DNA of 64,000 nt from contig JALWFG010000005.1 of the NCBI GenBank assembly GCA_027038965.1, positions 186,001 through 250,000 of the forward strand, written 5' to 3'. A model generated the notes under the pieces. That model was not told where the DNA came from. It made no database searches and was given only the letters and a program-made list of their open reading frames with translations. The DNA is from Candidatus Desulfofervidaceae bacterium (GTDB lineage: Bacteria; Desulfobacterota; Desulfofervidia; Desulfofervidales; Desulfofervidaceae). The translations under genes and the position numbers were made by a program. Below, piece after piece: positions 1-64,000 of the stretch (positions are counted from its first letter, which is position 1; every line of letters starts with the position of its first letter).

Positions 1-128
1 AATGGGAATTAGACTTTGACGGAGGTCTGCTGATCGTTTGATTTTGGTAGAGGAATTTGATATATTTGATATTAGGTTAGTCTTTCCTTAATTTACAAGA
101 ACAAGTTCAACCAAGCGAGAGGTAAATA

Positions 129-842
129 TTGGCAGTTATTACCTTAAAAAATATCTCTAAAACCTACAAGAAGGGATTAAGACAAAGGCTCAAAGCAGTA
201 AAAAATTTGAGCTTTGCAGTAGAACAGGGAGAAATCTTTGGTTTTGTGGGACCCAATGGGGCAGGCAAAAGCACTACCATCAAAATTCTGATGGGTCTGA
301 TTTTCCCCGATGAAGGAGAGGCCCGTCTTTTTGGAATCCCTTGTGTTAAGCCCAAAGCTAGGGGCAAGGTAGGTTTTGTTCCTGAACAACCTGTGCTTTA
401 CGACCATTTAAGCGGGGCAGAATTTCTTTACTTCGCAGGCGAATTATATGGATTATCCAAAAGGGAAAACAAAAGGCGAGTCTGGCAATTATTAGAACAA
501 GTCGGCCTTAAAGAGGCAGGCAATCAGAGGTTAAGGTCTTACTCTAAGGGCATGCAACAGCGGCTGGTAATTGCTCAGGCCTTGATTGCTGACCCAGAGC
601 TCATTATCATGGATGAACCCCTGTCAGGACTTGATCCCATTGGTCGGATGGAAATTATGAATTTGATCAAAAAGCTGAGGCAACAACACAAAACGATTTT
701 CTTTAGCTCACATATCCTTCATGATGTGGAAACAGTTTGTGACCGAGCCGCCTTAATTGTTAAAGGAGAACTAAAATTTTTGGGGGAACCTCATAACATT
801 GAAGAAACCTTTAAAAAAGAGTTGCAAAAATGCGTCAGATAA
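129..842 (+). CDS. ABC-2 type transporter ATP-binding protein
   Basis: This is the ATPase subunit of an ABC exporter, acting at the inner face of the cytoplasmic membrane. The 237-residue protein carries Walker A (GPNGAGKS, about residue 41), the ABC signature (SKGMQQR, about 139), Walker B (LIIMDEP, about 158) and the switch His in the SSHILHDVE segment. The start is a TTG preceded by GAGAGG. It overlaps the permease by 13 bp, so the two are translationally coupled. The family (CcmA/NosF-like) usually pairs with an ABC-2 permease, as here. The substrate cannot be told from sequence. Confidence 0.93.
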   Translation: MAVITLKNISKTYKKGLRQRLKAVKNLSFAVEQGEIFGFVGPNGAGKSTTIKILMGLIFPDEGEARLFGIPCVKPKARGKVGFVPEQPVLYDHLSGAEFLYFAGELYGLSKRENKRRVWQLLEQVGLKEAGNQRLRSYSKGMQQRLVIAQALIADPELIIMDEPLSGLDPIGRMEIMNLIKKLRQQHKTIFFSSHILHDVETVCDRAALIVKGELKFLGEPHNIEETFKKELQKCVR

Positions 843-1639
843 CAGCAATTGCCAAAATAACTTTTAAAGAAGGAATTCGGGAAAGGGTCTTTTTAGGAGT
901 GCTTATCTTTTCTGCCCTGGCGTTTTTGAGCTCTGGATTTATCGCAGATTTGTCTATCGGCAATACTCTAAAGGTCACTCAAGATATAGGCCTTTCAGGC
1001 CTTTCTCTTTTAGGATTGTTCATCGCTATTTTTTTGAGTACCAATTTAATTGCCAAAGATTTAGATAAAAAGACCATTTACCTTGTAGTTTCCAAACCGA
1101 TTGCACGGTGGCAATATATCTGGGGAAAATTTTGGGGGTTGTGTATTTTGACATCCTTTGCCCTAGCAATAGGATTTATTGTGTTTCTTGTAAGCCTCTT
1201 CTATTTTTGGAAAACGGCCAAGCTTGTCCAAATCCCCCATATTGCATGGGATAAATATTTGATTGCATTTGTTTTTCTAAATTTAAAAATGTTTTTTTTA
1301 ATAGCCATAGCGGTCTTTTTTAGCAGTTTCTGTAGCAGTTCTTTAATCGCCTTTTTCTTCTCGTTCATGCTCTATTTTATTGGCTCCAATCTCCAGAATG
1401 TAAAAATGATCCTCTCAAGCAAGGTTGGTGAGGAAATAAGTCCTGTTTTAAAGACAATATTTAATTTCGCCTACTATTTTTTACCCAACCTCTCCATCCT
1501 AGACCTTAAACAGGCGGCTGTCCACAATCTCCCTCTTAAGGGAATCACCCTAATTTTGACCAGTATCTACTCCCTAAGCTATATAGGAGCTTTGCTTTTT
1601 CTAGCCAGTTTTATTTTTAGCAAAAGAGAACTTAACTAA
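830..1639 (+). CDS. ABC-2 type transporter permease
   Basis: This 269-residue integral membrane protein is the partner of the ATPase just upstream. About six hydrophobic segments are visible, for example residues 21-42, 57-75, 97-125, 144-182 and 240-262. The KDLDKKTIYLVVSKPI stretch after the second segment is typical of NosY-like / multi-copper-enzyme-maturation permeases. A TPR-like protein follows after one base, giving the ATPase-permease-TPR trio often seen in Desulfobacterota. The substrate is unknown. Confidence 0.85.
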   Translation: MRQITAIAKITFKEGIRERVFLGVLIFSALAFLSSGFIADLSIGNTLKVTQDIGLSGLSLLGLFIAIFLSTNLIAKDLDKKTIYLVVSKPIARWQYIWGKFWGLCILTSFALAIGFIVFLVSLFYFWKTAKLVQIPHIAWDKYLIAFVFLNLKMFFLIAIAVFFSSFCSSSLIAFFFSFMLYFIGSNLQNVKMILSSKVGEEISPVLKTIFNFAYYFLPNLSILDLKQAAVHNLPLKGITLILTSIYSLSYIGALLFLASFIFSKRELN

Positions 1640-1640
1640 G

Positions 1641-2441
1641 ATGCGACGGCTGTTTTTAGGCATCCTTTGTCTTTTAATCAGTATCTTCATTCATAGCTCC
1701 CTAAAATGGGAGCTAAAAACATGGATTACCTCACCCTTGCCTCGACCAGAATCAGCCTTAATTTTAAGCGGAGAATTCGCTCCTTTAATGAGCGATTTTT
1801 TCTTAGTAAAGGCAGCTGTCTTTTATGGTAATGCAATCAATAAGGCTCCTAAAAAGACACTCTGGTTTGCCAAGGTGCTTTATTTGGCCAGTTATCTTGA
1901 CCCTTATTATTTTGAGCCTTATTGGATAGCTGGGGTCATCTTGCCCTGGGAAGGAAGAGTAAAAGGGGCTAAGGTTATCCTCAATAGGGGCCTTAAATAT
2001 CTACCCCACAACTGGGAACTTCCTTTTTATTTAGGGTTCATCAGCTTTTATTTTGAACACAATAACTCAAAAGCGGCTCATTATTTCTTTCAGGCCTCTA
2101 AATTACCCAAGGCACCCTCTTATCTATCCTTACTGGCTACTCGCTTGGCGGTTAAAGGAAATGAAACTCCAGTAGCCATTGCCTTTTTGCAGACCCAACT
2201 TAAAAATGTGAAAGACCAAGGGTTAAAAAAAAGGCTTAAAAAGAGGCTCCATGCCCTTGAAGCAATCTATTTTCTAGAAAGGGCCTTAAATAAATATAAG
2301 CGAATATATGGTAATTTGCCATTGCGGCTTGAGGACTTGGTTAACAAACACATCATTGCTAAAATTCCATCCGACCCTTATGGAGGAAAATTTTATCTTA
2401 CCAAAACAGGAAGGGTATGGAGCACAAGCAACCTCCACTAA
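1641..2441 (+). CDS. membrane-anchored TPR-like protein with pseudopilin-like C-terminus
   Basis: The 266-residue protein starts with an N-terminal hydrophobic segment (residues 4-19) that acts as signal or anchor. A helical region with degenerate tetratricopeptide-like repeats follows (about 75-210). The C-terminal tail, about 215-266, contains a helix followed by IPSDPYGGKFYL. That tail resembles the C-terminal part of type II pseudopilins (GspG-like DPWG...Y motifs). It is the third gene of the ABC operon, one base after the permease, and its last 4 bp overlap the convergent rfbD. I infer an accessory role for the transporter; no specific function is known to me. Confidence 0.7.
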   Translation: MRRLFLGILCLLISIFIHSSLKWELKTWITSPLPRPESALILSGEFAPLMSDFFLVKAAVFYGNAINKAPKKTLWFAKVLYLASYLDPYYFEPYWIAGVILPWEGRVKGAKVILNRGLKYLPHNWELPFYLGFISFYFEHNNSKAAHYFFQASKLPKAPSYLSLLATRLAVKGNETPVAIAFLQTQLKNVKDQGLKKRLKKRLHALEAIYFLERALNKYKRIYGNLPLRLEDLVNKHIIAKIPSDPYGGKFYLTKTGRVWSTSNLH

Positions 2442-3295
2442 ATTTTGAGAAATTCTTTTAGGAATCTCTCTGTGGCTTCCTGCCAGTCAGGTAGCTGATA
2501 TTTTATGACCTCTTTTAGAGGAAAGGTATCTAGGGCAGAAAAAGGCGGACGCTTGGCTATGGCTTGAAATTCATCACTCTTAGCAGGACACAGCTCTCCG
2601 GTCCATCCCATCTTTTTCAGAATAAACTTTGCCCACTCATATCTAGAACAATAACCACTATTAGCGATATGATAAAGCCCAAAACGGCCTGTTTGAATAA
2701 GTTCTAAAACTGCCTGGGCCACATCAGGTGTATAAGAAGGGCTACTTATCTGGTCAGCAACAATCCTTAGTTTTTCTCCCTTTTGAGCCCAAGAGATAAC
2801 CTTTTTAGCAAAATTCACTTCGGTTTTTCCCTCTGCCCCAAAGACCCAACTCACCCGAATGAGATAATGGTAAGGGGTCAAATGCCTTACTTCTTGCTCT
2901 CCCAAAAGTTTACTCTGTCCATATTTATTAAGAGGAGAAGGGATATCAGCAATCGTATAAGGACATTTTTTTCGGCCATCAAAGACAAAATCTGTACTAA
3001 AATGCACCAGAGGAATCCGATGACGATGGCAAATAAGAGCCAAATTTCCAGGCCCAATTCCATTTATCATAAGGGCCGTGTGCCAATCAGATTCGGCCTT
3101 ATCTACAGCATTGTAGGCCGCACAGTTAATCACAACATTAGGATTGAAGGCAGATATGGCCTCCTGAACCTTTGTAAAATCCACAATATCAAGTTGTTTA
3201 TGACCAAGGGGAATTACTTCATGGCCCTTCTGAATTCCCATCTTTACAATATCTCTAGCCAACTGTCCCCGGGCACCTGTAATAAGAATTTTCAT
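2438..3295 (-). CDS. rfbD: dTDP-4-dehydrorhamnose reductase
   Basis: This NADPH-dependent SDR enzyme carries out the last step of dTDP-L-rhamnose synthesis. It has the N-terminal Rossmann motif (TGARGQLARD), a YGQSKLLGE segment containing the catalytic YxxxK, and the conserved INCAAYNAVDKAE region. I chose the ATG at 3295 rather than an upstream in-frame codon because GAGG lies 8 bases before it and the protein then begins MKILITG, as in the family. It is the last gene of the rfbBCAD set and is separated from rfbA by about 120 bp. Confidence 0.93.
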   Translation of the reverse strand: MKILITGARGQLARDIVKMGIQKGHEVIPLGHKQLDIVDFTKVQEAISAFNPNVVINCAAYNAVDKAESDWHTALMINGIGPGNLALICHRHRIPLVHFSTDFVFDGRKKCPYTIADIPSPLNKYGQSKLLGEQEVRHLTPYHYLIRVSWVFGAEGKTEVNFAKKVISWAQKGEKLRIVADQISSPSYTPDVAQAVLELIQTGRFGLYHIANSGYCSRYEWAKFILKKMGWTGELCPAKSDEFQAIAKRPPFSALDTFPLKEVIKYQLPDWQEATERFLKEFLKI

Positions 3296-3413
3296 AGACA
3301 CAACCTCACTTGACAACCTAAAACCTTAATATCCATGCAACCTACAATTTTACTTGAAAATACCACTCTAAATTTCTGGCCATAAAAAAGGCGATTTTAG
3401 CCAAATCTTTTAG

Positions 3414-4484
3414 TTAAGGAATCTCTATAATGCTATCATCGCCTACCATTAACTTTAAGGCCTTAGGTAGGGAGCTGTTTTTGATTACTTTGGTATTTCT
3501 TCCAATTAAGCCATCTTCTAGGCGTTCAATATTTATTATTTCCACCCCATCCAATAAAACGCAATGTTCCAAACTGGAATTCAATATCCTTGAATTGTGG
3601 CCAATACTTGTAAAGGGACCAATAAAAGAGTTTTCTATCACAACCCCTTCGCCAATAACCACAGGACCTCTAATTTGGCTGTTAATCACCTTGGAATGGG
3701 CCGGAAGTACCACGCGCCCACTTATATTGCTGTTTATCACTTCCCCTTGAACATTCCGTTTGATCCATTCATCTAGGACAATGGTATTTGCTTCCAAAAG
3801 GTCATCTTTCTTCCCGGTGTCAAGCCACCACTCATCTAAAATATCACTTAAGACAGCACACTTCCAATCCAAAAGCCTTTGTATGGCATCTGTGATTTCC
3901 AATTCCCCTCGCCAAGATGGTTTAATCTCTGCAATGGCCTCATGAATCTTAGGAGAAAACATATAGACCCCCACAAGGGCCAAGTTGGATGGAGGTTCCT
4001 TCGGCTTTTCTATCAATCTTTTTACCTGTCCCTGCTCATCAATTTCTGCCACACCAAAATGCTGTGGATTCCGGACAGGTTTTAAAAGTATTTGGGCATC
4101 GGGCTTGTAAGTCAAAAACTGCTCATAAAAATGCCGAAGATTGGTGCCAATAAGATTGTCTCCTAAATACATCAAAAAGGGGCTATCTTGAAGAAAGTCC
4201 TGAGCCATCTTTACCGCATGGGCTAATCCAGCGGGTTCAGGCTGAAGGATATAGGTAATATTGGCCTTCCATCTCTCTCCATTACCCAAGGCCTGCTTTA
4301 CGGCCTCGCCTGTCTCTGGAGCAATAATCACACCAATATCTTTTATGCCCAAATTAATAATATTTTCTAGCACATAAAACAAAATAGGCTTATTGGCAAT
4401 GGGCACAAGCTGCTTGGCCCCAGTGTGAGTAATAGGACGCAAGCGCGTCCCCTTGCCCCCGCTAAGAACAAGTGCCTTAATCAT
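3414..4484 (-). CDS. rfbA: glucose-1-phosphate thymidylyltransferase, long form
   Basis: This enzyme makes dTDP-glucose from glucose-1-phosphate and dTTP. At 356 residues it is the long RmlA type. An N-terminal nucleotidyltransferase domain (SGGKGTRLRPIT at residues 8-19) is followed, from about residue 245, by left-handed beta-helix hexapeptide repeats (IxNSxIxG-like). The short enteric RmlA (about 290 residues) lacks this tail. The gene lies 2 bp after rfbC. Long forms sometimes serve other dTDP-sugars, but the full rfbBCD context argues for rhamnose. Confidence 0.93.
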   Translation of the reverse strand: MIKALVLSGGKGTRLRPITHTGAKQLVPIANKPILFYVLENIINLGIKDIGVIIAPETGEAVKQALGNGERWKANITYILQPEPAGLAHAVKMAQDFLQDSPFLMYLGDNLIGTNLRHFYEQFLTYKPDAQILLKPVRNPQHFGVAEIDEQGQVKRLIEKPKEPPSNLALVGVYMFSPKIHEAIAEIKPSWRGELEITDAIQRLLDWKCAVLSDILDEWWLDTGKKDDLLEANTIVLDEWIKRNVQGEVINSNISGRVVLPAHSKVINSQIRGPVVIGEGVVIENSFIGPFTSIGHNSRILNSSLEHCVLLDGVEIINIERLEDGLIGRNTKVIKNSSLPKALKLMVGDDSIIEIP

Positions 4485-4486
4485 CT

Positions 4487-5047
4487 TTAGCCCTCATATT
4501 CAAAATTGTTATCTGCATCTTTAAGCAAAGGCCAGTTTTGGTCTCTGGAGGAAAGAAAGGGAGCCCCCTTAGGCCATTTAATTCCAACTTCAGGGTCGTT
4601 CCAGATAATACCGGCCTCGTGTTCAGGAGAATAAAAATTGCTTACCTTATAAATTACCTCAGTCCCATCTTCCAATGCCCAAAAACCATGAGCAAATCCT
4701 ATCGGAACATAAAGCATCCTCTTGTTCTGAGCAGACAGAACTACCCCTACCCATTTCCCATAAGTAGGAGAACCCTTTCTAATGTCTACGGCTACATCAA
4801 AGATGGCCCCTTTAACACATCGCACCAGTTTTGCCTGAGCTACCGGATTTTTTTGATAATGCAGTCCCCTTAATGTATTTTGAGAGGAACAGGAATGGTT
4901 ATCTTGAACAAAAGATTCCCTAATTCCAAACTGTTCAAACTCTGTTTGTTTATAGGTCTCCATAAAAAAACCCCGCTCATCCTCAAAAACCCGTGGGGTA
5001 ATCAAAACTACTTCTGGAATTTCTAAAGGTTTAAAATCAAAAGGCAT
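4487..5047 (-). CDS. rfbC: dTDP-4-dehydrorhamnose 3,5-epimerase
   Basis: This cupin-fold epimerase converts dTDP-4-keto-6-deoxyglucose to the L-lyxo-hexulose form. Family motifs include ERGFFMETY, the catalytic His region [18 protein letters not shown], and the [11 protein letters not shown] segment. The ATG at 5047 is preceded by AAGGA at good spacing and overlaps the end of rfbB by 11 bp. An upstream in-frame ATG at 5071 lacks such a site. The product is 186 residues, normal for RmlC. Confidence 0.93.
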
Positions 5048-6122
5048 GTTTAATCCTTCCGTAAAACTCATTGACCCAGTTCTGATATGTCCCAGACCTT
5101 ATCTGAAACACCCAGTCCTGATGTTCTAAATACCACCGTATGGTTTTTTTCAATCCTTCTCTAAAATTCGTCTTAGGATACCACCCTAGGGAAGTCTTTA
5201 TCTTTGTAATATCCATGGAATATCTAAAGTCATGCCCTGGTCGGTCCTTTACAAAGGTAATCAATGACCTTCTAGGGTTTCCATTAAAAGGACCCAACAC
5301 CTCATCTAGCAAATCACAGATTAGAGAAACAACTTCAATATTGCTTCTTTCATTTTCTCCACCAATATTATATTGCTCTCCTATTTTCCCCTTCCTCAAA
5401 AGCAGCCAAATGGCTTCACAATGGTCTCCTACGTAAATCCAATCTCTAACATTTTCCCCCTTTCCATAAACAGGAATGGGCTTGCCTTCTAGGGCATTTA
5501 AGATAGTCAGGGGAATAAGCTTTTCAGGAAATTGAAAGGGCCCATAGTTGTTGGTGCAATTTGAAATAATTACTGGCAACCCATAGGTTTTATAATAGGC
5601 CCGCACCAAGTGATCGCTGGCTGCCTTAGAGGCCGAATAAGGGCTATTGGGACGATACGGCGTTTGCTCTGTAAAAAAGCCTTTTTCTCCTAAAGAACCA
5701 TAAACTTCATCAGTACTAATGTGATAAAACAAACACGCCTCTTTTTTTTCTTTCCAATAGAGACGGGCTGCTTCTAACAGACAAAAGGTTCCTCTAATAT
5801 TGGTTTCAATAAAGGGCTCTGGCCCTAGAATAGAGCGGTCTACATGAGATTCGGCTGCGAAGTGAACTATAGTATCAATCTGATACGCATTAAATATCTT
5901 TTTGAGGAGCTCAAAATCACAAATATCGCCCTTTACAAATACATAACGCCCGGGATACAAAGATAAAATATCTTTCAGATTTTCGGGGTTACCTGCATAA
6001 GTAAGCTTATCTAGGTTAACAACAACTCCTTCAAAATTGGGTCGCGATAAGAGATATCTAACAAAATTGCTCCCAATAAATCCACATCCACCTGTAACCA
6101 AAACATTTTTTAATCTTCTCAT
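5037..6122 (-). CDS. rfbB: dTDP-glucose 4,6-dehydratase
   Basis: First dedicated step of the rhamnose pathway, NAD+-dependent. The 361-residue extended SDR has [14 protein letters not shown] at the N-terminus, the [12 protein letters not shown] motif, [12 protein letters not shown] and the catalytic [12 protein letters not shown] segment. It is the first gene of the minus-strand rfbBCAD operon. Upstream, a possible TTGACA / TAAAAA pair with 16-bp spacing lies within about 50 bp of the start. The operon supplies rhamnose for surface polysaccharide. Confidence 0.95.
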
Positions 6123-6269
6123 TGCTCTTTTTTTATCAGCCCAAGTGATTTTGTCAACCTCTTATTTCCCAACGCAGCAATTCAATTAACACAAAATCAT
6201 TTTAACCCCAGAAATTTTTACGCTGAATCAGGATTAGCAAAAGAAAAGTTGTTTTTTAAATTATTTTTT

Positions 6270-6332
6270 ATTGATTTTTTTAAAAAAATCAATTAAAATT
6301 TTTTTGACATTTTTTAAAAAAGCAATTTAAAT
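6270..6332 (+). promoter_or_regulatory. AT-rich palindrome plus sigma-70 promoter of the signalling operon
   Basis: TTGACA at 6304-6309 and TTAAAT at 6327-6332 are separated by 17 bp, only about 15 bp before the ATG at 6348. A perfect 24-bp palindrome (ATTGAT, seven T, seven A, ATCAAT) spans about 6270-6293, just upstream of the -35 box. The palindrome could bind an activator or be a cruciform-prone AT tract. The region also carries the divergent rfbB upstream sequence. Confidence 0.6.
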
Positions 6333-6347
6333 TAAAAAGCAATTAAA

Positions 6348-8036
6348 ATGAGAGAAAAGACGATTTTGGCAGTAAATGACAATTTAAGGGCTTTAAACAA
6401 TTTAAAGGCATCTTTGGAACACTATAATGTTGAATGCGCCACTAACGGCAAGGAAGCCTTAAAGAAGCTTCAATCCAATCCCGTTGATTTAATTGTCTTA
6501 GATGTCAATATGTCTGTTGCGGACGGAATAGAGTTCTTAAAACTTGCTCAAACCAGAATTAAGAAACAATGCATTCCTGTAATTGTAATCGTAGCTCAGC
6601 CTGATGAAAAGAAACAGATAGAGGCCTTCCAACTAGGATGTTGCGACTTTTTAGAAAAACCCTTCAATGCAACCACTCTAAAAATCAAAATAGAAAGACT
6701 TATTCAAATAAAAACCCATATGGAAAGATTGCAAACAGAAGTTTTACAAAAGGCCAATGAGCTTGAAATGGCCCTTAAAAATGCCCAAGAGCAAAAAAAT
6801 TATTTGCAGTCAGTAATTAATTCCATAAGTGAAGGAATATGGCTTATAGATTTTGATTATACTGTAAGACTTGTTAATAAAAAAATGTGTGAAATACTTG
6901 GTTTCTCCTCTGATTCAATTGTAGGGAAAAAATGTTTTGAGTGTTCAACAAATCCAAGTTGTCACACGCCCTTGTGCCCTATAGAAAGAATCAAAAAAGG
7001 GGAGGATTACGTAGAAAAGGAAACTATTTATACAAAACCTTCAGGAGAAAGGCTGTGGCTTTATAAAAGTGCTGTTCCGTTTAAAAACAAAAGCGGTAAA
7101 TTGGTTGGAGTGATTCAAACCTTTCATGATATTACAGACAGAAAACAAGTAGAAGAAGAATTAAGAAATACGTTAAAGGAATTGAAAGAAACACAGGCCT
7201 TTGTAGTTCAGCAAGGAAAACTCATGGCCATTGGCCAAATGGCAGCAGGCATTGCCCATGAAATGAATAATCCTTTGGGGTTTGTGGCAAGCAATTTTAA
7301 CACCTTACAGGATTATATGAAGGATTTATTTACCCTTTTCAAAGCCTATAAGGAATTAACAGAAATAATAGAAAACAATTCTAAAGACCCAAAGGAGAAA
7401 ATCAAAGAAATCAAACAATTAGAAGAAGAAATAGATTTAGAATTTATTTCCGAAGATATCAAATCTTTATTTAAAGATACCAACGAAGGCATCAAACGCC
7501 TTATGGACATTATCAAAAGTCTAAGAGATTTTGCTCGTATAGACCAAGTAGAGGAATATTCGGAGTATGACATCAACGAGGGGATAAAAAGCACCCTAAT
7601 TCTTACCAAGAATGAATATAAATACTATGCAGAAGTAAAGACAGAATTAGGAGATGTTCCTCCTATTTATTGTCATCCATCTAAGATTAATGAAGTCTTT
7701 ATGAATATTATTGTCAACGCCGCTCAGGCAATAAAGGAGCAAAATAGAGAAGAAAAGGGCACAATCGTCATAAAAACCTACCAAGATGGTAATTATGTAT
7801 ATTGCCAGATTTCAGACGATGGTCCTGGAATTCCTAAAGAAATTCAAGATAAAATCTTTGATCCATTTTTTACCACCAAACCCCCAGGAAAGGGCACTGG
7901 ATTGGGGCTTAACATTTGCTATGATATTGTGGTAAATAAGCATAATGGGCAGATATGGGTAGAGAGTGAGCCAGGGAAGGGAGCAACTTTTTTTGTCAAA
8001 TTGCCTATAAGACCAAATTTAGAGGCGAGAAGGTGA
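6348..8036 (+). CDS. REC-PAS-histidine kinase (hybrid sensor)
   Basis: The 562-residue cytoplasmic kinase begins with a receiver domain (about 5-120): phospho-acceptor Asp in LIVLDVNM and Lys in FLEKPF. The usual acidic pair is reduced to VNDN. A coiled coil (about 125-150) leads to a PAS domain (about 150-265) with a cysteine-rich insert, CFECSTNPSCHTPLC. The HisKA box is AAGIAHEMNNPLG. The ATPase has N-box NIIVNAAQAI, G1 DDGPGIP, F-box FDPFFTT and G2 GKGTGLGL. It heads a four-gene operon, overlapping the REC-HDOD gene by 4 bp. Its kinase core is nearly the same as that at 13364-15274. No membrane segment is visible. Confidence 0.9.
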   Translation: MREKTILAVNDNLRALNNLKASLEHYNVECATNGKEALKKLQSNPVDLIVLDVNMSVADGIEFLKLAQTRIKKQCIPVIVIVAQPDEKKQIEAFQLGCCDFLEKPFNATTLKIKIERLIQIKTHMERLQTEVLQKANELEMALKNAQEQKNYLQSVINSISEGIWLIDFDYTVRLVNKKMCEILGFSSDSIVGKKCFECSTNPSCHTPLCPIERIKKGEDYVEKETIYTKPSGERLWLYKSAVPFKNKSGKLVGVIQTFHDITDRKQVEEELRNTLKELKETQAFVVQQGKLMAIGQMAAGIAHEMNNPLGFVASNFNTLQDYMKDLFTLFKAYKELTEIIENNSKDPKEKIKEIKQLEEEIDLEFISEDIKSLFKDTNEGIKRLMDIIKSLRDFARIDQVEEYSEYDINEGIKSTLILTKNEYKYYAEVKTELGDVPPIYCHPSKINEVFMNIIVNAAQAIKEQNREEKGTIVIKTYQDGNYVYCQISDDGPGIPKEIQDKIFDPFFTTKPPGKGTGLGLNICYDIVVNKHNGQIWVESEPGKGATFFVKLPIRPNLEARR

Positions 8037-9217
8037 ATAGTAAAAAACTTCTTTTTGTGGATGATGAATCTCAAATTTTGAGTGCCTTAAGAAGGGACTT
8101 TCGCAAGAGTCCTTATAAGTGTTTTTTTGCGTTAAGTGGTCCAGAAGGCCTAGAAATCCTAGAAGAGGAAAATATTGACCTTGTGGTAGCCGATATGAAA
8201 ATGCCTGGAATGGATGGATATAGCTTTTTAAAGACCGTTAGAGAAAAAAGGCCAAACATCATAAGGGTGATCCTTAGTGGCTACACTGATAGAGAAATTG
8301 TGTATAAATCACTTATTGATGGTACTGCTCAAGCCTATCTCAGTAAGCCTTGGACCAAAGAGGAATTGATAAATTACATTCATCAGCTATTTGAAGTTCA
8401 GGCCATCTTTGAAGATAAACACTTATTAGAGCTTATCAACTCCGTTTCAAATTTGCCTACCATTGAAAAACAACATCAAAAAATATTGGATTTGATTAAA
8501 AGAGGTGAAGACTTGCCCAAAGTGGCAAGTGCCATAGAAGAAGACCCTAGTATTATAGCCGATGTCTTAAAGGTAGCCAATTCTGCCTTTTACGGTCAGA
8601 AAAATCCTATAAGTTCAGTAAAAAGAGCCGTAGTATTTTTAGGAACAAACGTAATTAACGACATCATCCTTTCTCTTGGGATTATCAACAGCTTTAAAAA
8701 AATGGGCAAGCATAAGCTAGAAATTGAGAAGTTTTGGCAACATGCCAATTTAGCCAATAAATTCATAAACTTTCTCTATAAAGAACTATTTGAAAAAAAG
8801 CTTCCAGAGGAATTTTCGGCTGTGGGACTTCTTCATGACATTGGTATTTTATTTGAGCTTGTTTACTTTCCAGAAAAATTTTCCCAGATATTAAGTAGGT
8901 TTCAAACCCAGTCTGAGAAGAACTGGGTTGAAATAGAAACAGAAATTATAGGAGCCCCTCACACATTGTTAGGAGGATATTTGCTAAAGTGGTGGAATTT
9001 GCCTTATCCGGTTATTGAGGTTACCTTATTCCATCACAATCCCTTAAAAGAAGGGGTAGTTAACCAAAAGGTAGCCAGCCTTACTTACATCTCAGATTTC
9101 TATGCCAGTAAGTTTCTTGGAATGAAGCCCTATTCTCCATTGAATGAAGAAATATTTGCGGTTTTAGAAACAGATAGGGAAACAATTGAGGATAAAATTA
9201 GGAAGTTTGCTCCTTAA
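8033..9217 (+). CDS. response regulator with HDOD output domain
   Basis: The N-terminal receiver (residues 4-120) has LFVDDE, the phospho-acceptor Asp in LVVADMKM, Ser in ILSGYT and Lys in LSKPW. It is followed by an HDOD domain (about 135-340), an HD-related fold without the nuclease signature, containing NLPTIE and LLHDIGILFE. HDOD response regulators usually act by protein-protein interaction. The GTG start overlaps the kinase stop (GTGA), so the proteins are coupled. The REC subtype with SKPW resembles RpfG/CheY-HDOD receivers common in Desulfobacterota. Confidence 0.9.
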   Translation: MNSKKLLFVDDESQILSALRRDFRKSPYKCFFALSGPEGLEILEEENIDLVVADMKMPGMDGYSFLKTVREKRPNIIRVILSGYTDREIVYKSLIDGTAQAYLSKPWTKEELINYIHQLFEVQAIFEDKHLLELINSVSNLPTIEKQHQKILDLIKRGEDLPKVASAIEEDPSIIADVLKVANSAFYGQKNPISSVKRAVVFLGTNVINDIILSLGIINSFKKMGKHKLEIEKFWQHANLANKFINFLYKELFEKKLPEEFSAVGLLHDIGILFELVYFPEKFSQILSRFQTQSEKNWVEIETEIIGAPHTLLGGYLLKWWNLPYPVIEVTLFHHNPLKEGVVNQKVASLTYISDFYASKFLGMKPYSPLNEEIFAVLETDRETIEDKIRKFAP

Positions 9218-9227
9218 GGAGAAATAA

Positions 9228-9767
9228 ATGCAAGAACCCCATAACATTTTAATTGTAGATGATGAGGAAAACGTATTAAAGGCCATAAAAAGGATGTTTA
9301 GGCCTTACAAACTTATCAATTGTATTACAACCAGCGATCCGTTGGAAGCCCTTGAAATTATTAATAAAAAAAACATAGACCTCATTGTCACCGATCAGCG
9401 CATGCCAGGGTTAACAGGAATTGATCTTCTTAAAAAGATTACCCCCAAACATCCAGATATTGTGAAAATAATCCTTTCTGCCTACTCTGACCTAAATGTA
9501 ATTTTAGAGGCCGTTAATGAAGTGGGTGTATATAAATTCATTCTTAAGCCTTGGAATAATGAGGATTTCTTGCTTACAGTTATTAGGGCACTAGAATGGA
9601 AAGAACTCGTAGGCAAAACCAAATCGTTGCAAGAAGAAATTAAAAAAAGAGATACCATTTTGGCTTATTGGGAACAGAAATACCCCGGAATTACCAAAGA
9701 AAAAACAGATGAAAACGGCGAGGTATATGTAGAATTAGAAGAAAATCTAGAGGAACTGTTAAAATGA
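9228..9767 (+). CDS. single-domain response regulator with C-terminal coiled coil
   Basis: The 179-residue protein has one receiver domain (residues 6-120): ILIVDDEE, phospho-acceptor Asp in LIVTDQRMPG, LSAYSD and LKPWNNED. A helical tail (about 122-155) and an acidic end (ELEENLEELLK) follow. There is no DNA-binding or enzymatic output. It has a Shine-Dalgarno AAGGAG 8 bases upstream. It probably relays phosphate or interacts with the neighbouring HDOD regulator or kinase. Confidence 0.88.
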   Translation: MQEPHNILIVDDEENVLKAIKRMFRPYKLINCITTSDPLEALEIINKKNIDLIVTDQRMPGLTGIDLLKKITPKHPDIVKIILSAYSDLNVILEAVNEVGVYKFILKPWNNEDFLLTVIRALEWKELVGKTKSLQEEIKKRDTILAYWEQKYPGITKEKTDENGEVYVELEENLEELLK

Positions 9768-10363
9768 GGGATGTAAATGATATAAGTGTCCTTTTTGTTG
9801 ACGATGAAGTAAGGATTTTACATGCCATTAATCGGATGCTAAGACGAGAAAAATATAAAAGGCTCTTTGCCTCCTCCGCCAAAGAGGCCCTGGAAATCAT
9901 GGAAAAGGAACCTGTGCATGTCTTGGTTACCGATTTACGAATGCCAGAAATGGACGGTCTCACCCTCATTCGGAAAGTAAAAGACAGGGACCCCGATATC
10001 GTATGCGTGGTAGTAACTGCTTATTCTCAGGTTCCTACTCTATTGGCTGCTATTAACCAAGGCCATGTTTTTCGGTATATTACCAAACCTTGGAATTCAG
10101 AAGAAGACTTTAGAAAAATCATTGAAGAGGCCATCCAATACCATATGCAACAAAGTGAAGAAAAAAATCTTATTCAAAGGCTTTTTCTTCAGAATAAAAT
10201 CCTAGCAAATAGTGTGAAGAAATGCGAGGAAAAGCTGGAAACATTGAATGAATACTTTGTTAATCAGATAGAACCCCTTATAAAAAATCTAATTCAGGAA
10301 AAATCACCTCAAGAATATGAAAGTGCCATGCAAAAATTGGAAGAGTTTAAAAAGAGGTTTTAA
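9764..10363 (+). CDS. single-domain response regulator with long coiled-coil tail
   Basis: This 199-residue protein has a receiver (about 6-125) with VLFVDDEV, Asp in VLVTDLRMPEMDG, VVTAYS and ITKPWNSEED. A predicted coiled coil occupies about 130-199. Start and stop of the preceding gene overlap as ATGA, so this is the fourth co-translated member of the operon. Its receiver is of the same KPWN type as the two before it, suggesting duplication within the operon. No output domain was recognised. Confidence 0.88.
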   Translation: MRDVNDISVLFVDDEVRILHAINRMLRREKYKRLFASSAKEALEIMEKEPVHVLVTDLRMPEMDGLTLIRKVKDRDPDIVCVVVTAYSQVPTLLAAINQGHVFRYITKPWNSEEDFRKIIEEAIQYHMQQSEEKNLIQRLFLQNKILANSVKKCEEKLETLNEYFVNQIEPLIKNLIQEKSPQEYESAMQKLEEFKKRF

Positions 10364-10462
10364 AAAAAAGGCCAATCAACTCTAAGGAACCCCTTTGGAG
10401 CAGGCAGGTGAGGCTTAGAAGATTTATTGACCGTTTTAGTTTTTTATGGCAAGATGCAAGTT

Positions 10463-11323
10463 ATGCAAGCCCCACATGCCATTTTGCTTCTCTCTTGTCC
10501 CGATAAAAGGGGCATCGTAGCCTCTGTCTCTCGCTTTATTTACCAAAATGGCGGCAACATCGTTCATGCTGAACAATACACCGATACCAGCCAAAACCGC
10601 TTTTTTATGAGAATTGAATGGGATCTTAAAAATTTCCAATTAAAACGGGATAAAATCGCTCAAGCCTTCATCCCCATAGCCAAGGAATTTAAAATGGAAT
10701 GGCGACTTCATTTCAATGACCATATCCCCAATGTAGCCGTTTTTGTCTCAAAGACCTCTCATTGTTTGTATGAACTCCTTTTAAGACAACGCTCTGGGGA
10801 ACTTATGGGAAATATCAAACTCATCATCAGTAACCATTCCAATTTACGGTATATTGCAGAAAATTTTGGAATCCCCTTTTATGTTCTGGCTGTTACCCCT
10901 GAAACCAAGATAAAGGTAGAAGAAAAGGAATTAAGGCTTCTTCAGGAACATGAAATTGAGCTTGTTATCTTGGCGCGCTATATGCAAATCTTAACCCCAA
11001 ATTTCGTCAACCACTATCCTAACCGTATTATTAATATTCACCATTCATTTCTTCCTGCCTTTGCAGGTCCCCACCCCTATCATCAGGCCAAGGAAAGGGG
11101 CGTAAAGGTTATAGGGGCCACCAGCCATTATGTTACCCCAGAATTGGATGCGGGACCCATCATTGAGCAAGACGTAATTCGAGTTAGCCACCGGGACAGT
11201 ATTGAAAACTTGATTCAAAAGGGAAGAGACATCGAAAAACTTGTTCTGGCTCGGGCCGTAAAAATGCACCTTGAAAATCGCATTATTGTTTATGAAAACC
11301 GCACCATCGTCTTTGACACCTAA
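10463..11323 (+). CDS. purU: formyltetrahydrofolate deformylase
   Basis: This enzyme hydrolyses 10-formyl-THF to formate and THF, balancing the one-carbon pool. An N-terminal ACT domain (LLLSCPDKRGIVASVS) precedes a formyltransferase-like domain. The latter has the catalytic Asn/His/Asp set: IINIHHSFLPAF for the Asn and first His, and ELDAGPIIEQD for the Asp. The start is uncertain: ATG codons at 10454 and 10463 and a TTG at 10427 share the frame with no strong Shine-Dalgarno. The 10463 start fits the family N-terminus best. Confidence 0.9.
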   Translation: MQAPHAILLLSCPDKRGIVASVSRFIYQNGGNIVHAEQYTDTSQNRFFMRIEWDLKNFQLKRDKIAQAFIPIAKEFKMEWRLHFNDHIPNVAVFVSKTSHCLYELLLRQRSGELMGNIKLIISNHSNLRYIAENFGIPFYVLAVTPETKIKVEEKELRLLQEHEIELVILARYMQILTPNFVNHYPNRIINIHHSFLPAFAGPHPYHQAKERGVKVIGATSHYVTPELDAGPIIEQDVIRVSHRDSIENLIQKGRDIEKLVLARAVKMHLENRIIVYENRTIVFDT

Positions 11324-11948
11324 AATTTTGGAGCAAGAGGCAAAAATAAGGCAATTTGCAGAAGTAGCTGAGAATATATTCGCCCCTGCTTATCCTGTGG
11401 TAGCCAAGCAAATTCTTAAAACTGTCAGCCTAAACAGGGGACTCGCCTTGGACATAGGAACAGGATCGGGCCTTTTGGCTCATGAACTTTCAAGGCAATC
11501 TGATCTAAGGGTTGTGGCCTTGGACAACAAACTTAAAATGTTAGCCATTGCCCAAGAAACACTCAAACAAAAAGATGATTTAAATAAAATATATCTTTGT
11601 GCTGGGGATGCAATAGAACTTCCCTTTAGAAATGGGAGTTTTGACTTAGTTGTTAGTCGTGGCTCCTTTTTCTTTTGGCAGGATAAAATAAAGGGGCTCA
11701 AAGAAGTTCATCGGGTTTTAAGATTCGGCGGAAAGGCCATGATTGGAGGTGGGTTTGGGACCAAAGAAATTAAACAAAAGATTGCCTCTCAGGTCAAGGC
11801 AGTTTATCCAGACTGGGAAGAAAGGGTAAAAAAACGATTCAAAAAATTTTCTAAAGAGAAATTAAGTGCCCTGACAATGGCGGCTGGGATAACAAAGGCA
11901 AAAATTATCCATGATGAGGCCAATATCTGGATTGTTTTTCAAAAATGA
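11292..11948 (+). CDS. class I SAM-dependent methyltransferase
   Basis: About 218 residues with a Rossmann-type SAM domain: motif I LALDIGTGSGLLAHEL, an acidic strand end VVALDNK, motif II-like GDAIELPFRNGSFDLVVSRG and the post-motif HRVLRFGGKAMIGGG. The substrate is unknown; the layout resembles UbiE/Methyltransf_11 proteins. It overlaps purU by 32 bp, or by 53 if a TTG at 11271 is used, and overlaps the DUF434 gene by 4 bp. Confidence 0.85.
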   Translation: MKTAPSSLTPKILEQEAKIRQFAEVAENIFAPAYPVVAKQILKTVSLNRGLALDIGTGSGLLAHELSRQSDLRVVALDNKLKMLAIAQETLKQKDDLNKIYLCAGDAIELPFRNGSFDLVVSRGSFFFWQDKIKGLKEVHRVLRFGGKAMIGGGFGTKEIKQKIASQVKAVYPDWEERVKKRFKKFSKEKLSALTMAAGITKAKIIHDEANIWIVFQK

Positions 11949-12598
11949 AAGATTTGTTTAAGGCAGCTCAGGATATGAGATATCTTTTAGCTCAGGGCTA
12001 TCCTAAAGTTCAAGCCCTAACATGGGTTGGCAATAGATACCAACTGAGTAAAACTCAAAGAGAATTGTTGAATCGTGGAATCGTTGCTCCCCTAGTTGCC
12101 CTCAGAAGATCTCAAAAAAAGGCAGGGCTTTGGCGATTACAAAAAGCAGTCCTGGGCATAGATGGACACAATGTACTTATCACCATAGAGAGTGCCCTTA
12201 AAGGCAAACAATTGCTCTTGGCAAACGATGGTTTTGTAAGAGATATTTCTGGTGTCTCAAGCAGTTATAGGACAACCAATTTCACCTGGAAGGCACTTGA
12301 AATGATTTTTGTTCTTTTTTCTATTTATAAGCCTTTCTGTACAGATTGGTATTTCGATGCCCCTTTATCCCATAGTGGCTTGTTAGCCCACAAGGTAAAA
12401 AAGATGCTTGAAGCCCATCGGTTTACTGGCAAAAGCCAAGCCGTAGCGGTGCCTGAAAAATTTTTAAGAAATTATGACTTAATTGCTACCAGTGATAGTG
12501 CATTAATTGATATTTGTGCCGAAGTTATTGATTTAGCAGGAGAAGTGATAAATTTCTTCGGCCTAGCAAGAAGCAAGAATTTTTTATCTTTTTTATAA
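11945..12598 (+). CDS. DUF434 domain-containing protein
   Basis: The 217-residue protein matches my recollection of the DUF434 family. An N-terminal helical part contains the AQDMRYLLAQGYPKVQALTWVGNRY segment, here split over residues 8-32. A second part holds GIDGHNVLITIESAL and the DWYFDAPLSHSG motif, with acidic residues that suggest a nuclease- or PIN-like fold. Later residues include ATSDSALID. Function is not established. It is coupled (ATGA) to the upstream methyltransferase and is followed by a nitroreductase after 10 bp. Confidence 0.75.
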   Translation: MKDLFKAAQDMRYLLAQGYPKVQALTWVGNRYQLSKTQRELLNRGIVAPLVALRRSQKKAGLWRLQKAVLGIDGHNVLITIESALKGKQLLLANDGFVRDISGVSSSYRTTNFTWKALEMIFVLFSIYKPFCTDWYFDAPLSHSGLLAHKVKKMLEAHRFTGKSQAVAVPEKFLRNYDLIATSDSALIDICAEVIDLAGEVINFFGLARSKNFLSFL

Positions 12599-12608
12599 GG
12601 AGTCAGCC

Positions 12609-13247
12609 ATGAATACATTAGAGGCCATTTACAGCCGAAAAAGCATTAGGGGATTCTTCCCCCAACCAGTACCTAAAGAATTAATCAAAAGGGTTTTGGA
12701 AGCTGCTTGTCAGGCCCCTTCGGCCTGCAACATGCAACCATGGGAATTTATAATAGTTCAGGCAAAGGCCAGAGAAAACCTCATAAAGGCCTTACTTGAT
12801 GCCTATGAGAAGGAAAAGAGGCCATCACGAACCCAAAGTAAAATTCCAGCCAAATATAAAGAAAGAATGCAAAGTTTATTCAATGCCATAAGGCCCTTTA
12901 CAGAAAAGACGCCTCGTTTTGACACCTGGAGAGGCAGCTTGGAATTTTATCAAGCCCCGGTAGTTATTATTGTAGGGAAGGATAAAAATATTGACTATAT
13001 TCGCTTGCTGGACATTGGCCTGGCCGTAGAGAATCTCATGCTTGCCGCTCATGAATTGGGACTAGGCACTTGTCCCATTGGACTTACCTTGAGATATGCC
13101 GATGTCATTTCTAAAACCCTTAACTTGCCCTCACAACTGGAATTGGTTTTGACCATTGCCCTTGGATATCCCAATCCAAATTTGGAAGTCAATAAATTCA
13201 AGGCCCCCAAGATAGGGATAGAGGAATGTATAACCTGGATGGAATAA
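12609..13247 (+). CDS. nitroreductase family FMN oxidoreductase
   Basis: The 212-residue protein has the family start (IYSRKSIRGFFPQPV), the FMN phosphate-binding Arg-Ser-Arg-type segment, the ACQAPSACNMQPWEF motif and GLGTCPIGL near the C-terminus. Members are dimeric FMN enzymes that reduce nitroaromatics, quinones or other acceptors with NAD(P)H. The natural substrate cannot be inferred. A good AAGGAG site sits 9 bases before the ATG. It is the last gene of the purU-containing run. Confidence 0.88.
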   Translation: MNTLEAIYSRKSIRGFFPQPVPKELIKRVLEAACQAPSACNMQPWEFIIVQAKARENLIKALLDAYEKEKRPSRTQSKIPAKYKERMQSLFNAIRPFTEKTPRFDTWRGSLEFYQAPVVIIVGKDKNIDYIRLLDIGLAVENLMLAAHELGLGTCPIGLTLRYADVISKTLNLPSQLELVLTIALGYPNPNLEVNKFKAPKIGIEECITWME

Positions 13248-13363
13248 ATTATAAAGGACAAATACCCCAAAATTTTTCTTGCTTTTTTATTCTGAAATGT
13301 GCTAGTTTTGCACTAGATTTGTTCTCTTCGTTTCTAATTAGGGAAGGATAAAAGGAATAAACA

Positions 13364-15274
13364 ATGGGGCTTGGGTCTAACTCCTCAACTCATTCAAACA
13401 AAAAACGGACAAGCTCACTCAAGCTGGTCATTGCTCTAGGTTTTTTTATTTTTGCGGCTGAGTTTTTTATTATGGTTTTCCTTAAAGGAACCTTCACCTT
13501 TCCTGCTAATGTGGAAAATTTGGTAGATGCGTCCATCCTCTTAATTGTCATGTCTCCTGCCCTTTTTCTGCTATACCAAGAGCTAGAACATAAAAAACGT
13601 ATAGAGATAAACTTAAAAAGAGAAAGGGATAAATTCAAGGCCATTTTTGAGGGCTCTGGTGATGGAATTAGAATTATAGATACCAATTTTAACGTCATGA
13701 GTGCAAATAACGTAATGGCCCATCTTGCAGGTATTTCTGTAGAGGAGCAAATAGGGAAAAAGTGTTACGAATCGTTCCCTTCAAGTGACTGTGGCACTCC
13801 AAATTGCACCCTAAAGCGAATTTTGAAAGGGGAACCTATTGTAATTGAGGAAAGGCTTCGGAGTACCCCTCGGGGCAAAGTTTGGATGCAACACTCGGCA
13901 TCTCCCTTAAAGAATGGAGAAGGGCAAATTATAGGCATTATTGAAATCTTCAGGGACATCCATTCCCGAAAGCAGATGGAAGAAGCCCTTCGAGAGGCAG
14001 AAAGGCGTTACCGCACAGTGGTAGAAAACTCCCCTTCAGGCATTTTTGTGCTCCAAGATGGGATTTTGAAATTTGTCAACCCAAGGTTTGCTTTTATATT
14101 TGGATACCCTCACCCCAAAGATTTAATCAATGTTGAATTGAAAAAGCTATTTGATAAACAGGAATACCATCGCTTGAACCAGCTTATAGAAAAGGTCATG
14201 AAAAATGGAAGGATTATTCAACGTCTAGAACTCCAAGGGGTTAAGGCAAATGGAGAAAGGGTTATCTTGGGGCTAACAATATCTAAGATTGATTATCAGG
14301 ACAGACCGGCAATATTAGGACAAGGAGCAGATATTACCAAACGTAAGGAAACAGAGAAAAAATTAAAGGAGGCCTTGGACGGATTGAAAAAAATGCAGGC
14401 TCAGCTTGTGCAACAGGAAAAAATGGCCTCTATCGGCCAATTGGCCGCAGGTATTGCCCATGAAATGAACAACCCAGCAGGCTTCATTGCCAGCAATTTT
14501 AGAAATCTGCGTGAGTATATGGAAGACTTCAAGGCATTGCTTAAAGAGTACCAAAATCTATTAATCAAATTGGAACGGGGCCAGGAGATAACAAGGACAG
14601 AAATAGAAAAAGTCAGACAGTTTGAGAAAGAGGTAGATTTGGAATTCATGTTAAATGATATCAAGGAACTGTTTGAAGAAACCGAAGAAGGCATAAATAG
14701 ACTTACAGAGATTATCCAAAATTTGAGGAACTTTTCTCGAGTGGATCAAATGGGAGATTATACTGAATACAACATCAACGAAGGTATAAAAAGCACTCTA
14801 GTGATTGCCCGTAATGAATATAAATATCATGCCGAAGTGAAGACAAAATTAGGAAATATTCCACCTGTCTATTGCCACCCAGGACAAATCAATCAGGTAC
14901 TTATGAACATTATAGTTAATGCGGCCCAAGCTATAAAAAGCCAAAAAAGAAAGGATAAGGGAACCATCTTCATAAAGACTTATAGCGACGACGAATACGT
15001 ATATTGCCAAATTTCAGATGATGGCCCGGGAATACCAAAAGAAATTCAAGATAAAATTTTCGATCCATTCTTTACCACCAAAGAACCAGGTAAGGGTACT
15101 GGATTGGGACTGAGTATTTGTTACGATATCATTGTAAACAAACATAAAGGGGCCATTTGGGTTGAAAGTGAACCAGGTAAAGGGACCACTTTCTTTATAA
15201 AGCTTCCTCTTAAGAAAACTCCAACAGAGGGGAATAGGCCTATTTTGGGACATTTAGACACCATCTTATTTTAG
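13364..15274 (+). CDS. membrane-associated PAS-PAS histidine kinase
   Basis: The 636-residue sensor has two hydrophobic segments near the N-terminus (about 20-42 and 51-69). PAS1 (about 85-205) carries the cysteine cluster KCYESFPSSDCGTPNC; PAS2 is about 212-330. The HisKA motif is AAGIAHEMNNPAG, with ATPase motifs NIIVNAAQAI, SDDGPGIP and GKGTGLGL. The kinase half is strikingly like that of the 6348-8036 protein, so it may share that operon's receivers. No response regulator is adjacent. The insert between the H-box helices (about 400-440) is also shared. A possible promoter lies around 13305-13333. Confidence 0.9.
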   Translation: MGLGSNSSTHSNKKRTSSLKLVIALGFFIFAAEFFIMVFLKGTFTFPANVENLVDASILLIVMSPALFLLYQELEHKKRIEINLKRERDKFKAIFEGSGDGIRIIDTNFNVMSANNVMAHLAGISVEEQIGKKCYESFPSSDCGTPNCTLKRILKGEPIVIEERLRSTPRGKVWMQHSASPLKNGEGQIIGIIEIFRDIHSRKQMEEALREAERRYRTVVENSPSGIFVLQDGILKFVNPRFAFIFGYPHPKDLINVELKKLFDKQEYHRLNQLIEKVMKNGRIIQRLELQGVKANGERVILGLTISKIDYQDRPAILGQGADITKRKETEKKLKEALDGLKKMQAQLVQQEKMASIGQLAAGIAHEMNNPAGFIASNFRNLREYMEDFKALLKEYQNLLIKLERGQEITRTEIEKVRQFEKEVDLEFMLNDIKELFEETEEGINRLTEIIQNLRNFSRVDQMGDYTEYNINEGIKSTLVIARNEYKYHAEVKTKLGNIPPVYCHPGQINQVLMNIIVNAAQAIKSQKRKDKGTIFIKTYSDDEYVYCQISDDGPGIPKEIQDKIFDPFFTTKEPGKGTGLGLSICYDIIVNKHKGAIWVESEPGKGTTFFIKLPLKKTPTEGNRPILGHLDTILF

Positions 15275-15286
15275 TCAAATTTTTCT

Positions 15287-15763
15287 CTACGCTAAGTTCA
15301 AATCATCCTTTATTTGTCCAAAATGGTCAATATTGGTAACAAACTCAATTTTTCTTCCCTTCTGGTCAAAAAAGATATCCAATTTTAAAAATTTGGCTGG
15401 AAATAGAAAGGAAGGTAGCTTATCTGCCCATTCAATCACCGTAACCCCATCGGGATCCAAGTACTCCTCTAATCCTAAAGAACTCCACTCTGCATTGGGT
15501 TCTAAACGATAAAGGTCAATATGATAAAGGGAAATGCGACCAGGATATTCATTAACAAAGGTAAAGGTAGGACTGGTAACAGGGTATTTTTCAGGGACAT
15601 CTAACCCCTTAGCAATACCCTTGGTAATCCACGTTTTGCCAGCTCCCAATTCTCCACAAAGCAAAATCACATCTCCTATCTGGGCCCTTTTTCCAATCAC
15701 TTCGCCCATCAGCAAGGTTTCGGATGGGCTTTGAGCGTAATAAACAAAACTGTATTCCCTCAT
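15287..15763 (-). CDS. tsaE: tRNA threonylcarbamoyladenosine biosynthesis protein TsaE
   Basis: This P-loop ATPase assists TsaB-TsaD in making t6A37 on ANN-decoding tRNAs. Walker A is GELGAGKTW, followed by TSPTFTFVNEY and the HIDLYRL and VIEWADKL motifs typical of TsaE. I use the ATG at 15763, which overlaps the nnr stop (ATGA) and has an AAGGCG site. A longer frame reaching upstream lacks homology in its first 32 residues. It is the distal gene of the phoH operon. Confidence 0.93.
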   Translation of the reverse strand: MREYSFVYYAQSPSETLLMGEVIGKRAQIGDVILLCGELGAGKTWITKGIAKGLDVPEKYPVTSPTFTFVNEYPGRISLYHIDLYRLEPNAEWSSLGLEEYLDPDGVTVIEWADKLPSFLFPAKFLKLDIFFDQKGRKIEFVTNIDHFGQIKDDLNLA

Positions 15764-17328
15764 TCTTCGCCTTCTCTTGCTACAACTTCCCAGGCCTTTG
15801 GGAGATAATTGGCTAGCTCTTGGGCCAATAAGCCTATGCCTCCATTTTTTTCTACCCATAAATCTCCAGCCAAACCGTGTAAAAACACACCTAAAATGGC
15901 GGCCTCTTTGGCAGATTCCCCTTGAGCCAAAAGCCCACCAATTACCCCAGTTAACACATCCCCTACTCCTCCACTAGCCATGGCTGGATTGCCAGTAGAA
16001 TTGATGAATATCTCTCCGTCAGGAGTTGCTATCAATGTGCGCGCCATTTTCAAAACCACAATGACCCCATATTCAGTTGCTAGCTCCTTACTTACCTCAA
16101 TCTTATTTCTTAATACCTCAGGCACACTAGCCTTTATCAAACGGGCCATCTCGCCAGGATGAGGGGTCAAGATAATATCCACCTTTCTCTCCTTAAGAAT
16201 GTTTAAATCCTGGGCCAATACATTCAAACCATCGGCATCAATTACTAGCGGGGTCTCTGCTTCAATAATTATCCTTTCCAAAAGCTTCCTTATAGAAGGA
16301 GCGGTTCCCAAACCCGGACCAAAACAAACGACCTTATACCGTAATCCAGAGGTCTTTATTTCGTCCCAAGCCTCAGGGGCAAGAAACATCCCTTCTGATT
16401 CTGGCAAAGGAAGGGTCATGGCCTCGGTCAGCTTTACCTCCAAAATGGGATTCAGGCTCTTAGCAACACCCAATGTAACAAGGCCAGCTCCAATTCGAAG
16501 GGCACCTAAACAGGCCAATGTAGCCGCCCCTGTTTTCCCAGGGGAACCGGCAATCACCAATACATGGCCGGCTTTGCCTTTATGCATATCTACCGGACGA
16601 GGAGGCAAAATATCCCTTATGTCATCACTTGTAACCAGATGGTGTTTTAAATTAAAGGTAGCCACTACTTGAGGTGGAATCCCGATATCTATAATTTCTA
16701 GCGCCCCTACATAATGAGCCCCTGGATAAATGATTTGACCTATTTTGGGTAACCCAAAGGTAACGGTCAAATCTGCCCTAACCGCATCTCCCAAGGGATA
16801 ACCGGTCTCACTACCTAGACCAGTAGGCATATCTACAGCCACTACAAATCCTGGAAAGGTTTCATTTATAAAAGAGACGGCTTCTTTAATAAGTCCCCTC
16901 AATTCGTTTTTCAAACCTGTACCTAAAAGGGCGTCTATAATAAGGTCACAGGCAATCAAATATTCCCTCGCCTTAAACCAACCAGTCTCATCCTGCACTT
17001 CAACGATGGGGACTCCTAACTTCTCAGCAATCTTGAGGTTTACAGCGGCTTCCCCCTTAAGTTGCTCTTTTTTCCCCAAAAGGAATACTCGAACCAAATA
17101 GCCTTCCTCATGTAAATACCGGGCGATTACTAACCCATCTCCCCCATTATTGCCCTTTCCACAAAGGATTCCAATAACAGCCTCTTGAAGGTGTTTGAGA
17201 AAATACTCTTTTATATGTTTGAATGCCCCTCTGCCTGCATTTTCCATAAGTACTATACCTGGAATCCCCAGCTCTTCTATAGTAAACTGATCTATCATTT
17301 GCATTTCCTTAGCTGTAACAAGTTTCAT
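15760..17328 (-). CDS. nnr: bifunctional NAD(P)H-hydrate epimerase / ADP-dependent dehydratase
   Basis: This repair enzyme returns hydrated NAD(P)H to the active form. The 522-residue fusion has the N-terminal YjeF_N epimerase (MENAGRG, GKGNNGGDGL, DALLGTGL, DMPTGL; residues 1 to about 215). The C-terminal kinase-like dehydratase (about 230-510) has GKAGHVLVIAGSPGKTGAA, DADGLN and GNPAMASGGVGDVLTG. Its ends overlap acpS and tsaE by 4 bp each. Confidence 0.95.
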   Translation of the reverse strand: MKLVTAKEMQMIDQFTIEELGIPGIVLMENAGRGAFKHIKEYFLKHLQEAVIGILCGKGNNGGDGLVIARYLHEEGYLVRVFLLGKKEQLKGEAAVNLKIAEKLGVPIVEVQDETGWFKAREYLIACDLIIDALLGTGLKNELRGLIKEAVSFINETFPGFVVAVDMPTGLGSETGYPLGDAVRADLTVTFGLPKIGQIIYPGAHYVGALEIIDIGIPPQVVATFNLKHHLVTSDDIRDILPPRPVDMHKGKAGHVLVIAGSPGKTGAATLACLGALRIGAGLVTLGVAKSLNPILEVKLTEAMTLPLPESEGMFLAPEAWDEIKTSGLRYKVVCFGPGLGTAPSIRKLLERIIIEAETPLVIDADGLNVLAQDLNILKERKVDIILTPHPGEMARLIKASVPEVLRNKIEVSKELATEYGVIVVLKMARTLIATPDGEIFINSTGNPAMASGGVGDVLTGVIGGLLAQGESAKEAAILGVFLHGLAGDLWVEKNGGIGLLAQELANYLPKAWEVVAREGEE

Positions 17329-17720
17329 TCCTCTTCTCCTTTTATTGCCCTATATAATACCACTACTGCCACAGCATAATGGCCATCGTGTGTTAAAGTA
17401 ACTTGACTTCTAAGACCATTCTGTTTACAAATTTCACTGGCTCGACCATAAAGACAAAGGATTGGTTGGCCTGAAGGTAAATTTTTTACCTCTATAAGTT
17501 TCCAATGCAATCCCTGCCTCCACCCAAGCCCTACTGCCTTGGCAAAGGCCTCTTTGGCCCCGATTCTAGCAGCAAGTTCCGGCCAAGGACTTTTTCGCCG
17601 CAGGCAATGATTAATTTCATCTACAGTAAATATCCGTTTTAAGAAACGCCTTCTCCAACGTTCATATAATTGCTTTATCCTTGGGATATAAACCACATCT
17701 ACACCTATACCATAAATCAT
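17325..17720 (-). CDS. acpS: holo-[acyl-carrier-protein] synthase
   Basis: It transfers 4-phosphopantetheine from CoA to apo-ACP. The protein has the family start MIYGIGVDVV with the metal-binding Asp, and the RIGAKEAFAKAVGLG motif containing the catalytic/metal Glu. ATG 17720 is chosen because AAGGAA lies just upstream and the protein then starts like other AcpS proteins. It overlaps nnr by 4 bp and lies 20 bp after pdxJ. Confidence 0.93.
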   Translation of the reverse strand: MIYGIGVDVVYIPRIKQLYERWRRRFLKRIFTVDEINHCLRRKSPWPELAARIGAKEAFAKAVGLGWRQGLHWKLIEVKNLPSGQPILCLYGRASEICKQNGLRSQVTLTHDGHYAVAVVVLYRAIKGEEE

Positions 17721-17740
17721 CTTCCATTCCTTGCTTCGCT

Positions 17741-18463
17741 CTATCTTTCGCAATGTCTTAGAATTTCCACCATTTCTCTTACTGCCCTTTCAAAACCTAC
17801 TAAGACCGCCCTGGCCACAATACTATGTCCAATGCTAAATTCATATATCTCTTTTACCTTTGCCAAAGGATAGATATTGACATAGTTAAGACCGTGTCCG
17901 GCCTTTACCATTAACCCTAGCTCATGGGCATATTTCACAGCCTCTAATAAACGCTCAAGCTCCTTTTTCTGGTCCTCTCCTAAAGCATCTGCATACCGCC
18001 CGGTATGTAATTCAATTATTTCTGCTCCGGTTTCTTTAGCAGCAGTAATTTGGTGGGGTTCAGGGTCAATAAAAAGGCTCACCTTAATATTGCCTGCTTG
18101 AAGACGCCTTACAGCTTCGGTAATCTGGTCTTGCATCCCTGCTACATCTAGCCCCCCTTCAGTAGTCAATTCCTGCCTTTTTTCAGGGACTAAAGTGGCA
18201 ATATCTGGCTTGACATCAAGGGCAATTTTTATAATCTCTTCGGCTGCAGCCATTTCCAAATTCAAGCTTGTTTTTACTGTTTGTCTCAATATATATAAAT
18301 CTCTTTCTTTAATGTGTCTCCTATCCTCTCGCAAATGGACAACAATGCCCTCTGCCCCAGCCAATTCTGCCAAGGCCGCTGCTACAACCGGGTCTGGCTC
18401 ATTGACACGCCTAGCCTCTCTTACAGTAGCCACATGGTCAACATTAACTGCCAATTTTGCCAT
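17741..18463 (-). CDS. pdxJ: pyridoxine 5'-phosphate synthase
   Basis: This TIM-barrel enzyme condenses 1-deoxyxylulose-5-phosphate with 3-amino-2-oxopropyl phosphate to make vitamin B6 by the DXP-dependent route. Motifs include [15 protein letters not shown] (active-site Asp/His), [19 protein letters not shown] and KAGHGLNY. It is 240 residues, normal for PdxJ. The gene lies one base after ybeY and precedes acpS, the common pdxJ-acpS order. Confidence 0.95.
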
Positions 18464-18464
18464 T

Positions 18465-18902
18465 TTAATCCTCCCAATATGGTTTATGTTTTAAAACTTC
18501 CCACAATTTACGCATCATTTTTTCGTGTTTAGGGTGGTCATGGTGATACCCTAACAAATGCAATAAGCCATGAATGAGATAAAAATCTATCATTTCCGCC
18601 AAATCAAACCCACATTCTTGAGCCTCTCTAGTAGCGGTATCTAAAGAAATAACAATGTCGCCTAACAAATCAGGATGCAACCCAAAAGACTCTCCTTCTT
18701 GCATACAGAAGGAAAGAACATTTGTAGGGGCGTCCTTTTGACGGTATCTTTTGTTTAATTCCCTTATTTCTTCATCTGTCGTAAAACGAATTCCGATCTC
18801 GGCGTTATCAAGGCCCAAATATTCTAGTAACCGTCTGATTTTATTATTTACTTTCTCTTCTTCAATTGTTCTTCCCATCTCTTGACCTATCCAAATTCTC
18901 AC
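18465..18902 (-). CDS. ybeY: endoribonuclease YbeY
   Basis: This zinc-dependent protein is needed for 16S rRNA 3' maturation and ribosome quality control. The hallmark HGxLHLxGYDH motif is present as [18 protein letters not shown], with three zinc-binding His. [12 protein letters not shown] is also typical. The start is uncertain: a GTG at 18902 has AAGGAG at ideal spacing and fits the family start, while ATG codons exist at 18938 and 18878. It overlaps the upstream HD-domain gene. Confidence 0.9.
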
Positions 18903-21204
18903 CTTGTTCTCCTTTTTTAGGCAATTCAGGATATTCAATCCTAGGGTGAAAAATCCCTATAAGTACCTTAGTAAACATGCTTTCTATTTTATGGATATCC
19001 TTAAGGGTTAATTCACATTCATCAAGCTGTCCGTCCAAGAAGAGGTTGGAAATAACCCTCTGGACAGTATTTTGAATCCGAGAAGGAGAAGGGTCAACCA
19101 AAGAACGACTGGCCGCCTCCACAGCATCGGCCAGCATCACAAGACCCGCTTCCTTCGTTTGAGGCTTGGGGCCAGGATACCGAAAGTCCTCTTCCTTCAC
19201 ATTAGGGTCTTGCTCTTTTGCCTTATGATAAAAATAGGTAATAAGGCTCGTGCCATGATGTTGCTTAATAATATTTATAATTGTATTGCCAAGATGATAT
19301 TGCCCCGCTAGTTCTACTCCGTCTTTCACGTGGGCCATAATAATCAGGGCACTCATAGAAGGATTCAATCTTTCATGTCTATTCTCAATTCCTATCTGGT
19401 TTTCTATAAAATAAAGGGGTTTTTTTAGTTTTCCAATATCATGATAATAACCCGCCACCTTACCTAAAAGGGGGTTGGCTCCTATTTCCTCGGCAGCGGC
19501 TTCTACTAATTGGGCTACAATAACGCTGTGATGATATGTCCCAGGGGCCTTTACCATCAATTCCTTCAAAAGAGGCTGATCCAAGTTGGCCAATTCTAGT
19601 AACCGAATATCACTGGTATACCCAAAGATAATTTCTACAATTGGAGTCAGGCCCAAAACAACAATACCACTGGCCATACCTCCTAGCAAGGATAAACCCA
19701 TATCTATTATTCCTTGTGAAAAGTGTGTATCTTGATGCATTATGGCCATACAGAAGGCAAGCGCCGCCTGAATCAGTCCCAACTCCAGTCCTACCCTTAT
19801 CAACTTGCTTCGATGGCGGCAAGACCGAAGTTGGAAGGCTACCCACATTCCGCCTACAAGAAAATATACAAAAAAGCTGGGAGATTTGGCCATAACCCCT
19901 GCCAATGCAGCCATGAGAGGGGCTAAAGCAAAACCTAGTTGAGGTTGGGTAAACAAGGTAAGGAGCATGGTCGCCCCGTTAACCGGCAAGGGATATACAA
20001 AAGCTGAAGATGAAAAACAAGAAAAATTTTGGGCAAATAGGCTCGCAACCTCCAGTCCTACTCTTGCCAATACAGAAAAAAATAAGACATTGCTTAGCCA
20101 AAAAATAAAATTACTCTGGCTTCTTAAAAAAACAGGGTTAAGCCATCGGGTCACTACTTGAGTTGTTCCTAACAAAATAAGAATCAATCCATTCAGGGCA
20201 AAAAATAAGAGAGCAGAATCCTTGCGTGACATCTGCTTTTGCTGAGCCTTCAATTTAACAAGCTGCATTTGATCAATTCGTTCTCCCTCCCTAACAATCA
20301 TTTCGCCCTTTTTGACTTGATAAAAAACAGGCTTAACTTTTTTTACTGCCTCTTCTTTTGCCCTTTGGGTCTCTAAGAAATTAAAGTATACATTGGGTTT
20401 CAATAACCTCATGGCCATCTTCAAAATGACTTGAGCCGTCCCTTTATTTATCTCGTTATAAAGCATGTAGCGTTGCTGTTTAATCTCCTGCCTGGCCTCT
20501 TCGAGACTCAAAATCCTATCCAAGTTAAAAATCCTTTGTCTGCGAAGGGAGTTATCATAAATAAGCACAATGCCATATTTACTTTTTACCAAAGGCGTTT
20601 TATCTTCAACAATCCCTCTCATATAGAGAGGTTCTAAAATCTGATATAACAATTCCTCCGTCCGAGGAGAAAACTTCTCCTTCTTTAAAGTCTCAAAATC
20701 AGATATCGTAAGATGGAGCGGCAAAATTTGTTCAAATTTTTTCTTTAAGTCTTTGTCCGAATAAATTTTCAAGGCCCCTTTTTTGTTTTTCACCACCGTT
20801 TGAGCCAATTCTCTAATTTTGTTTTCTTCTATAAGCCTTCGCATAAGCTCAAAGGCCTGAGCAATTCTAGACTTCAAGTCCTGCCATACGCCTTCTTTAA
20901 AGTTATAAATGGGCGGCACTTTGGCCATGGCCTCTTGACGATATCTTTCAGTTGCTATGGTATCCTCAACCAAAAAGTCCCTCTCGGCCTTAATATCGCT
21001 TTGGGCTATATCCCCAAGTTTATATTCCTTTGGGGCAATAATCAGACGGGGGAAAAGAATAAAAGAAATCAAAAGGCTGGCACCCAAAAGCAATAAAGTA
21101 GAAAGAATTTTAGGATATTGGAAAAAAATTGTAACTTGGGAAAGGAAATAGCCAAATAACCTTTTCGGTAAAGTTTGGCTATTCTTATTGCTCTGTCTTG
21201 ACAT
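18862..21204 (-). CDS. 7TM HD-domain phosphohydrolase (PgpH/YqfF type)
   Basis: This large membrane enzyme has an N-terminal helix (about residues 24-46 from this start), an extracytoplasmic 7TMR-HDED region (about 55-320), about seven membrane helices (about 330-525) and a cytoplasmic HD domain. The HD domain contains [25 protein letters not shown], the second His set (IIKQHHGT) and [11 protein letters not shown]. Listeria PgpH with this architecture hydrolyses c-di-AMP; c-di-AMP as substrate here is inferred. The phoH-yqfF-ybeY order is widely conserved. The ATG at 21204 overlaps phoH by 20 bp; an ATG at 21240 is an alternative. Confidence 0.88.
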
Positions 21205-22192
21205 ACTGTTTGTAGCTCTTTTGGTTTTCGTACTTTTCATACGCCCGAATAATCTCTCTGACCAAACGATGTCTAATTACATCGGCCTTTTCAAAGAAAA
21301 CAAACTTGATGCCCTCAACACCTTTAAGGATCTCTTTAGCCTCGGCTAGACCTGAAGCCGTGCCTGTAGGCAGATCCACTTGGGTAATATCCCCTGTAAC
21401 TACTGCCCTAGAGTTAAATCCCAAACGAGTCAAGAACATCTTCATTTGTTCAGAAGTAGTGTTTTGGGCCTCATCTAAAATTACAAAGGCATCATTCAAT
21501 GTTCTTCCTCGCATAAAGGCAAGTGGTGCTATCTCAATTACCCCTCGTTGGATGAATTTGGCCACTCTGTCGAAGTCCATCATATCATGAAGGGCATCAT
21601 AAAGGGGTCGCAAGTAGGGATTTACCTTCTCATAAAGGTCCCCCGGCAAAAACCCCAGCTTTTCTCCTGCTTCTACTGCAGGACGTGTTAAAATAATTCG
21701 CATCACTTGCCCTTTCATAAGGGCAGAAAGAGCCATTGCCATGGCCAAATAGGTTTTCCCAGTCCCCGCAGGACCAATTCCAAAAACAATATCATACCTT
21801 CTAATGGCCTCAATATATTCTTTCTGAGCCTTTGTTTTTGGAGTAATCACCTTTTTCTTAGATACAACATAAACTGTATCTAAGAAAATGTTTTTTAACT
21901 TAGTATTAGAATCTGCCTGTAATAATCGAGTTGCATATTCAATATCACTTGGATAAAGAGGATAACCTTGTTGTAATAAATCGTAAAGTTGTTTAAGCAA
22001 ATTAGAAGCTAAATCTACTTCAAACTTTTCACCCTCAGCTATGATTTGATTACCCCTTACATTCAACTTTACGCCTACAATCCGCTCTATGAGTTGAAGA
22101 TTAAAGTTCCTCTCTCCCATCAACCTTCTTAAAAGATTTATGTCATCAAAACTGAGGCTATTCATTTCCTTTTTTCTCACTGGCAAGCCCAA
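21185..22192 (-). CDS. phoH: PhoH family ATPase (PhoH-like, KH-type N-terminus)
   Basis: The 335-residue protein has an N-terminal nucleic-acid-binding part (about 15-80). The P-loop ATPase follows: Walker [12 protein letters not shown], then [13 protein letters not shown], the Walker B-like [11 protein letters not shown] and the [11 protein letters not shown] motif. Family members are linked to RNA metabolism together with YbeY, which is in the same operon. It is the first gene of a seven-gene minus-strand operon running to tsaE. Start choices are ATG 22192 and ATG 22165. Confidence 0.92.
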
Positions 22193-22222
22193 AACTCATC
22201 CTCCCTTAAAACAAAAAATTAA

Positions 22223-22281
22223 AGGGGCTTTATTTTATAAAAGCCCTAAAAAATAATACCACACCTCTAATGAGAGTGCAA
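22223..22281 (-). promoter_or_regulatory. phoH operon promoter followed by a terminator-like hairpin
   Basis: Read on the minus strand, TTGCAC (22281-22276) and TATTAT (22258-22253) are 17 bp apart, a good sigma-70 promoter. The predicted transcript starts almost at a hairpin (GGGCTTT / AAAGCCC, about 22247-22223) followed by a T-rich stretch, still 30 bases short of the phoH start. An imperfect longer inverted repeat (CCACACCT at about 22259 with AGGTGTGG at about 22329) flanks the promoter. The hairpin may stabilise the 5' end or attenuate transcription. Confidence 0.5.
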
Positions 22282-22388
22282 TTCCCCAACAAAGAGGGTG
22301 CAGGACACTGTCAACTATCAACCAATTAAGGTGTGGGGGTTCTTTTAGAGCAAGCGCAGATTTTGGGGCAAAACTTCTTGACTTTTAA

Positions 22389-23210
22389 ATGAGTTCGTGG
22401 TTTAACGCCCTTGCTATGTTTCAGGTAAAGATAATTCTTGAGGCAATTTTTTTAGGTCTCATTCAAGGACTCACGGAGTTTTTGCCTGTTAGCAGCTCTG
22501 GTCATTTAGTCATCGCGCAACATTTTTGCCCTGAACTTGCTAAATACCCTCTTAGCTTGGATGTTACCCTACATTTGGGGACACTTCTTGCGCTGTGTGT
22601 GTATTTTGCAAAGGATCTAATTCAAATGCTTCGGAAACCTCGGACATGGGTTCCTATCATCATAACAACCCTTGTTACGGCAGCTATTGTTTTTCCTTTT
22701 AAATCAATAATTGAATCCACTTTTAATTCACCTCAGTTGGCTTGTATTATGCTGTTTTTTACCGGAGTCTTTCTCTTTTTGGCTGCTAGGGAAACTGAAT
22801 CAAAGATAAGTCAAATGGACAATTTGGGGATAGTTTCGCCCCAAAAGGCCTTTGGGATAGGGGTAGCCCAAGCTTTAGCGGTCTTACCTGGAATCTCTCG
22901 CTCAGGAACCACCATTTCAGCAGGAGTGCTTTTGGGATTAAAGGCAGAAACAGCCGCAAGGTTTTCTTTCCTCATCGCTATCCCTATAATCTTCGGGGCA
23001 GGATTACTTGAACTACCTAAAATAACTGCCTTTCCTTCAACCCTTTTGCTTCCTTACGTTCTGGGATTTTTAACATCTTTTGGGGCTGGCTTGTGGGCGA
23101 TTAAGTGGCTCTTAAAACTCCTAGCAAATACCCAAAAGTCTCTCAAATATTTTGCTTATTACTGCTGGGTCGCAAGCCTCGTCTTTTTTATTCTCCTAAC
23201 CTTCGCATAA
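22389..23210 (+). CDS. uppP: undecaprenyl-diphosphatase
   Basis: This membrane enzyme (BacA family) recycles undecaprenyl pyrophosphate to the monophosphate carrier for peptidoglycan and polysaccharide synthesis. Catalytic motifs are LIQGLTEFLPVSSSGHL and PGISRSGTTI, with several membrane helices in between. No convincing Shine-Dalgarno is present. ATG at 22389 gives 273 residues; ATG at 22416 (starting MFQVKIILEA) fits the family better at the N-terminus. It is monocistronic here. Confidence 0.93.
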   Translation: MSSWFNALAMFQVKIILEAIFLGLIQGLTEFLPVSSSGHLVIAQHFCPELAKYPLSLDVTLHLGTLLALCVYFAKDLIQMLRKPRTWVPIIITTLVTAAIVFPFKSIIESTFNSPQLACIMLFFTGVFLFLAARETESKISQMDNLGIVSPQKAFGIGVAQALAVLPGISRSGTTISAGVLLGLKAETAARFSFLIAIPIIFGAGLLELPKITAFPSTLLLPYVLGFLTSFGAGLWAIKWLLKLLANTQKSLKYFAYYCWVASLVFFILLTFA

Positions 23211-23212
23211 GG

Positions 23213-23476
23213 TTATTTCAAGGTTTGGAAGGTCTGGGTATCAATTACCAAAAGTAGCTTTTCCTGTTGATTTACTACAAAAGCAAACCTATTATCAGGG
23301 CTAAAATAAATTTTGTGGAATTTACCCCCTATAAAAATAGAGTCGATTATTTCTTGGGACTCCCTTTCAATAACCATAATAACATTATCGTTTTTACGCC
23401 CTGCTAAAACATATGCACCTAAGGGAAATTTTACTTGAAAATCCTTAGGCAATTTTGCTTTTTGGGGGAAAGACAT
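23213..23476 (-). CDS. small beta-repeat protein of unknown function
   Basis: This 87-residue protein is preceded by a strong GGAGGG site at proper spacing. Residues 35-85 show two blocks resembling blades of a beta-propeller (SIFIGGKFHKIYFSPDNRFA and LLLVIDTQT), like YVTN/cytochrome d1-type repeats, but it is far too short for a full propeller. It converges on uppP with a 2-bp gap. It could be a remnant of a larger propeller or an independent small protein. Confidence 0.55.
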   Translation of the reverse strand: MSFPQKAKLPKDFQVKFPLGAYVLAGRKNDNVIMVIERESQEIIDSIFIGGKFHKIYFSPDNRFAFVVNQQEKLLLVIDTQTFQTLK

Positions 23477-23765
23477 TTTAAGCCCTCCGTTTTGTAAATT
23501 TAAAAAATTTTAGTTTGCAAAATTCATGCTAGATAAATCTTAAACGCCCTTGTTAGACTTCTAAGTAATATTCCTTTTTGAATTGAAGGAATTTTCCCAC
23601 CCCAAGTATTTCTTTCCCTTTGCAATTTGACTATTATTTGCAAAAAATGTAAACGTTAGAATTATGTATGCTTATACCTACAAAGATGGAAAAATGCCTA
23701 GAATAAAAAATGCAGCGGTTGGCGTTCCGCTTTACGCTACTTTCACATTTTTTAGGAGGAGAAAA

Positions 23766-24320
23766 ATGGACAAGCATTTAACCCAAAAGATAAAGGGACC
23801 TGAAGAGTTAGAGGGCGATTTATTTTCGCTTAAGGAAATTGAACGTAATTACGAAACAAATCACTCTAAATCTTTTTTAGATTATCAAACCAAGCTAAAA
23901 GAATTCTTCCTTACAAAAGACAAGCTTTTGGGAGAAGAAATCCTTAAACAAATTTCTTCACTAAAAGATAATCAGAAAGAAAACAAGATCTTTATAGCCA
24001 TGCTCCAAAATTTGATAAAGGCCATTTTAAAATCGGATGAAGTAGTAAAACTGGGGATTAAGATGGCAGAAGTATTGCCTGGCCTTTTGGGCAATGATAT
24101 AGCGGAAGAAAATAAGTCTCGATTAATAAAAGAGTTATACTTTGAGTATCAAAGGCTCAAAGACAAAACTAATTTAAAGCCTCCCATCTTTGCCGCAAAA
24201 CAAACATTGATGGAAAAAGCAGTTCAAACAATGCAAGCAGGACTTCAAGAAATTGACTTAAAAATTAAGCAGAATCAAGAAATATTGAAACAACTGGCTA
24301 CGTGGATAAGACAAAAATAA
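23766..24320 (+). CDS. hypothetical helical protein upstream of the PilB-type ATPase
   Basis: The 184-residue protein starts at an ATG with a strong AGGAGG site; the same frame is open for 34 codons further upstream but without homology. It is charged and almost wholly helical, with a C-terminal coiled coil (about 150-184). I recognise no family. It lies 138 bp before the PilB/GspE-like gene on the same strand, so a link with that machinery is possible but unproven. Confidence 0.65.
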   Translation: MDKHLTQKIKGPEELEGDLFSLKEIERNYETNHSKSFLDYQTKLKEFFLTKDKLLGEEILKQISSLKDNQKENKIFIAMLQNLIKAILKSDEVVKLGIKMAEVLPGLLGNDIAEENKSRLIKELYFEYQRLKDKTNLKPPIFAAKQTLMEKAVQTMQAGLQEIDLKIKQNQEILKQLATWIRQK

Positions 24321-24458
24321 TAAAAGGCACTTAAAGTCAAAGCCATTTTGAACTTGTTGATATACTTTACCGAATATATCTTTGTGGAAATCTCTGATGA
24401 ATTGATAGGATAAAGTTTTTATGGTAACCTTTTAAAGTGGATTAACAAAGGGGAGAAG

Positions 24459-26789
24459 TTGTTGAATCAAAAGGAATTTTTCGAGCAATTCAAACAAGCC
24501 GAAGCATATTTAAAGCAGGGTCAGCACGAAAAGGCCAAAAAGGTTTATGCCGATCTTCTCCAAGAATTAAATCAGATGCCTTCATCTGCTGAATTGGAAA
24601 GTAGAAAAAAACTTATTCAACAAATTATTAAACATATAGAGACAAAACAAAACGGTTCTTCTAATCAGATTTTGCAAAACCATATCAATTCAAGTAGTCC
24701 AAGTGAAATATACGAAAAGGCCCTAAGTTTTAAAGAATTAGGATTATATAAAGAGGCTATAGAGGAGTTTAAAAAGGCCTTAGCCAAAAGATATAAAATC
24801 ATCGATTCTATTCTAAACATTATTGAATGTTTTGAAAAGCAAGGGTTAAAAATAAAGGCCATTCAATTTTTAGAAAACCTTTTAAAAACCAGGCGTTACC
24901 GTAAAGAGGATATTGACCAGATAAAATACGAGTTGGGCAGGCTTTACGAAGAAGTTGGAGCCTATGCAAAGGCTATTTCTTGTTTCCAAGGAATTGAATC
25001 TAAGCAGATATTTCCTGACCTAGAAAAAAGGATAAAATCTCTTTATATAAAAATTAAAGGGGGAACAAGATTTGATTATCTCCTCCAAGAAGGACTCATT
25101 ACTAGAGAGGACCTCCAAAAGGCAGTAGCAGAATCTAAAAAGGAAAACAAAAGCGTGGAATATGTTCTTATTGAACGTTATGGCATACCTAAAAATGAAG
25201 TGGGCAAATCTTTGTCTCTCTTTTATGGCGTTCCCTTTATCGCCTTTGACCCTAGTATTCCTATCCCTGTAGATCTTATAAGCAATCTAAAATACAAATA
25301 TCTTAAAAGCAATTATTGGGTCCCTATAAAAAGAAAAGGGGATAAAATTGTCATTCTTATTGATGATCCTCATGATCTCACCCGAACAGATATTATCAAA
25401 AATCTGTTGCAGACCACAAAGTTAGAGTTTGTAGTAGGAATTCGTGAGGATATAGAAAATTTCATTGACTATTTTTGGGGACAAGCAGAAACAGAAGGAG
25501 AATCAATAAGGGAATTGGTCGAAGGATTTGAAGAATTTGAGGAAACTCCAGAAGAAATCCAAACAAAGGATGAAGAAGTTAAAGAAACAGATAGCAAGGT
25601 TGTCTTGTTTGTGAATAAGATGATCTTAGACGCTTGGAGAAAAAGGGCTTCAGACATCCATATAGAGCCATCTTCTAACACAAAAATGACAAGCATCCGC
25701 TTTCGAATTGATGGAATTTGCCAACCATATATTAATATTCCCAATAGCTTTACCAAGGCCGTAGTTTCTCGAATCAAGATTATGGCAAATTTAGATATTG
25801 CAGAAAAGAGGCTTCCCCAAGACGGCAAGATAAAATTTAAGCAAAAGGGCAAAGTGCTTTTGGAACTTCGGGTAGCAACACTGCCCACCGTAGGAGGACA
25901 TGAAGATGTAGTACTTAGGCTCTTGCATACAGGCACACCCCTGAAATTGAGTGAGCTAGGAATGTCTGAAGAAAATTTAAAAAGATTCCAAAAAATCATT
26001 ACTGAACCCTATGGTTTAGTTTTGGTTGTAGGCCCTACCGGATCTGGTAAAACTACAACGCTCCATTCTGCCTTGAGTTATATCAATACTCCTGATAAGA
26101 AGATTTGGACAGCAGAAGATCCAGTAGAAATTACCCAAGAAGGATTAAGACAAGTAGAGGTACATCCCAAAATAGGGCTTACCTTTGCCCGGGTAATGCG
26201 AGCCTTTTTAAGGGCCGATCCTGATGTAATTATGATTGGCGAAATGAGGGATGAGGAAACAGCTAATACTGGTATAGAGGCCTCTCTTACTGGTCATTTG
26301 GTTTTTTCCACCCTTCACACCAACAGTGCCCCAGAAACCGTTACCCGTCTTTTGGAAATGGGGCTTGACCCTCATAATTTTGCAGATTCTCTCTTAGGCA
26401 TTCTGGCTCAAAGATTAGTTCGAAAACTTTGTTCTAAATGTAAAGAGTCCTACCACCCTTCCAAAGAGGAATTCAATGAGATTGTAGAAGAATATGGAGC
26501 AGAACACTTTGGGCGCTTAGGAATAACTTATTCACCAAATTTAACCCTCTACCGGGCAAGGGGTTGTGAAGTATGTGGGAATACCGGATATAAGGGACGA
26601 ATCGGAATCCATGAATTACTAATTAACGATGAAGACATAAAAGTTTTGATTAAAAAGAAGGCCCCAACTGAAGAAATTAGAAAAAGGGCCATTCTCAATG
26701 GAATGACGACCTTAAAACAAGATGGGATTGCCAAGGTATTCAAAGGCATTACTGACATTAAAGAAGTAAGGCGGGTGTGCATTAAGTAG
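24459..26789 (+). CDS. PilB/GspE-family assembly ATPase with TPR-like N-terminus
   Basis: Hexameric ATPase of the type IV pilus / type II secretion class. The 776-residue protein has an unusual N-terminal helical part (about 1-190) with TPR-like repeats (SPSEIYEKALSFKELGLYKE). A GspE-N-like domain (about 205-330, IERYGIPKNEVGKSLSLFYG) and the motor domain follow. The motor has Walker A GPTGSGKTTTLHSAL, an Asp box, Walker B LRADPDVIMIGEMRDEET, a His box and a four-Cys zinc site (CSKC...CEVCGNTGYKG). A TTG start follows GGGGAG. No pilC, pilT or pilin gene is nearby. Confidence 0.9.
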   Translation: MLNQKEFFEQFKQAEAYLKQGQHEKAKKVYADLLQELNQMPSSAELESRKKLIQQIIKHIETKQNGSSNQILQNHINSSSPSEIYEKALSFKELGLYKEAIEEFKKALAKRYKIIDSILNIIECFEKQGLKIKAIQFLENLLKTRRYRKEDIDQIKYELGRLYEEVGAYAKAISCFQGIESKQIFPDLEKRIKSLYIKIKGGTRFDYLLQEGLITREDLQKAVAESKKENKSVEYVLIERYGIPKNEVGKSLSLFYGVPFIAFDPSIPIPVDLISNLKYKYLKSNYWVPIKRKGDKIVILIDDPHDLTRTDIIKNLLQTTKLEFVVGIREDIENFIDYFWGQAETEGESIRELVEGFEEFEETPEEIQTKDEEVKETDSKVVLFVNKMILDAWRKRASDIHIEPSSNTKMTSIRFRIDGICQPYINIPNSFTKAVVSRIKIMANLDIAEKRLPQDGKIKFKQKGKVLLELRVATLPTVGGHEDVVLRLLHTGTPLKLSELGMSEENLKRFQKIITEPYGLVLVVGPTGSGKTTTLHSALSYINTPDKKIWTAEDPVEITQEGLRQVEVHPKIGLTFARVMRAFLRADPDVIMIGEMRDEETANTGIEASLTGHLVFSTLHTNSAPETVTRLLEMGLDPHNFADSLLGILAQRLVRKLCSKCKESYHPSKEEFNEIVEEYGAEHFGRLGITYSPNLTLYRARGCEVCGNTGYKGRIGIHELLINDEDIKVLIKKKAPTEEIRKRAILNGMTTLKQDGIAKVFKGITDIKEVRRVCIK

Positions 26790-26807
26790 CCCAAGTAGGG
26801 GAGTAAG

Positions 26808-26954
26808 TTGAAAAAAGACAATTTCTCTAAGCAACTTGCCAAAAAAGAAGGTTTGTGGCAATATACTGGCACTCTTAATTTTAGTAAGGAGAATATTGAT
26901 TTTTGGAAACAGTACTTGTTACAGGCGCAACGGGATTTATTGGAAGTCACCTAG
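26808..26954 (+). CDS. possible 48-residue small ORF
   Basis: A TTG codon preceded by GGGGAG at good spacing opens a 48-codon frame containing [18 protein letters not shown]. It overlaps the first 52 bases of the next gene in another frame. It may be a small protein or a chance frame; no family was recognised. Confidence 0.22.
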   Translation: MKKDNFSKQLAKKEGLWQYTGTLNFSKENIDFWKQYLLQAQRDLLEVT

Positions 26955-27871
26955 TAGAAAGTCTCTTAAAACAAAATTATAAAGTCTATTGCCTTGTCAG
27001 AAACAAATCAATTTTGAAATGGTTAAAAAAAGTCCCTGTGGAAATTGTAGAAGGGGATTGTGAAAGTCCATCTTTAAAACTTCCCCATGTAGATTTTGTC
27101 TTCCACCTTGCTGGAAGAATCAAGGCAAAAGAGCCAGTCTCTTTTTATAAAACTAATCTTTATGGAACCATTAATCTATTGAGGATTATCTCCAAGCAGC
27201 GGCCTTTTGTAAAAAAGTTTGTCTTTGTGTCTACTCTTGCGGTCCACGGAAAAGATGATACTAAGATCATTCGCCCCGAACACTCCCCTTACCCTCGCAG
27301 CCATTATGCTAAGAGTAAATGGTTGGCAGAACAAGCCGTTTTGGCTTATAAAGGAACCTTCCCAGTAGTTATCTTTCGTCCCACTGCAATCTACGGTCCC
27401 CGAGATAAAGAATTTCTAAGTTATATCAAATGTATCAAACATGGAATAGCACCTGTTTTGAATTCTAAAGGAATTTTAAGTTTCTGTTATATTTCTGACC
27501 TAGTTAATTTTCTAATTGCCTCCATTCAAAAGGAGATTCCTAGCGGGAAGGCATTCCTCGTAAGTGATGGTCAAGCGTATACTTGGAAACAGGCCATTTT
27601 AAACATTGCTGAAGCTTTAGGCAAACACCCATTGATTCTCAATATCCCTAAACCATTAACTATGACTATGGCCTTCGGGTTCCAGAACATAAGTCATCTT
27701 TTAAACCAACCTTTTATTTTCTCTTGTGATAAATTAAAAGAAGTCTTCCAAAAAAGTTGGTTTTGTGATATTTCACAGTCATGCAATTTTTTAGACTATG
27801 TTCCTCAATATGATTTTAAAAAAGGTATAAAACGCACTATACATTGGTACCAAAAACAGGGGTGGTTATAA
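26903..27871 (+). CDS. extended SDR NAD(P)-dependent epimerase/reductase (CerR-like candidate)
   Basis: The 322-residue extended SDR has the N-terminal motif [28 protein letters not shown], the catalytic Ser/Tyr-Lys set (FVSTLAVHG and [11 protein letters not shown]) and [11 protein letters not shown]. The TTG start follows AAGGAG. It sits 2 bp before an alpha-oxoamine synthase and upstream of a GNAT protein. In Caulobacter an epimerase/dehydratase-like SDR (CerR) reduces the ketone in ceramide synthesis, so a 3-keto reductase role is inferred. Other sugar or steroid-like substrates are possible. Confidence 0.85.
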
Positions 27872-27873
27872 GA

Positions 27874-29055
27874 ATGGATATTTTTACCAAATGTTTTGTA
27901 TTTAAGAGCCAGGTAAATGGAGTAAAGGAAGCAGGCAGATATTTTTATTTTCGAAAAATAACCTCAGCTCAGGGTCCAGAGGTCATTTGTAAAGGTCGTA
28001 AGATGATCATGCTTGGGTCAAATAATTATCTAGGATTAACTGAAGACCCAAGGGTAAAAGAAGCGGCTATCAAGGCCACCCAAAAATATGGAACAGGATG
28101 TGCTGGCTCTAGACTTTTAAATGGGACTGTAGACATCCATGAAGCACTTGAAGCACAAATTGCTGAGTTTTTTGGAAAAGAAGCCGCTATTGTTTTCTCT
28201 ACAGGTATGCAAGCCAATCTAGGATGTATCCAGGCCTTAGTAAACCACAACGATATTGCTATTTTGGATAAATATGACCACGCCAGCATTATTGATGGAT
28301 GCCGTCTATCTATGGGGGAATTCAAACGTTACCCTCACAACGATATGGAATGTCTCAAAAAGCTCTTAGAGAAATATTCTGAGAAAGGGAAACTGATTAT
28401 TGTAGATGGCGTTTTCAGCATGGAAGGTGACTTGGCCAATCTGCCCGAAATTGTAAAGCTGGCCAAAAAATATAATGCTAGAACAATGGTAGATGATGCC
28501 CATGGAATTGGGGTAATAGGAGAAAACGGCAGAGGAACGGCTGAATATTTTAATCTCGAAGATGAAGTGGACATCATTATGGGCACTTTCAGCAAGTCTC
28601 TTGCCACTATTGGAGGGTTTATTGCTGCTAAGGCCGAAGTAGTAGAATATATAAAACATGTGGGGAGAGCCCTATTGTTCAGTGCTAGTTTAGCCCCTCC
28701 TCTAGCAGCCGCTGCTAGTCGAGCTCTAAAAATCATAAAAGAAGAGCCCGAAAGAAGACAAAGGCTTTGGAAAAATACCAAATTTTGGCTTAATGGTTTG
28801 AAGGATTTAGGATTTGATACCGGTTATAGCACTACTCCTATCGTGCCTGTTATTATTGGAGACGAAGAAAGAACATTTGAAATGTGCCATCTCCTGGAAG
28901 AAAATGGGGTCTTTGTAAGCCCTGTGGTGCCTCCTGCCGTGCCTCCTGGCAGGGCACTTCTTCGAACAAGTCTTATGGCCACTCATACCTTAGAGCAGTT
29001 AGAACGGGCCTTAGATGCCTTTGCCAAAACAGGCCGTATGCTGGGGATTATTTAA
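27874..29055 (+). CDS. PLP-dependent alpha-oxoamine synthase (serine palmitoyltransferase candidate)
   Basis: The enzyme condenses an amino acid with an acyl-thioester with loss of CO2. Family motifs are [36 protein letters not shown], the PLP-contact [10 protein letters not shown] and the Schiff-base Lys in [13 protein letters not shown]. Homologues include 2-amino-3-ketobutyrate CoA ligase, BioF and bacterial Spt. The neighbours (an SDR and a GNAT protein, no bio genes) favour Spt, making 3-ketosphinganine-type products; this is inference. ATG 27874 follows the previous stop by 2 bp. Confidence 0.88.
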
Positions 29056-30180
29056 ATGATTGAAATCAAAACAATTCAGGATTCAAGGGGAAAAAAGTCT
29101 TTTTTGTCTTTGCCGTGGCAGATCTATACGGGCGATCCTTATTGGGTCCCCCCATTTCTCCCAGATGTGGAATTCCTTTTAAATACCCATAAAAACCCGT
29201 TTTATGAACATGCCAAAATAGAGCTTTTTTTGGCCTACAAAGATAGAAAACCAGTTGGCAGAATTGCGGCTATTATAGATAAAAACTACAACGATTATCA
29301 TCAAGAAAAAACTGGCTGGTTTGGTTTTTTTGAAACCATAAACAATTCTGAAACCGTAAAAGCCCTTCTAGATGCCGTCCGAAATTGGCTGGCTAAACAA
29401 GGTATGAAAATTATGAGAGGGCCTGTAAATCCCTCTACAAACGAAACTTGTGGGCTGTTGGTAGAAGGTTTTGATGACCCCCCTACTTTTATGATGGCCT
29501 ATAATCCTCCTTATTACCAAATCCTTTTAGAAGAATATGGTTTAGAGAAAGTCAAAGACCTCCTGGCCTATGAAATGCCCCTCCCCTTTGCCTATAAGCC
29601 GTTAAAACGTCTAGAAAAAATTGCTATTCGAATAAACAATCGATACCCTCATCTGACGGTAAGAAATATAAATATGAAATATCTAAACGAAGAATTGGCC
29701 CGGATAAAGGAAGTGTATAACAGTGCTTGGGCACCCAATTGGGGATTTGTCCCTATGACAGATAAAGAAATTGATATCATGGCCAACCGTTTAAAACCCT
29801 TGGTTGTTCCAGAATTGGTGTGGCTGGCAGAGTGGAAGGACCACCCTATCGCCTTTCTCTTTTTTATCCCTGACTACTTTCAGGTGCTTAAGCACTTAAA
29901 AAACGGCAGGCTTTTCCCTTTAGGATGGTTAAAATTTCTCATTTACCGTCGCAGGATAAACAGAATAAGGGCCATTACTTTAGGAGTTAAAAAGGAATTT
30001 CACCACACTGGTGTCATTCCGTTACTGCTATATGAGGCAGGTAAAGCCCTAACCCAATTCCCTTATACACGGCTGGAATTCTCGTGGATTCTTGAAGATA
30101 ACCTGCCGGTCATTCGACTTACGGAATTCACTCCCTCTAAATTAACTAAAAGGTATCGAATCTATGAAACAAAGATATAA
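29056..30180 (+). CDS. GNAT-superfamily acyltransferase (bacterial ceramide synthase candidate)
   Basis: The 374-residue protein starts directly after the preceding stop. Visible features are PWQIYTGDPYWVPPFLPD, a central PVGRIAAIID strand typical of the GNAT fold, MRGPVNPSTNETCGLLVEGF, and a C-terminal GVKKEFHHTGVIPLLLYEAG segment resembling the acyl-CoA-binding motif. Bacterial ceramide synthases (bCerS) are GNAT-like proteins encoded near spt and cerR. From operon position I propose N-acylation of a sphingoid base. Biochemistry would be needed to separate it from other long GNAT proteins. Confidence 0.8.
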   Translation: MIEIKTIQDSRGKKSFLSLPWQIYTGDPYWVPPFLPDVEFLLNTHKNPFYEHAKIELFLAYKDRKPVGRIAAIIDKNYNDYHQEKTGWFGFFETINNSETVKALLDAVRNWLAKQGMKIMRGPVNPSTNETCGLLVEGFDDPPTFMMAYNPPYYQILLEEYGLEKVKDLLAYEMPLPFAYKPLKRLEKIAIRINNRYPHLTVRNINMKYLNEELARIKEVYNSAWAPNWGFVPMTDKEIDIMANRLKPLVVPELVWLAEWKDHPIAFLFFIPDYFQVLKHLKNGRLFPLGWLKFLIYRRRINRIRAITLGVKKEFHHTGVIPLLLYEAGKALTQFPYTRLEFSWILEDNLPVIRLTEFTPSKLTKRYRIYETKI

Positions 30181-30240
30181 TATCTACCTTTTTATAACCA
30201 AAGACCCATTTTAACTCAATCAATAAAGCAAGAGTATCCA

Positions 30241-30750
30241 TTATCTGAATACAAAGGGCGTAGCGGCTGGCAGTTTAATAGGTAAATCAATCTCTTTAGC
30301 GGGCAGCCTCAACTTGGTAGACCTTGAAATGCGCATACATCTAGTTTTACCTTCTTTATAAAGAGATAGGGCCTGAACATGGGTTGGTGGCCACTCTGCG
30401 GCTGTATAATACACCACCCTTTTTCCAAAGGTATGTTTCAAGACAAAATATCTTGAAGACCAGTCTAAATAAGGAGTAGTTGCGCACTTTTTATCCTCAA
30501 ACCAGAGCTTCGCCTCTGAAACCAATTCTCCTGAAAGGGTATCCAAGACCAAAAATCGTTTTATATCAGGGCGATACACCACAATATGACGCATAAGATT
30601 ATGCTTATCCGCGGCTTGGGTCTTAACCAAATATCCAAGAAACTGACCTTGAGCATCATATACTTTAAACATAAATGATTCCTGAGAATAAACTGTTGAG
30701 GCTACACAAAAGAAAAACAAAAACATCAAAAAAGTCAGCCCTCTTTTCAT
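30241..30750 (-). CDS. hypothetical secreted protein
   Basis: The 169-residue protein has a clear signal peptide (charged MKRG, hydrophobic core to about residue 18, then VYSQ as likely cleavage region). The mature part has two Cys (about 89 and 137) and several beta-strand-like segments, for example RHIVVYRPDIKRFLVLD and RYFVLKHTFGKRVVYYTAAE. A strong AGGAGG site precedes the start. It resembles no family I know; a periplasmic location is likely. It stands alone between two operons. Confidence 0.65.
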   Translation of the reverse strand: MKRGLTFLMFLFFFCVASTVYSQESFMFKVYDAQGQFLGYLVKTQAADKHNLMRHIVVYRPDIKRFLVLDTLSGELVSEAKLWFEDKKCATTPYLDWSSRYFVLKHTFGKRVVYYTAAEWPPTHVQALSLYKEGKTRCMRISRSTKLRLPAKEIDLPIKLPAATPFVFR

Positions 30751-30815
30751 ACTTCACCTCCTATTTCTGACTAAACTGCAACTGTGTTCTAATAAAACCT
30801 AAGCTCTAAAAGGAT

Positions 30816-31607
30816 TTAAGTTCTTTCCACCAATCTCTGTTTAATAAGTTGGGCCACCTTTTCTCCTGAAAGAAGCATCCCACCAAAGATTGGTCCCATA
30901 CGATAAGAACCAAAGGTGGCGTTGGCTGCCATACCTGTAACAAATATGCCAGGATAGGCCTCTTTAGTATTTTCTACCGTGGTAGTTTCGGCTATTTCTG
31001 CCCAAAGAGATTTTTCGCCTTCAATTTTGCCACTAGGAGTAAGCAGCCTCTCTCCCATCTTTCTTTCAATAATTTTCATTACCTCAGTCGTATGTCCTGT
31101 AGCATCAATTACATACTGGGCCCTTACTACCAGGGGGTCCACATGCAATCCTGTCATTTCTACAGGAGACCAATTAATAACCAGCCCGCAAACCCGCCCT
31201 TCTCTTACCACTACATCTTCCACAGAAATGCAGTTAAACACCTTAACCCCTGCTTGGCATGCCTTGGCACAAATTACCGTCGTGGCCTCAACGGCATCGG
31301 CGGTAAAATATTCCTCATTATCATTATAGGGAACAGCCTTTATTCCAAATTCATCTAAAATCCGCTTTCCTTCTTTTTGAACCACAATTTGATTAAACAT
31401 CATCCCCCCACCCCACATACCTCCACCAATACTCAACTTGCGTTCAAAGATAGCCGTGTTATAACCTGCTTGAGCCAAATAGTAAGAAGCAACCATCCCT
31501 GAAGGCCCTGCCCCCACAATGGCTACATCTAACCTTAAGGCCGATTTAAGCTTTTCGGTAAATCTTTCAATAATTGCCTGAGAAACCATTAATTCATCTA
31601 ATGGCAT
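30816..31607 (-). CDS. thi4: sulfide-dependent adenosine diphosphate thiazole synthase
   Basis: This Thi4-family enzyme makes the thiazole half of thiamin from NAD and glycine. It has the FAD/NAD-type fold ([31 protein letters not shown]) and [16 protein letters not shown] at the C-terminus. Yeast Thi4 uses an active-site Cys as a suicide sulfur donor. Here the equivalent segment reads GLHVDPLVV, with His as in archaeal Thi4, which implies free sulfide as sulfur source. That fits a sulfide-producing cell. It overlaps the YcaO gene by 14 bp. Confidence 0.93.
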
Positions 31608-33354
31608 AATATTTCTCCTCCATTTTTCTCAAATTTAGACGCACAAAATCCAAAGAGGGATTTAAATCCAATGCTTGTTTATAAAAGAAAACCGCCTCTT
31701 TTCCTTTACCCATCTTCTCTAAACTCAACCCAATATTGGCATAATCAATTGCCGAACTTGGCTCAAGTTTAATCGCTTTTTTAAAAAAGTCAACTGCCCT
31801 TTCATATTCACCCAAATGGAAATAACAGATACCAAGAAAGCTATAGATCTCTTTCTGTTCAGGATCACAGTCCAGGCTTTGCTGAAAAAAGGCTAGGGCC
31901 TTTTGATATTCCCCTGTTTCTTTATAACAGCACCCTAAATAAGCAAGAATAATGGCCCTGTCTTCTTCAACAGGCCGGCATTTAAGGGCCTTTTCAAACC
32001 GCACCTTGGCATTCGCATAATCGCCCTTTTCAAAGTGAAGCCTACCCTGGTAAAAATAAACCACGTAGTGGTCCGGAAAACAAGTTTTTAATTCCTCTAA
32101 TAAAAATCTTTGCCTTTCTCCACTAAATTGTTCAAAAGCAAGTTTTGTTAAAAAAAGTGGTAAGCTTGCCCCCTTTGCCCTTTGCCAAAAGTCAGCTCCT
32201 GGAACAATTACATACACTGCGGGGATATTTAACAGAGGATGGGTTAAGTCTACAATCAATACCTCTAAATCCACACGGCTCAAGCAAGAAACCATGTTTT
32301 CTATTTCCCTTTTTAAGTTGGCATCAGATACATCTGGCAGATCCGATAGACATTTAATTTCATCTCTTTTAAAGAGATAATCAATTTCTGCCAAATTATT
32401 TGGCTTGGGTAAACCGCTAGGTACGTAACCAGGGGAACCAAGAAAATCTCCTGCTAATTGAGCCGCTTCGGTTAAGGCCCTTATAGCCGCCTTCTCAGGA
32501 CTTGTATGGGTTCCGGCAGTAAAAACAATTTCACTAGTCACTTGGTCTTTTACTGTCGGTTCTGCTTCTGAGCAAGAATAGACCTTGGGATCATAGGCCA
32601 CCACCCCAACGGTAGGAATCCCGGTATTTAAGCTAAAATCTTTTAAATACACTTTGATACCTGCTTGGGAATATTTATCCAAAAGACTTTTAAGAATTTG
32701 AGCCTTAACAAAAGAAGTTTTGACTGTAGGCGTAAATATTTTTTGTTTGGCAATGAGGGCACACACATGCCTTTCTACTACCTCAGATAGACCTTGGACA
32801 ATAGCTTCTTCCAAAACATTGCCTGCTGAACTTCCATTAAATTCATTAATGGCCACGAACCAATCAAAGGGAATCCAAACTTCTTCCTGACGGGTTAAAT
32901 TATATCCCTTTGTCCATCGTAAGGGAAATTTTTCAAAAATAGACCTAGCTCGTTCTAAATTTTTTTGATCATCTACTGATTTGGCAAGCATATCTAAACC
33001 AAGGGCATTTCTGACCTTAGGATAAAGGGCCGTTTTAAAATTCCCTGAATTATGTTTAAAACTAAAATAAGAAAACCTCTCTACTAATTCCATAATAGCA
33101 CTGGCTTCGGCCTGCTCTGGGGTAACCCCTTTGCCCATTTGAAAGAACTTCCCTGTAATCTTTTTCCCTTCTTGGCCGTAAAAACTCACATAAACTGGAA
33201 TTCCTAAACGACCTTGGTCAATTCTTTCAGTTTTTTGGAAAATATTTAGCCCTATCTGTTTTAATTTTGTCTTTGCTTTAAGACAGGTTTCTTGAGGACT
33301 AACGACTTTATCTTGGTCCAAGGTATATGATTTAAAAACGTCTTTAAGACGCAT
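31594..33354 (-). CDS. YcaO-domain protein with C-terminal TPR repeats
   Basis: YcaO domain (about residues 30-400) with the ATP/Mg-binding Glu sets [28 protein letters not shown] and ALTEAAQ. The C-terminus (about 425-580) carries at least four tetratricopeptide repeats, such as [19 protein letters not shown] and [17 protein letters not shown]. YcaO proteins phosphorylate amide backbones or install thioamides using sulfide. Here it lies between a NIL-ferredoxin and Thi4 in a sulfide-assimilation cluster. The ATG at 33354 (GAGGA upstream) overlaps the preceding stop. The substrate is unknown; TPRs suggest a protein partner. Confidence 0.9.
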
Positions 33355-33766
33355 TGTTTTCCTCAGCAATTTCTATGGCCCCATAGGCGCATACTGAAAG
33401 GCAATGCCTACAACCAACACATTTTTCTTGGAAAAAAGAGACTCGCATCGTCTTTCTATCTACCACAAAACACTGACCAGGACATCCAGGGACACAGGCG
33501 GTACAATGAACACATTTATCCTCGCGCCAGTGAACATTTTCTACCACAGGCCTTATATCTACATTAATACTGCTCAAATAGGCCATTGCCCTTCTCAAAT
33601 CTTTCTCTTCTCCCTTTATTTCAAGGGTCAAACGTCCTTTTTTGCCAGGTGAAACACTAGCCTTTAAGATATTAATTGTCAGATTATAATCACTAATGAG
33701 ATGGTAAGTCACGGGTTGCTCTACGGCTTCAGGGGGGAATATTAAAAGATATTTTTTACTAACCAT
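33344..33766 (-). CDS. NIL-domain 4Fe-4S ferredoxin
   Basis: An N-terminal NIL domain (about 5-75) precedes a dicluster ferredoxin domain. The latter has CVHCTACVPGCPGQC and CVGCRHCLSVCAYGAI, enough for two 4Fe-4S clusters. In methanogens and many sulfate reducers this protein (MA1822-like) works with the DUF39 protein in reductive incorporation of sulfide into homocysteine. The DUF39 gene is immediately upstream with an 8-bp overlap, supporting the same role. ATG 33766 has AGGAG at proper spacing. Confidence 0.93.
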   Translation of the reverse strand: MVSKKYLLIFPPEAVEQPVTYHLISDYNLTINILKASVSPGKKGRLTLEIKGEEKDLRRAMAYLSSINVDIRPVVENVHWREDKCVHCTACVPGCPGQCFVVDRKTMRVSFFQEKCVGCRHCLSVCAYGAIEIAEENNAS

Positions 33767-34931
33767 GACCAACTCCTAACTCTTCTAATGTGACTGCAGG
33801 GCTGGTAAGGGTAAACTTACCTGCCTTAATCCACTCCTTTAATGTCTCGGCCACTTCCCTTGCCCTGGCATAAGAGGAATAGGTACCGGTAGGAACCCTT
33901 TTGCCCCCAATCTCTATTTCCCCAGTCTGCAGTTCTGCATAGGTCACTTCTTCTAAAACTTCTGTTTTCCCTTGAGGATAAGCCTCTCCATAATCCACTA
34001 CAGGCATAATGATATCTTCATTGGTAACCAAAGTATAGGAAAGAATCTCTTCATTTAAAATAGGGATTGGGATTCCTACTCCCAGGGCCAGACTAACCCC
34101 ATACCCCCGAAGAGACACTCCTCTAATCCAATAACTGTTCATCCCTTTTAAATCTCCTATCAAGGCCAAAGTCCCGGCTGGGCGCGTAGGAAGTCCCTTA
34201 TTTGTTCGAGGCACTTTAGGGCAATGTTGGGTCCCATGCCAAACAACATACCCTATCCCTCCTCCCAAAAATATCCGTGTGCCTACTCCTATGGTTTTGT
34301 AATAAGGATCATTAAATAAAGGAGAAAGCTGCCCTGCTGTAGCGTAAGAGGCATTACCCATCCTAGGCAATAAGGCCCCCATGTAGGTGTAAACCATTTT
34401 AGAACTTAAATTTACGGCCACATTATAATTTTGATAAACATTGCGAGGATTCCATAAAAAGGCGTTATTAACAGTATGGACGTTGATAAAACCGGTAAAT
34501 TCCTTCCTGGGATAACAGTGTGTTCCATAGGCATAGGCTTCTATCTTGATATCCTGGCCGGCCACAAATTCTTCAATCACATGTCCCCCACCATATTTAA
34601 ACATGCCGGGATAAACTTGGTTACGAGGGTCGTCTTCAGGGAGGGCTGTAGCTCCAAGGTAAAAATCAGCGGCTGCAAAACCTGGATAGGCAGGGACTCC
34701 ATTCAAAAGGACTTCTCCACCACCCAATTTAATAAGAGGTTGAGGTTGTTTTATATTTACCAACATCCCTGAAGAGCACATGGGGCTGAAGGTTCCTGTA
34801 GTAACTACATCTACTTCTTGGAGTGTCTTTTTAACCCCTTTTTCCTTTACTACTTCTATAATTTCCTCCGCGGTCACTACAACTGCCTTCCCTTGCTTTA
34901 TCCTTTCATTAATCTCCTCTATAGTTTTCAT
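33759..34931 (-). CDS. DUF39 homocysteine biosynthesis protein
   Basis: This is the MA1821-like protein that, with the NIL-ferredoxin, converts aspartate semialdehyde and sulfide to homocysteine, replacing O-acylhomoserine sulfhydrylation. About 390 residues; recognisable features are VTTGTFSPMCSSGMLVN with a conserved Cys, YGTHCYPRKEF, GGGIGYVVWHGTQHCPK and GVGIPIPILNEE. ATG 34931 is preceded by GGGAGG. It is first in a four-gene minus-strand cluster with a good promoter at 34959-34987. The asd gene for its substrate is at 42509-43525. Confidence 0.93.
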   Translation of the reverse strand: MKTIEEINERIKQGKAVVVTAEEIIEVVKEKGVKKTLQEVDVVTTGTFSPMCSSGMLVNIKQPQPLIKLGGGEVLLNGVPAYPGFAAADFYLGATALPEDDPRNQVYPGMFKYGGGHVIEEFVAGQDIKIEAYAYGTHCYPRKEFTGFINVHTVNNAFLWNPRNVYQNYNVAVNLSSKMVYTYMGALLPRMGNASYATAGQLSPLFNDPYYKTIGVGTRIFLGGGIGYVVWHGTQHCPKVPRTNKGLPTRPAGTLALIGDLKGMNSYWIRGVSLRGYGVSLALGVGIPIPILNEEILSYTLVTNEDIIMPVVDYGEAYPQGKTEVLEEVTYAELQTGEIEIGGKRVPTGTYSSYARAREVAETLKEWIKAGKFTLTSPAVTLEELGVGHG

Positions 34932-34958
34932 CCCCACCCTCCCATACTAGGTTTTATT

Positions 34959-34987
34959 TTTCTATAAGTCATCAAGGCTATTGTCAA
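34959..34987 (-). promoter_or_regulatory. sigma-70 promoter of the sulfide-assimilation cluster
   Basis: On the minus strand TTGACA (34987-34982) and TAGAAA (34964-34959) are exactly 17 bp apart, about 28 bp before the DUF39 start codon. No operator or riboswitch was recognised between them and the gene. Confidence 0.6.
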
Positions 34988-35035
34988 GGGTCAGGAAAAA
35001 CACTGAAGCGGAGCAATTGAGTAAAAAAACAAAAA

Positions 35036-35463
35036 CGGGAGTCAAAGCAGGCTATAAGCCGGGTTCTGTTCCTAAAAGGGGTTACCCCCTTCTAGGTAGT
35101 GGCCATTCCTCTGGGATGCCAGTTACCTGGCACCTCTAGCGACCTACCCGAGGGCATCGGGCGGGCCACCCTTACCTCCTTTATTAGGAGAACGCCCTCC
35201 TATTTGGTCTTGCTCCGGGTGGGGTTTGCCTAGCCAAAGGGGTCACCCCCTTTGCTGGTGAGCTCTTACCTCACCGTTTCACCCTTACCCGCATCCCGTG
35301 GAATAGTAAAGCTTATTCCACGGGACCGCTGGCGGTCTATTTTCTGTGGCACTTTCCTGGAGTCACCTCCACTGGGTGTTACCCAGCACCCTGCCCTGTG
35401 GAGCCCGGACTTTCCTCCCGTAGCTTTAAGCTACGAGCGGCCACCCACCTGCTTCAACTCCCG
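35036..35463 (-). ncRNA. rnpB: RNase P RNA (bacterial class A)
   Basis: Catalytic RNA of RNase P, which trims tRNA 5' leaders. On the minus strand the conserved 5' element GAGGAAAGTCCGGGCTCC follows the P3 region. GGTAAGGGTGAAACGGTG and AAGAGCTCACCAG (universal core) are in the middle, and ACAGAACCCGGCTTATAG is near the 3' end. Ends are set by the P1 helix, in which CGGGAGT..AAGCAGG pairs with CCTGCTT..ACTCCCG. A T-rich run follows the P1 3' strand and can act as terminator. The 5' end overlaps the last codons of rnhA. Confidence 0.95.
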
Positions 35464-35897
35464 TTTTTGTTAGCTATGGCATAATTAGCCAACTTATCGG
35501 CCAGCTTATTGTTTTCTCTCTTAATATGGTAAATTTGATATGTAAATTTATTTAGAAGCTTTTTAACTTCTTGGTATAGAGCCCTCAAATGACTTGCCTT
35601 TATTTTATAATCGCCCTGAATCTGTCTTACAACCAATTGTGAATCTAAATAAATATGTAAGTTCTTTATTCCTTGTTTGCAAGCCTCTTTAAGGCCTAAG
35701 ATAAGGGCATGATACTCAGCCTCATTATTTGTTTTTTTTCCTAAATAAAAACATTTTTTAAAAATGCTTCCGTTTGGAGAAATAATAACAATCCCTGCCC
35801 CTGCCTGACCCGGATTCCCTTTACTAGCACCATCAGTATAAAGGGAATACCAATCAGAAGCAAGGCGGACTTTACTCTCCTTCCTCTTTGTTCCCAT
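35454..35897 (-). CDS. rnhA: ribonuclease HI family protein
   Basis: RNA-DNA hybrid nuclease, 147 residues. Catalytic residues are in YTDGASKGNPGQAG (Asp), TNNEAEYHALILGL (Glu) and YLDSQLVVRQIQGDYK (Asp), with a final Asp in NKLADKLANYA. This is the short RnhA type without the basic protrusion, common in Firmicutes and Desulfobacterota. Its final codons and stop (AAC GGG AGT TGA) fall inside the P1 helix of RNase P RNA. It overlaps the zinc-ribbon gene by 26 bp. Confidence 0.9.
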   Translation of the reverse strand: MGTKRKESKVRLASDWYSLYTDGASKGNPGQAGAGIVIISPNGSIFKKCFYLGKKTNNEAEYHALILGLKEACKQGIKNLHIYLDSQLVVRQIQGDYKIKASHLRALYQEVKKLLNKFTYQIYHIKRENNKLADKLANYAIANKNGS

Positions 35898-36612
35898 TAT
35901 TTTCTAAAATTCCCTTCCAATAGATGATGCGTTGGCAAGTAGGACAAGTCATAAGTTTATCACTTTTCAATAATTCATTATATTTCTGGGGTGGAATCCG
36001 CATATTACAACCTTCGCATACCTCAGCATCTACAGCGACAATTGCTCGACCATTACGGCGCAAACGGATAAAATCATAACGTTTTAATAATTCTTTATCG
36101 ACATCTTTAGCCATTTCCTCTCTTTTATGCCTCAATTCTACCAATTCTTTTTTGAAATGGGAAAAGGACTGCTCTAATCTTTGGCGGGCCTCTTTTAATC
36201 TCTTTTCTAATTCCTTGACTACCTTTTCTTTTTCAGCCACAACTTGTTTTGCCTTTTCAATTTCATCCATAGCTACGATAATCTTCTCTTCCCATTCAGA
36301 TTTCATTGCTTCCAGGCTATCAATCTCAGTCAAAATGGCTTGATATTCTTTGTTTGTTTTGACTTCTGCCATTTTCTGCTTGCTCTTTTTAATCCGATCT
36401 TCACAACTTTGGAGTTCAAACTCTGCCTCCTTTTTAATCTTCTCCCTTACAGAAAGCTCGCTTTGGGCTGTTTCCAAGCCCTGCTGGGCCTTCTGCAATT
36501 CGGCTCGAAGCTCTTGAATGGCTTCAGGTTCTGTTTCCAGCTCCCTAGTAATTTTACTTATTTGGAGATCCACCTCTTGCAACTTAATAAGATTTAACAA
36601 CTGTTCCTTCAA
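35872..36612 (-). CDS. coiled-coil protein with C4 zinc ribbon (DUF164 family)
   Basis: A long antiparallel coiled coil (about residues 10-180) ends in a zinc ribbon with CEGCNMRIPP and CPTCQRIIYW. Homologues (COG1579) are often next to nif3, as here. A role in RNA or flagellar/type III chaperoning has been suggested for the family but is not firm. The TTG at 36612 lies 6 bases after AGGAGG; the GTG two codons earlier is too close to that site. Confidence 0.85.
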   Translation of the reverse strand: MKEQLLNLIKLQEVDLQISKITRELETEPEAIQELRAELQKAQQGLETAQSELSVREKIKKEAEFELQSCEDRIKKSKQKMAEVKTNKEYQAILTEIDSLEAMKSEWEEKIIVAMDEIEKAKQVVAEKEKVVKELEKRLKEARQRLEQSFSHFKKELVELRHKREEMAKDVDKELLKRYDFIRLRRNGRAIVAVDAEVCEGCNMRIPPQKYNELLKSDKLMTCPTCQRIIYWKGILENNGNKEEGE

Positions 36613-36624
36613 TTGCACCCTCCT

Positions 36625-37416
36625 TTATTTATAATATTTGTAAGGAGATTTCTCCTCAAAGATAAATATTTCAACTTCTTCCTGCCTTTGCTGGATAAAT
36701 TTGCCTATTTTCTCCTTTAAAACAGTCAAAACAAATTTTTCTGACTCATAATGACCAACCTCCACAATCAAAATGGGAGCATATTCATAGTTTCTAGCGG
36801 CATGGTATTTAATCTCTCCTAATACCAGGGCATCTATATTTTGCTGTAAACAATAAGGAATTAATTCTGCCCCACTCCCTCCACAAACCCCAATTTTGTG
36901 AATTTTAGAGGTCCTTCCAGTAGCCCTAATACAAGATGGCCTTATCTTTTGATAAACCAAGTCAATAAACTCATCTTTTTCTAGAGGCCTTTCTAAAAAA
37001 CCCCAATAACCAAAGCCTGTGTCAGGCCGTTTCCCCTCTTTAATGATCCCTTGTCCCTCTATCCCCAATCTTTTCAAAAGAGCAGCGCTTACGCCGTCTT
37101 TTATACTGTCAAGGTTGGTGTGGAGGACAAGCAGATTTAAGTCATGCTTTATAAGCTTGATTAAAAGTTCCCCTACCGGGTCAGAAAGAACAACCTTTTT
37201 AAGGGGAGAAAAAATAAGAGGATGGTGGGTAACCAAAAGTTGGGCCTGGTGTTTAATGGCAAAATCTATGGCCGCCTTGGTAGGATCTAGGGCCAAAACA
37301 ATTTTGTTAACTGGTGCTTGCTCCCTACCACATTGAAAGCCTACATTATCCCATGTCTCTGCCAAATCAAAAGGAACTTCTCTACCCAAAAAATTGATCA
37401 GATCTTTAACTAACAT
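36625..37416 (-). CDS. Nif3-like dinuclear metal centre protein
   Basis: The 263-residue protein has the family's metal-binding motifs: LLVTHHPLIFSPLK (two His), LLVLHTNLDS (His, Asp) and a C-terminal IVEVGHYESEKF (His, Glu). YqfO/YbgI homologues are toroidal hexamers of uncertain activity. The insert present in Bacillus YqfO is absent. The ATG sits only about 4 bases after the T-tract of the tRNA terminator, with no clear Shine-Dalgarno. Confidence 0.9.
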   Translation of the reverse strand: MLVKDLINFLGREVPFDLAETWDNVGFQCGREQAPVNKIVLALDPTKAAIDFAIKHQAQLLVTHHPLIFSPLKKVVLSDPVGELLIKLIKHDLNLLVLHTNLDSIKDGVSAALLKRLGIEGQGIIKEGKRPDTGFGYWGFLERPLEKDEFIDLVYQKIRPSCIRATGRTSKIHKIGVCGGSGAELIPYCLQQNIDALVLGEIKYHAARNYEYAPILIVEVGHYESEKFVLTVLKEKIGKFIQQRQEEVEIFIFEEKSPYKYYK

Positions 37417-37419
37417 GCG

Positions 37420-37453
37420 CCAAAATAAAAAGGTGCGTATTTTAACGCACCTT
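37420..37453 (-). terminator. intrinsic terminator downstream of the tRNA gene
   Basis: On the minus strand a perfect 9-bp stem (AAGGTGCGT with ACGCACCTT) with a 6-base loop is followed by TTTTATTTT. It lies between the tRNA and the start of the Nif3 gene. Confidence 0.75.
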
Positions 37454-37519
37454 CTTAGGACCTTTCTTACTCCTTTTTTGATAAAACAAAAATTTCAAAA
37501 AAAGTAACATCTTTCTCTG

Positions 37520-37595
37520 TGGTGGGCCCACCAGGATTTGAACCTGGGACCTTCCGGTTATGAGCCGGTGGCTCTGCCAACTGAGCTATGGGCCC
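37520..37595 (-). tRNA. tRNA with CAU anticodon (Met elongator or Ile2)
   Basis: Complete 76-nt cloverleaf on the minus strand with encoded CCA. The acceptor stem is GGGCCCA/TGGGCCC, the D-arm AGCTCAGTTGGCAGAGC, the anticodon stem CCGG/CCGG with loop CTCATAA, and the T-arm CCAGGTTCAAATCCTGG. The anticodon is CAU. It is not initiator-like, since the acceptor starts with a proper pair. Elongator methionine is likely, but lysidine-modified Ile2 cannot be excluded by sequence alone. Confidence 0.93.
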
Positions 37596-37671
37596 TCATG
37601 GCTTAATAATACAACGAAAGGCCTCTTTGTCAAGCTTGCCATCTAAAAGAAAAGAGATTAAACTTCAATGC

Positions 37672-38337
37672 ATGAAACCAGAGTCTTGGCAAAAATTAGT
37701 CCTTCCAGTATCCTCTCATTTAATAAATATTTGGTTTAAAACCTGTCATATCATCACTAAATATGAAACTCCCCCTCCACCACAGGCCATATACGTAGGT
37801 TGGCATTCTATTCTACCCGCCTTTCTATACTTAGGCCAAAAGAAAAACATGGCCACGATGGTAAGTAAGAGTAAAGATGGAGACCTAATCACTCCCTTCT
37901 TTAAGCGGTTGGGGTTTGAGGTCGTCAGAGGTTCACGGTATAAGGGTAGCACAAGTGCCCTTAAGGGGATGTTAAGGGTGATTAAAAAAGGATTAAATGT
38001 GGGATTGGCCATTGATGGTTCGCGGGGACCGGCAAGAAAACCCCAAGGGGGGGCAGTTTTTCTGGCCATGTATACTGGTTTACCCTTAATTGGGGTAAGT
38101 GTGGCTTACAGCCATTACATAACCTTGCCTACTTGGGATAAAATGGAAATCCCGTTGCCTTTTTCCAAAATGGGAATCGTCTTTGGCACTCCTATTTTTT
38201 TTCCTTCTAAAATGGGGAAAAAAAACTTTCAAAAAAAATTGCTATTTGTTGAAGAATATATGTTTAAAATTCACCATCTGGCCAAAAATTTGGTTAATTC
38301 TCCCCAAGATACCGCTTCCAAATTTGGTTTATTTTAG
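37672..38337 (+). CDS. DUF374 lysophospholipid acyltransferase-like protein
   Basis: The 221-residue protein shows YVGWHSILPAFLYL (His of the HX4D-like region), STSALKGMLRVIKKGLNVGLAIDGSRGPARKP and GLPLIGVSVAY. This is the pattern of DUF374/LPLAT-like proteins near lipid A biosynthesis genes. It is probably membrane-associated and may acylate a lipid A or glycerolipid precursor. ATG 37672 is chosen because the frame upstream runs into the opposite-strand tRNA. The 3' end overlaps convergent glnE by 44 bp. Confidence 0.85.
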   Translation: MKPESWQKLVLPVSSHLINIWFKTCHIITKYETPPPPQAIYVGWHSILPAFLYLGQKKNMATMVSKSKDGDLITPFFKRLGFEVVRGSRYKGSTSALKGMLRVIKKGLNVGLAIDGSRGPARKPQGGAVFLAMYTGLPLIGVSVAYSHYITLPTWDKMEIPLPFSKMGIVFGTPIFFPSKMGKKNFQKKLLFVEEYMFKIHHLAKNLVNSPQDTASKFGLF

Positions 38338-41188
38338 CCCGCAGCTCCTTTAGATGGATTATAAACTCGGCTGGACTGATTTTTAACGGTGGGCCCTTTA
38401 ATCCCCAATAATTCCATATTTCTTCCAATTCTGGTTCTGTAAGGGCAATCTCTGAAGACCGGTCATACACAAGGTTAAGACGGTGCTCCAATGCCTTAAG
38501 TAAATTATACCCCTCAGTCAAAACTTCAATTTCCTCATTGGGCAAAATACCTGTTTCCTTAAACGCCTTTAGAAACTTAAAAGTATGTCGTCTTCTTATC
38601 CTGGGATATTTCCCTCCGTAGAGTAATTGAAAATATTGCACCAAAAATTCAATTTCTATCAATCCCCCTTTGCCCAATTTGAGATTAAACTTACCTTGAC
38701 TCTCTTTTGCCCTTTCAACTAAAATTCGTTTCCGCATTTCAGAGATTTCCTTTTTCCAATCTATTTTTTGAGGATAACCAAAAACAAGCTTCTGGCGAAA
38801 TTGCTCCCAATTTGTAGCCAACTCGGAAGAACCACATATGACCCGTGCCCTCAATAGAGTCTGTTTTTCCCATGGTCGGGATTGCTTCTGATGATAATCT
38901 TTAAAGGCCGTAAAGGAAACAACCAAGGGGCCAAATCGGCCTGAGGGACGTAATCGGGTATCAATGTCATAGCCGGGTCCACTGGGATGAGGAATGGTCA
39001 AAATGGAAATCAACCGTTGAGCCATCTTTACAAAGTAAACGTGGGCCTGCTGACTTAAATTCAAAGGGGTTTCAGGAGGATAGTCATAAATAAAAATCAG
39101 GTCTAAATCAGAATGATAGGCCATCTCATGACTACCTAGTTTGCCCAAGCCTACAACAACAAATGGAAAATCCACAACGCTTCCCTTTTTCTCCATTTCT
39201 TCTCTGGCCCAAATATATGCCCTTTCTAAGGCAATCTCAGCCACAGAAGTCAGTTGTTGTGAAACACTAAGGACACTCAGCTTACCGGCTAAATCCGAAA
39301 ATCCTATTCTCAAAATTTCTTCATTTTTGAATTCCCTTAAGGCCTCTATTTTCTCCTCTAAATCCTGTTTGGACTTTGTGTAAGTATCTAACAAAGCCTT
39401 TATTGCCGTCCTCGATTTTATGGGCCTTGCCTCAGCCGCAGAAATTAATTGGTCAAAAAGGCCATAGTGCTTAACAAGCAATGAACTTAGAAATTCACTC
39501 GCCCCAAATATCTGCAAGAGCAATTGGCGTAAAGAGGGGTTTTCTTTCAATAGGGCATAAAATCCCGCCCTAGGGCCAAGACGATTTAAAAAAGAGGCCA
39601 AACGAATCAAGGCCAAATCAGGATTGACGGTATTCTTTATTTCATCTAATAGTTTAGGCAACAAAGCTGTCAGAAAACGTTGAGACTGACCTGAGACATG
39701 AGGGGTTTGCAAGTATCCTTTTAATTTCATAATTTCATCATAGGCCTTGGCGGGTTGTTTAAATCCAATTTTACCTAAATAAGAAATGGCCTCTTCTTCT
39801 AAAAGGCTATGGGTAAATAAGATTTTAAAAATGTTCTCTTCTTTTTCTTCTGGTTCCTTGGTAGCCAGCAATTCTTTAAAAAAGGCATGGACTGAACTTC
39901 TAATCTTGCCCAGGTGAATAAAAAAATTTTTTAAAGAGGCTTCCTCACGACGATTTACATATCCCATAAGACGGGCAATTTTTAGGAGAGACTTTCTATC
40001 TTTGGGCAATACATAGGTCCTAGTATAAGCTGCCATTTGACAAAAATGCTCTAGCCTACGGAGATAACGGTAGGCCCGACAAAGGAAATTTGCCTCTTCA
40101 GGTTTGATAACACTTTGCTCTTTAAGGGCCTCAATCACCGCAAAAGTATTTTGTTTACGCAAAACAGGACACCGACCACCATATATTAGTTGCAAGGTGT
40201 TCACAAAAAACTCTAATTCTCTAATTCCTCCCCTACCAATTTTGACATTAAAACGTTTTTTCTCCCTTTGGGCCTTGAAATCAAGGGCCTTTTTTAAGCT
40301 TCTGATTTCCTCTACTGCCGAGAAATCAAAATACCGACGATATACAAAAGGCTCAAGCATTTTTAGAAAAGAACTGGCCGCTTCTAAATTTCCAGCCACT
40401 GGTCTTGCCCTCAAAAGGGCTAATCTATCCAAACTTGTGCCAAAATTTTCATAATAAATCTCTGCCGCTCGAGTGGATTCCACAATTTCGCTTTCCTTGC
40501 CTCCAGGGCGAAGATTTAGATCTACATTAAATAAAGGTTCTCCATATTGGGGATGTTGAATAAAATTGGTAATCTTCTCTGCCAGCTTCACAAACTGGAC
40601 ATGAGCTTGGGAATCAACTCCTTCTTTGCTTTCATAAAAGTAAACCAAATCAATATCCGAATAATAGTTCAGCTCCTCGGCCCCCAACTTCCCAAATCCC
40701 AAAATAAAAAAGTTTGAAGGTATTCCCTGGGAGAATACTTGAGGCCAAACATGTTCATATATAGCTTGTAAACACACCTCAGCTAAGGCACTCAACTCCT
40801 TGAGGGCATCCTCTAGAGAAACGAGCTGATTGACATCCCTTGCCCAAATGCGGAGCAACTCTTTAGACTTAAACTGCCTTATAAGAAAAGGAAAATCTTC
40901 TTGACCAATAATTTCCCTTACACCTTGCCAAAGTTTATCTTTAGATTTCGCCTGTTTTATTTCACCTTCTAAAAATAGCTTGGAAACCAAATCAGGCTTT
41001 CTTACAAGTAAATTTGTAAGATAAGTAGAACTAACACAAATCCTCAACAATTGCCTGGCTGCCTCAGGGTGGGCTACAAAAAACGAAATAACCTCTTGCG
41101 GCTGTTCATCCAAAACCCTAGCAAAGGCATTGGCTCCATAGGGCCAAAGGATATGGGAAGAAAGAAGGTGTATCAGCTTATCTTTCAT
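38294..41188 (-). CDS. glnE: glutamine synthetase adenylyltransferase / adenylyl-removing enzyme
   Basis: GlnE turns glutamine synthetase off and on by adenylylating and deadenylylating a Tyr. At 964 residues it has both nucleotidyltransferase halves. The N-terminal one has FILGFGKLGAEELNYYSDID (catalytic SDIDLVYFYE); the C-terminal one has VVGLGKLGSHEMAYHSDLD (SDLDLIFIYD). Each half is followed by the LKLGKGGLIEIEFLVQ / VKIGRGGIRELEFFVN helical segment. It overlaps mltA by 11 bp. Its substrate, GlnA, begins at 62671. Confidence 0.95.
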   Translation of the reverse strand: MKDKLIHLLSSHILWPYGANAFARVLDEQPQEVISFFVAHPEAARQLLRICVSSTYLTNLLVRKPDLVSKLFLEGEIKQAKSKDKLWQGVREIIGQEDFPFLIRQFKSKELLRIWARDVNQLVSLEDALKELSALAEVCLQAIYEHVWPQVFSQGIPSNFFILGFGKLGAEELNYYSDIDLVYFYESKEGVDSQAHVQFVKLAEKITNFIQHPQYGEPLFNVDLNLRPGGKESEIVESTRAAEIYYENFGTSLDRLALLRARPVAGNLEAASSFLKMLEPFVYRRYFDFSAVEEIRSLKKALDFKAQREKKRFNVKIGRGGIRELEFFVNTLQLIYGGRCPVLRKQNTFAVIEALKEQSVIKPEEANFLCRAYRYLRRLEHFCQMAAYTRTYVLPKDRKSLLKIARLMGYVNRREEASLKNFFIHLGKIRSSVHAFFKELLATKEPEEKEENIFKILFTHSLLEEEAISYLGKIGFKQPAKAYDEIMKLKGYLQTPHVSGQSQRFLTALLPKLLDEIKNTVNPDLALIRLASFLNRLGPRAGFYALLKENPSLRQLLLQIFGASEFLSSLLVKHYGLFDQLISAAEARPIKSRTAIKALLDTYTKSKQDLEEKIEALREFKNEEILRIGFSDLAGKLSVLSVSQQLTSVAEIALERAYIWAREEMEKKGSVVDFPFVVVGLGKLGSHEMAYHSDLDLIFIYDYPPETPLNLSQQAHVYFVKMAQRLISILTIPHPSGPGYDIDTRLRPSGRFGPLVVSFTAFKDYHQKQSRPWEKQTLLRARVICGSSELATNWEQFRQKLVFGYPQKIDWKKEISEMRKRILVERAKESQGKFNLKLGKGGLIEIEFLVQYFQLLYGGKYPRIRRRHTFKFLKAFKETGILPNEEIEVLTEGYNLLKALEHRLNLVYDRSSEIALTEPELEEIWNYWGLKGPPLKISPAEFIIHLKELRAKINQIWKRYLGEN

Positions 41189-42350
41189 TTCTCTTTTTCA
41201 CCAGCACATATAAATCCCCAGGAGAATCCATATAACACGCCTGCGCCTCGGCTACCTTTCCAGTCCCAAAAAATATATCTGCTCGAGCCGACCCTTTAAT
41301 GGCCCCCCCTGTATCCTGGCTAAAGGCCAAAGATTGAAAGGATTCCCAGCCTAAAAGATCTTGGGTCTCATTTACTTTAGGAATATGGGTACTCACAAAC
41401 AAAATTGCTCCTCTAGGAATCACGCTTGGGTCTGTAGCTAAAGAATAATAAGGAGTCAAAATTTCATTTAATGCCCCCAGAGGACCTCTTTCTACAAATT
41501 TAAAAAATATATAGCTTTCATTGACTGCAAATACCTTTGGTATCCACTCAGGGTGCATCCTTAAAAAGGATTTGATATTCAAGCCATTAGGTTTTTCTAA
41601 TAGCCCCCACTGTTTCATAATCCGCCCAATACTTTGATAACGACGGCCATTTGTGGCAGCATAATGCACATAGCGCCTTTGGCCATTAGGCAAAATAATT
41701 ACCCCTGAACCCTGAACATGAAGAAAAAACAACTCTACCGGGTCATCAACCCATGCCAATTCATATCCCTTTCCCTGCAACTTTTTCTCAAAATCAATTT
41801 CCTTTCGGGTGTAAAATGGAACCACTTCGTGATGATTTACCATTCCAATCAGGGTCTTAGGGGGTAAATCTTGACCGAAGCGTCTTAATTCAAGCCTTAC
41901 CCACTCATTCGGAAGACGGTAAATGGGATAACGGTATCTGGCATCCTTTTGTAAAGACCCGTGTAATATAGGTTGGTAATACCCGGTAAAAAGCACCTGG
42001 GTGTTTGTTTTATAAAGCACAAAGTGCTTTTTTAGACACTGCCTCCAATCTGGGTCCTTTAGACACATCTTAAGACACTCCAGGGCCTCTCTCATCTCAA
42101 CCGCTGTATAAGGAATATTATTTATAAAAAAGGTATAATCCTGAGGCAAATGGGCATAATAGTTTGCACTATGCTCAAGGGCCCTCAAAAAGCCATCCGG
42201 GTCAGAAGGCTTAGGGATCTGAGGCCATTTTTTGACCCGCAGCAAAGGTTGAGGTCGTCCTTTAAAAAAAACACAATTGGGAACAAACAGACTGCAAAAT
42301 AGCAATAAAAAAAACAAACGCCCATAAAAAAACAAGTTAAATAACCGCAT
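41178..42350 (-). CDS. mltA: membrane-bound lytic murein transglycosylase A
   Basis: Peptidoglycan lytic transglycosylase, 390 residues. The N-terminus is a signal segment (about 7-27) ending LFVPNC, a poor match to a lipobox but with a Cys in place. The MltA domain contains VLFTGYYQPILHGS, FLHVQGSGVIILPNG and YVHYAATNGRRYQSIGR. The C-terminal 3D domain carries the catalytic Asp region QDTGGAIKGSARADIFFGTG. It lies upstream of glnE on the minus strand. Confidence 0.92.
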   Translation of the reverse strand: MRLFNLFFYGRLFFLLLFCSLFVPNCVFFKGRPQPLLRVKKWPQIPKPSDPDGFLRALEHSANYYAHLPQDYTFFINNIPYTAVEMREALECLKMCLKDPDWRQCLKKHFVLYKTNTQVLFTGYYQPILHGSLQKDARYRYPIYRLPNEWVRLELRRFGQDLPPKTLIGMVNHHEVVPFYTRKEIDFEKKLQGKGYELAWVDDPVELFFLHVQGSGVIILPNGQRRYVHYAATNGRRYQSIGRIMKQWGLLEKPNGLNIKSFLRMHPEWIPKVFAVNESYIFFKFVERGPLGALNEILTPYYSLATDPSVIPRGAILFVSTHIPKVNETQDLLGWESFQSLAFSQDTGGAIKGSARADIFFGTGKVAEAQACYMDSPGDLYVLVKKRNER

Positions 42351-42436
42351 ATTAATAGTTAATCTATCAATATTTTATCTTCTTTTCAAGTAAAATTGAA
42401 ACCAAAATTTGCGATTGGATTGGCCCTGATTAAACA

Positions 42437-42465
42437 TTGACTAGTCTACTCTTATTCGTTATAAC
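42437..42465 (+). promoter_or_regulatory. sigma-70 promoter of asd-rsmD
   Basis: TTGACT (42437-42442) and TATAAC (42460-42465) have 17-bp spacing, 43 bp before the asd start. The divergent mltA start is 87 bp away on the other side. Confidence 0.65.
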
Positions 42466-42508
42466 GCCATAGGCAAGAGCCATTTAACTTAAGAAGGGGG
42501 ATAAGAAA

Positions 42509-43525
42509 ATGAAGGAAGTTAATGTTGCGGTCGTGGGGGCCACTGGGGCTGTAGGAAATGAAATGGTAAAAACGCTTGAACAAAGAGATTTCCCTGTAAA
42601 AAATTTAAAGCTCCTTGCTTCCAAAAGGTCTGTAGGTAAAAAGATGAAATTCAAAGGAGAAGATATCCCCGTCTATGAATTGACTGAAGATTCCTTTCAG
42701 GACATTCAAATTGCTCTTTTTTCCGCCGGGGCTTCGGTGAGCAAACAATATGCACCCCTGGCAGCCGCAGCCGGAGCAGTGGTAATTGATAATTCCTCTG
42801 CCTTCAGGCAGGAGCCGGATATTCCTTTAGTAGTTCCTGAAGTTAATCCCCATGCCATTGCCCAATACAAAAACCGTGGCATTATTGCTAACCCCAATTG
42901 TTCTACCATCCAGATGGTTGTGGCGTTAAAGCCTATCCATGATGTAGCCAGGATAAAACGAGTCATTGTGGCTACCTATCAGGCTGTTTCTGGTACAGGT
43001 CAGAAGGCCATTGATGAGTTAGAAACCCAAGTAAGGCAGCTTTTTAATTTCAAACCCGTTACGCCAAACGTTTATCCCCACCAGATTGCCTTTAACTGCC
43101 TACCTCACATAGATGTCTTTTTTGAAAACGGCTATACCAAAGAAGAAATGAAGATGTATTACGAGACGAAAAAAATCATGGAAGACAGTTCTATTACAGT
43201 CAGTGCTACCTGTGTGCGTGTTCCTGTATTTTATGGCCATTCAGAAGCTGTCCACATGGAACTAGAAAAGAAACTTACGGCCAATGAAGTGCGTGAGATA
43301 TTAAGCAAGGCACCGGGAGTGATTGTAGTGGACGATCCATCCCATAATCTCTATCCTCTAGCCATAGAAGCAGCAGGTAAGGACGAAGTATTCGTAGGCC
43401 GCATTCGTGAGGATTTGGCCTTTGAAAACGGTATTGCTTTCTGGGTGGTAGCTGATAATATCCGCAAAGGGGCAGCCCTAAATGCGGTGCAAATTGCGGA
43501 GATTTTGTTGAATAAATACCTGTAA
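42509..43525 (+). CDS. asd: aspartate-semialdehyde dehydrogenase
   Basis: NADPH-dependent reduction of aspartyl phosphate, feeding lysine, threonine and methionine synthesis. The protein (338 residues) has VVGATGAVGNEMVKTLEQR, the active-site Cys in NPNCSTIQMVVAL, and the catalytic His region VPVFYGHSEAVHME. A strong AAGGGGG site precedes the ATG. Its product is also the presumed carbon substrate of the DUF39 homocysteine enzyme at 33759-34931. rsmD follows directly. Confidence 0.95.
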   Translation: MKEVNVAVVGATGAVGNEMVKTLEQRDFPVKNLKLLASKRSVGKKMKFKGEDIPVYELTEDSFQDIQIALFSAGASVSKQYAPLAAAAGAVVIDNSSAFRQEPDIPLVVPEVNPHAIAQYKNRGIIANPNCSTIQMVVALKPIHDVARIKRVIVATYQAVSGTGQKAIDELETQVRQLFNFKPVTPNVYPHQIAFNCLPHIDVFFENGYTKEEMKMYYETKKIMEDSSITVSATCVRVPVFYGHSEAVHMELEKKLTANEVREILSKAPGVIVVDDPSHNLYPLAIEAAGKDEVFVGRIREDLAFENGIAFWVVADNIRKGAALNAVQIAEILLNKYL

Positions 43526-44077
43526 ATGCGGGTAATCACAGGAAAGTATAAAGGCCGGCGTTTGCTTGTACCTGCCGGCCTTAAAATCAGGCCCACCAGT
43601 GACAGGGTTAAAGAATCCATCTTTAATATATTACCACCCTTCTCCCAAGACACCATTGTCCTTGACCTTTATGCCGGCACAGGCAATCTGGGAATAGAGG
43701 CCCTTAGCCGAGGCGCAAAAAGAGCCGTCTTTATAGACAAGCACCATCTAGCCATCCAGACAATTAAAAAGAATCTCCTAGCACTGGGGATAAAAAAAGA
43801 AGCTGTCATTTACAAACGGGACATCCTAAAAGGACTTAACTTTCTTAAAGACACCTATCACCTCATTTTCATGGACCCTCCTTACGCCAAGGGTTATGTG
43901 GAAAAAACATTAAATCTTATCCGCCATCTACCCGGGTTATTGGCAAAAGAGGGAATTATTGTCATAGAACATTCCCCTCAAGAGCGATTTTCTCTTAAAG
44001 GATTTTTGTTAATAGATAAAAGACAGTATGGCCAAACCGAAGTAAGCTTTTTGCGGACTAATTCATTTAAGGCATAA
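43526..44077 (+). CDS. rsmD: 16S rRNA (guanine-966-N2)-methyltransferase
   Basis: The 183-residue SAM methyltransferase has RVITGKYKGRRL at the start, RPTSDRVKESIFNIL, motif I LDLYAGTGNLGIEALSRGA and the catalytic FMDPPYAKGYV. It methylates G966 in the 30S subunit. The start codon follows the asd stop immediately, so the two are co-translated. It converges on cobN with a 24-bp gap. Confidence 0.93.
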   Translation: MRVITGKYKGRRLLVPAGLKIRPTSDRVKESIFNILPPFSQDTIVLDLYAGTGNLGIEALSRGAKRAVFIDKHHLAIQTIKKNLLALGIKKEAVIYKRDILKGLNFLKDTYHLIFMDPPYAKGYVEKTLNLIRHLPGLLAKEGIIVIEHSPQERFSLKGFLLIDKRQYGQTEVSFLRTNSFKA

Positions 44078-44101
44078 AAACTAAAGTAGGTAAACCAATA
44101 A

Positions 44102-47100
44102 TCACTTATCCGCCAGTGTTTTTTGCATTAACCTTGCCCAGTTTTCTACTTCTTCTGCCGTAATTACGTCCACCATTCCACCCTGAAATTCACCCCTAGT
44201 ATCGCCCATATCTTCTTCCAACCAGCCTTCTATCTCCAGATATGTTTCTTTAAGTCTCTCTAGCACCTCCGGGTCAGCTTGCCAGAGACCCCGCTCATGG
44301 GCCTCTAAGAGACGACGAGATATCTCCTCCATGGCCCAAGGGTTATTTTTTTGAAAGAAATCTCGCATCTCCTCATCAAGGACGAATTTGCGAGCAATAT
44401 CGTCAAAAATCCAGTCGTCTACCTGCTGCGTGGTTGCCTCCCAACCAAAGACGCGTCCAATCCGCTTGCTGATATCACCAGCACCTTTATAGCCATGACG
44501 CTTCATGCCCTCTATCCATTTGGGATTGAGCAATTTAGTACGCACCACCCGTCTTATTTCGTCCGCCAAATCATTAACTTCTATCTTTTCGGGGTCACGG
44601 GTGTCACCATAGTAGGCCTTTATCTCCCTTCCCGAATATACCTTGGCCGCTGCCGTAAGGCCTCCGTGAGTGCCAAAATAACAACAACAGCCAAATAAAT
44701 CATATTCATCACTGACGACTTTATTAAAAGTAGCTTCCACTGTCCTTAAGTTTTCTATCAGCTGCTGATGTGAAGGTTTGCCAAACACATCCTTTCCATA
44801 GGCATACCCATTCCAGTAAACGAATATATCGGCTAAGTCCTTTTCTTCCTTCCATGCTGAGGCATAAACGGCCAGATTTACACCTGCCATATAAGTGCCA
44901 GGTTTACTGGCAAAAATGCGGTAAGTTGCCTCACGCCAGGCCTCTTTATTCGATTCTGTTTTTCCTTTAGAGTTTAGCTGTTCTAGGGTGTGTTTGCGCA
45001 CAAAATTCATCTCTACTGGCTCATCCAGGCCCGCCACTGTCATGATGGCTTCATCTATCAACTCTATACAATTGGAGAAATTATCCCGCGTAATTCCAGA
45101 CACCCGGATAGTAACATCAATACGGGGACGTTTTAGCTCTTCTAAAGGAATAACCTCAAAACTCTTTACCCGTCCATTACTGCGCCAAATTGGCCTGACC
45201 CCTAACAAATACATTATCTGGGCCATGCCTTCGCCATCAGACCACATGATGTCCGTGCACATCCAGTAAAAACCTATATTTTCTGGATAACGTCCTTCTT
45301 CTTTTAAATGCTTGGCGAGAGTGGCTTCGGCCAATCTCATTCCAATCCGCCAGGCTGCTTTCGTCGGCACACGCTGGGGATCTAAGGAGTAAAAATTCCG
45401 CCCTGTCGGCAGCACATCAGGTCGCCCTCTGGTAATCAAACCTGAAGGGCCAGGAGAAATATAACCACCAGCAAATCCGCGCAATAAACTATCTACTTCT
45501 TTACTGGCTTCAATACGCCTGTTTATCTCCAAGACCTTCTCTTTAAGCAAAGCAAGTTGTGGCAAGCTCGTCTTCTCTTTGAACCAATCACCCATGACTT
45601 CTTGAGCTAACTTCTCTAAAGGAAATTCAGGGTTGTTGTTTAAAAATGTCCTGATAAATGACTTGGATAATTCCTCCAGACGAGAGAGCAATTGCCCATA
45701 GGTAAGCTTTAAGACAGGATGGTAATAATCAGGTCTATTTAAAACTTCTTGTATATCTAAACCCATAAGAGTTAAGAGAGCGCGTCTAAAAGAAATACTT
45801 TCTCCATCGTCATAGCGTAAAATGGCCCGTATAAATTCCACCCGTTTTTCCCCTTTTGGCAACTCACCAAAGATGTGCATACCATCCTGTGTCTGGCTGG
45901 AGCGAATGCGGGTCAAGACCTCATGCAACCTTTTTACAATTTCACCAAAGGGCATATCTTCTTCCAAGTGGATTTCCTTATCCAATTTTGTGTCTTTTAT
46001 TTTATCTAGAATCATGTGCTCCAGAGCGTGCGCCCGCGCCTTATCGCTAATCTGAGCTTGTTGATATTCATCTAAAAGCCGCTCCAATTCAGCCAGACCT
46101 TCATAAAGTCCACTCTCTACCAACACCGTTTGCATGTGGTCTACCAGTGTGGCATAGCTCCGCCGTTTGGCAATTACCCCTTCAGGGAGATTGTCTGAGT
46201 TGTAAATGTAAAGATGTGGCAATCTATCTATGGCTAAATCAGGGAAGCAAGCGGCCGAAAGCCCTACCCCTTTTCCAGGCAAAAATTCCAGGTTGCCATG
46301 TGTTCCCACATGAACAATGACATCCACCCCAAATATGTCCTGTAAATAGCGATAAGTGGCAATATACTGATGGGGTGGTGGTACATCAGGATCGTGCAAA
46401 ATTTTACACACCCGACCATCGCAGCGGGGACCTGCACAACCCCGTTTGGGTTGAACACAGACCACAGCATTACCATAACTTACGCCGGTAACAACGATTT
46501 TGCCATCATAAACCATGGCCGCCGGCACGCCATGCATGGGTTCACCCGGAGGGTTACCCCAGACTTCGCAAATGCGCTTTTTTACCTTATCAGGATAGGC
46601 ATCAAACCACTTTTGATAAGTCTCTAGGGAAAGCAAGGCTAAAGCTCCGCCTTTGTTGACAATCTCTTCTACCGTTGTCCAACGAAATTCAGAAATGGCC
46701 TTACGGGACATAATGGTTTCTATTAATTCTTTGCCGTCCTTTGGTGGATGGGCAATCTCATAACCCTCTGACTTCAGCCGATTTAAAATCCGGGCAACAC
46801 TTTCCAGGGTATCTAGATGTGCTCCCCCACCAACGCTGGCCTCTACACTCACACAAGGATTATTATGTAAAATAAAGGCAATTTTCTTTTGTGATTTGGG
46901 TTTATACCTCAACTCAACCCACTTTTTTACCCGTTCGGCCAGGTGCTGACACCGCTCTTTAATGGCCGTTCTTTCTTCTACCGTCGTACCAGTAACACTA
47001 TCCTGAAATTTCCTGGCTGCACTAACAATAATGGGCTCAATTACCCCCTCAAATTCAGGCATAGCTACAGACCAGCCAATCTCTGCCCCAAGCCCTTGTG

Positions 47101-47995
47101 GATCTTTTTCCCATTCAGAAATGGTTTTGTGATAAGAAACAACAGGCTGGAATACAGGCACGCCCAGTTGTTTCAAAAGCTCTGCCCCGGTTATGGCTCC
47201 GTACGGGTCAGTTAAATCATCTCCTACCTCCCGGCCCAGAAAAAAGGCCTGAAGTTTGATTAAGGCATCAATGCGAGGAGTGCCATCGGGCGTTAAAAAG
47301 TACTCCTTGATAACCTGCGCACTCCCCTTTGCCCCAACACTCTCGTCTTTGGTACTGTAAGAAAAGACCGGGATGACATTCAATCCAAGTGATTCTAAGA
47401 CTTCTATAAGGGTGTCTTCTATGTCTAAAGTACGATTTACCCAATAATAACGGGAAATAAGCAGACCCACTGTCGGTGCGTCCTTGGGTTGATACCAGGC
47501 AAGATAACTTTCAACATCGTCAAAGTATTTATCTGCCCGCGGGTGATAAATCCCCTGCCAAGGCATATCTTTTGGTGGTTGATAATCTATCTCATATCCA
47601 AGCGCTTCTTTAAGTATATAACAAACAAGGTTTAAAAAGTTTTCTTCGCCACCAAAGTTAAGATAACGATGAGCCGTGGTAACGAGTTCTGCCTGCACCG
47701 AAGATAACACCCAATAGGCTGGATCGTGCGAGAGGCAGATTAGTGGTTTTTGCTGCGCAAGTCGCTTTAATTCAGGCTCCAAACTATTCCAGAACGCCTC
47801 AGAAGAACGGTAAAGCAGAATTAAATCTGCCTCTTCTAGTGCGCTGAGGGCTTCTGTATAAGTATTTTCATCTGTACTTAAGGTGTAATTAGAAAAGATT
47901 TTTGCCTGTAAAAAAGGCAACTTCTGACATGCCTTGACCAGCATCCCTACATGAGAACTCCACATAATGGCAGCGAGTTTAATCTTCTGCATCAT
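44102..47995 (-). CDS. cobN: CobN/magnesium-chelatase H-family metal chelatase subunit
   Basis: The 1297-residue large chelatase subunit has VHVGTHGNLEFLPGKGVGL, PHLYIYNSDNLPEGVIAKRR, a VTGVSYGNAVVCVQPKRGC region and C-terminal DYLFGCCCYFGTHGGL-like sequence (here SDEYDLFGCCCYFGTHGG). It inserts cobalt into a corrin ring in aerobic-type cobalamin synthesis; in anaerobes CobN-like proteins also occur without CobST. No other cob gene is close. Two ATG codons follow AGGAGG in tandem (47995 and 47992). A terminator-like leader lies upstream. Confidence 0.9.
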   Translation of the reverse strand: MMQKIKLAAIMWSSHVGMLVKACQKLPFLQAKIFSNYTLSTDENTYTEALSALEEADLILLYRSSEAFWNSLEPELKRLAQQKPLICLSHDPAYWVLSSVQAELVTTAHRYLNFGGEENFLNLVCYILKEALGYEIDYQPPKDMPWQGIYHPRADKYFDDVESYLAWYQPKDAPTVGLLISRYYWVNRTLDIEDTLIEVLESLGLNVIPVFSYSTKDESVGAKGSAQVIKEYFLTPDGTPRIDALIKLQAFFLGREVGDDLTDPYGAITGAELLKQLGVPVFQPVVSYHKTISEWEKDPQGLGAEIGWSVAMPEFEGVIEPIIVSAARKFQDSVTGTTVEERTAIKERCQHLAERVKKWVELRYKPKSQKKIAFILHNNPCVSVEASVGGGAHLDTLESVARILNRLKSEGYEIAHPPKDGKELIETIMSRKAISEFRWTTVEEIVNKGGALALLSLETYQKWFDAYPDKVKKRICEVWGNPPGEPMHGVPAAMVYDGKIVVTGVSYGNAVVCVQPKRGCAGPRCDGRVCKILHDPDVPPPHQYIATYRYLQDIFGVDVIVHVGTHGNLEFLPGKGVGLSAACFPDLAIDRLPHLYIYNSDNLPEGVIAKRRSYATLVDHMQTVLVESGLYEGLAELERLLDEYQQAQISDKARAHALEHMILDKIKDTKLDKEIHLEEDMPFGEIVKRLHEVLTRIRSSQTQDGMHIFGELPKGEKRVEFIRAILRYDDGESISFRRALLTLMGLDIQEVLNRPDYYHPVLKLTYGQLLSRLEELSKSFIRTFLNNNPEFPLEKLAQEVMGDWFKEKTSLPQLALLKEKVLEINRRIEASKEVDSLLRGFAGGYISPGPSGLITRGRPDVLPTGRNFYSLDPQRVPTKAAWRIGMRLAEATLAKHLKEEGRYPENIGFYWMCTDIMWSDGEGMAQIMYLLGVRPIWRSNGRVKSFEVIPLEELKRPRIDVTIRVSGITRDNFSNCIELIDEAIMTVAGLDEPVEMNFVRKHTLEQLNSKGKTESNKEAWREATYRIFASKPGTYMAGVNLAVYASAWKEEKDLADIFVYWNGYAYGKDVFGKPSHQQLIENLRTVEATFNKVVSDEYDLFGCCCYFGTHGGLTAAAKVYSGREIKAYYGDTRDPEKIEVNDLADEIRRVVRTKLLNPKWIEGMKRHGYKGAGDISKRIGRVFGWEATTQQVDDWIFDDIARKFVLDEEMRDFFQKNNPWAMEEISRRLLEAHERGLWQADPEVLERLKETYLEIEGWLEEDMGDTRGEFQGGMVDVITAEEVENWARLMQKTLADK

Positions 47996-48003
47996 TTCCT
48001 CCT

Positions 48004-48053
48004 AAAAAAACAAAAAGCCACGCAGGCCCTGTTTAAGCCTTCGTGGCTTTTAT
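48004..48053 (-). terminator. terminator-like hairpin in the cobN leader
   Basis: On the minus strand an imperfect stem (AAAAGCCACG with CGTGGCTTTT, plus inner AGGC/GCCT) is followed by TTTTTGTTTTTTT, just before the cobN Shine-Dalgarno. A possible promoter (TTGACC and GATAAT) lies about 50 bp further upstream. The hairpin therefore seems to be inside the cobN leader rather than at the end of another gene. No cobalamin-riboswitch core was recognised. Confidence 0.55.
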
Positions 48054-48238
48054 TTACCCTTCTTGGGCAATGTTGACTTCAATTATCACAGGCCAAAGAT
48101 GAGGTCAACCTAAAATGAGCTTGTTTGAAAATTCCTTTTGGCCTCTCAAGTTTTAATTATACTACTGCTGACATTCACAACAAAAAGAACTGCGCCTCAG
48201 AGTTTTCCAAACTTGTATCATTTCCAAAGAGCATTAAA

Positions 48239-48800
48239 TCAATTTTTATCCACCAGTATATACTGCCAAGGAACAACTATTATATTACCAACATTAAAAA
48301 TCTCTTTTCCCAGATAAACCACAATGCCTAATGGAGATTTTTGTTTAAAATCAGACAAAAATTGTTTAAGGCTTGCCATTTTTTTAAGCGATATCTTGGA
48401 AGTGGCTTTAATCTCTATTGGGAGAAGAATATTCCCCAGTTCAAGGATTAGGTCCACCTCTCCCCCGCCATGGGTTCTAAAGTAATAAAATCTTGCTCTG
48501 GGTTCCTGTAGAGAAATGAGTTTTATTATTTCTTCCACAGTTTTAGTACATCAAAAACCTCAGGTGCTTTTTGCACCTCATCCAGAGTAATTTCCCCTTT
48601 TTGAGAAGTTAAAAAGGAGAATCTAGGCTAAAATATCTTCGTTCAGGAAATTCATTTTGCACAAGTGTTGTCTTTCTTGTTTGCCTAGCACCAACTACTG
48701 CAACTACAGGAAAAAACTCCAGGGACTTTTTTATGGGTTTGGCAAAAACTCGTTTTATATACATTATTTGAAATTTAACATAAGTTTTGTTAATTTTCAA
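48239..48800 (-). pseudogene. decayed AAA ATPase / DUF4143 protein
   Basis: The fragments read in order on the minus strand. The N-terminal part (48800-48609) has VVAVVGARQTRKTTLVQNEF, a damaged Walker A, then FPERRYFSLDSPF. A short piece (about 48610-48545) reads GEITLDEVQKAPEVFDVLK, a Walker B-like segment. The C-terminal part (48538-48239) contains FRTHGGGEVDLILELGN and IEIKAT, the nuclease-like end of DUF4143 proteins. The pieces are in different frames and most of the middle is missing, so the gene is dead. Such ATPases are often on mobile or hypervariable segments. Confidence 0.8.
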
Positions 48801-48902
48801 GCAATCTAGATGGGAAATTCAAACTTGTTTAAGGTGATACATCGTCCGCTTATTTGTGGAAAGGGGTAGTTAAGAGGTTAAAAACATGCTATTCTTTTTA
48901 TC

Positions 48903-50192
48903 ATGACACCTTTAAATGTCCTCATAGTAGAAGACGAAAAAATACATCGCGATCTTTTACGCCAAACTTTAGAAGAAGAAGGATACCAAGTTTTTACCGC
49001 GGCAAGCGCCGAAAAAGCCCTACCTATTATAGCGGAAAAAGAAGTAGATGTGGCCATTCTTGATGTTAGGCTTCCGGGTATGACCGGGCTTGAACTCTTA
49101 AAACACATCAAAGAGAGAAGTCCAGAGACAGAAGTCTTAATAATAACTGCTTTCGGAGAAATAGAAAATGCAATTTCAGCCATCAAAGCCGGGGCCTTCC
49201 ACTATTTGGTAAAACCCTACGAACCCGAAGTGCTCCTTAATCTGGTAAAAAAATGCGGAGAATTAGTAAGGCTTAAGAAGCCCTCTTCAAGAGGCCCCTT
49301 AGTTTATGCCTCAAGGGCCATGAAAGATCTCCTGCGGAAAGCTGAGATCTTTGCCCGCTCGGAAGCTCTGGTATTAATATTGGGAGAGTCCGGAGTTGGA
49401 AAAGAGCTTCTTGCCCGATTTATTCACGAAAAAAGCGGAAAAAAAGGGGACTTTATTGCGGTGAACTGTGCGGCTATTCCAGAGTCTGTTTTTGAGGCTG
49501 AACTTTTCGGTTACGAAAAAGGAGCTTTTACCGGAGCTGAAAGAGCCAAACCTGGCCTCATTGAAGAAGCTCAAGAAGGGACGCTTTTTCTTGATGAGAT
49601 CGGAGAAATGCCTTTCAATCTTCAGGGAAAACTCCTTAGATTTTTGCAGGAAGGGGAATTCCGACGTCTTGGCAGCAACAAAGTGCGGCGGAGTTCGGCC
49701 CGCATAATTGCAGCCACTAATGAAGACCTAAAAAAAGCCGTTTCCGAAAAACGCTTACGAGAAGATCTTTATTTCCGCTTGAGTGTTTTAGAAATAAAAG
49801 TACCGCCTCTTCGGGAACGGCCTGAGGACATCCCGGAGCTTACCGCCTACTTTCTTCATAAGTTTAACCGCAAGTACGGCAAAAATGTTGGAATAAGGAG
49901 AGAGGCCCTTCAAGCCCTCCTAAAATATTCCTTCCCCGGCAATGTAAGAGAACTTGAAAATCTCATTCACCGGGCCGTCCTTACAAGTGAAAAAGAAATT
50001 AAGGTGGAGGATCTCTCGCTTTCCTCTCAAAAAAGTGCTCCTAAGAGGCTACCCGAAGCCGTAGCGGAACTGGAAAAACATCTGATTCGCGAGGCATTAG
50101 AAAAAACAGGTTATGTCCAAACTAAAGCCGCAGAGTTTCTCGGTATTGACGAAAAGTCGCTCCGTTACAAACGAAAAAAATACGGGATATAG
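48903..50192 (+). CDS. sigma-54-dependent NtrC-family response regulator
   Basis: The 429-residue protein has a receiver (about 5-120: VLIVEDEK, Asp in VAILDVRLPG, ITAFGE, LVKPYE). The AAA+ sigma-54 activation domain has Walker A GESGVGKELLARFIH, the loop GYEKGAFTGAERAKPG, Walker B GTLFLDEIGEMP and an R-finger region. The C-terminal Fis-type HTH is LEKTGYVQTKAAEFLGIDEK. It is followed after 2 bp by its kinase. The only sigma-54 promoter nearby (51410-51425) is a likely target. Base use is slightly richer in CCG/CTT codons than its surroundings. Confidence 0.93.
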   Translation: MTPLNVLIVEDEKIHRDLLRQTLEEEGYQVFTAASAEKALPIIAEKEVDVAILDVRLPGMTGLELLKHIKERSPETEVLIITAFGEIENAISAIKAGAFHYLVKPYEPEVLLNLVKKCGELVRLKKPSSRGPLVYASRAMKDLLRKAEIFARSEALVLILGESGVGKELLARFIHEKSGKKGDFIAVNCAAIPESVFEAELFGYEKGAFTGAERAKPGLIEEAQEGTLFLDEIGEMPFNLQGKLLRFLQEGEFRRLGSNKVRRSSARIIAATNEDLKKAVSEKRLREDLYFRLSVLEIKVPPLRERPEDIPELTAYFLHKFNRKYGKNVGIRREALQALLKYSFPGNVRELENLIHRAVLTSEKEIKVEDLSLSSQKSAPKRLPEAVAELEKHLIREALEKTGYVQTKAAEFLGIDEKSLRYKRKKYGI

Positions 50193-50194
50193 AA

Positions 50195-51325
50195 ATGAAA
50201 CGACTGATTGCCGCCGGAATCTTTATTTTAATCCTTTCGTTGATTTTTCATGGCTGGAATTTTTTTCGGCTTAAAATGGAATGGGAAAAATTTTGCAACC
50301 ATCTCTTGATAAAAGAAAAAAATCAGGCCATCTCCGTAGTAGAAGCGGCACTTGCCTCCGGAGGAGATCCTATCGAGGCTTTACTAAATTTTCTGGAAGA
50401 AGCACAACTTTTAAAAGCCGTAGAAATAAAAATAAACAAAGAGTGCCTTCGCTTTCCGGAAAAGTTTCCCGAGCAAGTCGTGCCTTTAGGAGAAGTAGAA
50501 ATACCTCCTTTAAAACTTCGCTTCTACTACACCCCTGAGATCCTTACCCACTATCAACACCACCTTCTCTGGGAATTTTTATTAGGTACTATTTTATCCC
50601 TTCTCACAGGTGGGGGAATGGTGATCTTAATTATCCTTTATCACCGAGAAAGAATTCGTTATGAACGAGAAAAGGCAGAAACAGAAAGAATCAAGAGCAT
50701 CAATCTAGTTATAAGTGCTGTGCTTCACGAGGTAAAAAATGCCCTAAACAATATTCAAATGCTAACTTATCGCCTAAAACGAAAAAAGATAGAGGGGGCT
50801 AAAATTCTTGAAAGCGAAATCCAAAGAATAGATAGGCAACTCCGGGAACTAAGCATCCAACTCAAACCCCGCTTAAACAACAAACTCTTAAAAATAGATC
50901 AACTAATAGAAGAGGTGGTAGAGGAATTTCGGGAAAGCTTATATCGCGACGGAATAACCGTCGTGCTGAAACTCAATGAGGGACAACTTCTAGGAGACCA
51001 GGACAAACTCAAAAGCGTAATACGCAATCTAATAAAAAACGCCTACGAGGTTCTCCGAGAAGACCGAGAAAAAAAATTGGAAATCATTGGAAAAATATCC
51101 GAAACCAACTATGTGCTTCAAATCATAGATTCTGCGGGAAAGCTTCCTCCACCAGAGAAACTTTTCAAACCCTTTTTCACAGAAAAACCTGGAGGTTTTG
51201 GATTGGGTCTCTTTCTTTCTAAAAAATTTATAGAAGCCCACAACGGAACCCTTAAAGCCTATAAAAATAACCAAAACACCGTCTTTGAAATCAAACTTCC
51301 CCTCGGAAAAATTTCCGAAAAATAA
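50195..51325 (+). CDS. membrane sensor histidine kinase
   Basis: The 376-residue kinase has a periplasmic sensor of about 110 residues (30-140) between two membrane helices (5-24 and about 126-150). The H-box is SAVLHEVKNALNNI, the N-box RNLIKNAYEVL, and the G2 region GGFGLGLFLSKKF. The G1 motif is degenerate, IIDSAGKLPPPE, lacking the usual second Gly. Together with the upstream NtrC-type regulator it resembles ZraS/HydH-type systems. The signal is not known. Its last codons contain the first of two palindromic sites. Confidence 0.9.
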   Translation: MKRLIAAGIFILILSLIFHGWNFFRLKMEWEKFCNHLLIKEKNQAISVVEAALASGGDPIEALLNFLEEAQLLKAVEIKINKECLRFPEKFPEQVVPLGEVEIPPLKLRFYYTPEILTHYQHHLLWEFLLGTILSLLTGGGMVILIILYHRERIRYEREKAETERIKSINLVISAVLHEVKNALNNIQMLTYRLKRKKIEGAKILESEIQRIDRQLRELSIQLKPRLNNKLLKIDQLIEEVVEEFRESLYRDGITVVLKLNEGQLLGDQDKLKSVIRNLIKNAYEVLREDREKKLEIIGKISETNYVLQIIDSAGKLPPPEKLFKPFFTEKPGGFGLGLFLSKKFIEAHNGTLKAYKNNQNTVFEIKLPLGKISEK

Positions 51326-51348
51326 ATTCCTTTCGGAAAATATTCCGA
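51303..51348 (+). promoter_or_regulatory. tandem palindromic upstream activator sites
   Basis: TCGGAAAAATTTCCGA (51303-51318) and TCGGAAAATATTCCGA (51333-51348) are both near-perfect inverted repeats with centres 30 bp apart, about three helical turns. They lie about 62-107 bp upstream of the -24 element, the usual place for enhancer sites of NtrC-type activators. The first overlaps the 3' end of the kinase gene. Confidence 0.75.
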
Positions 51349-51409
51349 GAAAAAGTATTTCTCTTTTCCTAAAAGTCTAAAAATACCCAGATTTGAAGAC
51401 AAGAGAATA

Positions 51410-51425
51410 TGGCACAAAGCTTGCT
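51410..51425 (+). promoter_or_regulatory. sigma-54 (-24/-12) promoter
   Basis: TGGCAC, five bases, then TTGCT exactly match the RpoN consensus TGGCAC-N5-TTGCW. The start codon of the secreted protein gene (51462) lies 37 bp downstream. Confidence 0.88.
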
Positions 51426-51461
51426 TTATATTTCCGCGAAACAAAAAAAAGGAGGTCAACC

Positions 51462-51956
51462 ATGAGGAGGCAAAAGCTATTAACAATTTTAGGGACAGCT
51501 ATTTTCCTTATAGCCGTTTTTATTTCGGAGGCTTCTGCCTGGGGACCGGGTGGCAGATGGGGAAGAGGATGGTATGGTAGATGGGCCGGATATAATAATC
51601 CCGCGGCCAATTTTGTGCGAGTAGAAGGCAAGATTACTCAGGTGAAAACCCTTCCCGGACCCGGCAGGTGGGGATGTCCTTGGATCGTGGTTGAAGTTAA
51701 GGACAAAGCTGGAAAAACTTACGGATTCGGTATAGGTCCTCAGTGGTGGGGAGCACCACCGGAGCTTAAACCCGGAGCCGAAGTAAAAATATCAGGCTTT
51801 ACCCCTCCGGGATGGGCTTTTCGCGGCGTCCCCTTTCTTATGACCTGTACGGTGGAGTTTCCTAAAGCCAGAAAAAGCTATCCCCTTAGGCCCTGCGGAT
51901 GGTGGACCACTCCTTACAATTCTACTACTCCTTCCCCGGGAAATCCTAAACAGTAA
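51462..51956 (+). CDS. secreted Trp/Gly-rich OB-fold-like protein
   Basis: The 164-residue protein has a signal peptide (MRRQKLLTI..., core to about 23, likely cleavage after SEASA). A Trp/Gly/Arg-rich segment follows (WGPGGRWGRGWYGRW). The next region, about 50-135, has strands FVRVEGKITQV, IVVEVKDKAGKTYGFGIG and AEVKISGF that suggest an OB fold. Three Cys are present (about 69, 126, 148). ATG 51462 follows GGAGG; an upstream in-frame ATG lies within the sigma-54 promoter and is excluded. It is the first target of the neighbouring two-component system. No known function. Confidence 0.8.
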   Translation: MRRQKLLTILGTAIFLIAVFISEASAWGPGGRWGRGWYGRWAGYNNPAANFVRVEGKITQVKTLPGPGRWGCPWIVVEVKDKAGKTYGFGIGPQWWGAPPELKPGAEVKISGFTPPGWAFRGVPFLMTCTVEFPKARKSYPLRPCGWWTTPYNSTTPSPGNPKQ

Positions 51957-52025
51957 TGAGTAAGGAAAATGTCCCCTCTTCCTTTAAAGGAAGAGGGGCA
52001 TTTCAAAAATAGAAGGAGATAAATA

Positions 52026-52622
52026 ATGCGAAAATTTGTGAGTATAGTTCTATTTTCCACTTTAATTCTAAGTGTAGTTACGGGAATAGTTCTTTACATC
52101 ATGCCTCACGGGAGAGTTGCCTATTGGACAGGATGGCGACTGTTTGGTTTGGGAAAGGACCAATGGGAGGCCGTCCATATAGTTTTTGCATTCGGAATGG
52201 CTTTTTCTGGCTTCTACCATCTTTATCTCAACTGGAAACCTTTTAAACGCTATCTTCCTAGCAAAGCTCTTTTCGCTGCAGCCTTGGGAACGCTAACGCT
52301 TTTTATACTCGCGGTAAAAAATCTTCCTCCGGTAAGTTTTATTACAAATTTAGAGGAAACTATTAAGCGCTCTTGGGAAAGAAATCTTCCTCACCCTCCT
52401 CTCCCTCATACTGAACTCCTTACCCTTCAACAAATAAGCAAACGTTTCGGTATCCCTTTAGAGGAGCTTATGACCCGGGCTAAAAAACATGGAATAAAAA
52501 AATCTTCCCCAAATATAACGCTTAAAGATCTTGCAAAAAAACTTAAAACCACTCCAGCGGAAGCCTTCTATCTTATCGTAGGACAAAAGTCTCCTCTAAA
52601 ACCTCAAAAAATATTTCCCTAA
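52026..52622 (+). CDS. DUF4405 membrane protein
   Basis: The 198-residue protein has three hydrophobic segments (about 6-27, 49-68, 80-99). His residues in or near helices (AVHIVFAFGMAFSGFYHLYLN) recall b-type haem ligation in DUF4405/cytochrome b-like proteins. The C-terminal 60 residues hold two short helical repeats (TLQQISKRFGIPLEELM and TLKDLAKKLKTTPAEAF). It lies 69 bp after the secreted protein gene with its own AAGGAG site and is probably in the same sigma-54 transcript. Confidence 0.8.
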   Translation: MRKFVSIVLFSTLILSVVTGIVLYIMPHGRVAYWTGWRLFGLGKDQWEAVHIVFAFGMAFSGFYHLYLNWKPFKRYLPSKALFAAALGTLTLFILAVKNLPPVSFITNLEETIKRSWERNLPHPPLPHTELLTLQQISKRFGIPLEELMTRAKKHGIKKSSPNITLKDLAKKLKTTPAEAFYLIVGQKSPLKPQKIFP

Positions 52623-52971
52623 CAAGGCCGAAAATTGACTTCTAGCTCATTTTCCCCTTACCCATCTCAACCTAACTTGCCACCTCAGCAATAAGTAATA
52701 GTAGTGAACAGTGTAAGTGAAGAGTGTGAGTTAAATTACCTTGCAATTTTTAATGGTGAACTATTTTCCTAATAACTTTGAATTATGGATTTTGAATTGT
52801 GAGAAAAAGGATTCAACATTCAAAATTCAACATCAGATAGCCTTTAGCCTTTCATACTCACACCCCAACAAAGATAGCAAGTTGAGTTTAAACAATATCT
52901 ATGCTAAAATTTTGAATATGATTTCCTTTTCTCTCACGGAAGAAGAACACCGATCCTAAAGGAGGTTTCAG
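52623..52971. other. non-coding interval with degenerate short repeats
   Basis: No convincing gene is present. It holds imprecise direct repeats of the AGTGAACAGTG / AAGTGAAGAGTGTG kind (about 52700-52732) and TTCAACATTCAAAATTCAACA-like repeats (about 52790-52840), low-complexity sequence often found between genes in such genomes. A 72-codon frame within it has no Shine-Dalgarno or family features. The interval separates the sigma-54 operon from the stress region. Confidence 0.5.
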
Positions 52972-53640
52972 GTGAATAACAAACACAAACTGAAGCAAAA
53001 AATTAATAACTTGGTAAAAAAACGACGGTTTGAAGAAATAATCCTTGTTTGTCAAAGAGAAAAGCGGGGATTTAAGGTCCTAAGAAGCTTGCTTTATGCT
53101 TCTGACGAAAGAGTTTGTTGGGCGGCTGTAGAGGCAGTAGCCAAGCTTATGCAGAACTGGTGGCAGAACGGCAAAAAAGAACGAGTAAGAGAATTTATTC
53201 GTAATCTTTTCTGGTCTATGAACGATGAGTCTGGGGGTATTGGATGGTTTTCTCCTCAAACAATTGCTGAAATTATCGCTCATATCCCAGAACTCCTCAA
53301 ACCTTATGGCAGTATGATGCTTTATCACGCCTTAGAGGAACCCCCTCTGGTTAAGGGAGGGCTTTGGGGTATAGGCCGTTTGGGAAAACGGATTAAGGAA
53401 GATGTTGAATTTTTCAAAGATAAAGTTTTAGAAGTGTTTTCCTCAAATGATCCCCAAATTTTAGGCACGGCGGCTTGGGCCATGGGCGAAGTAGGTCTGA
53501 AGCTAGCCTTACCTTACTTAGAAGCTCTTCAAGGTAGAAATGAATTAGTGAAGATATACATTGAAGGACAGTTTTGGGAAAAAACTCTAAACGACTGGGC
53601 AACGGAAGCAACAAAAAAAATAAAAGGAGGGTTAGTATGA
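52972..53640 (+). CDS. HEAT-repeat protein, DVU0298 family
   Basis: The 222-residue all-helical protein has HEAT-like repeats (LLYASDERVCWAAVEAVAKL and LGTAAWAMGEVGLKLALPYL). The ESGGIGWFSPQTIAEII segment is characteristic of the DVU0298 family found mainly in sulfate reducers. A GTG start follows AAAGGAGG. The stop overlaps the start of the ferritin-like gene (ATGA). The function is not established; HEAT proteins often scaffold, and the neighbours suggest stress response or redox-protein assembly. Confidence 0.85.
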   Translation: MNNKHKLKQKINNLVKKRRFEEIILVCQREKRGFKVLRSLLYASDERVCWAAVEAVAKLMQNWWQNGKKERVREFIRNLFWSMNDESGGIGWFSPQTIAEIIAHIPELLKPYGSMMLYHALEEPPLVKGGLWGIGRLGKRIKEDVEFFKDKVLEVFSSNDPQILGTAAWAMGEVGLKLALPYLEALQGRNELVKIYIEGQFWEKTLNDWATEATKKIKGGLV

Positions 53641-54074
53641 ACAAAGCAAGAATTATCCAAATTTTAAATAAAGCGGTGGAAAGAGAGATTGGAGCTGTCT
53701 TTCAATACATGGGGCAACACTATCGGTTCCCCAAAGAGACCCATCCCATTGCCAGGGAAATGTTAGAACGCATTGCCGTGGAAGAAATGAAACATATTGA
53801 GGCATTTTCTAAACGCATTGTGGCCTTGGGTGGACAGGAAAGCATTAATTCTAGCAAGGTTGTCTGGGAAACAGATTTTATAAAAATGATGGAACTCGAC
53901 AAGGACATTGAAGATGAGGCCATAACCATGTATCGGAAACACATAGCCATATGTGAAGAAGAAGGAGATGAAGAAACAAAGGCTATTTACAAAAAGATTA
54001 TAAAAGACGAAGAAAGACATCATAAGTTGTTTGCAGAGCTTAAAGATATGTTAAAGGAAAAAATTGAGGGGTAA
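53637..54074 (+). CDS. ferritin-like diiron protein (rubrerythrin/bacterioferritin-like)
   Basis: The 145-residue four-helix bundle has diiron-type ligands in each half: KAVEREIGAVFQYMGQH (Glu), AVEEMKHIEAF (ExxH), DIEDEAITMYRKH (Glu) and DEERHHKLFAEL (ExxH). It lacks the rubredoxin-like tail of full rubrerythrin. ATG 53637 follows AAAGGAGG and overlaps the HEAT gene. A peroxide-scavenging or iron-handling role is inferred. It precedes the octaheme cytochrome, whose start lies at the end of this gene. Confidence 0.9.
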   Translation: MNKARIIQILNKAVEREIGAVFQYMGQHYRFPKETHPIAREMLERIAVEEMKHIEAFSKRIVALGGQESINSSKVVWETDFIKMMELDKDIEDEAITMYRKHIAICEEEGDEETKAIYKKIIKDEERHHKLFAELKDMLKEKIEG

Positions 54075-54075
54075 A

Positions 54076-55539
54076 ATGAAGTTTGTAAAGGAGTTATTGG
54101 TCATAACTTTGCTTTTTTGGCCTTTGGGTGTGCTAGGGGCAGGAATAAGTGAGTCAACTCAGATGTGTCTTGAGTGTCATCGCATGGTTACTCCAGGTAT
54201 TGTGAGTAATTGGGAAAGTAGCATCCATGCCAAAGTAAGTCCTTTAGAAGCTCTCAAAAGAACAAAGTTAAAACAAGAAATATCGGCTACCAGTTTTCCT
54301 AATTCATTAAAGAAAAATGTTGTTGGTTGTGCCGAATGTCATACGTTGAATCCCAATATCCATAAAGATAGCTTCGAACATAATGGGTTTAAGGTCCATG
54401 TCATAGTAACACCTAAAGACTGTGCCGTTTGCCATCCCAAGGAATTCCAACAATACACCCTTAATAAAATGGATTGGGCCTACAAAAATCTTATGGGTAA
54501 CCCTGTCTATTTTCAATTAGTCAAGGCTATTGTGGGATTACCAGACAATTCAAAGGGAATAATTGCCCAAAAGATGCCTGAGCCATCGGTCCTTGAGGAT
54601 TCTTGTCTGGCTTGTCATGGCACAAGGGTAAAAGTAGAAGGATTTAAGGAACGGGATACAGATTTCGGAAATATGAAATTCCCTATCCTTAAAGGATGGC
54701 CAAATCAGGGTGTTGGCCGCATTAACCCTGATGGTTCAAGGGGTTGCTGCACCTCTTGCCACACCAGACACAGTTTCTCCATCGCCATGGCCAGAAAACC
54801 CTACAGTTGTGCTCAGTGTCATAAGGGACCAGACACACCTGCTTATAAAGTTTACAGTGTAAGCACACATGGAGCAATTTTTAAAAGTAGTGGAAACAAA
54901 TGGGATTTCAAAGATACCCCCTGGGTCCTAGGAAAGGACTTTAAGGCCCCAACTTGCGCTACCTGTCACGTTAGCCTTTTAGTGGATACAGATGGCAACA
55001 TTATTGCCAGACGAACTCATCGATTTAATGACCGCCTTGCTGAAAGAATATTTGGCATTTACGCCCATCTGCAACCCACTTCTCCTGATACATCTCAAAT
55101 CAAAAACGCCCAAGGGCTACCATTGCCTACGGGATTATTTGGCAATCCTGCCAAAGGTTATTTAATTGCTCCTCAGCAAGCCCAAATCAGACGGCAGAAA
55201 ATGGTGGCTATATGCCTGAATTGCCATAGCCAAAATTGGGTCAGAGGACATTTCGATCGCCTTCAAAAGATAATCATTGAAACCAACGAACGCACCAAAG
55301 TAGCTACCCAACTTCTTACTCAAGCTTGGAAGGCAGGCATAAACCAAGGATTACCTCAGGGCAAACCTATATTTGATGAAACCATAGAAAAGATGTGGGC
55401 TAAACAATGGCTATTTTATGAGAATTCGGTGCGTTTTAGCGCTGCCATGGCAGGGCATGATTATGGCACATTTGCTAAAGGACGCTTTGACAGCATTGAA
55501 AATTTAATCCGAATGGAGGATTTATTAAAATCAAGATAG
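54076..55539 (+). CDS. octaheme c-type cytochrome, hydroxylamine oxidoreductase-like
   Basis: The 487-residue exported protein has a signal peptide (MKFVKELLVI..., cleavage near GVLGA). Eight CXXCH motifs are present in order: CLECH, CAECH, CAVCH, CLACH, CTSCH, CAQCH, CATCH, CLNCH. The N-terminal CLECHRMVTPGIVSNWESSIHA pattern and the C-terminal AMAGHDYGTFAKGRF match the HAO family rather than NrfA-type pentahemes. Such proteins in anaerobes reduce nitrite, NO or hydroxylamine; the P460 crosslinking Tyr cannot be confirmed. ATG 54076 overlaps no gene and has GAGGGG upstream. Confidence 0.88.
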   Translation: MKFVKELLVITLLFWPLGVLGAGISESTQMCLECHRMVTPGIVSNWESSIHAKVSPLEALKRTKLKQEISATSFPNSLKKNVVGCAECHTLNPNIHKDSFEHNGFKVHVIVTPKDCAVCHPKEFQQYTLNKMDWAYKNLMGNPVYFQLVKAIVGLPDNSKGIIAQKMPEPSVLEDSCLACHGTRVKVEGFKERDTDFGNMKFPILKGWPNQGVGRINPDGSRGCCTSCHTRHSFSIAMARKPYSCAQCHKGPDTPAYKVYSVSTHGAIFKSSGNKWDFKDTPWVLGKDFKAPTCATCHVSLLVDTDGNIIARRTHRFNDRLAERIFGIYAHLQPTSPDTSQIKNAQGLPLPTGLFGNPAKGYLIAPQQAQIRRQKMVAICLNCHSQNWVRGHFDRLQKIIIETNERTKVATQLLTQAWKAGINQGLPQGKPIFDETIEKMWAKQWLFYENSVRFSAAMAGHDYGTFAKGRFDSIENLIRMEDLLKSR

Positions 55540-55668
55540 AAAGTAGAAAGGGATTGTAATCTAAAATTGAAAGGGGGCCAAAGGTGCTAAATTGTCTGGA
55601 ATGAAGGAACATTAAGGCTATCAGATAAAAACGATTTTGTCCATTCAATATAATAAAAATAGGAGGGT

Positions 55669-55833
55669 GTGAAAAGGAAGTATAAATGTAGTGTCTGTGG
55701 ATATATCTATGACCCTGCGGAGGAAGACCCTGATAATGGAATTACCCCAGGAACAGATTTTAATATGCTTCCTGATGACTGGGTTTGCCCTGTATGTGGG
55801 GCCTCTAAAGATGAGTTTGAGCCCCATCATTGA
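55669..55833 (+). CDS. rubredoxin
   Basis: A 54-residue protein starting at GTG with AGGAGGG upstream. Iron ligands are Cys7 and Cys10 ([12 protein letters not shown]) and Cys40 and Cys43 ([14 protein letters not shown]), the standard one-iron rubredoxin layout. It is probably the electron donor for the FprA oxidase, the diiron proteins and desulfoferrodoxin nearby. It is too short for common length filters. It lies between the cytochrome and the kinase. Confidence 0.95.
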
Positions 55834-55914
55834 AATTAAAACAACTTTTTGGATTAAACGTTTTGGCTTATTCTCTCCGTTTACTTTTGAGGTTGTTTTT
55901 GTTATATTTTTCTC

Positions 55915-57279
55915 ATGGCAGAGTTGAACTTGTGCCTTGAGAATCTCCCCTTCCCATGGTTGATCTTTAATGAAAACCGTGAGATAGTCAATTCCTCTTT
56001 CAACTATACAGAGGCTGAGCCTTGTTTTAAAACTCTTTTAAAACGCAAGCTTCCTTGTTTGGCCTGTCCTTTAATAACCAATAAACCCGTTGTGCATATT
56101 ATCTATTGGTTTAAAAAGCAATTTCTTATGCATTGTTTGCCTTCATTTTGGAAATCTCAAAAGGCCGTATTTGCATTCCTAGAGGAGGTAACCGAAACCA
56201 ACAAAATTAAACATTTAAAAGGCGCCTTGGAACTAGCCTTTCTGCATTTGCCTTTTTATTTAAGGCTGGTCAACCCTCAAAAAAGGGAAATTGTCTACGA
56301 GAATTCCAAACTTCAAGCCGATTTTGGAAATCATATTGGAAAAAAATGTTTCTCCTTCTGGCAACAGGGACCATGTATAAACTGTGTAGGAATGGAAGCC
56401 ATTATTCAAAAATCTCCTATCATAAAAACAGAAAAATCAGGAAATAGGTCATGGAAAATCAAGGCTATACCTATTATGAAAGAAGACGGCCACTTTGAAG
56501 TAATGGAAATTATCCAAGACATTACTTTTTGTGAAAAATTAAATCAGGAGGTAAAAGAACAAAATATATTGCTTTTAGAAAAGCTAGAGGAACAGGCTAA
56601 AAAACTGGCTGAAAGAAAACAGGTAGCGGCTTTAGGAGAAATGGCCGCTTCTTTAGCACATGAATTGAAAAACCCCTTGGGAGCTATTACTACAGCCATA
56701 AAGCTTCTTCAAAAACCTGACCGCAAGCCAGAAAAACAAACATTTATTTTAAATACAGTTAGCCTTGAAGTAAAAAGGTTAAATCAAATGTTAAACCATT
56801 TTCTTGCTTATGCCAGATTTAAACCGCCTAATAGACAAGAAGTTTCCCTGCCCCAAATTATAGATGAAGTTTATCAAATGATAAAAAATGCCCCTGAATT
56901 TAAACCAAATATTCATTTCAAGTTTTATATTCCTTCTAATCTACCCAAACTGAGGCTCGACCCTGAGCAGTGGAAACAGGTATTTTGGAATTTATATCTT
57001 AATTCCCTTGAATTCACTCAAGAAGGGAAAATCAGCACCAAGATTTGGACAGATAAAAAACACGTTTTTATAGAAATAATGGATACAGGCTCAGGAATTG
57101 CCCCTCAGGATTTGCCAAAGATATTTAAACCTTTTTTCTCAAAAAGAAGTCAAGGTTCTGGCTTAGGACTGGCTGTAGTAAAAAGGATTGTAGAATCGCA
57201 CCAAGGCCAGATTAGTGTTTTGAGTCAATCATATCAAGGGACTGTTTTTACCATAAAAATTCCTATTCAAAGACAATGA
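55915..57279 (+). CDS. cytoplasmic histidine kinase with cysteine-bearing PAS domains
   Basis: The 454-residue kinase has no membrane segment. The N-terminal region (1-95) contains KRKLPCLACPLI. A PAS-like domain (about 100-205) contains KKCFSFWQQGPCINC. The HisKA box is ASLAHELKNPLGAI, with N-box FWNLYLNSLEF, G1 DTGSGIAPQD and G2 SQGSGLGLAVVK. Its stop overlaps the start of the sigma-54 regulator by 4 bp. The Cys pairs could bind a metal or cluster or sense redox, which fits the surrounding stress genes. The start ATG has no clear Shine-Dalgarno. Confidence 0.9.
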   Translation: MAELNLCLENLPFPWLIFNENREIVNSSFNYTEAEPCFKTLLKRKLPCLACPLITNKPVVHIIYWFKKQFLMHCLPSFWKSQKAVFAFLEEVTETNKIKHLKGALELAFLHLPFYLRLVNPQKREIVYENSKLQADFGNHIGKKCFSFWQQGPCINCVGMEAIIQKSPIIKTEKSGNRSWKIKAIPIMKEDGHFEVMEIIQDITFCEKLNQEVKEQNILLLEKLEEQAKKLAERKQVAALGEMAASLAHELKNPLGAITTAIKLLQKPDRKPEKQTFILNTVSLEVKRLNQMLNHFLAYARFKPPNRQEVSLPQIIDEVYQMIKNAPEFKPNIHFKFYIPSNLPKLRLDPEQWKQVFWNLYLNSLEFTQEGKISTKIWTDKKHVFIEIMDTGSGIAPQDLPKIFKPFFSKRSQGSGLGLAVVKRIVESHQGQISVLSQSYQGTVFTIKIPIQRQ

Positions 57280-58607
57280 GTGAAATACTACTTGTAGATG
57301 ATGAAACCGCTTTTCGAAATATGACCGCCCTGTTGTTAAAGGACGCTGGTCATCGGGTTACTACAGCCAGTGATGCCCAAACAGCCCTTCAAATATTAGC
57401 CCAGAAGTCTTTTCCTTTAATGATTTTTGACCTCTGTTTGCCAGATAAAGATGGCTTGTTCTTGCTCCAAAAGGTCAGAGAAAGACATCTTCTGTCTGAA
57501 GTTTTGGTGCTTACAGGCCACGGCAGTATTGATACCGCTGTAAAGGCAATGAAAAAAGGTGCTTATGATTATCTTGTTAAACCAATAAACCCAGACAATT
57601 TCTTGGTAGTTGTTGAAAAGGCCTTAGAAAAATACCGGTTTAAATATGAGTTAAAAAGACTTAAGAATAGTTTTAAACAAAATATTATTGCCCGCAGCAC
57701 TTCAATGCGCCAAATTTTAAGCCTTATGGAACAGGTTGCCCCTACCAATGCGCCAGTATTGATCACTGGGGAAAGTGGCACAGGAAAAGAATTGATTGCT
57801 CAAGGTATTCATCAAGCAAGTCAAAGGAGAGATAAACCTTTTATAACTGTTAATTGTGCTGCTTTATCAAACACACTTTTAGAAAGTGAACTATTTGGTT
57901 ATGTCAAAGGTGCCTTCACTGGAGCCACAAAGGAAAAAAAGGGAATTTTTGAAGAAGCCAACCAAGGCACAGTCTTTTTGGATGAAATAGGAGAAACATC
58001 TCCCAATTTTCAAGTTAAGCTTTTAAGGGTTTTGCAACAGGGAGAAGTTAAACGGGTGGGAGATGCTGAAATAAGAAAGGTAAATGTACGTATTATTGCT
58101 GCCACCAATAAAGATTTGGATAAAGAAATTATCCAAGGTAACTTTAGGAAAGACCTTTATTATCGGTTGCAGGTAATTATGATTCATATTCCTCCTTTAA
58201 GGGAAAGAAAAGAGGATATTCTACCTTTAGCTCTACATTTTTTAGACAAGTATCAAAAGAAGTATCAAAAAAAACTAAAATTTCATCCTGACACGCTGGA
58301 TTTTTTAGAATCATATCCTTGGCCTGGCAATGTAAGAGAGCTAGAAAATGCGGTTGAAAGGGCGGTAATTGTGGCCAATGGTCCCCAAATCAATATTGAC
58401 GACCTTGGATTAAAAAGGACTGAAGGTAAGTTCAAAAAAGATAATAGTGTTCCCTCAATTTGTTCTTTAGCAGAAGTAGAAAAAAGACATATCCTTAATG
58501 TCCTTTCAGCAACAAAGGGTAATAAACGTCAAGCTGCAAGAATTCTGAAGATTGGATACAACACCCTTTGGCGTAAACTAAAAAAATATCAGATAGATAA
58601 AGCATAA
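57276..58607 (+). CDS. sigma-54-dependent NtrC-family response regulator
   Basis: The 443-residue protein has a receiver (about 3-118: ILLVDDET, Asp in LMIFDLCLPDKDG, LTGHGS, LVKPIN), an AAA+ domain with GESGTGKELIAQGIH, YVKGAFTGATKEKKG, GTVFLDEIGETSP, and a Fis-type HTH (ATKGNKRQAARILKIGYNT). It is translationally coupled to its kinase. Possible targets are the stress genes around it. No consensus sigma-54 site was found between 52623 and 62385, so the target may be glnA or elsewhere. Confidence 0.93.
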   Translation: MSEILLVDDETAFRNMTALLLKDAGHRVTTASDAQTALQILAQKSFPLMIFDLCLPDKDGLFLLQKVRERHLLSEVLVLTGHGSIDTAVKAMKKGAYDYLVKPINPDNFLVVVEKALEKYRFKYELKRLKNSFKQNIIARSTSMRQILSLMEQVAPTNAPVLITGESGTGKELIAQGIHQASQRRDKPFITVNCAALSNTLLESELFGYVKGAFTGATKEKKGIFEEANQGTVFLDEIGETSPNFQVKLLRVLQQGEVKRVGDAEIRKVNVRIIAATNKDLDKEIIQGNFRKDLYYRLQVIMIHIPPLRERKEDILPLALHFLDKYQKKYQKKLKFHPDTLDFLESYPWPGNVRELENAVERAVIVANGPQINIDDLGLKRTEGKFKKDNSVPSICSLAEVEKRHILNVLSATKGNKRQAARILKIGYNTLWRKLKKYQIDKA

Positions 58608-58622
58608 CTTCCATCTTTTTAG

Positions 58623-59525
58623 GTGCCTTCATATATTGGCTCGTTTTTTGCACAAAATTTTATCATGCTTCGTGTATTACTTGCCGATGACCATTATTCA
58701 AGTTGTATCTTGTTAAAGATGCTTTTAGAAGAAAACAACTATCAAGTAACAACTGTCCATGATGGCCAAGAAGTTCTTGATAAAATCGGCTATGAAAAAT
58801 TTGATATGTTTATTTTAGATTGGAAGATGGTCAATATAGATGGAGACATCGTTGCCAAAAAGTTATGGACAATAAAACCTGACCTTCCCATAATCCTTAT
58901 AAGTGCGCATGAAGTTCCCAATGAAATTGGGAAATTGCCTTTTGCAGCAATTTTATCTAAACCAATCGACATTAATATTTTATTGGCAACTTTAAATAAA
59001 ATCGCATCTAGGAGGAAAAATATGGTTACTAAAGAAGCTTTTAAAAAAGCAATAGAAATGGAAAAAGAAGGTAAAAACTTTTATCTCAAGGCCGCAGATC
59101 AGGCCCAGAATGAATTGGTTAAAAAGGTTTTTTCCCAACTTGCTAAAGAGGAGGAGTTACACATAAAAAAAATAGAAGAAATCTATAATCAGATTCAGAA
59201 AACAGGTTGTATCAACTGCTGGGTAACTAATATCACACCTAAACATACATTTAAAGAAATTTTTCGCACATCTCTCTTATCAGAAGCTTCTGGCTCCAAA
59301 CAGGAGATAGAAGCCCTTGAGTTTGCAGCCAAGAGAGAGGAAGAAAGTATCAATTATTATGAAAATCTGGCTAGCCAAACGGAAGATTCTAAAGAAAAAC
59401 GTTTTTTTATGGCTCTTTCTTATGAAGAAAGAGGGCATTTTTTGACTATATTGGATGCAATAGAATACCTGAAAGCCCCAGTAGACTGGATGAGGATGCA
59501 AGAAAAAAACATTCTTGAAGGTTAG
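58623..59525 (+). CDS. receiver domain fused to a diiron ferritin-like domain
   Basis: The 300-residue protein combines two modules. The receiver (about 15-130) is intact: LLADDH, phospho-acceptor in FILDWKM, ISAHE and LSKPID. The ferritin-like four-helix domain (about 135-300) has a complete diiron ligand set: EMEKEGKNFYLK, KEEELHIKKIEE, AAKREEESINYYE and YEERGHFLTI. There is no stop between them. An AGGAGG lies 5 bases before an in-frame ATG at 59022, so the ferritin part (168 residues) could also be made alone. The fusion starts at GTG 58623 or ATG 58665, neither with a good Shine-Dalgarno. It is 15 bp after the NtrC-type regulator. Confidence 0.88.
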   Translation: MPSYIGSFFAQNFIMLRVLLADDHYSSCILLKMLLEENNYQVTTVHDGQEVLDKIGYEKFDMFILDWKMVNIDGDIVAKKLWTIKPDLPIILISAHEVPNEIGKLPFAAILSKPIDINILLATLNKIASRRKNMVTKEAFKKAIEMEKEGKNFYLKAADQAQNELVKKVFSQLAKEEELHIKKIEEIYNQIQKTGCINCWVTNITPKHTFKEIFRTSLLSEASGSKQEIEALEFAAKREEESINYYENLASQTEDSKEKRFFMALSYEERGHFLTILDAIEYLKAPVDWMRMQEKNILEG

Positions 59526-59531
59526 AAAGCA

Positions 59532-59801
59532 ATGTCTCAGTTACACATAATTCACCATTTTGGAACTATCTGTTTCCACAATGGAAAAATGCTTAAAAAT
59601 GTGAGTAGAAGAATCTATCAACATTTTGCATCAAAGACAAACTTCTTGGATTGCATTATTATTGGCATATTTGTTGCTTTGATTTTAAGTTGCTTTGGAG
59701 AACAGGATAAAAGTTGCTACGTGGTTAGAAATTGCAAAAAGGACATCTCAAAGGCATCTCTTTGTCAAGTTGTCCAAAGTATATATTATTTCGGAGGATA
59801 A
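59532..59801 (+). CDS. possible small membrane protein, doubtful
   Basis: The 89-codon frame has an AAGG-type site 8-12 bases upstream and one hydrophobic segment (about 38-55, DCIIIGIFVALILSCF). The composition is otherwise unconvincing and no family is recognised. It fills most of the 279-bp gap before fprA, which otherwise shows nothing clear. Confidence 0.25.
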   Translation: MSQLHIIHHFGTICFHNGKMLKNVSRRIYQHFASKTNFLDCIIIGIFVALILSCFGEQDKSCYVVRNCKKDISKASLCQVVQSIYYFGG

Positions 59802-59804
59802 ACC

Positions 59805-60983
59805 ATGATTCAAAAGATTAAAAGCGGTATTTATTATATTAATATCAGGGACTGGGACAGACGTCTATTTGACGAGTTAATACCTCTACCAAATGGTACC
59901 AGTTACAATGCCTATGTCATAAAAGGCAGTGAAAAAACGGCCTTGATTGATACCTCTGACCCTGTTAAACGGGAAGAGTTTATAGAAAATCTCAAAAGTT
60001 TAAATTTATCTTTAGATTTTGTGATTTCTCAACATGCCGAACAAGATCACTCAGGTCTTCTCCCTGAAACCTTAAAATTGTTTCCTGAAGCCAAGTTGGT
60101 CACTAACAAAAAGTGTCAATCTTTTTTAAAGGAATTACTTTTAATCCCCGAAACTCGTTTTTGGATCATAGAAGACGGTCAGGAAATTTCTTTGGGTAAT
60201 AAGACACTCAAGTTTATCTTCACACCCTGGGCCCACTGGCCGGAGACATTCTGCACTTATTTAAGAGAAGATAAAATTCTTTTCAGTTGTGATCTTTTTG
60301 GCAGTCATTATGCCACATCCAAGGTCTTTGTTGAAGAAAATGAAATCTACCTCCCAGCCAAGCGGTATTATGCCGAAATTATGATGCCTTTTAGAAAAAC
60401 AATTATTAAAAATCTTGCCAAAATAGAATCACTTGATATCGGGATTATTGCCCCAAGTCATGGTCCCATTTATGCCAATCCCAAGTTTATTGTAAATGCT
60501 TACAAAAACTGGAGTTCTGAAGATGTTACAAACAAAGTAGTTATTCCTTATGTCTCTATGCACGGCAGCACCGAAAAGATGATTAATTTTTTCATTGAAC
60601 GCCTTATGGGAAAGGGCGTTGATGTAGAGCCATTTAATTTAAGTAAAACTGACTTAGGAGAACTGGCTATGTCCCTAGTGGACACCGCAACAATTGTATT
60701 AGGTGCCCCTATGGTCTTGGCAGGCCCCCATCCTTTAGCAGTGTATGCTGCTTATTTAGTAGGAATCTTAAAGCCCAAGGCCAAGTTTGCCTCAGTCATT
60801 GGTTCTTATGGATGGGGTGGAAGGCTGGTAGAAACATTAAAAGAGTTGATGTCTAGTTTTAAAGGGGAGTTTTTAGAACCTGTTCTGGCTAAAGGATATC
60901 CTAAAAAAGGAGATTACACTAATTTAGAAAAATTGGCCGAAGCGATAGCCCTGCGGCATAGAGAAATAAATATTTTAAAGTGA
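59805..60983 (+). CDS. fprA: A-type flavodiiron protein (FprA / rubredoxin:oxygen oxidoreductase)
   Basis: Reduces O2 to water or NO to N2O using rubredoxin electrons. The N-terminal metallo-beta-lactamase diiron domain has HAEQDHSG (His77, Glu79, Asp81, His82), a later WAHWPETFCTY (His), SCDLFGSH (Asp) and PSHGPIY (His). The C-terminal flavodoxin domain begins YVSMHGSTEKM and contains GSYGWGG for FMN. It is 392 residues, standard class A. A GGAGG site precedes it. Rubredoxin is encoded 4 kb upstream and desulfoferrodoxin 50 bp downstream. Confidence 0.95.
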   Translation: MIQKIKSGIYYINIRDWDRRLFDELIPLPNGTSYNAYVIKGSEKTALIDTSDPVKREEFIENLKSLNLSLDFVISQHAEQDHSGLLPETLKLFPEAKLVTNKKCQSFLKELLLIPETRFWIIEDGQEISLGNKTLKFIFTPWAHWPETFCTYLREDKILFSCDLFGSHYATSKVFVEENEIYLPAKRYYAEIMMPFRKTIIKNLAKIESLDIGIIAPSHGPIYANPKFIVNAYKNWSSEDVTNKVVIPYVSMHGSTEKMINFFIERLMGKGVDVEPFNLSKTDLGELAMSLVDTATIVLGAPMVLAGPHPLAVYAAYLVGILKPKAKFASVIGSYGWGGRLVETLKELMSSFKGEFLEPVLAKGYPKKGDYTNLEKLAEAIALRHREINILK

Positions 60984-61033
60984 TAGACTTATGATAAAAT
61001 ACAAATGAAAATTTAACAAGGAGGTTTGTAGCC

Positions 61034-61414
61034 ATGACAAAAAGGTTGCAGATTTACAAGTGTGGAGTTTGTGGCAACATTGTAGAGGTTTTACATGAAG
61101 GAGTGGGGGAACTGGTTTGTTGTGGTAAACCCATGAAACTCTATGAAGAAAATACCGTAGATGCCGCTAAAGAAAAGCATGTACCGATTATAGAAAAGGT
61201 CAGTAATGGTTACAAAGTCAAAGTAGGAAGCGTGGCCCATCCTATGGAATCCAAACATTATATTGAATGGATTGAACTTATTGCTGATGGAAAGGCATAC
61301 CGTCAGTTCTTAAAGCCCGGTGATGCACCAGAGGCCTTTTTCGCAGTAGAGGCCAACCAAATAACAGTGAGGGAATATTGCAATTTACACGGGTTGTGGA
61401 AGGCTGAAGGTTAA
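61034..61414 (+). CDS. dfx: desulfoferrodoxin (superoxide reductase)
   Basis: It reduces superoxide to peroxide without making O2, as suits an anaerobe. The two-centre class: centre I FeCys4 uses Cys10, Cys13, Cys29 and Cys30 (CGVCG, CCGKPM). Centre II uses His49, His69, His75, Cys116 and His119, with Glu47 and Lys48 in the EKH motif. It is 126 residues, full length. AAGGAGG precedes the ATG. Upstream is fprA; downstream is the peroxiredoxin that would remove the peroxide. Confidence 0.96.
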
Positions 61415-61485
61415 TCCCTAAAGGCCGCTTAGCAAGCTTCCTACACGGTCAAGAATAAAACTTTTGTAGCTTTTTGGCTTTAAAA

Positions 61486-61705
61486 ATGATAAAAACACTT
61501 GAATTAAGGATTTCAGGCATGACTTGTGCCATGTGTGCTAGAGGTTACCAAAGCGATAGAAAGTATTCAAGGAACCAGTCAAGTCAAAGTTGACCTTAAT
61601 TCAGGCAAGGCGACATTCCATAAAACTGTTGAGGTAGATATTAACGACATCGTTAGGGCCATTGTTGAAGTAGGCTATCAAACTGACAGCATAAAAAGGT
61701 CTTGA
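61486..61705 (+). pseudogene. frameshifted heavy-metal-associated (HMA) domain protein
   Basis: Frame 1 gives the family start MIKTLELRISGMTCAMC with the GMTCxxC metal-binding motif, then breaks. Another frame continues VTKAIESIQGTSQVKVDL to DIVRAIVEVGYQTDS and a stop at 61703-61705. The total length, 220 nt, needs a one-base gain or two-base loss near 61540; comparison with the usual CxxCxxxV spacing favours a two-base loss. It could be a real lesion or a sequencing error. Intact it would be a copper-chaperone-like protein of about 72 residues. Confidence 0.75.
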
Positions 61706-61730
61706 CATTGGCAGTCTTTTATTTTAACTA
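61702..61730 (+). promoter_or_regulatory. sigma-70 promoter of the peroxiredoxin gene
   Basis: TTGACA (61702-61707) and TAACTA (61725-61730) are 17 bp apart, 43 bp before the start codon. The -35 box overlaps the stop of the HMA remnant. Confidence 0.6.
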
Positions 61731-61773
61731 ATTCTAAATTAAATTTTGTTCTAAACTAATAAGGAGGTTTAAA

Positions 61774-62385
61774 ATGGGAGTAAGAGTAGGACAGCAGGCA
61801 CCAGACTTTGAGGCAATGGCTTTCGTAAGTGGCGGATTTAAGAAAGTGAAATTGTCAGATTACAAGGATAAATGGGTCGTTTTGTGTTTTTATCCAGCTG
61901 ATTTTACATTTGTATGACCCACTGAGATCACGGCAGTTGCCGTAAAATATGACGAAATTAAGAGCCTTGGAGCAGAAGTTTTGGCCATCAGTACCGATAC
62001 CCATTTTGTTCACAAAGTTTGGCAGGAAAATGAACTTTCTAAAATGGTAGAAGGAGGAGTGCCTTATCCGCTTGTTTCCGATGCCGGGGGGAAAATAGGC
62101 ACTTTATATGGAGTGTATGACGAACAAGCAGGCATTAATATACGGGGAAGGTTTATTATAGACCCTGATGGGATTATCCAAGCTATGGAAATTTTATCCC
62201 CTCCCGTAGGAAGGAATGTAGATGAACTCATCAGACAGCTTCAGGCCTATCAACATGTGCGTCAAACTGGGGGTAATGAAGTATGTCCCTCAGGATGGCG
62301 TCCTGGCAAAACTGTGCTTAAACCCGGACCAGATTTGGTCGGCAATGTTTGGAGGGTATGGAAACCTGCTGAGGCCTTCAAATAA
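61774..62385 (+). CDS. selenocysteine-containing 2-Cys peroxiredoxin (AhpC/Prx1 type)
   Basis: Starting at ATG 61774 (AAGGAGG upstream), the frame encodes [14 protein letters not shown], then FYPADFTFV, an in-frame TGA (61915-61917), [13 protein letters not shown], and continues to 62385. The TGA occupies the peroxidatic Cys position of the universal FVCPTE motif, residue 48, so it should be selenocysteine. The resolving Cys171 is present (NEVCPSGW). The total is 203 residues, normal for Prx1-type. A SECIS-like hairpin follows the TGA. Standard gene calling would report only a truncated frame from about 61981. Confidence 0.92.
61915..61943 (+). promoter_or_regulatory. UGA codon and bacterial SECIS-like stem-loop
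   Basis: After the UGA (61915-61917) and 12 spacer bases, ACGGC (61930-61934) pairs with GCCGT (61939-61943) around an AGTT loop. The short stem, the loop G followed by U, and about 17 nt from UGA to loop match what is known of bacterial SECIS elements. The arms lie within coding sequence. Confidence 0.75.
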
Positions 62386-62416
62386 TCTCAATTGAAAAAG
62401 GAAAGTTAATGGTTAG

Positions 62417-62453
62417 AAAGGGCTGTCTTTATAAAAAATGGGCAGCCCTTTTT
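62417..62453 (+). terminator. intrinsic terminator after the peroxiredoxin gene
   Basis: The stem AAGGGCTG with CAGCCCTT, with an AT-rich loop, is followed by TTTTTC. It ends the transcript of the stress region before glnA. Confidence 0.8.
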
Positions 62454-62484
62454 CTTGCTTAAGGGCAATTGAGGTTTTTTCCTA

Positions 62485-62513
62485 TTGACATTATCCTTCC
62501 TATAAACTATTCT
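62485..62513 (+). promoter_or_regulatory. distal sigma-70 promoter of glnA
   Basis: TTGACA (62485-62490) and TATTCT (62508-62513) are separated by 17 bp. It lies about 160 bp before glnA and upstream of the palindrome and the sigma-54 promoter. Confidence 0.65.
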
Positions 62514-62540
62514 GGTTGGCTAGAATTGGTGTTTTACAGA

Positions 62541-62560
62541 ATTGTAAAATATTTTACAAT
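62541..62560 (+). promoter_or_regulatory. 20-bp palindromic operator/enhancer upstream of glnA
   Basis: ATTGTAAAATATTTTACAAT is a perfect inverted repeat. Further TTTTAC / GTAAAA half-sites flank it (about 62532-62550). Its centre is 60 bp upstream of the -24 element and about 35 bp after the sigma-70 -10 box, so a bound protein could both repress the first promoter and activate the second. It does not resemble the enteric NtrC site. Confidence 0.6.
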
Positions 62561-62609
62561 TTTGTAGAGTGTATTTTGATAAAATGTTGAATTTTAGGAA
62601 AGATTCTCC

Positions 62610-62625
62610 TGGCATTTTTTTTGCA
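62610..62625 (+). promoter_or_regulatory. sigma-54 (-24/-12) promoter of glnA
   Basis: TGGCAT, five bases, TTGCA matches the RpoN consensus apart from T for C at the end of the -24 element. It is 45 bp before the glnA ATG. Confidence 0.8.
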
Positions 62626-62670
62626 GCGTAGCGTAAGGCTTAAAAATAAAAACAACAGAGGAGGTTGGCA

Positions 62671-64000
62671 ATGACACCAAAAGAAGCGCTAGAGTTTGCT
62701 CAAAAAAATGGGGCAAAGATGGTGGATTTGAAATTTTGTGATTTTTTGGGTATCTGGCAGCATTTTTCAGTACCCATTCGTTGTCTTGAAGAAAGTAGTT
62801 TCGAAGAGGGGTTTGGCTTTGATGGTTCCAGTATTCGGGGCTGGCAGGCCATTAATGCTAGTGACATGTTGATTATCCCTGATCCCAATACCGCTTTTAT
62901 GGATCCCTTTTGTGAAGAGCCTACCATAAGCTTCATTTGCGATGTAGTAGACCCTATTACCAAGGAGCCCTATACAAGAGACCCACGGTATGTAGCCAAG
63001 AAGGCAGAGGCATACTTAAAATCTACAGGAATTGCCGATACTGCTTATTTTGGACCTGAAGCCGAGTTTTTCATTTTTGATGACATTAGATTTGACCAAA
63101 ACGAGCATTGTGGCTATTACTTCATCGATTCTATAGAAGGTCGCTGGAATTCTGGAAGGGAAGAAAACCCCAACTTGGGTTACAAACCAAGATACAAAGA
63201 AGGATATTTCCCTGTACCCCCTACTGATTTTTTCCAAGATTTGAGGACTCAAATGGTGCTTCAATTGGAAAAGCTTGGGGTTCAAATTGAGTGTCAGCAT
63301 CATGAGGTAGCCACAGCCGGACAAGCAGAAATTGATATGCGTTTTGCTCCCCTTCTTCAAATGGGTGATAATTTAATGAAATACAAATATGTAATTAAGA
63401 ACGTGGCCATTGAAAATGGGTTCACAGTTACCTTCATGCCCAAACCTGTCTTTAATGACAATGGTACTGGTATGCACACCCACCAAAGTTTGTGGAAAGA
63501 CGGACAACCTCTTTTTGCCGGGGATAGATATGGTGGTCTGAGCGAGATCGCTCTTTATTACATTGGAGGTATTTTGAAACATGCCCCTGCTCTTTGCGCC
63601 TTCACCAATCCCACCACAAATTCTTACAAGCGTTTGGTGCCGGGCTTTGAGGCTCCTGTAAACTTGGCCTATAGTAGCCGTAATAGAAGTGCAGCGGTGA
63701 GAATTCCTATGTATTCTCCTTCTCCTAAGGCCAAGCGAATTGAGGTCAGGTTCCCCGACCCTTCCTGCAACGGCTATCTTGCCTTTGCGGCCATGTTGAT
63801 GGCTGGACTCGACGGTATTGAAAACAAAATTGACCCTGGTGAACCACTTGATAAAGACATTTATTCCTTAAGCCCTGAAGAATTGGCTGGTGTCCCCTCA
63901 ACACCAGGCTCTTTGGAAGAGGCCTTAAAGGCCCTTGAAGCAGATCATGACTTCTTGCTCAAAGGTAATGTCTTCACCGAAGATGTGATTGAAAAATGGA
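62671..64000 (+). CDS. glnA: type I glutamine synthetase, 3' end outside the window
   Basis: ATP-dependent synthesis of glutamine from glutamate and ammonia. 443 codons are visible, so only about 25-30 are missing. Motifs include [11 protein letters not shown], the metal-binding [12 protein letters not shown], the ATP region [19 protein letters not shown] and [31 protein letters not shown] and the [13 protein letters not shown] segment follow. Tyr398, in [11 protein letters not shown], aligns with the adenylylation site of enteric GS I-beta. GlnE in the same window supports that control. GGAGG precedes the ATG. Confidence 0.95.

Follow-up and report, generated by a model that had tools for sequence, protein, structure and literature searches.

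Sphingolipids are a class of membrane lipids better known from animals and plants. Could a compact gene trio in Candidatus Desulfofervidaceae, a family best known for the thermophilic partners of methane- and alkane-oxidizing archaea, build their backbone? We analyzed a 64,000-nucleotide stretch of a genome from this family (the window), in which three genes lie together at 26903–30180 on the + strand: one for an extended SDR, one for an alpha-oxoamine synthase (AOS) and one for a tandem-GNAT acyltransferase. We observed directly how the genes are arranged, what they are homologous to, where the AOS falls in the phylogeny, which active-site residues it has and which genes co-occur. Judged from the sequences, the trio is in all likelihood a compact (1-deoxy)ceramide-backbone operon in a sulfate reducer; the initial annotation of the window had called the host sulfate-reducer-like, and a dsrA match of 611 bits agrees with this.

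A tightly linked and conserved trio

The CerR-like extended SDR (26903–27871, +, 322 aa) begins at a TTG codon, and a predicted Shine-Dalgarno-like AAGGAG (26886–26891, +), read in the sequence, lies 11 bases ahead of it. The PLP-dependent, Spt-like AOS (27874–29055, +, 393 aa counted from the ATG at 27874) follows after a gap of 2 bp, and the tandem-GNAT N-acyltransferase, a bCerS/YghO homologue (29056–30180, +, 374 aa), after a gap of 0 bp. All three reading frames are on the + strand, and their positions agree with the initial annotation, which described a tight SDR-AOS-GNAT linkage. The AOS reading frame as listed starts earlier, at 27844. Scanning for promoters and terminators was uninformative on whether the genes form an operon (13 promoter-like sites versus 17.2 in shuffles; eight terminator-like sites versus 7.3), and the only Rfam matches were RNase P and one tRNA, both away from the trio.

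Gene order was checked around 18 relatives. The SDR-AOS-GNAT order is kept in all four other genomes of the family, so that the trio is present in 5/5 Candidatus Desulfofervidaceae, and it recurs in three genomes from more distant parts of the phylum (G052, G015 and G012). In a genome of the same order (G005), the SDR and AOS genes are adjacent and no GNAT gene follows them on that contig. The genes flanking the trio are not conserved within the family; since the order of the three is kept across relatives while the flanks vary, their linkage is not due to chance. Moreover, Spt-clade AOS and GNAT genes co-occur: among 59 genomes, GNAT was found in 18 of the 19 with the AOS versus 6 of the 40 without it (Fisher p = 3.4e-9, uncorrected for relatedness).

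A similar trio exists in Myxococcus dinghuensis (L124), where AOS, GNAT and SDR genes are likewise adjacent and in one direction; their order there is AOS-GNAT-SDR, unlike that in the window, and the AOS and GNAT are 55% and 43% identical to their window counterparts. By contrast, the E. coli-type locus has acp and acyl-AMP ligase genes interleaved, whereas the window holds one tight SDR-AOS-GNAT unit. In Bacteroidota, the three genes are described as not close together (PMC11334938). The same source describes a Black Sea "Spt-like clade B", Desulfobacterota included, in which Spt-related AOS genes lie near CerR and bCerS homologues; we liken the window trio to this clade by its description.

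Placement of the alpha-oxoamine synthase

The initial annotation had proposed checking whether the AOS branches inside the Kbl or BioF clades. It does not. Instead, the AOS falls within a 77-row Spt clade with support of 100/100; the clade includes 3a2b, 2x8u and the E. coli-type and Myxococcus sequences, while E. coli Kbl, BioF, the Thermus AOS and the BioF of the window's own genome lie outside. The crystallized Spts in the clade are those of Sphingobacterium and Sphingomonas. A second tree recovered a 30-row Spt clade (SH-aLRT 99). The AU test did not reject a split that places all 14 non-Spt rows together with the window family (p = 0.15). Because the same split would hold if the family branched first on the Spt side, sharper tests were run: union with the BioF-type rows was rejected (p = 1e-42), as was union with E. 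coli Kbl and the Thermus AOS (p = 1e-7). The three groupings were chosen with knowledge of the tree.

Could the AOS nevertheless be a BioF or Kbl enzyme that lies beside unrelated genes by chance? It does score highly on broad AOS models, yet each score is below the cut-off: 430 bits on the glycine C-acetyltransferase model NF005394 (cut-off 460), 411.6 on bioF TIGR00858 (426.45) and 347 on Kbl TIGR01822 (493). Together with the phylogeny, these scores led us to reject both assignments. Furthermore, the genome encodes a separate true BioF, above the curated cut-off, beside bioD-, bioA- and bioB-like genes, in a biotin cluster about 104 kb from the trio on the same contig; no third AOS was found in the genome. 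Biotin and threonine genes are absent near the trio, as initially annotated, among the reading frames at 20–38 kb of the window. With the conserved trio and the co-occurrence also against it, a BioF or Kbl identity is highly improbable.

Evidence for an Spt-type enzyme also came from structural homologues. In a PDB search, the Spt chains 3a2b/8guh scored 431 bits versus at most 308 for non-Spt chains, with the 3a2b match spanning query residues 13–385. The Bacteroidetes-type Spt equivalog model NF047600 gave 552.4 bits, short of its cut-off of 640; the Myxococcus AOS is likewise below it, at 510. Residues N50, H136, D207, H210, K241, A271 and R364 are conserved in the alignment, and the active-site residues are the same as in Sphingobacterium multivorum Spt (3a2b), which lies in a neighboring subclade of the tree. 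The PLP lysine (K241), the stacking histidine (H136), the D207/H210 pair and the substrate arginine (R364) are common to all AOS rows and hence do not discriminate. Position 271, by contrast, is Ala in 95/95 Spt-side rows versus Thr (50/53) or Asn (3/53) in the others, counts in which some genes were entered twice. The motif GSR..[NT]G....H, picked after the alignment had been seen, occurs in 74/77 and 26/30 Spt-side rows, versus 0/14 and 0/42 of the others.

Position 271 also bears on whether the AOS is a cysteate acyltransferase of the SulA type, in which case the operon would lead to capnine and sulfonolipids. SulA belongs to the same fold family, and the cysteate acyltransferase 28eh in the PDB matched with 272 bits; the Spt chains, however, reached 431. 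SulA carries Lys281 where Spt has alanine (PMC9304779). The window enzyme has Ala271 instead, on which ground we rejected the SulA assignment as very unlikely to be correct. Collectively, these data identify the window AOS as an Spt-like alpha-oxoamine synthase, predicted from its sequence to condense serine with a long-chain acyl thioester, and they support the ceramide-pathway interpretation of the initial annotation.

Within the Spt clade, the 24-row window subclade is moderately supported (92/87), as is the other side of the split (83/95). It comprises Desulfobacterota, Nitrospirota, Methylomirabilota and others; the assayed Spts are in the neighboring subclade, and we know of no assayed member in the window subclade. 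An Spt-like enzyme with changed substrate use might hence give rise to a different N-acylated long-chain aminoketone or aminoalcohol lipid that is not a sphingolipid, a reading with which this subclade and the support on its two sides are compatible. We regard it as improbable, since all three gene families and the active-site residues are as in characterized ceramide loci.

The partner enzymes and the acyl carrier

The SDR matches Pfam Epimerase (PF01370, 122.5 bits). In its own genome, it is the best of seven matches to the SDR of the Myxococcus trio (133 versus 46 bits for the next) and the best of two matches to the SDR of the E. coli spt locus (87 versus 64 bits), with approximately 25–32% identity to CerR candidates outside the phylum. 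CerR is the proposed 3-keto-(dihydro)ceramide reductase. We rejected HpnA, the hopanoid epimerase, as an identity for the SDR (113 bits, far under the cut-off of 368). The protein starts straight at the Rossmann motif, with no signal peptide visible by eye; CerR has been located in the periplasm (PMC11087976).

The third protein, GNAT-type according to the initial annotation, matched nothing at the sequence level in Pfam, NCBIfam or the PDB. This assignment, invisible to such searches, emerged from its predicted structure: an AlphaFold2 model (pLDDT 92.5) retrieved tandem GNAT chains at Z 20–23 (rmsd 3.1–4.8, 279–305 residues aligned). No bacterial ceramide synthase was among the chains retrieved, and this does not count against such an identity. 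By tblastn, the protein is 35.2% identical over 100% to E. coli YghO, which has been proposed as the ceramide N-acyltransferase, and 34.3% identical over 100% to a Sphingomonas counterpart. Both are encoded near spt, at loci that hold AOS, acp and SDR genes. The third protein is thus homologous to the bCerS/YghO type and predicted to N-acylate long-chain bases. Ceramide loci are not the only place where the family occurs: among 80 named loci found with it, an AOS gene is on the same stretch in 55 and all three genes in 43, while GNAT stands alone at 24, some of them truncated by contig ends.

The initial annotation likened the trio to the ceramide set of Caulobacter. The families of Spt, SDR and YghO-type acyltransferase are indeed shared with the sets of Caulobacter and E. 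coli BL21 (spt, acpR, aasR, epi/cerR and aca/bcerS; PMC9386255). The likeness does not extend to the five-gene route of Rhodobacteria: the Caulobacter set additionally uses a dedicated ACP and an acyl-ACP synthetase (same source), but the genome of the window lacks acpR. The search for a dedicated acyl carrier protein that had been suggested initially found no AcpR and a single PP-binding (PF00550) match in the whole genome. Ten AMP-binding matches were present, several of the acyl-CoA-synthetase type.

A proposed route and its setting

Very probably, then, the three genes make a sphingolipid backbone; for the route itself, we infer the substrates, step order, acyl donor, head group and location. 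The Spt-like AOS would join a long-chain acyl thioester to L-serine (or L-alanine), yielding a 3-keto long-chain base. In the absence of AcpR, the acyl donor may be acyl-CoA or the single housekeeping acyl-ACP. The tandem-GNAT protein would add a second acyl chain to the base nitrogen. The CerR-like SDR would act on the 3-keto group, and the reduced product, dihydroceramide or 1-deoxy-dihydroceramide, would go to the envelope. Placing acylation ahead of reduction follows the Caulobacter model. No head-group gene was recognized beside the trio in the list of reading frames. Elsewhere, the search for a ceramide-kinase-like gene gave a single, weak DAGK_cat match (25.7 bits); the genome has four CDP-alcohol phosphotransferases, none of them assigned, and we therefore propose no head group.

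A possible but doubtful variant is that the AOS prefers alanine (or glycine) over serine, yielding 1-deoxyceramides with no ordinary head group. The lack of a recognized head-group gene beside the trio and the unconserved flanks are in keeping with it. According to PMC11334938, Spt can use alanine, and 1-deoxyceramides of the upper euxinic zone are linked to abundant Desulfobacterota and/or Bacteroidota. The seven checked active-site positions, however, match the Sphingobacterium Spt.

Whichever the amino acid, the predicted ceramide-type operon belongs to a gene system that is itself already known; what was unexpected is the lineage. The initial annotation considered sphingolipids notable in an anaerobic sulfate-reducer-like organism. 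They are less so than it supposed: anaerobic Desulfobacterota were already proposed as sphingolipid producers in 2024, when Spt-like genes and probable sphingolipids from the Black Sea were assigned to this phylum (PMC11334938). Our literature search found no paper treating Desulfofervidus and sphingolipids together; it follows that the main text of PMC11334938 does not name Desulfofervidus.

Cultured relatives grow at 50–60 °C as methane-oxidation partners (PMC9539880), and bacterial phosphosphingolipids are concentrated at 40–80 °C, with only Sphingobacteria or Bacteroidetes suggested as sources in PMC5572230. For the sphingolipids of hot anoxic sediments, which lack identified producers, the intact and conserved trio is a concrete candidate source. 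A further benefit is access to Spt, bCerS and CerR enzymes that are presumably thermostable and come without a dedicated ACP. We tentatively suggest that sphingolipids may be a membrane trait of Candidatus Desulfofervidaceae as a whole, formed through a minimal route of three genes that has no dedicated carrier protein, and by an Spt subclade with no known assayed member in our tree. The family might then contribute, as one unrecognized source, to the peak of bacterial phosphosphingolipids in sediments at 40–80 °C, and these lipids might serve to mark the bacterial partner where methane is oxidized anaerobically in hot settings.

Layout and distribution of the gene trio

The linked SDR, synthase and acyltransferase genes of the initial annotation are present exactly as it described, with gaps of 2 and 0 bases. 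On the + strand, an extended SDR of 322 aa (26903–27871; TTG start, AAGGAG 11 bases upstream) is followed by a PLP enzyme of 393 aa, the alpha-oxoamine synthase (AOS; 27874–29055), and by a 374-aa protein (29056–30180), hereafter GNAT. The upstream neighbour, 113 bp before the trio, encodes a PilB/GspE-type secretion ATPase with an N-terminal TPR-like part and an MshEN domain (24459–26789, +), and is not retained beside the trio in relatives. Downstream lies a hypothetical gene on the opposing strand, and a run of ORFs (30816–34937, –) resembles, by the appearance of their sequences, a sulfur-assimilation or homocysteine cluster; we read it as Thi4-like/FAD protein, TPR-bearing YcaO-like protein, small ferredoxin carrying a NIL-like part, and HcyBio-like protein. 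Beyond are an RNase P class A RNA (35039–35456, –; 331 bits) and a tRNA (37523–37595, –), both detected by RNA search of the window, and, 7.4 kb from the trio, a DUF374 protein (37588–38337, +; PF04028, 80 bits), presumably of a lysophospholipid-acyltransferase-like family. No head-group gene was recognised near the trio.

Surroundings were fetched for 18 of the 23 relatives with a GNAT match. The contiguous order SDR-AOS-GNAT was found in seven: all four other family members (G001, of the same genus, to G004), G052, G015 and G012. The trio was rearranged in G025 and G039, AOS-GNAT stood at a contig end in G009, and the remaining eight had only GNAT on the stretch. Genes flanking the trio are not common to the family members, hence the trio is a self-standing unit. 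A scan of named genomes kept 80 loci of 579, from many phyla and many on short contigs; 43 had all three genes, 12 AOS and GNAT, 1 SDR and GNAT, and 24 GNAT alone. Across 59 genomes (own plus relatives), with every listed AOS match placed in a tree, GNAT occurred in 24 and an AOS of the serine palmitoyltransferase (Spt) clade in 19. Both were present in 18 genomes, AOS without GNAT in 1 (G023), GNAT without AOS in 6, and 34 had neither (Fisher p 3.4e-9, relatedness ignored).

AOS-GNAT-SDR trios were also seen on Actinomycetota records of a plasmid collection, from Streptomyces (L054:8763–12045, then a condensation-domain gene) and Rubrobacter (L055:6707–10074).

Placement of the synthase

Against PDB sequences, two Spt chains scored highest with the AOS (431 bits), the best non-Spt chain reaching 308; E. 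coli Kbl, cysteate acyltransferase (SulA) and E. coli BioF gave 281, 272 and 223 bits. The top NCBIfam model was the Bacteroidetes-type Spt (552 bits, under its cut-off of 640), and the bioF and Kbl models were both under their own cut-offs. In a maximum likelihood tree of 91 rows, the AOS, for which the initial annotation had named Spt, Kbl and BioF as possible homes, fell inside a clade of 77 rows (support 100/100; stem length 0.62) that also holds the crystallised Spts of Sphingobacterium and Sphingomonas, the E. coli-type Spt and the Myxococcus sequence. Outside it lay E. coli Kbl and BioF, the Thermus AOS and the second AOS of the own genome. By AU test, union with BioF-type rows (p 1e-42) or with Kbl and the Thermus AOS (p 1e-7) was rejected. 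Grouping with all 14 non-Spt rows was not rejected (p 0.15), a result that fits the window family branching basally on the Spt side. Within the Spt clade, this family joins further Desulfobacterota first and Nitrospirota and Methylomirabilota next (24 rows, 92/87), and the assayed Spts form the neighbouring 46 rows (83/95); with such supports, its exact branch is insecure.

Residues N50, H136, D207, H210, K241 and R364 are the same as in the Sphingobacterium Spt by alignment column. A271 is the counterpart of Lys281 of SulA, the one residue reported to differ between SulA and Spt, which has Ala (PMC9304779). With rows pooled from two trees and some genes counted twice, this column is Ala in all 95 rows of the Spt side, and all 53 other rows have Thr or Asn.

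The second AOS scored 488 bits against the bioF cut-off of 426, and sits among birA-, bioD-, bioA- and bioB-like ORFs, as named by eye from their sequences; the biotin role is thus filled away from the trio. No third AOS was found in the genome at E 1e-20.

The acyltransferase, the reductase and a putative pathway

ACYLTRANSFERASE, the 374-aa product of 29056–30180, had no family match in Pfam or NCBIfam and no PDB sequence match. A tblastn search of plasmids returned 44 records. Two of these matches, E. coli YghO (35.2% over its full length) and a Sphingomonas parapaucimobilis sequence (34.3%), come from loci that also encode AOS, ACP and SDR proteins. The aca gene is reported as yghO (ECD_02850) in E. 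coli BL21 and CC_1154 in Caulobacter (PMC9386255). An AlphaFold2 model from 47 sequences (pLDDT 92.5, pTM 0.90) matched tandem-repeat GNATs best among solved structures (Z 20–23), Foldseek likewise returned tandem GNATs, and N-myristoyltransferases were also among the matches (Z about 15). The protein is thus a tandem GNAT by predicted fold, which does not show its substrate. Paralogues about 44–50% identical occur in two family members (G002, L028; G003, L027) and in G005 of the same order (L026/L029), with no AOS beside the copies whose surroundings were read, so the acyltransferase family extends beyond ceramide synthesis.

Because the SDR family is so large, sequence identity is weak evidence for the reductase. 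The window SDR was nevertheless by far the best of seven SDR-like own-genome matches to the Myxococcus trio SDR (133 vs 46 bits), and it also ranked first for the SDR from the E. coli locus, at 87 bits against 64.

In the proposed pathway, the AOS would perform an Spt-like condensation with serine or alanine, followed by N-acylation by GNAT and reduction by the SDR, the acylation-then-reduction order being that argued for Caulobacter (PMC11087976). Rhodobacterial Spts are described as using a dedicated acyl carrier protein, AcpR, charged by the synthetase AasR, with Bacteroidetes and delta-proteobacterial Spts grouped apart (PMC9386255). By contrast, the own genome encodes one PP-binding protein only, and the dedicated carrier envisaged initially was not found. 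Given this single protein and the separate delta-proteobacterial grouping, the acyl chain probably comes from acyl-CoA or from housekeeping acyl-ACP, and the proteins behind seven strong AMP-binding matches might supply the acyl-CoA.

The host organism

The own assembly, from a member of Candidatus Desulfofervidaceae, spans 2.19 Mb in 21 contigs, of which the window covers 64 kb. Its dsrA (611 bits, cut-off 393) and lpxC (364 bits) suggest a sulfate reducer by gene content, probably with an LPS-type outer membrane. The Desulfofervidales are described as an order of mostly thermophiles in which HotSeep-1 is the syntrophic partner of ANME-1 (PMC10553843), and HotSeep-1-containing cultures are reported at 37, 50 and 60 °C (PMC9539880); the window's own organism is probably thermophilic too.

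A literature search confined to non-subscription journals found no paper combining Desulfofervidus with sphingolipid, and the main text of the comparative syntroph paper PMC10553843 contains no 'sphingo', 'ceramide' or 'lipid'. PMC11334938 reports Spt-like genes in 38 phyla, lists Desulfobacterota among probable makers of 1-deoxyceramides and sulfono forms, and applies the same trio logic, so earlier work already documents both this kind of gene set and its occurrence in the phylum. The notability first claimed for this host therefore shrinks to mild surprise. Collectively, the trio is well supported as a real ceramide-backbone operon, ordinary in kind. Phosphosphingolipids have been reported from 40–80 degree sediments, their thermophilic maker unassigned (PMC5572230), and the Desulfofervidaceae trio may be linked to them.

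Follow-up and report, generated by a model that had tools for sequence, protein, structure and literature searches.

The window analysed here is a 64,000-nucleotide stretch of contig JALWFG010000005.1 from a Candidatus Desulfofervidaceae bacterium, in which a sensor kinase and its neighbouring response regulator are followed on the forward strand by a receiver joined in frame to a diiron domain, and then by genes for an FprA-type flavodiiron protein and a desulfoferrodoxin. The features of the locus, in coordinates of the window, are as follows.

55915-57279 (+): sensor histidine kinase, HisKA and HATPase_c
57276-58607 (+): NtrC-type response regulator, with a receiver, a sigma-54 activator ATPase containing GAFTGA, and a Fis-type HTH
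58636-58652 (+): sigma-54 promoter TTGGCTCGTTTTTTGCA, a perfect match with its -12 C at 58651
58665-59021 (+): receiver domain with an ATG start lacking an upstream Shine-Dalgarno; D8/D9, D52, S79 and K99 present
59010-59015 (+): Shine-Dalgarno AGGAGG within the frame, with a spacing of six bases to ATG 59022
59022-59525 (+): diiron domain of rubrerythrin-like type (167 aa), beginning at a start codon of its own
59561-59587 (+): candidate enhancer TGGAACTATCTGTTTCCACAATGGAAA, three TGGAA half-sites
59573-59587 (+): perfect dyad TTTCCACAATGGAAA (TTTCCA/TGGAAA), part of the candidate enhancer
59662-59678 (+): second sigma-54 promoter TTGGCATATTTGTTGCT, perfect, with 116 nt from the predicted +1 near 59689 to the FprA start
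59805-60983 (+): FprA-type flavodiiron protein, ODP lactamase and flavodoxin
61034-61414 (+): desulfoferrodoxin

The frame at 58623-59525 (+) is uninterrupted and comprises 300 codons from its GTG to its end. Pfam places a Response_reg domain (REC, PF00072) at residues 18-124 (E 3.2e-17, above the cut-off) and a Rubrerythrin domain (PF02915) at residues 139-272 (E 2.1e-13, 51.3 bits against a cut-off of 22.8). When receiver residues are numbered from ATG 58665, D9, D52 and K99 are invariant across 11 aligned receivers (the window's own and ten others), and D8 and S79 are also present in the fused frame; the domain match is accordingly accompanied by the acidic pair, the phosphoacceptor Asp, the Ser/Thr and the Lys of a receiver. 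Counting from ATG 59022, the diiron half has its ligands E14, E44xxH47, E106 and E136xxH139 in place; of these, E14, H47 and E106 vary little or not at all across 25 aligned homologues. The above-cut-off match, the helical bundle, the two carboxylates and the two ExxH motifs identify this half as rubrerythrin-like. An earlier note on this DNA, which described one frame holding a complete receiver and a diiron domain with all four carboxylate/ExxH motifs, is therefore correct on both points. As Pfam matched no rubredoxin FeS4 domain at the C-terminus of the diiron protein, the domain is rubrerythrin-like and not a classical rubrerythrin. The likeness between this receiver and that of the neighbouring NtrC-type regulator is weak (28% identity), so the two need not share a kinase; an origin of the receiver as a recent duplicate of the NtrC receiver is unsupported at this identity.

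The ferritin-like domain is confidently modelled as a helical bundle (mean pLDDT 88.7, pTM 0.84), the best solved neighbours of which are uncharacterised rubrerythrin-like proteins. Foldseek gives weak E-values for them (best 7.3e-3, TM about 0.6), and a sequence search against solved structures gave weak matches to 2fzf and 1vjx (E 8.5e-5 and 3e-4), both of which also appear among the fold matches. In the model of the fused protein, a short linker leads from receiver helix 5 (103-118) to the first ferritin helix, which begins at 123; this model has a pTM of 0.60 and was built from an alignment without ferritin homologues, and its domain packing is unreliable.

Regarding the start of the fused frame, which the earlier note had set at 58623, ATG 58665 is the likelier codon because the perfect sigma-54 promoter sits between the two. 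GTG 58623 was rejected as a start: it lies upstream of this promoter, would be missing from the transcript made there, and adds no homology, the 14 extra residues falling outside the Pfam receiver match. The promoter pattern TTGGC-N7-TTGCW has 37 exact matches genome-wide against 1 for the reversed control, and rpoN is found in the genome; the fused gene thus has a suitably spaced promoter of this kind in a genome that carries both rpoN and an activator, as expected of a sigma-54-dependent gene. Taken 12 nt after the -12 C, the predicted +1 falls at about 58663, two bases before ATG 58665, so that the fused message should have almost no leader. No Shine-Dalgarno was seen before this ATG.

The second start signal lies at the domain junction. 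The earlier note had reported AGGAGG five bases before ATG 59022; the signal and the site stand, and the spacing is six bases. Within the 57 ORFs of at least 120 aa in the window there are 305 in-frame internal ATGs, of which 4 are preceded at 4-9 nt by AGGAGG. The other three, found between codons 21 and 34, probably mark the true starts of their over-extended ORFs. The homology of standalone relatives begins at the position that matches ATG 59022, and many standalone homologues carry a ribosome-binding site directly before the matching start, so that start and Shine-Dalgarno together are matched by the internal AGGAGG-ATG (e.g., ttaaggaggaaagcatATG in L046). The AGGAGG before ATG 59022 is not due to chance. 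RNA structure that would hide the internal Shine-Dalgarno was also considered and is unsupported, as the mRNA around it has no more predicted structure than shuffled sequence (z 0.68).

Downstream of the fused gene, the candidate enhancer TGGAACTATCTGTTTCCACAATGGAAA lies about 75-100 bases upstream of the second sigma-54 site. The perfect dyad within it is rare, occurring at 3 places genome-wide against 1 for the reversed control, and of the two promoters only that of FprA was found to have a copy, none being found before the receiver gene. A function of TGGAACTATCTGTTTCCACAATGGAAA as an enhancer for an NtrC-type activator is plausible; because the receiver gene has no such copy, this role is one that we infer. 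An 89-codon ORF at 59532-59801 was rejected as a probable non-gene, having no significant Pfam match and being overlapped by the sigma-54 promoter. Beyond the desulfoferrodoxin gene, three further observations were made. At 61510-61705 (+), between the desulfoferrodoxin and a peroxiredoxin, there is a heavy-metal-associated-domain-like sequence (ISGMTCAMC) that is apparently frame-broken. The peroxiredoxin frame at 61774-62385 (+) contains an in-frame TGA in FTFV*PTE, at the position of the expected peroxidatic cysteine, and the same in-frame TGA is present in the peroxiredoxin frame of L078 (4624-5328); the frame in the window probably encodes a selenocysteine peroxiredoxin. A sigma-54-like site, CTGGCATTTTTTTTGCA, at 62609-62625 (+), is located about 40 bases 5' of a glutamine synthetase start near 62665.

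The two sigma-54 promoters, which are absent from the earlier note, connect the NtrC-type regulator to the receiver-ferritin gene and to FprA-desulfoferrodoxin. Since perfect sigma-54 sites precede both, control of the locus through sigma-54 probably lies with the adjacent kinase/NtrC pair, and the NtrC neighbour would act at both promoters. In translation, the N-terminal half of the kinase shows two clusters of Cys residues with the pattern C-x(n)-PCxxC (EPCFKTLLKRKLPCLAC and KKCFSFWQQGPCINC), and no sensory family in Pfam matched this half; judging from the Cys clusters, the kinase is possibly a redox sensor.

The distribution of the fusion was examined by the domain-architecture search that the earlier note had proposed, and the fusion proved not to be conserved in relatives. 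Homologues of the ferritin-like domain occur in 188 of 395 genomes of the phylum (E 1e-10), and the 46 other ferritin-like ORFs retrieved all stand alone, with no receiver attached. A query with the fused protein found no fusion in 39 relatives or in 5 family members; among the 395 phylum genomes, both halves were covered by the window's own gene alone, so the architecture is confined to a single lineage within the phylum searched. No plasmid sequence covered 80% of the fused query, no fusion was found in viral contigs, and no relative was found to carry the receiver upstream as a gene of its own. In a genome of the same family (G002), the corresponding locus consists of a cytochrome, a ferritin-like gene, a ferredoxin-like frame, FprA (72% identical to that of the window) and desulfoferrodoxin, and it lacks a receiver, a neighbouring kinase/NtrC pair and an exact sigma-54 site. 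The syntenic ferritin-like gene there (L010, 1501-2010) shows two opposite one-base indels in A runs, which break and then restore its frame; this would be a sequencing error or a decayed gene. A same-genus genome has no ortholog and, as it also lacks an FprA ortholog at E 1e-30, is unusable as a before-and-after comparison. In several other genomes, the homologue clusters with FprA, desulfoferrodoxin, peroxiredoxin, rubrerythrin or a flavin reductase-like gene (names other than FprA and desulfoferrodoxin were recognised by eye), and this association supports an oxygen-defence role for the ferritin-like protein. The fusion is most likely specific to this lineage, with the ancestral start kept.

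The sequence itself shows both domains with their sites intact, a start signal inside the frame and the promoter motifs, and the searches show that the relatives covered lack the fusion. The reading that we somewhat favour is a sigma-54-run oxygen-defence locus with a lineage-specific join of receiver and diiron domain, giving a free diiron protein and a minor fusion. The kinase/NtrC pair would switch on two promoters, one before the receiver-ferritin gene and one before FprA-desulfoferrodoxin. An intact receiver would have come to sit in frame, with no intervening stop, upstream of an old standalone rubrerythrin-like gene that retained its ribosome-binding site and ATG. Translation from ATG 59022 would give the main product, the free diiron protein of 167 residues, and the nearly leaderless ATG 58665 would give, in smaller amount, a 286-residue receiver-diiron fusion that could be phosphorylated. 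The earlier proposal that the locus makes both a fused and a free protein agrees with the coincidence of the internal Shine-Dalgarno and ATG with standalone homologue starts; both products, like the leaderless and the internal start, are predictions, and translation could run from one start alone. We also infer the relative amounts of the two predicted products and any effect of phosphorylation, which may be to control the diiron domain allosterically or to provide a phosphate sink. The suggestion that a stop codon was lost between two ancestral genes is equally compatible with the evidence and is incorporated in the favoured reading.

A possible, though less probable, alternative is that the stop was lost recently between adjacent genes, so that only the free ferritin-like protein matters and the fusion is a rare by-product. 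The restriction of the fusion to one genome among those searched and the contrast between a receiver start without a Shine-Dalgarno and an internal start with a consensus one are as this alternative predicts, and since about five codons part receiver helix 5 from ATG 59022, one substitution would be enough. However, the receiver retains all its phosphorylation residues, implying that it is still under selection or that the event is very recent, and the separate upstream receiver gene that would represent the ancestral state was found in no relative. It is doubtful, although worth considering, that the gene represents a new kind of two-component output, yielding a free diiron protein for oxygen defence alongside a second form in which phosphorylation of the receiver determines activity, assembly or the choice of partner, the kinase thereby controlling both the genes (through NtrC and sigma-54) and the enzyme. 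The phosphorylation-controlled diiron sensor or peroxidase of the earlier note is no more than possible: the receiver site is intact, but the fusion was found in no other genome searched and its own start has no Shine-Dalgarno. More doubtful still is that the fusion is the main product and that receiver phosphorylation gates the diiron domain as an enzyme or sensor: intact receiver and diiron sites share one frame, the predicted linker is short and a kinase is adjacent, but the strong internal start would give diiron protein without a receiver, the fusion is not conserved, and the model offers no reliable domain packing. Finally, an assembly or sequencing error that masks a stop or frameshift between two ordinary genes is highly improbable: a TAA and a TAG do lie in another frame within AATAAAATCGCATCTAGG, just upstream of the junction, and the A-run indels of the G002 ortholog are such as sequencing errors would produce, but an error at the junction is unlikely because receiver helix 5 is read in frame right up to where it should end, which leaves the last few codons as the sole place for an indel, and the assembly has ratings of 100% completeness and 0.68% contamination.

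Under the favoured reading of a free diiron protein with a minor fusion, the locus may show how a response regulator gains a new output: the join is made in frame, the old product survives and the fusion is tried out. The diiron protein, FprA and desulfoferrodoxin are indicated to be under a kinase/NtrC/sigma-54 switch, which is directly testable. Should the fusion prove functional, it would add phosphorylation of a diiron protein to the known two-component outputs.

A literature search, with subscription journals mostly outside its coverage, found no receiver-rubrerythrin fusion, and the two surveys of two-component domains that were searched, among which the main output-domain census is not included, do not mention a ferritin, rubrerythrin or hemerythrin output. 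Receivers joined to metabolic enzymes have already been described (PMC5847659), and these resemble the present protein in pairing REC with a non-DNA-binding domain. The best solved matches by sequence and by fold, TM1526 (1vjx) and the proteins from Pyrococcus furiosus (2fzf) and Magnetospirillum (2oh3), are standalone COG1633/PF02915 proteins of the same fold class and family as the diiron domain; they are free proteins, whereas here a receiver precedes the diiron domain in frame. The fold search also matched Ava_4496 (PDB 3fse), likewise a two-domain protein with a ferritin-like domain, in which the partner is a DJ-1/PfpI-like domain instead of a receiver. An in-frame internal start in a two-component gene is known from enteric CheA, which yields a full and an N-terminally shortened protein; both forms of CheA have been observed, while the two products here are predicted. 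Sigma-54 regulation of flavodiiron genes is likewise known from NorR-norV and others, and in both cases a sigma-54 activator adjoins a flavodiiron gene. The NorR family matches the present regulator over the activator domain and C-terminus only; the activator here is of the receiver-bearing NtrC type with a partner kinase, and has no NorR N-terminal domain. The locus is made of known parts in a new domain combination, found in one genome.
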